From: a virus
Length of the DNA stretch: 21,473 nt
Strand: one strand, 5' to 3'
Virus record (IMG/VR): IMGVR_UViG_3300009172_000078
Coordinates: 1-21,473 of that record
This document shows, piece after piece, positions 1 to 21,473 of this stretch. The notes under the pieces are model-generated. The model saw nothing but the letters and a program-made list of their open reading frames with translations, did no database searches and had not been told where the DNA came from. A program made the position numbers and the translations under genes. Positions within the stretch are counted from its first letter, which is position 1. Each line of letters opens with the position of its first letter.

Positions 1-867
1 GCCTCTATAGATGACCTTGTCTCTAAGTTTGATGAGATTGGTATTACAGAGATAGAAGAGGAGTCTCCTTTTGTTACAGCTACTCTTGAAGAACTATACG
101 TTACACAAGTACAGACACCAGGTTTACGTTGGAGACTTAACTGGCTTAACAAATCACTAGGCTCTCTACGTAAGGGTGACTTTGGTTTTATCTTTGCTAG
201 ACCTGAGACTGGTAAGACTACTTTCTTAGCTAGTGAAATATCACACATGATTACTCAAACAGATGGAGATATACTTTGGTTCAACAACGAAGAACAAGGT
301 ACGAAAGTGTTGAGTAGATGTTACCAAGCAATACTAGGTATGACACAACAGCAAATGTTTTCTGATAGAGACTCTAACTATGCAACGTATAAAGAAATAG
401 AACAAGATAGACTACTCATAACAAACTCAGAGGATAGTACACACTATAAAAGTATAGAGAAAATACTAGCTTCTAGAAAACCTGCGTTAATTATCTTTGA
501 CCAGATAGATAAAATTACAGGATTCAAAGGAGATAGGAATGACTTAGTACTAAAACAAATCTACCAATGGGCAAGAGAGATAGCTAAGAAGTATGCACCA
601 GTTATAGCAGTCTCTCAGGCAGGTGGTACAGGTGAAGGAAAGCTTTGGCTTACTATGGATGATGTAGATGGTAGTAAGACAGGTAAGCAAGGTGAGGCTG
701 ATTGGATACTAGGCATAGGTATGGAACAAGATAATACCTCTAGAATCAGGTACTTAAACATCAGTAAAAATAAACTGTTAGGTGATAGTGATACCTTACC
801 TGACCTTCGACATGGCAGAAGCCAAGTCTTAATCAAGCCAGAAGTGGCACGTTTCGAGGATATATAA
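1..867 (+). CDS. Replicative DNA helicase, gp4/DnaB type (5' end outside window)
   Basis: The frame is open from base 1 to the TAA at 865-867, so this is the C-terminal 288 residues of a gene starting before the window. It carries a RecA-fold helicase core. The Walker A loop ARPETGKTT is at window residues 66-74 (bases 196-222), with Ala in place of the usual first Gly. Walker B is ALIIFDQID, followed by the strand APVIAVSQAGG, whose Gln fits motif H3 of DnaB-family helicases, and a basic NKLLGD segment near the end. By family knowledge it is a hexameric 5'-3' helicase at the phage fork. A primase domain, as in T7 gp4, would lie upstream and cannot be seen. The first ATG in frame (247) falls after Walker A and is not the true start. 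The stop lies two bases before the next ATG. Family call is firm; primase fusion is unknown. Confidence 0.88.
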   Translation, partial: ASIDDLVSKFDEIGITEIEEESPFVTATLEELYVTQVQTPGLRWRLNWLNKSLGSLRKGDFGFIFARPETGKTTFLASEISHMITQTDGDILWFNNEEQGTKVLSRCYQAILGMTQQQMFSDRDSNYATYKEIEQDRLLITNSEDSTHYKSIEKILASRKPALIIFDQIDKITGFKGDRNDLVLKQIYQWAREIAKKYAPVIAVSQAGGTGEGKLWLTMDDVDGSKTGKQGEADWILGIGMEQDNTSRIRYLNISKNKLLGDSDTLPDLRHGRSQVLIKPEVARFEDI

Positions 868-868
868 G

Positions 869-1012
869 ATGACGATAACTAAAAAGAGAGTATGTCATGT
901 ATGCAAAAAGACTGCACGTATTTGGGATAAGAAGAGATGGTGGTGTAGTATGGAAGCATACGAAGGTGAATACAATCTAAAGGGTGTATGCCCAAAGGAA
1001 AAAACTAAATGA
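869..1012 (+). CDS. Small cysteine-rich (zinc-ribbon-like) protein, 47 aa
   Basis: A 47-residue reading frame starts at ATG 869, two bases after the helicase stop, and ends with TGA 1010-1012, which overlaps the polymerase ATG at 1009. It fills the space between the two genes. The protein is basic and aromatic, with a CHVC knuckle (Cys9, Cys12) and further cysteines at 26 and 41, a spacing that could bind one zinc ion. The central stretch KKRWWC is strongly basic. Function is not recognised. The position between helicase and polymerase, and tight packing on both sides, suggest a small nucleic-acid-binding accessory of the replication module. That role is inference. The compact fit and ATGA overlap are what make it believable as a gene. 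Confidence 0.6.
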   Translation: MTITKKRVCHVCKKTARIWDKKRWWCSMEAYEGEYNLKGVCPKEKTK

Positions 1013-2160
1013 AGTACTTAACACTTGATGTAGAAACCTCCATTAGTAATAGTGGTAATCCTTTTGACGAGACTAACAAGCTAGTTATGGTAGGCTTAGT
1101 CGGTCATAAAATGTACCCAATCGAGTATGGTGATGAACCTTATGGTGAAAATCTCGCAGCGATTCAAACAGCGATTGATGAGTCTGATGTACTGGTAGGT
1201 TTTAATATTAAGTTTGACCTTCACTGGTTGTCTCGATATGGTATTAAGTTTGCTGATAAAAAGATATGGGACTGCCAACTTGTACACTTTATGTTAGGTG
1301 GACAGAAGGACACATACCCTAGCCTCAACAGTGTGTGTGAACACTATGGCTTTGAACAGAAGCTTGACATAGTTAAAGAGAACTACTGGAAGAATGGTAT
1401 TGACACTGCACAGGTTCCTAGAGATATACTGGAGGAATACTTACAGAAAGACCTAGAGCTTACCGAGCAAGTCATGCTTAAGCAACGTGAAGAACTACAA
1501 TCCAATCCTTTACTTAGTAGGTTAGTTTCATTACATAACCAAGACCTGCTAGGTTTACAAGAGATGGAATTTAACGGACTATTATTTAACCAACAATGGA
1601 GCGAAACACTTGGAAACGAACTCGAAGAACAAATCAACAAGCTCGACCAAAGACTTTTTCAGTATCATAATCTTCTTTCTTTCAATGCCAATTCTAATGA
1701 CCACATCAGCCGTTTACTATACGGCGGAGCTATTAGTTACAGGGTACAAGTCGATGATGGAGTCTATAAGACTGGTGAGAAAAAAGGATTAGTAAAAATG
1801 AAATGGGAAACTAGAGAGCAACACTACGATAGACTGTGTAAGCCTCTAAAAAATTCAGAGATGAAGAAGGAAGGATTCTTTTCTACTGATGAGAAGACAT
1901 TACGTTCTCTTAAAGGTAACAAGGTAGCTAAAGACGTGATTACTATTCTACTGACAAGGTCTGAATTAAACAAGAGAATGACAACATACTACCAAGGGTT
2001 ACCTAAGTTAATTGGTGAAATGAACTGGGAGTATGGTAAAATATACGGACAGCTCAATCAATGTGTAGCTAGGACAGGTAGACTATCAAGTAGTAAACCT
2101 AACCTACAAAACTTTGATGGAGAAATTAAAGGATTATTTTATTCGAGGTATAGCAGATGA
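1009..2160 (+). CDS. DNA polymerase family A, N-terminal piece: 3'-5' exonuclease plus first part of polymerase domain
   Basis: 383 residues. Residues 1-160 form a DEDDy proofreading exonuclease: Exo I is LDVET with Asp7 and Glu9, Exo II is GFNIKFD with Asn66 and Asp70, Exo III is YLQKD with Tyr144 and Asp148. The rest corresponds to the thumb and start of the palm, and ends with the conserved TGRLSSSKPNLQN at 356-368, the segment that precedes motif A in Pol I-like enzymes. The gene stops 16 residues later (TGA 2158-2160). The catalytic motifs A, B and C are in a separate gene starting at 2315, so this piece should proofread but cannot polymerise alone. No T7-style thioredoxin-binding insertion is evident, and the two pieces total only 621 residues against 704 in T7. 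The start overlaps the previous stop as ATGA. Confidence 0.88.
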   Translation: MKYLTLDVETSISNSGNPFDETNKLVMVGLVGHKMYPIEYGDEPYGENLAAIQTAIDESDVLVGFNIKFDLHWLSRYGIKFADKKIWDCQLVHFMLGGQKDTYPSLNSVCEHYGFEQKLDIVKENYWKNGIDTAQVPRDILEEYLQKDLELTEQVMLKQREELQSNPLLSRLVSLHNQDLLGLQEMEFNGLLFNQQWSETLGNELEEQINKLDQRLFQYHNLLSFNANSNDHISRLLYGGAISYRVQVDDGVYKTGEKKGLVKMKWETREQHYDRLCKPLKNSEMKKEGFFSTDEKTLRSLKGNKVAKDVITILLTRSELNKRMTTYYQGLPKLIGEMNWEYGKIYGQLNQCVARTGRLSSSKPNLQNFDGEIKGLFYSRYSR

Positions 2161-2315
2161 TAACTAACGAAGAAGAAGCTTGGATAGCACATGTCTCTTT
2201 AGACATAATACAAATTATAAACGAATATGGTATTGATGGAGCAGATATGCTACTTAGTAATATACCTCAAGAAACTCAAGACTATATAGTGCGTTCACTA
2301 GTGGTGACATACTAA
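2157..2315 (+). CDS. 52-residue micro-ORF lying between the two polymerase pieces
   Basis: The frame begins at ATG 2157, overlapping the stop of the exonuclease-bearing polymerase piece (ATGA), and ends at TAA 2313-2315, sharing a base with the ATG of the catalytic piece (TAATG). It therefore fills exactly the gap in the split polymerase. The product begins MITNEEEAWIAH, is acidic and looks largely helical, with alternating hydrophobic positions. No family is recognised. Because it is coupled on both sides, it could simply pass ribosomes from one polymerase piece to the next, or encode a small partner that helps the pieces associate. Both ideas are inference. An alternative is that the segment is a non-coding insertion, such as a spliced element; no intron core was recognised in it. 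Confidence 0.55.
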   Translation: MITNEEEAWIAHVSLDIIQIINEYGIDGADMLLSNIPQETQDYIVRSLVVTY

Positions 2316-3031
2316 TGTTACTGCAAGCGGATGCGAAGCAACTGGAGTGGATTGGTGCAACTTACCTATCTCAAGACAAGGTAGCATTAGATGAGATATG
2401 GAGAGAGGTAGACATGCACTCTGATAATCAGGCAAGGTTTAACCTACCTAGCCGACTAATCGCTAAGACGTTTGTGTTCCGATTAATCTATGGAGGCTCA
2501 GCATATTCATATGCCAATGACCCTAACTTTAGAGATATTGGTAACGAAACCTTTTGGCAAGACGTTATAGATTCTTTCTATAACAAGTACCAACGTCTCT
2601 ATAAATGGCATGAAGAGATTCAGTTCAATGCTAAACGAGACAGGAAACTAGTAATGCCTACTGGTCGTATCTATCACTTCGAACCTGAGGTTAAGTATGA
2701 CAAAGTCAAGTACCCACGAACAAAGATACTAAACTATCCTGTTCAAGGTTTAGGTGCGGACCTTATGGCAATTGCTAGAGTTTCACTACGCAACAGATTA
2801 AAAGGCATTGAAGGGGTCCAGTTAATTAATACTGTACATGACTCGATTATCATTGATTTTAATACTGATGTGTGTTATACTAATGACCTTGTTAAATTAG
2901 TTGACAAGTGTTTTAATGATGTACCAGAGAACTTCAAGAAAATGTTTGGAGTTGAATTTAACCTACCCATGCGAGTAGAGTGTCAAGTAGGTAAGACATG
3001 GGGTGACATGGAGATTGTAAATGCAAATTAA
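2315..3031 (+). CDS. DNA polymerase family A, C-terminal piece: catalytic palm and fingers
   Basis: 238 residues carrying all three family A polymerase motifs. Motif A is LLQADAKQLEW with catalytic Asp6; the usual DYSQIE is changed to DAKQLE. Motif B is RLIAKTFVFRLIYGG, with Arg47, Lys51, Phe55 and Tyr59. Phe55 matches E. coli Pol I Phe762. The NYPVQG..AD-type element is at 140-149, and motif C is NTVHDSII with His175 and Asp176 (Ser where Glu is usual). It begins immediately at motif A, so it lacks the exonuclease and thumb supplied by the gene at 1009-2160. The frame is also open upstream to 2261 and reads RLYSAFTSGDIL before the ATG, but that stretch has no standard start codon. The start shares a base with the previous TAA. 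The two pieces presumably assemble into one enzyme; that is inference. Confidence 0.88.
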   Translation: MLLQADAKQLEWIGATYLSQDKVALDEIWREVDMHSDNQARFNLPSRLIAKTFVFRLIYGGSAYSYANDPNFRDIGNETFWQDVIDSFYNKYQRLYKWHEEIQFNAKRDRKLVMPTGRIYHFEPEVKYDKVKYPRTKILNYPVQGLGADLMAIARVSLRNRLKGIEGVQLINTVHDSIIIDFNTDVCYTNDLVKLVDKCFNDVPENFKKMFGVEFNLPMRVECQVGKTWGDMEIVNAN

Positions 3032-3563
3032 TATTATAGACGTAGGCACACCAAACACACATTCTGCAAAGAATGGTCGGTCATACCAATCAATAGAAGT
3101 AACATACAAGGGAGACAATGGACAGACATCTTCTAAGAAGCTAATGTCTTTCAGTAACCCTGATGTGTTTAAGCAAGCTCAGACTTGGACTAAAGGTGAT
3201 GTAATTAATATCAATAGTCAGAAGGATGATGCAGGGTATTGGCAATGGATTGGTATCTTAGGTGCAGGCGAATCAGCACCAGTAGCAGTACAAACTAACT
3301 CAGCTAGCACAGGAGCTAAGCCTGCCACTAGAGTATCAGGTAGTAACTATCCTACTTCAGAGGAAAGAGATAAGACACAAGGCTTCATTGTACGACAGTC
3401 CTCTCTATCTAATGCAGTCAATACGTTAGCCAGTGGAGGTAAGACAGCTAGTGCAAATGATGTAATAGCCTTAGCTAAGGTATATGAGAAGTTTGTCATG
3501 GAGGGAGACGCCTCGGCACAAGCAACAAGTGTTGAAGATTTTCCTGATGACGTGCCTTTCTGA
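3021..3563 (+). CDS. Single-stranded DNA-binding protein
   Basis: 180 residues. The first 90 or so have the strand-rich, aromatic pattern of an OB fold, including QSIEVTYKGDNGQ and YWQWIGIL. A low-complexity linker rich in Ser, Thr, Ala and Pro follows. The last eight residues are DFPDDVPF, almost identical to the acidic tip of bacterial SSB, which docks partner enzymes. By family knowledge it coats single strands at the fork and recruits replication and repair proteins through the tip; a host or phage partner is likely. The ATG at 3021 lies 11 bases inside the polymerase gene and is preceded by GGAG at 3010-3013 with a 7-base spacing. The stop shares a base with the next ATG. The residues between linker and tip (about 110-165) look helical and are not explained. 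Confidence 0.85.
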   Translation: MQINIIDVGTPNTHSAKNGRSYQSIEVTYKGDNGQTSSKKLMSFSNPDVFKQAQTWTKGDVININSQKDDAGYWQWIGILGAGESAPVAVQTNSASTGAKPATRVSGSNYPTSEERDKTQGFIVRQSSLSNAVNTLASGGKTASANDVIALAKVYEKFVMEGDASAQATSVEDFPDDVPF

Positions 3564-4261
3564 TGCAAGCCTTAATTGACATGGATTTAGTCTGTTTCCG
3601 TTGTTCTGCTAGTGCAGAGAATGATGGAGCAGGCATTGCCATCTATCGTATGAATGATTTGATGGATGGAATCCTTGCGAAGGTAGGTGCAACTGAGTAC
3701 CGTGCATTTTTAACTGGTGCTACTAACTTCCGTAAATCTATCTATCCTGAGTACAAAGCTAATAGAACGGCGCCTAAGCCTCAGTATTTACAAGCCTGTA
3801 GAGAGTATGCAATGAACCAAATGGGTGCAGAAATGGCACCTGATGGGCTTGAGGCTGATGATTCATTAGGTATTAATCAAACAGACGAGACAATTATATG
3901 CTCTCTGGATAAAGACCTACTGATGATTCCAGGTAAACATTTCCAATGGGCTATTAGTGGTAAGAACTGGGAAAAACCTGACACATGGATTGACCAAACC
4001 TATGCTGATGGAATGAAACTATTCTATGAGCAGTGTATTAAAGGTGATACCTCAGACAACATCAAGGGTATCCCTGGTATGGGAGAAGCTAAGGCTCGTA
4101 AGGCTTTAGCATCTATCCATGATGAGTTAGGTATGTTTAATAAGGTTCGGGATATGTATGGTAACGATGAAGAGTTCCTTATGAACGCTAGAGTTCTTTG
4201 GATTAAAAGAAGTTTAGAAGATGACTTTGGAGATAGATTTGACGCATTCGTTTCGGAGTAA
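3563..4261 (+). CDS. 5'-3' exonuclease / flap endonuclease (T7 gp6-like, FEN family)
   Basis: 232 residues with the ordered acidic residues of the PIN-like FEN family: LIDMD (Asp6, Asp8); the arch element FRKSIYPEYKANR (56-68) with Lys65 and Arg68; GLEADDSLG (Glu97, Asp99, Asp100); CSLDKDLLMIPG (Asp116, Asp118); and GDTSDNIKGIPGMGEAKA (161-178), which combines Asp162 and Asp165 with the helix-3-turn-helix DNA clamp. In T7-like phages this enzyme removes RNA primers and helps degrade host DNA; that role is assigned by family. The length is typical for the short phage members. The start at 3563 overlaps the SSB stop (TGATG). The 3' end is overlapped by about 40 bases by the endonuclease I gene. 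Confidence 0.9.
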   Translation: MQALIDMDLVCFRCSASAENDGAGIAIYRMNDLMDGILAKVGATEYRAFLTGATNFRKSIYPEYKANRTAPKPQYLQACREYAMNQMGAEMAPDGLEADDSLGINQTDETIICSLDKDLLMIPGKHFQWAISGKNWEKPDTWIDQTYADGMKLFYEQCIKGDTSDNIKGIPGMGEAKARKALASIHDELGMFNKVRDMYGNDEEFLMNARVLWIKRSLEDDFGDRFDAFVSE

Positions 4262-4622
4262 GTTTGAGAAAAACTGTTGGGCTAAGTTAATTAAAGCGTT
4301 TCCTAAGGCTAAGTATGAGCCAGACTACTTTAAGTATACTCAGCCTGAGATAGAGCGAACATATAATCCTGACTTTAAGTTAGGCAGAGGCAAGACTTAC
4401 ATAGAAGCAAAGGGTAAACTAGACCTAGAAACACGTAAGAAGATGGTATGGTTTAAAAAGTCTTGTCCTGATGTTCGTATTATATTTCTCTTCATGAATC
4501 CTGATGTTAAGATTCGTAAAGGGAGTAAAACAACATACGGGATGTGGGCTACCAAAGAAGGTTTTGAGTGGCTTGACTCTCGAAAGGACTGGGTAAATGA
4601 ATATAACAAACTTTGTTCGTGA
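4221..4622 (+). CDS. Holliday-junction resolvase, T7 endonuclease I-like (gp3 type)
   Basis: 133 residues, close to T7 gp3 (149). The catalytic set is visible: Glu16 in SKFEKN, Asp51 in YNPDF, and Glu62 and Lys64 in YIEAKG, corresponding to T7 Glu20, Asp55, Glu65 and Lys67. A KGSKTTYG segment near residue 105 matches KGSPTSYG of T7. The family cleaves branched DNA, which debranches replicating concatemers before packaging. The ATG at 4221 overlaps the exonuclease gene by 41 bases and has AGAAG directly against it, a poor ribosome site. TTG 4239 is preceded by GGAG (4229-4232) at six bases and would give a protein six residues shorter. Both keep the catalytic Glu, so the start is unresolved. 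Confidence 0.87.
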   Translation: MTLEIDLTHSFRSKFEKNCWAKLIKAFPKAKYEPDYFKYTQPEIERTYNPDFKLGRGKTYIEAKGKLDLETRKKMVWFKKSCPDVRIIFLFMNPDVKIRKGSKTTYGMWATKEGFEWLDSRKDWVNEYNKLCS

Positions 4623-4800
4623 TGAAGAAGGTAAGTGTACATTTAGCTTTGAGGTTGATAATGATGAGGCAGGTATACTAATGGAGTTTGCAATTAGAAC
4701 TATGATAGAGGCAGGACTTATTGATGTTCCAGGAGATGACAATCCTACGGATATGTTTGAGTTCTTTGCTGACGATGATAATAAGGAGACGTTACAATGA
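4597..4800 (+). CDS. Conserved-looking small acidic protein, 67 aa, unknown function
   Basis: 67 residues starting MNITNFVRDEEGKCTFSF and ending in a very acidic tail (FEFFADDDNKETLQ). The middle, GILMEFAIRTMIEAGLIDV, looks like a short amphipathic helix after a beta hairpin. It overlaps the resolvase gene by 26 bases and the next ATG by four (ATGA), so it is embedded in the replication operon. Function is not recognised. Small proteins at this point in T7-like operons are common and mostly uncharacterised. A structural hint of an N-terminal beta hairpin followed by one helix is all that can be drawn from the sequence. Confidence 0.7.
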   Translation: MNITNFVRDEEGKCTFSFEVDNDEAGILMEFAIRTMIEAGLIDVPGDDNPTDMFEFFADDDNKETLQ

Positions 4801-5549
4801 GTAAGATACTTGTACTAGATATCGAGACCTCGCCTCATACAGGCTTTCACTGGGGACTATGGCAGCAGAACATTAGCATATCCCAATTGATTGAGAGTTC
4901 AACAGTACTTTGTTGGGCAGCCAAATGGGTAGGAGAAAAGCAAGTACACTTTGCAAGCATCATGGAGTCTACTCCTAAGCAGATGATTACAAAGATACAT
5001 AAGTTAGTAGATGAAGCAGATGCTATCATTACCTATAACGGTAAGCGATTTGATATGCCTACTCTTAACAGAGAATTTCTACTACATAAGCTTCCTCCTC
5101 CTAGCCCTTACAAGGACATAGACTTATTACAAACAGCACGCAGTAAGTTTAAGTTTGCTAGTAATAAGCTAGACTATGTAGCACAAGAGTTAGGTGTAGG
5201 ACAAAAGACAAGCCATCAAGGTATGCCTCTGTGGATAGAGTGTATGAGTAAGAACCCTAAGGCTTGGAAGTTAATGAAGAAGTATAACTGTAATGATGTT
5301 AAGCTAACTGAAGAAGTATATACTAAGTTACTTGGATGGATAGTTACACCATTCAACCATAACACTCACAAGGGACACGAAGGACATGTATGCCCATCTT
5401 GTGGTGGTAGTCATATACAGAAGAGAGGTTACTCTCAAGTAGGCGCTAATAGCTATCAACGTTACCAGTGTATTGACTGTGGTAAGTGGAGTCAATCAAG
5501 TAAAGCAGTTAAAGAGCTAAAGAAAGCAAACTTCTTAAAAAGTATTTGA
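4797..5549 (+). CDS. DnaQ-like 3'-5' exonuclease (YprB-type RNase H fold) with C-terminal zinc ribbon
   Basis: 250 residues. The N-terminal domain has the DEDDy-type triad: LDIET (Asp8, Glu10), ITYNGKRFDMPTL (Asn81, Asp86) and YNCNDVKLTEEVY (Tyr163, Asp167). This arrangement fits the predicted exonucleases of the YprB/RNase H-like group. A zinc ribbon follows: CPSC at 199-202 and CIDC at 225-228, with the basic QKRGYSQ between them, likely a nucleic-acid-binding add-on. It is a second exonuclease beside the proofreading domain of the polymerase, and its substrate is unknown; repair, nucleic acid degradation or a polymerase auxiliary role are all possible. It starts with an ATGA overlap. Its TGA stop (5547-5549) lies inside the -35 hexamer of a consensus promoter. 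Confidence 0.85.
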   Translation: MSKILVLDIETSPHTGFHWGLWQQNISISQLIESSTVLCWAAKWVGEKQVHFASIMESTPKQMITKIHKLVDEADAIITYNGKRFDMPTLNREFLLHKLPPPSPYKDIDLLQTARSKFKFASNKLDYVAQELGVGQKTSHQGMPLWIECMSKNPKAWKLMKKYNCNDVKLTEEVYTKLLGWIVTPFNHNTHKGHEGHVCPSCGGSHIQKRGYSQVGANSYQRYQCIDCGKWSQSSKAVKELKKANFLKSI

Positions 5550-5574
5550 CATTAACGTTTAAATAAGGTATAAT
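5546..5574 (+). promoter_or_regulatory. Perfect consensus sigma-70 promoter
   Basis: TTGACA at 5546-5551 and TATAAT at 5569-5574 are separated by exactly 17 bases. Both hexamers match the bacterial housekeeping consensus at every position. The -35 box contains the stop codon of the preceding exonuclease gene. The expected transcription start, about 7 bases past the -10 box, is near 5580-5582, which falls on or just after the ATG at 5578. It would feed the three small genes, the ribonucleotide reductase and the genes after it using host RNA polymerase. A weak ribosome site (AAGG 5565-5568) sits inside the spacer and is available only on longer, read-through transcripts. Confidence 0.8.
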
Positions 5575-5577
5575 ATT

Positions 5578-5862
5578 ATGGAGTATCACCCACTAGAAAG
5601 AATCTTTGAGCTTGCTTTAGAGCAGGCTACCAAAGGTAAAGGTAATGAAAGGCACGGAGATGGTAATGACTTTACAGACCAACCTTGGGTAGGACTTGCT
5701 AAGGTTCATGGTACAGGTTTCTTAACTGGACAAGCACAGAAGAAAATTATGGAAGCTGTTGCAAACAAGGAAGAGACTAACTATCTTTGGTATGAGAGAG
5801 AAATTTTAGGAGCTATTAACTACTTAGCAATGGCTCTGATTTACGATAAGGAGATAGACTAA
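5578..5862 (+). CDS. Small phage protein, 94 aa, possible nucleotide-metabolism accessory
   Basis: 94 residues with the conserved-looking stretches GNERHGDG, HGTGFLTGQAQKK and REILGAINYLAMALIYDK. The C-terminal half appears all-helical, with an E..LGAINY pattern that recalls short phage proteins sometimes grouped near the MazG or dNTP pyrophosphohydrolase helices. I cannot confirm that link. Its place just upstream of the ribonucleotide reductase genes suggests nucleotide metabolism, which is inference. The start is awkward: ATG 5578 lies four bases after the -10 box of a consensus promoter, so transcripts from it would start at or beyond the ATG. Translation may come from read-through mRNA using AAGG at 5565-5568, nine bases upstream. 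The stop shares a base with the next ATG. Confidence 0.72.
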   Translation: MEYHPLERIFELALEQATKGKGNERHGDGNDFTDQPWVGLAKVHGTGFLTGQAQKKIMEAVANKEETNYLWYEREILGAINYLAMALIYDKEID

Positions 5863-6065
5863 TGAGCAAAGGAAGTACACAACGACCTAGAGGTCTAATA
5901 TCAGACCAAACCCTTCTTGATAACTGGGATAGAATCTTTAACAGCAAGCCTAGCTCTGACCAGTTTATTGAACAACATAAAGCAAGTGTAGCTTGGAGAG
6001 ATGAAATGGTTAAAGAAGACCATGAAGCCTCTTTAAAACGAAAGGATTTGGATGGGAATACGTAA
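5862..6065 (+). CDS. Hypothetical protein, 67 aa
   Basis: 67 residues, MSKGSTQRPRGLISDQTL at the N-terminus, hydrophilic, mixed charge, probably helical in the second half (ASVAWRDEMVKEDHEASLKRK). It begins with a TAATG overlap and is itself overlapped by the next gene by 14 bases. Function is not recognised. It belongs to the group of three small genes between the consensus promoter and the ribonucleotide reductase. Confidence 0.65.
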   Translation: MSKGSTQRPRGLISDQTLLDNWDRIFNSKPSSDQFIEQHKASVAWRDEMVKEDHEASLKRKDLDGNT

Positions 6066-6246
6066 CTTAACCTTTACAGAATTATGTCAAGAGCTTGAGA
6101 AGATAGAAGAGATTGACTTAATGGAACTACTTGACATTGACTCTATGGATATAATAGATAACTTTCAGGATAGGATTGAAGATAACTTCGACAGACTACT
6201 AGAAGAAGTTGATAACTTAATTGAGGAGATAGATTTAGATGAGTAA
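6052..6246 (+). CDS. Very acidic small protein, 64 aa
   Basis: 64 residues with 23 Asp or Glu and only 4 Lys or Arg, a net charge near -19. Isoleucine and leucine recur every three to four residues among the acids, as in an amphipathic helix or short coiled coil (for example EEIDLMELLDIDSMDIIDN). No family is recognised. The charge resembles phage DNA-mimic proteins such as T7 Ocr, which block restriction enzymes, but Ocr is longer (116 residues) and no alignment is claimed. It overlaps both neighbours: 14 bases with the gene before and 8 with the ribonucleotide reductase. AAAGGA just upstream of the ATG is a fair ribosome site. Confidence 0.65.
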   Translation: MGIRNLTFTELCQELEKIEEIDLMELLDIDSMDIIDNFQDRIEDNFDRLLEEVDNLIEEIDLDE

Positions 6247-8098
6247 CAGTTTAGATAAGAGTCAAAAGATACTATCGGACATCACAGTATTTAATAAGTA
6301 CGCAAAGTATGTTCCTGAAGCAGAACGTCGTGAGACGTGGGAAGAGTTAGTAGAACGTAACATGGTAATGCACATTAGAAAGTACCCTAAATTAAAAGAG
6401 GAAATTAAAGATGTATATAAATACGTATTCAATCGTCAAGTGTTGCCTTCTATGCGTAGCTTACAATTTGGTGGAACTCCTATTGAACTTTCTAATAATC
6501 GTATGTTCAATTGTGCTTATTCCCCTGTTGACCATCCTGCCGTTTTCAGTGAGACGATGTTTAACTTACTTGGTGGGTCTGGGGTCGGCTTTAGCGTCCA
6601 AAGAAGACACACAGAGAAACTCCCTGACATCGTTGGTCCGACTGATAAAACACGCAGGTTCTTAGTAGGAGATTCAATTGAAGGGTGGGCTGATGCTGTT
6701 AAAGTATTAATTAAAGCCTATACCACTGGTAAGGCAAACCCTAACTTTGACTTTAGAGATGTTAGACCTAAAGGCTCTAGGCTTATTACCTCTGGTGGTA
6801 AAGCTCCAGGTCCTGACCCATTAAGACTATGCTTAGCTAACTTAAGAACTAAGCTTAACGGAGCAGTAGGTAGAAAGCTCAAGCCTCTTGAAGTACATGA
6901 CATGATTTGTCATATAGCTGATGCAGTGTTATCTGGTGGAATTAGACGTGCAGCGTTAATTAGTCTGTTCGACAAGGATGATTTAGATATGCTATCAGCT
7001 AAGAGTGGTGACTGGTGGGAACTTAATCCGCAGCGAGGTAGAGCTAATAACTCTGTGTCGTTGAACAGAGAGACCATGACAGAAGATGAGTGGAAGACAC
7101 TATGGAAACGTGTAGAAGAATCAGGCTCAGGAGAGCCAGGAGTATTCTGGACTAATAACCATGATGTTGGAACTAACCCTTGCGCTGAGATTAGCTTACG
7201 TCCTAACTCTTATTGTAACCTAGTAGAAGTAAACGTAAGTGATGTTAAGACTCAGAAAGAATTAAACAATAGAGTTAAAGCCGCGACTTTTATTGGTACT
7301 TTACAGGCAGGTTATACAGACTTCCATTATCTCAGGAGTGTCTGGAAAGAAACTTCAGAAGAGGATGCCTTGCTAGGTGTTAGTATGACTGGTATTGCTT
7401 CTGCAGGAGTCCTAGAGCTAGACTTAAAAGAAGCTTCAGCAGTAACTAAACTAGAGAATACTCGTGTGGCTAACCTCATAGGCATTAACGAGTCTGCTAG
7501 GATTACGACAGTAAAACCTGCAGGTACTACTAGCCTTGTCTTAGGTTCTAGTTCAGGTATCCATGCTTGGCATAATGATTATTATATTAGACGTATGAGG
7601 GTTGGTAAGAATGAACCTTTATATCAATATATGATAGACACTGTTCCTCAGCTTATCGAAGACTGCCATTTTAAACCTCATCTTGAGGCTGTTATGTCGT
7701 TCCCACAGAAAGCACCTGACAATGCTATCTTAAGAACAGAGCCATATAAAGCTATTTTAGAGAGAGTCAAACGATTTAATTTAGAATGGGTAGCTGGCGG
7801 ACACAACCACGGTGACAATCAACATAATGTATCGTGTACTATCTCGTTGAAAGACCACCAGTGGGAATCATGTGGTAAGTGGATGTGGGAGAATAGGTAT
7901 AACTACACAGGTATCTCTGTGTTACCCTATGATGGTGGTACCTACATACAAGCACCATTTGAAGATTGTGATGAAGCTACTTACACTAACCTATACAAAT
8001 ACCTCAAGCGTATAGACTTAACTAAGGTAGTTGAACATGATGATTTAACAGAAGCTAAAGATAACTTGGCTTGTAGTGGAGGTGCATGTGAGATATAA
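6239..8098 (+). CDS. nrdJ: Class II (adenosylcobalamin-dependent) ribonucleotide reductase, monomeric type
   Basis: 619 residues. It reduces ribonucleotides to deoxyribonucleotides with a radical made from coenzyme B12, giving dNTPs for phage replication. The active-site element NPCAEISL has the thiyl Cys315 with Asn313 and Glu317. Cys92 (NCAYSP) and Cys326 (SYCNLVE) fit the redox pair; the 11-residue step from Cys315 to Cys326 equals that between Cys408 and Cys419 of the Lactobacillus leichmannii enzyme. The last residues, CSGGACEI, carry the shuttle cysteines 612 and 617, spaced as in that enzyme (731 and 736). GSSSGIHAWHN and TTVKPAGTTS are further family signatures. It is shorter than the Lactobacillus protein (739), mainly before the active site. 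No oxygen-dependent partner subunit is needed. The gene appears intact. The host must supply or take up B12. Confidence 0.92.
   Translation: MSNSLDKSQKILSDITVFNKYAKYVPEAERRETWEELVERNMVMHIRKYPKLKEEIKDVYKYVFNRQVLPSMRSLQFGGTPIELSNNRMFNCAYSPVDHPAVFSETMFNLLGGSGVGFSVQRRHTEKLPDIVGPTDKTRRFLVGDSIEGWADAVKVLIKAYTTGKANPNFDFRDVRPKGSRLITSGGKAPGPDPLRLCLANLRTKLNGAVGRKLKPLEVHDMICHIADAVLSGGIRRAALISLFDKDDLDMLSAKSGDWWELNPQRGRANNSVSLNRETMTEDEWKTLWKRVEESGSGEPGVFWTNNHDVGTNPCAEISLRPNSYCNLVEVNVSDVKTQKELNNRVKAATFIGTLQAGYTDFHYLRSVWKETSEEDALLGVSMTGIASAGVLELDLKEASAVTKLENTRVANLIGINESARITTVKPAGTTSLVLGSSSGIHAWHNDYYIRRMRVGKNEPLYQYMIDTVPQLIEDCHFKPHLEAVMSFPQKAPDNAILRTEPYKAILERVKRFNLEWVAGGHNHGDNQHNVSCTISLKDHQWESCGKWMWENRYNYTGISVLPYDGGTYIQAPFEDCDEATYTNLYKYLKRIDLTKVVEHDDLTEAKDNLACSGGACEI
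8078..8082 (+). promoter_or_regulatory. Ribosome binding site deciding the HNH gene start
   Basis: GGAGG lies five bases before GTG 8088. It is built from the Gly-Gly codons of the reductase tail motif CSGGAC, so one stretch serves as both coding sequence and ribosome site. This favours GTG 8088 over the in-frame GTG codons at 8076 and 8082, which have the GGAGG inside or after them. Confidence 0.65.
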
Positions 8099-8456
8099 AC
8101 GTAAAGCAATAGATACACAACAGTATGGTAGACCCTGTCTTAATTCAGCAGGGTATCTTCAAGTATACAATACACATACTAAAAAGAAAGAGTACTTACA
8201 TAGAGTTATATGGGAGGAGCTTAATAGTTCCATCCCTGGTGACTTGACCATAGACCATATCAATAATAACAAATTAGATAATCGTATAGAGAATCTACAG
8301 TTACTTACTCGTAGTGCTAATGTTCAGAGAAATCGTAGTGGTGCTGCCTTTCAACGTAAGCCTGGTAGATGGGAAGCTTACAGAGGTCATAAATATGTAG
8401 GTACATTCGGAACTAAATGTGGAGCCTTAATGGCGGCAAGGATATCAGAGATATGA
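8088..8456 (+). CDS. HNH homing-type endonuclease (free-standing)
   Basis: 122 residues from GTG 8088, which has GGAGG five bases upstream; a longer form from GTG 8076 is possible. The HNH core is LHRVIWEEL (His38), TIDHINNNKLDNRIENLQLL (54-73, Asp56, His57, Asn65) and the basic TRSANVQRN. After it, a GRWEAYRGHKYVGTFGT segment resembles the AP2-like DNA-binding repeat found in many phage HNH enzymes, here cut short. Such enzymes nick or cut alleles lacking the gene and so spread it. It overlaps the last 11 bases of the intact reductase gene rather than interrupting it. RNR genes are frequent homing targets, so the uncut target may be the reductase of related phages. The stop overlaps the next ATG. 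Confidence 0.85.
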   Translation: MRYKRKAIDTQQYGRPCLNSAGYLQVYNTHTKKKEYLHRVIWEELNSSIPGDLTIDHINNNKLDNRIENLQLLTRSANVQRNRSGAAFQRKPGRWEAYRGHKYVGTFGTKCGALMAARISEI

Positions 8457-8593
8457 TTACAACCTTTAGTACGATTTGTGGAGTACAATTAGGAATCGAA
8501 CACTTCTATCAACAAGTAGAGGATGTCACAGTAGGATACTTCTTAATTGATATATTTATTATACGTATACAGTTTGCGTGGTATTCAGAATGA
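8453..8593 (+). CDS. Small hydrophobic protein, 46 aa
   Basis: 46 residues from ATG 8453, overlapping the HNH stop, to TGA 8591-8593, which overlaps the next ATG at 8590 (ATGA). It begins MITTFSTICGVQLGIEHF and ends with the hydrophobic stretch YFLIDIFIIRIQFAWY. The Ile and Phe content could form a beta sheet core or a short membrane segment interrupted by Asp33 and Arg38. Function is not recognised. The tight packing supports it as a gene. From memory, similar very short proteins with a LGI...DLFIIRI pattern occur in other podophages, but I could not check this. Confidence 0.55.
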   Translation: MITTFSTICGVQLGIEHFYQQVEDVTVGYFLIDIFIIRIQFAWYSE

Positions 8594-8961
8594 AGGTATG
8601 CGTGATAGGTAGTCGGTCATTAGATAGGGCGGAGGTAATCTTCCCTATCATCGATAAATTTGTAGAAGATTATAAAGGTACACCAATTACCTTTCTGATT
8701 GGCAGTGCAAAAGGTGTTGACCCTTTAGCTAAGAAGTTTGCAGTTGCTAGAGGTATTGACATTGTGGAGTTTTTGCCGTATCATTTAATAGACCCGACAG
8801 CAGAGTTTGATAGTAAGTATTTCTTTGTTAGGACTAAACAGATGATTGACAATGCAGATAAAGTTCTCGCTATCTGGGATACACGTAGTAAAGGTACCGA
8901 GTATGGTATCAAGTACTCTCAGAAGCGAAGTCTACCAGTGATGGTAGTCAAGTGCCCTTAG
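8590..8961 (+). CDS. SLOG-superfamily protein (DUF2493/YspA-like)
   Basis: 123 residues from ATG 8590, which overlaps the previous stop as ATGA; an upstream GTG (8578) adds four residues but is less likely. The fold signature is Rossmann-like: VIGSRSL at the start, LIGSAKGVDPLAKKFA around 41-56, then YFFVRTKQMIDNADKVLAIW and DTRSKGTEYGI. This matches the DUF2493 branch of the SLOG group, whose members are thought to bind nucleotides or nucleotide-derived ligands. The phage role is unknown. Being last in the + strand operon, it may be an accessory gene for nucleotide salvage or for handling nucleotide signals made by host defence; both are inference. The gene stop lies inside the first of three hairpins. 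Confidence 0.75.
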   Translation: MKVCVIGSRSLDRAEVIFPIIDKFVEDYKGTPITFLIGSAKGVDPLAKKFAVARGIDIVEFLPYHLIDPTAEFDSKYFFVRTKQMIDNADKVLAIWDTRSKGTEYGIKYSQKRSLPVMVVKCP

Positions 8962-8975
8962 TACCTCGCTAAGGG
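8955..8975 (+). terminator. Hairpin overlapping the SLOG gene stop
   Basis: CCCTTAG (8955-8961) pairs with CTAAGGG (8969-8975), a perfect 7-base stem with a 7-base loop. The stop codon TAG is within the left arm. It is followed by TTGTTG, only a weak U-rich run, so on its own it is a doubtful terminator. It is the first of three hairpins between the convergent operons. Confidence 0.4.
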
Positions 8976-8986
8976 TTGTTGTGGAG

Positions 8987-9019
8987 AAGGGAATAGGAAG
9001 CCTCGCCTGTTCCCTTTTT
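8987..9019 (+). terminator. Rho-independent terminator of the + strand operon
   Basis: AAGGGAATAGG (8987-8997) pairs with CCTGTTCCCTT (9006-9016) over 11 positions with one G-U wobble, leaving an 8-base loop. The right arm runs into TTTTT at 9015-9019, then CTTT. This is a standard intrinsic terminator for transcripts coming from the replication genes. Read from the other strand the hairpin is followed by CTTCTCC, so it should work poorly for the virion operon. Confidence 0.75.
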
Positions 9020-9038
9020 CTTTGGTACATTCCAAAGA
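9019..9038. terminator. Third hairpin in the convergence zone
   Basis: TCTTTGG (9019-9025) pairs with CCAAAGA (9032-9038), a perfect 7-base stem with a 6-base loop, starting where the U-tract of the previous terminator ends. On the + strand it is followed by TTTAT, a weak tract; on the - strand by AAAAAGG. It may be a backup terminator or an mRNA 3'-end stabiliser. Nothing else is seen in 9039-9072. Confidence 0.4.
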
Positions 9039-9072
9039 TTTATCGGAGGCATCTTAAGCTCACCCCATCCTA

Positions 9073-9270
9073 TTACCATGCTTTATTTACAAATTCAAAG
9101 CCTTCTGGTAAATATAAATACTCTTTCATTAGACACCTTGACCCAACCTTGTCAGGATGATTAAGTTCTACATAGAGGTCAGCTTTATCACATGAGTTAA
9201 AGTTACCTACATATTGCCAGTTAGGTATACTAGGGTCTGTATTAATTAACATTACAAATATATATTCCAT
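9073..9270 (-). CDS. Hypothetical protein, 65 aa, last gene of the virion operon
   Basis: 65 residues beginning MEYIFVMLINTDPSIPNWQY, with two Cys and several aromatic residues, and ending FEFVNKAW. The pattern suggests a small beta-rich fold; there is no signal peptide or clear membrane segment. A good ribosome site (GGAGAA, four bases before the ATG on the - strand) supports translation. It lies 12 bases after the transglycosylase gene and is the last gene before the hairpins. Function is not recognised. Confidence 0.65.
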   Translation of the reverse strand: MEYIFVMLINTDPSIPNWQYVGNFNSCDKADLYVELNHPDKVGSRCLMKEYLYLPEGFEFVNKAW

Positions 9271-9282
9271 ATAGTTCTCCTT

Positions 9283-9783
9283 TTATAGCATTGCTACTTT
9301 TTCTATATACTTCTTAGATTCAGCAGGAATGTACTGTTTCCAGTTCTCAGGGTCTTTCTTAACAGCGTCTTTAACAGCTTTATGTCCGCCATTATAAGCC
9401 GCTAAGGCTTTCTCTTCATCACCATCAAACTCCTTTAACATAGCATCATAGTAGTCTTGAGCGAATCGAGCATGTTCCTGTTCACTAGCTTCGCGTAGGT
9501 CAGGTATTGGTTTAACACCAAATCCTGGTTGCTTAGCAGTTGCAGGCATTAGTTGATACTTACCTAGAGCTCCTACAGGAGACTCTGTAAGCTTTCCATC
9601 AGTCATATGTTTATTAGATGACTCTACTGATGCTATCTTACTTAGTATACCTGCAGTCTCTTGTTGAGCTACAGGCTCATTACTTCTTTTCTTCAGGTAC
9701 TCCCAAGATATCTGCGTAGAACTCATCTGCGGAGGTACTACCAGAAGTGCCATTAAGATTTTTAAATGCAGTGAAAGTTTCAT
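9283..9783 (-). CDS. Lytic transglycosylase (SLT family), virion- or lysis-associated
   Basis: Up to 166 residues. The three SLT motifs are present: catalytic Glu54 in ASVESS, GALGKYQLMPATA at 71-83, and ALAAYNGG at 126-133. It cleaves the glycan strands of peptidoglycan, either to help DNA entry, as the N-terminal domain of T7 gp16 does, or as part of lysis. Here it is a separate gene. From ATG 9783 the N-terminus MKLSLHLKILMALLVVPPQ looks like a signal peptide, but these codons overlap 104 bases of the preceding gene in another frame, and AAGGAG is 15 bases upstream, farther than usual. ATG 9726 gives a 147-residue enzyme without that segment and lacks a clear ribosome site. The start is undecided; the enzyme call is firm. 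Confidence 0.85.
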   Translation of the reverse strand: MKLSLHLKILMALLVVPPQMSSTQISWEYLKKRSNEPVAQQETAGILSKIASVESSNKHMTDGKLTESPVGALGKYQLMPATAKQPGFGVKPIPDLREASEQEHARFAQDYYDAMLKEFDGDEEKALAAYNGGHKAVKDAVKKDPENWKQYIPAESKKYIEKVAML

Positions 9784-11545
9784 TGATTGATTTTAAGTCT
9801 CCTTGCATAAAAGGTCTATGCTGTGGTTTAGGATTTTTAACCATCATTATACCACTTCCTGGATTAATTATCAACTCTGCTTCAGGATATTGTTCCTTAA
9901 ATCTGCGTACACCATTAGCTAGTGGAGCCTTATATTCTTCTACAACACCACTTAAGTTAGAGAGTACTTCAGGGTCTGTAATGTACTGTATACCTTCTCT
10001 CATGTCAGCAGAGGCTAGGTCTTTAATTAAGAACTGTATCTCTTGTGTTTGCATAGCTGGGTCTGCTGTACCATCATCTAAGTTAATATAGTTAGATCTA
10101 GTTTGTAATACTCTTTCTAAAGCTTTCTTATTTTCAGGAACCTCATCTATACTCTTAAGTACTGCCATAGTCCTCATAGACATAGCTGACTGTTTACCTG
10201 GAGCTACAGCACCAAAGCCTTTATCCTTCTTAATGTTCTCAGGGTCATTGATACTTGCTGCAGTCAAAGTAGTGTCAAAAGACTCTACAATCTTAGTCTG
10301 TATAGCTATCATGTTTTGCTTAGCATTTGGTGTTAGAGAACTAAAACCTTTCATAGCTTCTAGATAAGGAATCATTTGGGCTAGTCCTGGATTCTTTAAG
10401 TTAAACTCAAGAGTACCTTTATTATTTAGAATCTTTAACCTATTGTCAAACTCTTTACTCTCAGTAGTACCATTAGCTCTATCTGTATATAGCTTAACAT
10501 AACGATTAAGAGATGTTTCTGCTGCTTGTAAAGAATCTGTAACACGTGGGTCAGTAAGGGGTACGCCTTGTTTAGTATAGAAATCTTTTATTTCTTGTAG
10601 GTTTCTATCACTAATTTTTTGCATATCTATGTCTTTTGACTTACTATCACTGTTTAGAACCTCTTGTAACTGGGCAGTAGTAGTTGTTATTGCTGCCTTA
10701 GTAACCATAGATGAGTAACCAGAGTCTAAGAGTTTTGCTGCATCATTTTTATTTATTTCTTCATTAGTTTGGTTAGCTCTTTTGAGTTCATCGAATGTCT
10801 GTAAGTCCTGCATCTTCTCACCAATAGCCATGTTAAGAGCATCCATGTTCTGGCTGCCATCGGAATTTAAGTAGTCAGGGTCATTAGGAAAGATGTTAAG
10901 TTCAAAAGCTTTAGTAATAAGCTTCTTCTTCATATACTCACCATCTTCTTGCTGAGCATCTATGATAGCTTTATCTTGAGCTACTCTAGCATAGATATTG
11001 TTTATGTTAGCAACCTGTGTTACATGAGCCATAATCTCAGAGGTATAGGCAGGATTAGCCGCCATAGCTTCTCTAGCAATCTTTTTAAGACGTTCTTCTA
11101 ACTCAGCCTTAGACATAATACCTTGCTGTTGAGCCTTATTGAGCATGTCTGTCTTCTCTGCTAGGGCACTAGTAATGCCACGAGTATTATTAGTTAGCTC
11201 ACTGTTAAGTGCAGTAGGATAAGTACCATCATAACCAACAGCTTTCTTTTGAGTTGCTATTTCATCTTGGTCAGCCATGATACCTTCTGCAAGAGATTGC
11301 TGCCCTTGAATACTCCTAGCTTCCTGCTCACTGACTATTCCATTTATAGAATCAGCTACACCACCTAAGGTTTGACTCTTATCATAATCTTCATAAGCAG
11401 CTCCTGCGGCTGCAACTGCTCTAGTACCTACGTCAAACTTCGAAGCAGTATCCATAGCTTTAGAATTATCTACAACGCTTTTCTTTACGTAGCCTTGATA
11501 ATTTGACTTACCCATATTTGTTACTTTCTGTCCGTACTCTGCCAT
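9680..11545 (-). CDS. Internal virion (ejection) protein, 621 aa
   Basis: 621 residues, hydrophilic and mostly helical by pattern, rich in Ala, Gln, Asn, Glu and Lys, with no signal peptide and no catalytic motif I can identify. Helical stretches include SKAELEERLKKIAREAMAAN and MGEKMQDLQTFDEL-like runs in the first half. Its place after the very large internal protein and before the transglycosylase fits a core or ejection protein like T7 gp15, which enters the cell with the DNA; this is by position and composition, not by recognised sequence. GAGGA lies seven bases before the ATG. Its 3' end overlaps the transglycosylase frame by up to 104 bases. Confidence 0.72.
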   Translation of the reverse strand: MAEYGQKVTNMGKSNYQGYVKKSVVDNSKAMDTASKFDVGTRAVAAAGAAYEDYDKSQTLGGVADSINGIVSEQEARSIQGQQSLAEGIMADQDEIATQKKAVGYDGTYPTALNSELTNNTRGITSALAEKTDMLNKAQQQGIMSKAELEERLKKIAREAMAANPAYTSEIMAHVTQVANINNIYARVAQDKAIIDAQQEDGEYMKKKLITKAFELNIFPNDPDYLNSDGSQNMDALNMAIGEKMQDLQTFDELKRANQTNEEINKNDAAKLLDSGYSSMVTKAAITTTTAQLQEVLNSDSKSKDIDMQKISDRNLQEIKDFYTKQGVPLTDPRVTDSLQAAETSLNRYVKLYTDRANGTTESKEFDNRLKILNNKGTLEFNLKNPGLAQMIPYLEAMKGFSSLTPNAKQNMIAIQTKIVESFDTTLTAASINDPENIKKDKGFGAVAPGKQSAMSMRTMAVLKSIDEVPENKKALERVLQTRSNYINLDDGTADPAMQTQEIQFLIKDLASADMREGIQYITDPEVLSNLSGVVEEYKAPLANGVRRFKEQYPEAELIINPGSGIMMVKNPKPQHRPFMQGDLKSINETFTAFKNLNGTSGSTSADEFYADILGVPEEKK

Positions 11546-11548
11546 GTT

Positions 11549-14500
11549 TTATTCCTCTTCGAATAATTGTTTTTGTGGTATGTTTTTAAACATTTTTACA
11601 AACTCTTGTACTACTGGGTCAGGATGTCTTCCAAACTTAGTAATAAACTTCTGTATTTCTCCGCTTTCTACATTCTGTTCCATTGCCCAATTCATAAGGT
11701 TCTCTGTATCGTTGGACTTCATTCTAGCTTCTTGTTTAGAGATAACTCCTGACATGATTTTATCCATTTCACTAGTAGAATATACTCCTGCTTGTTGTAG
11801 GATACTATGTTGTAAGTTAAATATTCTGAAGAAGTTCTCTGTATTCTTAGTATCTTTCTTCATATTAACTAAAATATCATTATCAAAGTCTTCTATTTGG
11901 TCTTTGATTCTATCGTTAATATCTCTCATTAACTCAGTCTGTCTCCATTGGTCTGCTTCATACCTAGACTTGAAGCCCATTGAATAGAATATAGCCTCAG
12001 GTACTCCTATGCCAAAACCTTTACTTCTACCACTCTTAGTTAGCACATCATCTGCCGCTAAGAACAGCATAGCTTTGTTAATATTATTACCTGCTGAGGT
12101 TACTGTAGCTAGCTCTGTTAAACTATCTTGTAGAGTGTCTAAGTTAACTGGGTTAAATTTAAACATAGAGCCTACATTACTAAGTTTCTCAAAGGCAGTT
12201 GTTGCTACTTTTAATGAAGGAATACTAGGAGGTCTAGCATCGGTATCTCCACTTAAGAACCTAGCACCATCCCATAGACTACCAATAGTATCTGCAATTG
12301 CATTAGTAGCTCCAAGAGAAGCTGATTGAGATAGAGTTAAATCTGTCTTTTCACCTGCAGCCATAGATAAGAAGAAGTTAGCAAATCTATCTAGGTAACC
12401 TCTAGCTACCATCTCACCTACTTCATTCATTTCTGGGTCATCGCTTGACTGGAAGTATTCTAGAATCGTATTACCTAATGCTAAGGGTACTCCAAATTCT
12501 ACTCCGTGCATTAATATTCTATTAGCTACAAGCTTAGCTCTATCTTTTGCTGTAAGATTAGTTGCTTCTTTCTGTAGTATATTCATTAAACCTTTCATTT
12601 GAATAGACTGGAACTGTGTTATGAAAGATAATAAAGGCATCTTTTGGAAAGCTAATGCACCAGATGCAGTCATTGCACCTGATTGTTTCCATGCTTCAAA
12701 GCTAATCTCTTTAGTATTGATAGGGTCTTTCCAGTTCTTACCTGCATTCTTAGGGTCATCCATCCATCGAGCTTTATTCTGCATCCAGAGCCCTACCCTG
12801 TTAGCTAACTCACCTCTAGCAAAACCCATCTTATTCATTGTGTTAGTTGTACCTTGGTATAAGGTAGTAAGCTTCTCACCAAGTTTAGGTATGTAACCTT
12901 CAGGTGCTTCTAGCCTAGTACTATATCCTTTTACAGTCTCAGATACAGCCAAGTTTAGGTCAATAGATTCTAAGATACCTTCGTTTCTCATTACCTCTAT
13001 TTCTTCTATCATTTCTTTTCTTAGCTTCTCAGGTAACATTTTAGACAAAGCAGACATATCTCCTTCTTTAAGTAGTTGACTACCCCCTTTACTTAATAGA
13101 AGGTTAGTAGCTACTGGAGCTTTAAGCATAGTTGACTTAAAGGTCTTAGGAAAGATAATACTTTGTTCAAAGAACATCATAGGTTGTATAACCCAATGTC
13201 TTAATGGCATCTGGTAAGTAATATAAGCTAGAGATGCTAAACGTTTAGCTTTGTTAGTTATACCTACTGCACCTAGGTTACCTACAGCTCTTGTTGCTTT
13301 AGAAGCAAACTTACCTGTATTTTCTAATCCAGGAACAGGAATTATTTTTTCTAATATATCAGCTACATGGTGTAATCCTAGTTGGATATTTCTGTCTAAC
13401 TTATTGACTGAGCCTCCACGTTGGAAAGATGTTTGTCTATGCCAGAGTCTTCTAGCATCTCCTACTAATTTATCTAGTTTCTTAGGGTCTCCCTTCTTAC
13501 CTATAGCATTTATCTGCTCTATGCTAGTAGGGAACTGAGGTATACCATTATTATCTGTATCAAGAACCTCTGAGAAGTCTCTCATGAATGCTTTCTTATA
13601 GGTTCTATCGAACTGTGATGCTGTAGCAGTCCTAGTAATCCTTCGTGAGGACTCGTAGAGAGCTGTTAGTGGGTCTTTTACCACGTCATCTCCATCTAGT
13701 ACTCTCATGTTTTCTGTACGTGTATGAGAGTTCCTATAGTTATCCTCCGCAACTCTATACTCAAAAGCATGGTCTTCTATGTTATCTATATCAGAGCTAC
13801 GAGGTCTTTGAAGAACTTCATACTCATCTCCAATATAATGCTTAGAGTTAGGGTCACTCATTTCTTTAATTAAAGCATCAGCCTCAAATTTAGTAGAAGC
13901 AGTCCCTTTAGTCTCTACATTACGTGCTAGTATCTGTTGAGCACTTAATACTTTACCATTCTCAATTACTTTCTTAGGTACAACATCAATAAAGAAGTTA
14001 CTCTTATACTCTTTAAAGGAGTGTCCTGGAAGTTTATCCATAACTCTGTGAGGTAATTTTTGAATAGTATTCTTATTAACTAATACATAGTCTGATACTT
14101 CGCCATTCTTCCTAACATTACCTTTCATTCTACCTTCCATTTGTACTACCTTGCTTCCTGGAACGTATGAAACATAGTCATCTAAGTCAGGGTCATATAC
14201 TTTAAGACCTGTATCAGCATCTAAGTCTGCTATTTCTTTTACAGACAACTCTTTAACAGCACCTTTATAATCACCATCTACGTATAGACCTTTTCTAAAG
14301 CCACCAGACATAAGTCTTTGCTTCTCACCATTGTTAGTGATTTCATATAGAGCATCTTGAGTCTTTCTCCAAGCATGCTGTGCCTCATCTAGTGCATCTA
14401 TTTGCTTTGTAGATAGATGACTAAAGTCTTGCCTTAGTTTAGCCATAGGTATAATGTCTGTCTTAGCTTCAGTCTGAGCTCTAATAACATCAGCTATGTC

Positions 14501-16345
14501 TTTACGAATCTTCTTATTAGCTGTTACAATCCTAGTAAAGTTTGATGTTAGTTTATTTGTAGCTAGGCTTGCACGGTTAGCTAGGTCATTACGTGACATC
14601 TCAAACCATTTAGCGGTAAACCCAGTACCAAAGAGATGCTCTCCTAGTACAGACCTATTTAAAAATGTACCTAACTTATCACTTCCTAAGAATGAAAGTG
14701 TTCTATCTTTAAATGTCTGTCCTAACATTTCATTAGAAAGCATGTCATACTCTTTTCTAAAGTCTAATTCTAGTTGATACTTACCTTTAATAAAGTTAGT
14801 CTTACCAAACTCTGTCATTGTCATTGTCTGTCCTGAACGTAGGTCTCTAACTCTTACTACATTCTCTTTAAACTGTCTTGCTACCTCTAGAGGAGTACCT
14901 AGTCCTGCATCGACACCTTCTTGTATCTCAGTTCTCTTCATCTCTTTAGCAAGCTCTTGTAGCTTATTACCTTGGTTTAGTATAGAACCTTTACTTGTAA
15001 AGGCATAGTTAGGTCCTTGTGTAAAGACCATAGTGCCATCTAGTGTATCACCAGTAAAGTTAATCTTAGAGTTAGCTTGATTATAATATAAAGAGGTCTC
15101 ATTTCTAATAGCTACACGTCTTTCTAAGTCATTTAAACGGTTCTGACGTTTAACTAGATTGTCATCAAACATAGTATCTAAGACAATCTTGTCATACGTA
15201 TCTAATTCTTTAACAGCTAGCTCTACTCTATCATTGATATCAGGAACAACATCTTTTCTAGTTGGAGAATCAATATCATCAGGAAGTACTTGTTCTGCAA
15301 TAATGTTTTCTTTAGTAGTATCTAAAGAGTCTGCAAGCTTTCCATCCTTATCTACAAGAGCCTCTTTGTTTAAATCTCCGCCTACTTTAGGGTTAGACTT
15401 GTTAGTAACATCAGCAGGACTTCCTGGTTTATGCCTTATTTTCTTAATAGCTGACTTAGTAACTAGACCTGCAGGTATAATAAAGCCTAATGCTTCTATA
15501 GCAAACATAGCCTCTTCTTTAGAGTCTACACCTAGCCATCCTTTATCTGCCCATGCCTGTGCTAACCATTCTATTTTTTCACCTAAGTAACCAAAAGCTC
15601 CTGCAACAGAGGAGTCTTCCATCTCATCATCTAGTCCTGCAAATCTAGCAAGTCTTAATACAGTCTCATCATTTAGTTCTAGAGTTGTTTTTAGTACACC
15701 TTCTTCTACATCTTGAGAAGATTGATATACTTCTTGCCAGTCTACCTCACCCTTTTCTTTATACTGTGAGTATACACTGCCTACTTTTAAACCAAAGTCA
15801 ACAGTACCTGATACTGTCTCAGGAATTAAAGAAAGTAAAGATAATACATTACCTGCAGTTTCTTCAAAGATATTACTGTCATCTTCAGCATTACCTTCAA
15901 CTTCAATGTTAGGTAGAGTAATAGCTAAATCATTAGCCATCTCTGTCTGTGCTTCTTGTTCAGCAAGAGTCTCAGAGTTATCAACAGAAGCTAGATTCAT
16001 AGCATACTTATATTTCAAGTCTTGGCTAACGAATCCTCCTGTAGAATATAAATCTAGCGCTTTAGCTTTAGTAGCCTTATCTATAGTAGGGTCTTCAATC
16101 ATAGAGGCAACGATAAACTTATTATCAACGTCTTGCTCTTCTTTAAACTGCTGTAAAGCATTTTCATGAGAGGCACTATACCCTTCGTTTACTAAGTCAC
16201 CATAGACTTGGTCAAAGGTTGCTTCCATCTGTTCTGGAGACGATAAGGAAGCTGTATAGAAAGCCTGCTCTTTAGCTTTTCTAGGCTGTACTGTACTCTT
16301 TACTTTAGGTTGAGGTACAGGATAACTCTGTGGGTCTAATGCCAT
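11549..16345 (-). CDS. Giant internal virion protein, gp16-like DNA-ejection protein, 1598 aa
   Basis: 1598 residues, the largest gene in the window, comparable to T7 gp16 (1318). It occupies the gp16 position in the sense of being the largest core protein after the gp14-like gene. Unlike T7 gp16, no transglycosylase motifs are found at the N-terminus; that activity is in a separate small gene two genes downstream. Hydrophobic helical stretches occur at about 167-190 and 280-300 (MFAIEALGFIIPAGLVTKSA), and near MHGVEFGVPLALGNTILEY in the last third, as expected of a protein that crosses or lines a channel through membranes. Otherwise it is a long charged helical protein. The role in genome ejection is by analogy. 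It follows the gp14-like gene by nine bases, with AAGGA before the ATG. Confidence 0.8.
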   Translation of the reverse strand: MALDPQSYPVPQPKVKSTVQPRKAKEQAFYTASLSSPEQMEATFDQVYGDLVNEGYSASHENALQQFKEEQDVDNKFIVASMIEDPTIDKATKAKALDLYSTGGFVSQDLKYKYAMNLASVDNSETLAEQEAQTEMANDLAITLPNIEVEGNAEDDSNIFEETAGNVLSLLSLIPETVSGTVDFGLKVGSVYSQYKEKGEVDWQEVYQSSQDVEEGVLKTTLELNDETVLRLARFAGLDDEMEDSSVAGAFGYLGEKIEWLAQAWADKGWLGVDSKEEAMFAIEALGFIIPAGLVTKSAIKKIRHKPGSPADVTNKSNPKVGGDLNKEALVDKDGKLADSLDTTKENIIAEQVLPDDIDSPTRKDVVPDINDRVELAVKELDTYDKIVLDTMFDDNLVKRQNRLNDLERRVAIRNETSLYYNQANSKINFTGDTLDGTMVFTQGPNYAFTSKGSILNQGNKLQELAKEMKRTEIQEGVDAGLGTPLEVARQFKENVVRVRDLRSGQTMTMTEFGKTNFIKGKYQLELDFRKEYDMLSNEMLGQTFKDRTLSFLGSDKLGTFLNRSVLGEHLFGTGFTAKWFEMSRNDLANRASLATNKLTSNFTRIVTANKKIRKDIADVIRAQTEAKTDIIPMAKLRQDFSHLSTKQIDALDEAQHAWRKTQDALYEITNNGEKQRLMSGGFRKGLYVDGDYKGAVKELSVKEIADLDADTGLKVYDPDLDDYVSYVPGSKVVQMEGRMKGNVRKNGEVSDYVLVNKNTIQKLPHRVMDKLPGHSFKEYKSNFFIDVVPKKVIENGKVLSAQQILARNVETKGTASTKFEADALIKEMSDPNSKHYIGDEYEVLQRPRSSDIDNIEDHAFEYRVAEDNYRNSHTRTENMRVLDGDDVVKDPLTALYESSRRITRTATASQFDRTYKKAFMRDFSEVLDTDNNGIPQFPTSIEQINAIGKKGDPKKLDKLVGDARRLWHRQTSFQRGGSVNKLDRNIQLGLHHVADILEKIIPVPGLENTGKFASKATRAVGNLGAVGITNKAKRLASLAYITYQMPLRHWVIQPMMFFEQSIIFPKTFKSTMLKAPVATNLLLSKGGSQLLKEGDMSALSKMLPEKLRKEMIEEIEVMRNEGILESIDLNLAVSETVKGYSTRLEAPEGYIPKLGEKLTTLYQGTTNTMNKMGFARGELANRVGLWMQNKARWMDDPKNAGKNWKDPINTKEISFEAWKQSGAMTASGALAFQKMPLLSFITQFQSIQMKGLMNILQKEATNLTAKDRAKLVANRILMHGVEFGVPLALGNTILEYFQSSDDPEMNEVGEMVARGYLDRFANFFLSMAAGEKTDLTLSQSASLGATNAIADTIGSLWDGARFLSGDTDARPPSIPSLKVATTAFEKLSNVGSMFKFNPVNLDTLQDSLTELATVTSAGNNINKAMLFLAADDVLTKSGRSKGFGIGVPEAIFYSMGFKSRYEADQWRQTELMRDINDRIKDQIEDFDNDILVNMKKDTKNTENFFRIFNLQHSILQQAGVYSTSEMDKIMSGVISKQEARMKSNDTENLMNWAMEQNVESGEIQKFITKFGRHPDPVVQEFVKMFKNIPQKQLFEEE

Positions 16346-16354
16346 TTATTTTCC

Positions 16355-16891
16355 TTATGAGTCTATCTTAAAAATGTCGCCTATTTGTCCAGGAAGATTA
16401 GATGCCATAGATGTCATCTGTTGATAACCCTGTGCTTTTGCTTGTGCTTGACTTCCTCTAGACATCTCTTTACCCATAGCAATATTATATCCTGACTGCT
16501 CTTGAGCAAAACCAGAAGCAACATTAATATCTCCAATGTTAGAAGCGGTTTGGCTACCAATACTTCCAGTTGACCCAGAGAATCCTGATGTACCACCTTG
16601 CCCTAATACATTACCTGTTTGCCCTTGAACGATACCTTGTTGTATCCTAGCTTGCCGTTGCTGCTGTATTCTTTGCCGTTGTGCTTGAGCTTGGCTATAT
16701 CTAGACTTTTGCTCCTCTGCTTTTTGTGCAATGGCTGCTCTGTTACTTTCTGCTGAAGCTGCCTTCTTACCTTGCTTTCTTTCTTGCATCATGCTGTACC
16801 CTTGGAAAGCTAGACTTGCTATCTTCATGAAAGGTGCTGCAGGTGCTACGAAAGTTGCTATTGATGATATTGCTTTTACTACTCCACCCAT
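16355..16891 (-). CDS. Internal virion protein, gp14-like, 178 aa
   Basis: 178 residues, close in length to T7 gp14 (196). Residues 1-35 form a hydrophobic, Gly/Ala-rich helix (VVKAISSIATFVAPAAPFMK), followed by a basic Gln/Ala/Arg helix (AQAQRQRIQQQRQARIQQG) and a Gly/Ser/Gln-rich tail. A hydrophobic N-terminus followed by a long Gln-rich helix is typical of gp14-type proteins, which leave the capsid first and insert in the outer membrane. The gene order after gp12- and gp13-like genes supports this. GGAG lies seven bases before the ATG. Assignment is by position, size and composition. Confidence 0.75.
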   Translation of the reverse strand: MGGVVKAISSIATFVAPAAPFMKIASLAFQGYSMMQERKQGKKAASAESNRAAIAQKAEEQKSRYSQAQAQRQRIQQQRQARIQQGIVQGQTGNVLGQGGTSGFSGSTGSIGSQTASNIGDINVASGFAQEQSGYNIAMGKEMSRGSQAQAKAQGYQQMTSMASNLPGQIGDIFKIDS

Positions 16892-16892
16892 G

Positions 16893-17192
16893 TTATGTCT
16901 CCATTTTTATTAATGCGTTTAAATTACCATCTTCGTCTTCTACTAAGTGTCCAGTAGTGGTCGCTCCGAACATCTTATTAAATTTTACTGCTTTAGCATC
17001 TATTGCTAATCCATATACTTCTGTAATACCTCTTGTTCTTAATTTAGCACATACTATTCTAAATATCTTTTTATATCTTTTAAACTCTGACATACTCCAT
17101 GCTGTACAATCTAGATGCATCATATAGACATTTAATGTATTATCGTAGGTTAGATGTATAAAAGCTCCAGGCTCTTCATAGAGTACCTCCAA
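16893..17192 (-). CDS. GNAT-fold small protein in the T7 gp13 position, 99 aa, TTG start
   Basis: 99 residues. The second half, RGITEVYGLAIDAKAVKFNK then MFGATTTGHLVEDEDG, has the turn-helix and beta-strand pattern of a GNAT acetyltransferase fold, and it lies between gp12-like and gp14-like genes, where T7 has gp13, also GNAT-related. Catalytic activity is unproven; these proteins may only help virion assembly. The frame starts at TTG 17192, directly after the TAA of the upstream gene. No in-frame ATG occurs before residue 24, and starting there would remove conserved-looking strands (FIHLTYDN). GGAGG falls inside codons 1-3 and faces an out-of-frame ATG (17179) that opens only nine codons. 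Confidence 0.75.
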   Translation of the reverse strand: MEVLYEEPGAFIHLTYDNTLNVYMMHLDCTAWSMSEFKRYKKIFRIVCAKLRTRGITEVYGLAIDAKAVKFNKMFGATTTGHLVEDEDGNLNALIKMET

Positions 17193-19439
17193 TTATACTA
17201 CTGAGTCTGCTGTTGCAGGCAGAGCCCATCCAAGTATTTGCATATCTTTTCCTGCTTCAGAAGATATCTTAAGGCTTATAGTTTTACCTGAACCTCGTAA
17301 TTTATTCTTAGTTACGATGACAGAATCACCATTATCAAATGGGTCACTTACTCCAGAAGGAGTATAGAACCTTGATATACGATATGCTTGGAACTCTCTA
17401 CCCCATTTACCACTATTAGCACTGTTTGCCCAATTCCACTGTGCTTGTACTTTACATGAAGATTGATTAGCTAATATGAGGTCACTTCCACTAGGTAAGT
17501 ATCCATCCTCTGTTTTCTTAAAGTAAAAGAATATATAAGGTACTTGTTTAGTTCTCATTACATCACCAAATAGCTCATAACCTGTAACTATATAACTAGT
17601 ATAGTCTACTCCTACATTGTCTACTGTATACCAATCTACAAACCTAGTACTACTATATTTAGATATTGTAAAAGATGTTCCTACTATAGTAAGAAAACTA
17701 AATACAGCACTTCGATTTACTTGTACATTTTGGTCAACAACTACTATGTCTGTTGATGAAACAATTACCTCGTCACTACCTACTTCTACGGATACAGTAT
17801 TATTCGATACAGCATATCCAGGAATGTCAACATAGGCTGCTAAAAAAGGCACGCTATCGGCACCTAGTGCCACTTCATTTACATACCAAGCTTGTAGTGT
17901 TAAATCTAAAATTAATTCTTTGTTATACCTATTAATATAAGAGTCTGTTGAGTACGTAGCAGTATCATTATATAACCACCTTACTCGATTCTCTTTCTCA
18001 TCGTAAAAGCCTTTACAATTGTTTTTACCTACGTCAGGAATTTGTAAGAATAATGATTGAATGGTAGTTAATGATAGAGATTCAGCTTTAAATCGACCTC
18101 CTACTGCATCTGCAGATAGTACATAAATACCTGCTTTAGACCAGTATGCAAAGGTTCCGTTTACATTAACAATTGAATTAGGGTTTAGTACACCATTGGT
18201 AGATATCTTAGAAGCCTGGAAAGAGGTAGCAATAAAGCCTCCAGTATCTCCATATATCTCCCATACACCATTTTCTGCAAAGACTAGTAGTGATGACTGA
18301 GATGAGACAATCTTAACAATTCGAGTAGCTTCTGGAATCTGTATAGACCCACCATCAGTATCTATTAAGTCATTAATACCAGGGTCAGTGGGGTCAGCTA
18401 TTTGATAACACTTACCAAAGTCATCATCAGAAGAAATAGTTTTACTAAAGAAAATATAACCAGAGTAATTAGGAGACCTAGAGTCTGCTCCAGAAACATC
18501 TGAGGTTACTCCTGAATAGAATAGTCGCTGTGCATATGAGGTTACAGTAGTAATTGCACCTTGTTCTTGGTCAGTCGGTAGTCCTGTAATGCCTGATAAA
18601 CTTGACCTATCTGCACCTCTATTAAAAGCATCTAGAACATAAGAGCCTTTAGCTATTTGAAATCTTGATGTAGAGTTTCTTTCTAATGTAGCAGGGTCAT
18701 ATTTTTCATAAGTAGCATCGCCAGGATTAGATTTTTTACCTAGAGTCCAAGCATCAGAGTTACTAGGATATACTCCAAGGTCAGTTTTAGTAAGGGCAAG
18801 GGCTTCTGTACCATTAGTAGTAATAATACTTTCGTTCCAACCTTGGTTACGTAAATTATATTTATGAGTATTAGATAACGTAGTAGGTCTAACATCATCA
18901 TTTAACCCATCATCAACACCAAAGATGTCTCTAATGTTAAGTGTTATTTCTGATGATGTAACTGCTTCTGTAGTTTTATCATAAGAAAGTACTATGGGTT
19001 TAGCTAAGTCTTCTGACACAATAATCAATTTATTGTTAATTACTGTTGTTTCTATATTACTTGTAGATAAACCTGTTAAAGCTATTGGAGAGCTACTGTT
19101 AAGCAGATTAGCACTTGGATTCTCTGTAAGTAGGTCTAAGAACCAAAGCTTATTAAGTATACGAACAACACCTATAGATACAGTTGTATCGCCTGCAGGT
19201 GATTCCCAGTGATGGAAAGATTGTTTACCTGTTTTTATTTGGTCTACTGTAAACCCTGAAGAGGTTAAAGCATGCTGTGATTCATAGTCAACACCTAGCC
19301 TTCTTGACCTTGAACCATCTCTGTTAAGAATAAAGTTTCTTTCATCGACAGAAGCATTCTCAGGAAAAGTAAGAGGACTCGCCTCTGTGATTAACCCTTT
19401 AACAAAGCTGTTAAATACCTTTTCCTGTTTAGCTGCCAT
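17193..19439 (-). CDS. Tail tubular protein B (gp12-like nozzle)
   Basis: 748 residues, near T7 gp12 (794). It begins with FNSFVKGLITEASPLTFPEN and NRDGSRSRRLGVDYE, an N-terminal pattern I associate with podophage nozzle proteins: a mention of the entry residues, then a repeated statement of basic residues before LGV. The body is strand-rich, with many Ser, Thr, Asn and aromatic residues, and includes GVWEIYGDTGGF and FAYWSKAGIYVLS, consistent with a beta-propeller-like platform. It forms the lower tail tube to which fibres attach. It lies downstream of the gp11-like gene with three small genes between. The start shares a base with the stop of the 87-residue gene (TAATG). Confidence 0.85.
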   Translation of the reverse strand: MAAKQEKVFNSFVKGLITEASPLTFPENASVDERNFILNRDGSRSRRLGVDYESQHALTSSGFTVDQIKTGKQSFHHWESPAGDTTVSIGVVRILNKLWFLDLLTENPSANLLNSSSPIALTGLSTSNIETTVINNKLIIVSEDLAKPIVLSYDKTTEAVTSSEITLNIRDIFGVDDGLNDDVRPTTLSNTHKYNLRNQGWNESIITTNGTEALALTKTDLGVYPSNSDAWTLGKKSNPGDATYEKYDPATLERNSTSRFQIAKGSYVLDAFNRGADRSSLSGITGLPTDQEQGAITTVTSYAQRLFYSGVTSDVSGADSRSPNYSGYIFFSKTISSDDDFGKCYQIADPTDPGINDLIDTDGGSIQIPEATRIVKIVSSQSSLLVFAENGVWEIYGDTGGFIATSFQASKISTNGVLNPNSIVNVNGTFAYWSKAGIYVLSADAVGGRFKAESLSLTTIQSLFLQIPDVGKNNCKGFYDEKENRVRWLYNDTATYSTDSYINRYNKELILDLTLQAWYVNEVALGADSVPFLAAYVDIPGYAVSNNTVSVEVGSDEVIVSSTDIVVVDQNVQVNRSAVFSFLTIVGTSFTISKYSSTRFVDWYTVDNVGVDYTSYIVTGYELFGDVMRTKQVPYIFFYFKKTEDGYLPSGSDLILANQSSCKVQAQWNWANSANSGKWGREFQAYRISRFYTPSGVSDPFDNGDSVIVTKNKLRGSGKTISLKISSEAGKDMQILGWALPATADSVV

Positions 19440-19702
19440 TAGTCTTCCTCAGAGAGAGTTTCTACCATGTCTTTTACAAACTTCTTTCTTTCCTCTTTCT
19501 TTTCTACGGCTTTAGTTTGTTTAGGCTCATTTTTTAGTAGGTACATTTGTATAGCTATATCTGCTAGAGCTTTAGATGTAAACATACCTGAGAGTTCTTC
19601 TGGTAATACTCCACCATCAGCAAACCTAACCTTCAGGTGAGCTGTGATAGGGTCTACAAAGGTTTCTATTACTTTACCTGCAGGAGTTTTAACTTCACTC
19701 AT
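19439..19702 (-). CDS. Hypothetical virion-operon protein, 87 aa
   Basis: 87 residues. The first part (GKVIETFVDPITAHLKVRF then GGVLPEELSGMFTSKALADI) suggests a beta hairpin followed by helices, and the last 30 residues are charged (KAVEKKEERKKFVKDM). No family is recognised. It sits between the lysine-rich genes and the nozzle gene. A scaffolding or assembly role is possible from the charged helical tail, but this is only inference. It overlaps the nozzle gene by one base. Confidence 0.7.
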   Translation of the reverse strand: MSEVKTPAGKVIETFVDPITAHLKVRFADGGVLPEELSGMFTSKALADIAIQMYLLKNEPKQTKAVEKKEERKKFVKDMVETLSEED

Positions 19703-19703
19703 T

Positions 19704-19907
19704 TTAATATCCTTGTTTTTTAGGCTTACTTAGAGTAGCCTTATTCTTTTTATTTTCTTCTTTTTTCTTTTTGGTAGTAGAGACAAAATCTTTAACCGCC
19801 TTAACTGCACCTTTAATAGGCTTCATTAATTTCTTTCTTACATTGCGATTGCTTTCTGTCTCTCTTTCGTAGTGCTTTTTATAGGCTTTATCTTCCCGAG
19901 TTGCCAT
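19704..19907 (-). CDS. Lysine-rich small protein, 67 aa
   Basis: 67 residues with about a third Lys or Arg, including KKKKEENKKNK, and a basic helical middle (KLMKPIKGAVKAVKDFVSTT). It should be strongly basic. No family is recognised. The basic character suggests binding to nucleic acid or to acidic virion proteins. It overlaps the next upstream micro-gene as TAATG and lies one base before the 87-residue gene. Confidence 0.65.
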   Translation of the reverse strand: MATREDKAYKKHYERETESNRNVRKKLMKPIKGAVKAVKDFVSTTKKKKEENKKNKATLSKPKKQGY

Positions 19908-20029
19908 TATTTCTTACTCCTTGACTTAGGTTTAGTTTGAAGATGCTTGAACGGATTTGTTACTTTCTTTTTCTTTTTACCACCATACTGCTGTTCATTG
20001 ATAAAAGCTTTTGTGTTATGAGTAAGCAT
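19907..20029 (-). CDS. Lysine-rich micro-protein, 40 aa
   Basis: 40 residues, beginning MLTHNTKAFINEQQYGG, then a run of five lysines, and ending KPKSRSKK. It fills the 120-base gap between the gp11-like gene and the 67-residue basic gene. Its ATG shares a base with the gp11-like stop and its TAA shares a base with the next ATG, so it is coupled on both sides. The next gene has AAGGAG nine bases before its ATG, inside this frame. Function is unknown; two neighbouring very basic small genes in a virion operon suggest packaging- or DNA-associated proteins. Confidence 0.55.
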   Translation of the reverse strand: MLTHNTKAFINEQQYGGKKKKKVTNPFKHLQTKPKSRSKK

Positions 20030-20805
20030 TAGTATTTTTTACTCCCATATACGCTACGTTTACGACCATAGTCAGCATAGGAAATCCCATTCTTAATTTT
20101 CCAAGCTTCCTGAGACATCCTACGTCTTTGTGATGTAGACTGCTGTTCTGCCTTTTGGTTAGCCATTTGTTTAAGTGTTAAGAAACAAGCTGACTTTGCC
20201 TCATTAAGAAGGTAAGTAAACATCTGTACTGGTAGGTCAGGTGTAAATAAGTCGGTCATTGACCAGGTTACGCTTAGCTTACCATACGCTTGTGATGAAG
20301 AATTCTGAAGAGTATCTTCTTTAGCTTTATCATAAGCATCAAATACTAAGACTTCATCATCAAAGGATGTAAAGCATTTAGGACCTCTGTCGTTATAGAC
20401 ATTAATCTTAACGCTACTAGCGTCAGATACTACTAGTACTTTACTGTCTGAACTATCTCTAGCATCAGTAACTTCTAAGAAGTCTTCAGGTAACTTATAC
20501 TGTACCTTTTCATATTTATTTTTAGTATCAGTTGTCTTTTTATTGTTGTACTTAATCCATTTTAAATCAGCTACATTCTCAGGTAGAGCCATATGAGTAG
20601 GCTTAGCTAGTGTACCACTAGTATCTAACTGAAAGAGTTCATAAAGAAACGGAAAGTCTTTACCATCAATAATATTATAGTAGCTTGACTTAACTATCTG
20701 AGCTACTTGAAGTGATTCCTGAGTATCAGATATACTGTTTACTTCATCAGAGTCCATGTCTGAGAGTATGTCTTGTACAATATCAAGTAGTGTCATCTTA
20801 GCCAT
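20029..20805 (-). CDS. Tail tubular protein A (gp11-like adaptor/gatekeeper)
   Basis: 258 residues, a bit longer than T7 gp11 (196). The N-terminal part (LLDIVQDILSDMDSDEVNSI, then VAQIVKSSYYNIIDGKDFPF) has the helical pattern of podophage adaptor proteins: an N-terminal helix, then a second helix with Tyr followed by a short loop before the beta domain. The C-terminal part (LPVQMFTYLLNEAKSACFL, then QMANQKAEQQSTSQRRRM) forms the long helices that contact the portal. It joins portal and nozzle. It follows the 186-residue gene, overlapping it at the start. The T7 order gp10-gp11-gp12 supports the assignment. Confidence 0.85.
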   Translation of the reverse strand: MAKMTLLDIVQDILSDMDSDEVNSISDTQESLQVAQIVKSSYYNIIDGKDFPFLYELFQLDTSGTLAKPTHMALPENVADLKWIKYNNKKTTDTKNKYEKVQYKLPEDFLEVTDARDSSDSKVLVVSDASSVKINVYNDRGPKCFTSFDDEVLVFDAYDKAKEDTLQNSSSQAYGKLSVTWSMTDLFTPDLPVQMFTYLLNEAKSACFLTLKQMANQKAEQQSTSQRRRMSQEAWKIKNGISYADYGRKRSVYGSKKY

Positions 20806-21365
20806 TATGCGAGTACTCCATTAAGTGTTATTGCTAGAGAGGCAAACTCAATCGTACAAGCTCCACTTGCTTTAGCATGTATCTCAATATAGTCATTAGT
20901 AGCCATTGAGACATTTCCAATAAGAGTAATACTACCATAGGTAGAAGTACTTAAGCTTCTTATAGCCCTTGTTCCTGGAATCTCTACTCCATTCTTAAAG
21001 AGTGCCCATTCTGCATCCCTACTTCCACCTGAAGCTTGCTGTGTACTAAAAGTAGCTACAATATCTACATCAGAATTAGTTGTACCATCATATTGTATTC
21101 TAGCATTAGGTGAGCTTATTATAGTAAAGTTTTGTAAAGGACCTGCAATAAGTGTTGGATTTACTACAGCATCTGAGGTTGTTGCAGTAAAATTATAAGG
21201 AGACGCTGTATTAAATGTTATATATGCTCCTGCATAAGATACAAAGTCTGTCCAAACGCCTGAGCCACTTCCGTTTGCTACATAAATGCTATTGCTTGCA
21301 GCAGTTGCTACTCCCTTAGGCTCATGTATATCAGGGTCAGCAATTAGATTATGTTGTATAGTCAT
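20805..21365 (-). CDS. Virion-surface beta-rich protein (head fibre or decoration candidate), 186 aa
   Basis: 186 residues. The N-terminus has DPDIHEPKGVATAASNSIYV, an anchor-like motif I associate with phage head or tail fibre proteins, then GSGSGVWTDF. The remainder is beta-rich; ALFKNGVEIPGTRAIRSLS and NDYIEIHAKA, then ASLAITLNGVLA, recall the C1q/TNF-like jelly-roll trimers that end many phage fibres. It lies just after the presumed capsid gene and before the gp11-like adaptor, which fits a head fibre or decoration protein; a host-binding role is also possible. AGGA is six bases before the ATG. Structural class is likely; exact role uncertain. Confidence 0.65.
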   Translation of the reverse strand: MTIQHNLIADPDIHEPKGVATAASNSIYVANGSGSGVWTDFVSYAGAYITFNTASPYNFTATTSDAVVNPTLIAGPLQNFTIISSPNARIQYDGTTNSDVDIVATFSTQQASGGSRDAEWALFKNGVEIPGTRAIRSLSTSTYGSITLIGNVSMATNDYIEIHAKASGACTIEFASLAITLNGVLA

Positions 21366-21393
21366 TTTAGTTCCTGTATTAAATTAGGGAAGG

Positions 21394-21419
21394 AAGGCAC
21401 TCCCGTGAAAGAATGCCCT
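21394..21419 (-). terminator. Possible attenuator hairpin between the structural genes
   Basis: On the - strand a 9-base stem, AGGGCATTC against GAGTGCCTT with two G-U wobbles, encloses an 8-base loop, 12 bases after the stop of the upstream gene. It is followed by CCTTCCCTAATTT, only weakly U-rich. A partial terminator after the capsid gene is known in T7, and this could act similarly to lower downstream expression. Bases 21366-21393 hold only the leader of the next gene. Confidence 0.4.
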
Positions 21420-21431
21420 CACTTCGAGGTC

Positions 21432-21473
21432 TTACTTGTCGTATACGTATTCTACGACTAATCGTGCAGTACC
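21432..21473 (-). CDS. C-terminal end of an upstream structural gene, possibly major capsid protein (partial)
   Basis: The - strand frame is open from the window edge and ends GTARLVVEYVYDK with TAA at 21432-21434. Only 13 residues are present, so no family can be proven. The position before the 186-residue gene and the gp11-like gene, in a T7-like order, is where the major capsid gene belongs. The hairpin after it also fits a highly expressed gene. Confidence 0.4.
   Translation of the reverse strand, partial: GTARLVVEYVYDK

Follow-up and report, generated by a model that had tools for sequence, protein, structure and literature searches.

The family A DNA polymerase encoded by the window, a 21,473-nucleotide stretch of viral DNA (IMG/VR record IMGVR_UViG_3300009172_000078), is probably a replicative enzyme made as two subunits from genes in pieces, the split being most likely the work of a homing endonuclease and small genes having later moved through the resulting slot. 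The split itself is already known from the Methylophilales phages MEP401 and MEP402 and their relatives, in which a small ORF lies between the two polymerase genes and the presence of an intron was left open (PMC10580990). New are the case against introns and frameshifts, the single origin of the split, an independent split in Vibrio phage ICP2, and the trail of homing endonucleases.

Anatomy of the split polymerase gene

A first, sequence-only reading had placed the two pieces at positions 1009–2160 and 2315–3031, with the catalytic Asp of motif A as residue 6 of the second, and these coordinates and motif positions proved exact. The 154 bases in between hold a third ORF that it missed and that overlaps both neighbors. 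The features of the locus are as follows.

1009–2160, + strand: polA-N, 383 amino acids, 3′–5′ exonuclease and thumb, plus the opening segment of the palm (Pfam/PHROG matches)
2074–2112, + strand: palm motif TGRLSSSKPNLQN, located in polA-N yet part of one active site together with polA-C (invariant residues in alignment A2)
2145–2148, + strand: GAGG, Shine-Dalgarno (SD)-like site for the small ORF, within the 3′ end of polA-N (predicted anti-SD pairing, −7.3 kcal/mol)
2157–2315, + strand: small acidic ORF S, 52 amino acids, between the polA halves (sharing ATGA with polA-N and TAATG with polA-C)
2303–2307, + strand: GGTGA, SD-like site for polA-C (predicted pairing, −7.2 kcal/mol)
2315–3031, + strand: polA-C, 238 amino acids, remaining palm and fingers, opening with the β-strand of the motif A Asp (Pfam/PHROG matches)
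2330–2332, + strand: catalytic Asp of motif A, Asp-6 of polA-C (MLLQAD), invariant in alignment A3 and aligned with EADFAQLE of unsplit enzymes
2453–2491, + strand: motif B (O-helix) RLIAKTFVFRLIY, with Arg-47, Lys-51, Phe-55, and Tyr-59 of polA-C
2837–2845, + strand: motif C, His-175, Asp-176, and Ser-177 of polA-C, invariant in alignment A3

Both pieces match the Pfam family DNA_pol_A (polA-N with 2.9e-19, polA-C with 4.2e-22), and polA-N also matches the exonuclease family exo1 (1.4e-5). On the DNA_pol_A profile polA-N covers positions 37–131 and polA-C positions 154–381, so that the matches are consecutive and do not overlap; those to PHROG_17 are likewise consecutive. The exonuclease residues Asp-7/Glu-9, Asn-66/Asp-70, and Tyr-144/Asp-148 of polA-N are invariant in the 34 sequences of alignment A2, as are residues 356–368, which form the palm motif. 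This motif, TGRLSSSKPNLQN, aligns with TGRLSSTEPNLQN of Bst Pol I. The Phe of motif B occupies the position of Escherichia coli Phe-762 and T7 Tyr-526. Motifs A, B, and C, the TGRL/PNLQN palm motif, and a predicted Pol I fold mark the enzyme as a family A polymerase. Jointly, polA-N and polA-C contain all exonuclease and polymerase motifs, and the Pfam matches and invariant residues thus bear out the earlier claim that no catalytic or proofreading residue is missing across the two pieces.

The predicted structure of polA-C (pLDDT 93.7, pTM 0.89) is a confident palm/fingers module on its own, with Pol θ and Bst/Taq Pol I as its best Foldseek matches (query-normalized TM ∼0.8). When polA-N is predicted as a single chain, its exonuclease and thumb fold well and the last ∼35 residues are poorly ordered. 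The predicted folds of both halves match Pol I structures. In known family A enzymes, TGRLSS..PNLQN and motifs A, B, and C form one active site. The former is invariant in polA-N and the latter are invariant in polA-C, so that each half lacks residues that the other supplies. Because both sets of motifs are conserved and build one active site, the halves should still work together. Between the window and locus L010, dN/dS is ∼0.12 for polA-N and ∼0.05 for polA-C; other pairs are similarly low, giving ∼0.05–0.15 for both halves, which indicates strong purifying selection.

In the frame of polA-N stop codons occur across the interval, and polA-C lies in a different frame. An SD-like sequence precedes all three starts (polA-N, small ORF, and polA-C). 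Among relatives, 43 distinct polA-C starts show a mean anti-SD pairing of −5.6, compared with −3.5 at internal ATGs (p = 7e-9). Both pieces are thus conserved, as judged by dN/dS, and have SD-like signals of their own, as judged by predicted pairing, which is the pattern of genes in pieces.

We infer from these sequences that the halves are translated in a coupled manner, assemble, are active, and owe their separation to homing. The three overlapping cistrons stand in a row, from polA-N through the small acidic ORF to polA-C. The break replaces the turn between two β-strands of the palm, polA-N ending with ...SRY and a stop and the chain restarting with Met and LLQAD. The two products would then reassociate noncovalently, the tail of polA-N (TGRLSSSKPNLQN...SRY) packing back onto the palm of polA-C, and the reassembled pair would act as one polymerase with proofreading.

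The small ORF fills the 154-base gap, its start lying in the stop codon of polA-N (ATGA) and its stop in the start codon of polA-C (TAATG). It is 87% conserved in L010, with a dN/dS of ∼0.19. Relatives occupy the same slot in MEP401/402, L010, L017, L053, L066, and L058, with tandem copies in L017 and L053. The family is short and acidic and includes MEP401 ORF14, an HMM having been built with both. It is confined to the gap between the polA halves in every locus examined and in all 16 loci from its own scan. The near relatives L011 and L013 do without it, and the small ORF is dispensable in the clade. It has no match in Pfam or PHROG, and its L053 relative, used as query, has none in the phage collection. 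From its position, the small ORF possibly acts with the polymerase.

The window also carries an extra 3′–5′ exonuclease gene (4797–5549, + strand; phrog_403, “DNA polymerase exonuclease subunit”), the product of which has a tail like a zinc ribbon; it is additional to the exonuclease domain of polA-N.

One break in a large clade

The question of whether other phages share the split and its boundary, raised in the sequence-only reading, is answered by 63 distinct junction sequences from ∼110 viral loci with both halves (some contigs were collected twice), and the same split is published for family A enzymes of marine podophages, namely MEP401/402 (PMC10580990). In all 63, the break falls at the same residue, after ...SRY and before a start of the type M/L-L-L-Q-A-D. 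polA-N usually extends 0–4 residues past SRY and is longer in Alcaligenes phage QDWS535. The phage records that a tblastn search returned, each with its polymerase in two genes, were MEP401/402, QDWS535, and two phages from spring metagenomes; with the C pieces of QDWS535 and ICP2 as queries, scans of viral contigs returned no relatives. A sequencing error, the correction of which would rejoin the frames and overturn the earlier reading, is ruled out by the recurrence of the split at the same residue in about 60 distinct junctions, isolate genomes and many contigs among them. A split intein was also rejected, since polA-N ends 2 residues past SRY and the initiator Met of polA-C adjoins motif A, with no extra sequence.

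The break coincides with a short turn in unsplit relatives (SRF-DGG-KVMEADF in HMO-2011, SRW-DGG-SVMEADF in CRP-345). By polA-C (29–32%), HMO-2011-type, CRP, and HTVC033P enzymes belong to the nearest relatives with a single chain; each is encoded by one unsplit gene and has, as DGG in HMO-2011 and CRP-345, a short turn where the window has a stop and a restart. They share with the window the His-Asp-Ser form of motif C, which the earlier reading had noted correctly. A tie between this form and the split is ruled out, as unsplit HMO-2011, CRP-345, VpV262, and HTVC033P all have it. As for motif A, DAK is typically found in the closer split-clade members.

What lies between the halves varies widely. 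They overlap by one base (TAATG) in 12 distinct junctions and by 17 nucleotides, in a different frame, in 6. Elsewhere they are separated by short gaps of 1, 48, 83, or 90 bases or by 154–456 bases filled with single or double small ORFs, and in MW202796 they stand 3.6 kb apart with other genes in between. The full range thus runs from the 17-nucleotide overlap through TAATG, 1, 48, and 83–959 to 3598 nucleotides, and polA-C occurs in all three frames (0, 1, and 2) relative to polA-N.

In a tree of 65 polymerases, all 49 enzymes with the window-type split form one clade (SH-aLRT 100) that includes the window and QDWS535. The window-type split has a single origin, in the common ancestor of these enzymes, and the split state is ancient, stable, and common to a large clade. 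The insert state switched between present and absent at least 9 times within it; in L093 and L094, for example, the halves are 97–98% identical, with a 1-nucleotide gap in the former and a 279-base insert in the latter. The split therefore outlives its inserts.

The closest described counterparts are MEP401/402. Their gene order (helicase, polA-N, small ORF, polA-C, exonuclease, and endonuclease; the polymerase region being MEP ORF13/14/15) is that of the window, the boundary is the same, the halves are 58% (N) and 65% (C) identical, and the small ORF family is shared, but the small ORF has 77 amino acids instead of 52 and the overlaps differ. The window thus has the SRY/MLLQAD break, the exonuclease-containing N gene, the PF00476 C gene, and the small ORF of the MEP401 type. 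The comparison with these phages (Zobellviridae) covered the replication genes, and genomes are known in which a MEP401-type replication module is combined with other structural genes (PMC10580990).

A replicative polymerase, usually a single chain, can thus last over long evolutionary times as two proteins cut beside the active site. With cistrons that abut at one extreme and lie 3.6 kb apart at the other, the relatives form a natural series in which to study how split enzymes arise and persist, and the break offers a ready-made site for engineering two-part family A polymerases. Annotation pipelines that expect one frame, and surveys of viruses by polA, can miscount such phages.

Origin of the break

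HNH endonuclease ORFs stand between the polA halves in three sampled lineages (L030, L119, and L057/L058), and ICP2 has an HNH gene at its own split site. The endonucleases of L030 and L119, which are distant lineages, belong to one family (44% identical) and occupy the same site; that of L057/L058 is of another type and that of ICP2 of a third. Behind the HNH gene of L030, the 3′ end of polA-N (codons for TGRLSS..SRY) is present a second time in diverged form, probably left behind when the endonuclease drove an exchange of flanking DNA. Because of the same-family endonucleases at one site, the other HNH genes in L057/L058 and ICP2, and this duplicated tail, insertion of an HNH homing endonuclease gene is, to judge by the genomes, the most likely cause of the split. 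The window gap contains no endonuclease gene by Pfam or PHROG, and the 52-residue ORF is not an endonuclease, so the homing origin rests on the relatives. In the course of events that we propose, an ancestral HNH gene would have inserted one time at the conserved coding region of motif A. It would later have been lost or replaced, and unrelated small genes, or none, would then have passed through the slot, with the polymerase staying in two pieces throughout.

Elsewhere in the window, an HNH_3 endonuclease ORF with a GTG start (8076–8456, + strand) overlaps the 3′ end of a ribonucleotide reductase gene (6239–8098); the phage thus has a free-standing homing-type endonuclease at another place. 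Some slot ORFs of a single subclade (L107, 2104–2424; L033, 5708–6001; L089, 1686–1946; and L108, 4663–4947) have what looks like a single membrane segment at the N terminus and a tail that is acidic and rich in proline; L107 alone shows a match, and a very weak one, to an Rz-like spanin.

Splits of this kind have precedents. The sequence-only reading had rightly pointed to those of phage B-family polymerases: in Aeromonas phages 25 and 44RR, gp43 is encoded in two cistrons (43A/43B) with a seg endonuclease gene or untranslated sequence between them, and the halves from phage 25 co-purify and are active (PMC2988022). These are, in contrast to the window enzyme, family B polymerases of T4-like myophages, with another fold and break position. 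In phage Aeh1 the essential ribonucleotide reductase NrdA is split by the free-standing homing endonuclease gene mobE and is fully active as a split protein (PMC2988022); here the enzyme is a different one, and the endonuclease is still in place.

The same literature supplies a caveat, raised for gene 43 of phage 25 (PMC2988022): a homing endonuclease gene could have invaded a gene that was already split. Accordingly, a two-subunit enzyme might have come from simple fission, through a stop at the hairpin followed by a new start, as seen in forms with a 17-nucleotide overlap, and endonuclease and other genes would have entered the boundary later. Insert-free junctions are frequent and turn up in many parts of the tree, many unrelated genes have occupied the slot, and the order of fission before entry was discussed for phage 25 gene 43 as well. 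Simple fission does not predict, however, that HNH genes of one family should sit at the same site in the distant lineages L030 and L119 or that another should sit at the independent split of ICP2. We regard fission as a possible but somewhat doubtful beginning.

The ICP2 group (Icepovirus) resembles the window in that two neighboring cistrons encode its family A polymerase; in some genomes either a small ORF or an HNH gene (gp51) stands between them, and in others they are 9 nucleotides apart. Its break lies about 12 residues upstream of that of the window (PNLQNISN / MSDIKR). In the 65-polymerase tree the ICP2-type enzymes group with unsplit Autographiviridae enzymes, and a common origin of the two splits was rejected by constraining them to one clade (AU p = 0.0018, to be read with caution, as long branches affect the deep parts of the tree). 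A more far-reaching reading is that HNH homing endonucleases split family A replicases independently at least twice, in the window clade and in ICP2, at nearly the same palm hairpin, and that the small ORF of the window lineage, which overlaps both halves and was not found elsewhere, is a third polymerase subunit such as an assembly or processivity factor. We consider this combination unlikely.

Splicing, frameshifting, and decay

A self-splicing group I intron between two exons, with one polypeptide as its product, was suggested for MEP401/402 (PMC10580990). Group I introns are indeed frequent in phage polymerase genes. One lies within polA-C of L120, at motif B after VFR (Rfam RF00028, 4113–4478), and the deposited ICP2 record joins two exons around the HNH gene; our literature search turned up nothing published on an intron in the polymerase gene of ICP2. 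However, the Rfam search, for which the L120 intron served as positive control, detected no intron where polA-N gives way to polA-C, in the window or in those relatives that it covered. In 18 distinct junctions (TAATG or 17-nucleotide overlap) no DNA intervenes and the halves are still in different frames. Many members have nothing to splice, because their halves abut or overlap. The window interval is coding and under selection, and a typical group I core needs more than 154 nucleotides. Splicing at this junction is very improbable.

At the motif B position of the L120 intron, polA-C of L119 carries an insert with an HNH-like ORF (3458–3982).

Programmed ribosomal frameshifting or readthrough, by which the halves would be joined into a full-length protein, deserves equally little credence. 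The ATGA, TAATG, and 17-nucleotide overlaps look superficially like frameshift sites, but the frame relation varies (0, 1, or 2) and gaps range from 1 to 3598 nucleotides with the same N and C termini, and so there is no conserved frameshift geometry among the relatives. The SD-like site of polA-C itself also argues against a fusion.

That polA is a decaying pseudogene with another polymerase doing the work is scarcely credible: split polymerases are often signs of frameshifts and the window has the separate exonuclease-subunit gene (4797–5549, phrog_403), but both halves are under purifying selection, all motifs are intact throughout the clade, and the split state is ancient and stable. The earlier suggestion that two subunits form a functioning enzyme and that the gene is not decaying agrees well with this selection, with the fixed boundary and the SD-like sites before polA-C, and with persistence of the halves at a distance of 3.6 kb.

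In MW202697 (L006, at about 5038–5068) and L118 (at about 3980–4001), the frame at the start of polA-C is disturbed near motif A, possibly through an assembly or homopolymer error. In the window, a SLOG-family gene (YspA-like, YAcAr; 8578–8961, + strand) separates the replication genes from those on the minus strand.
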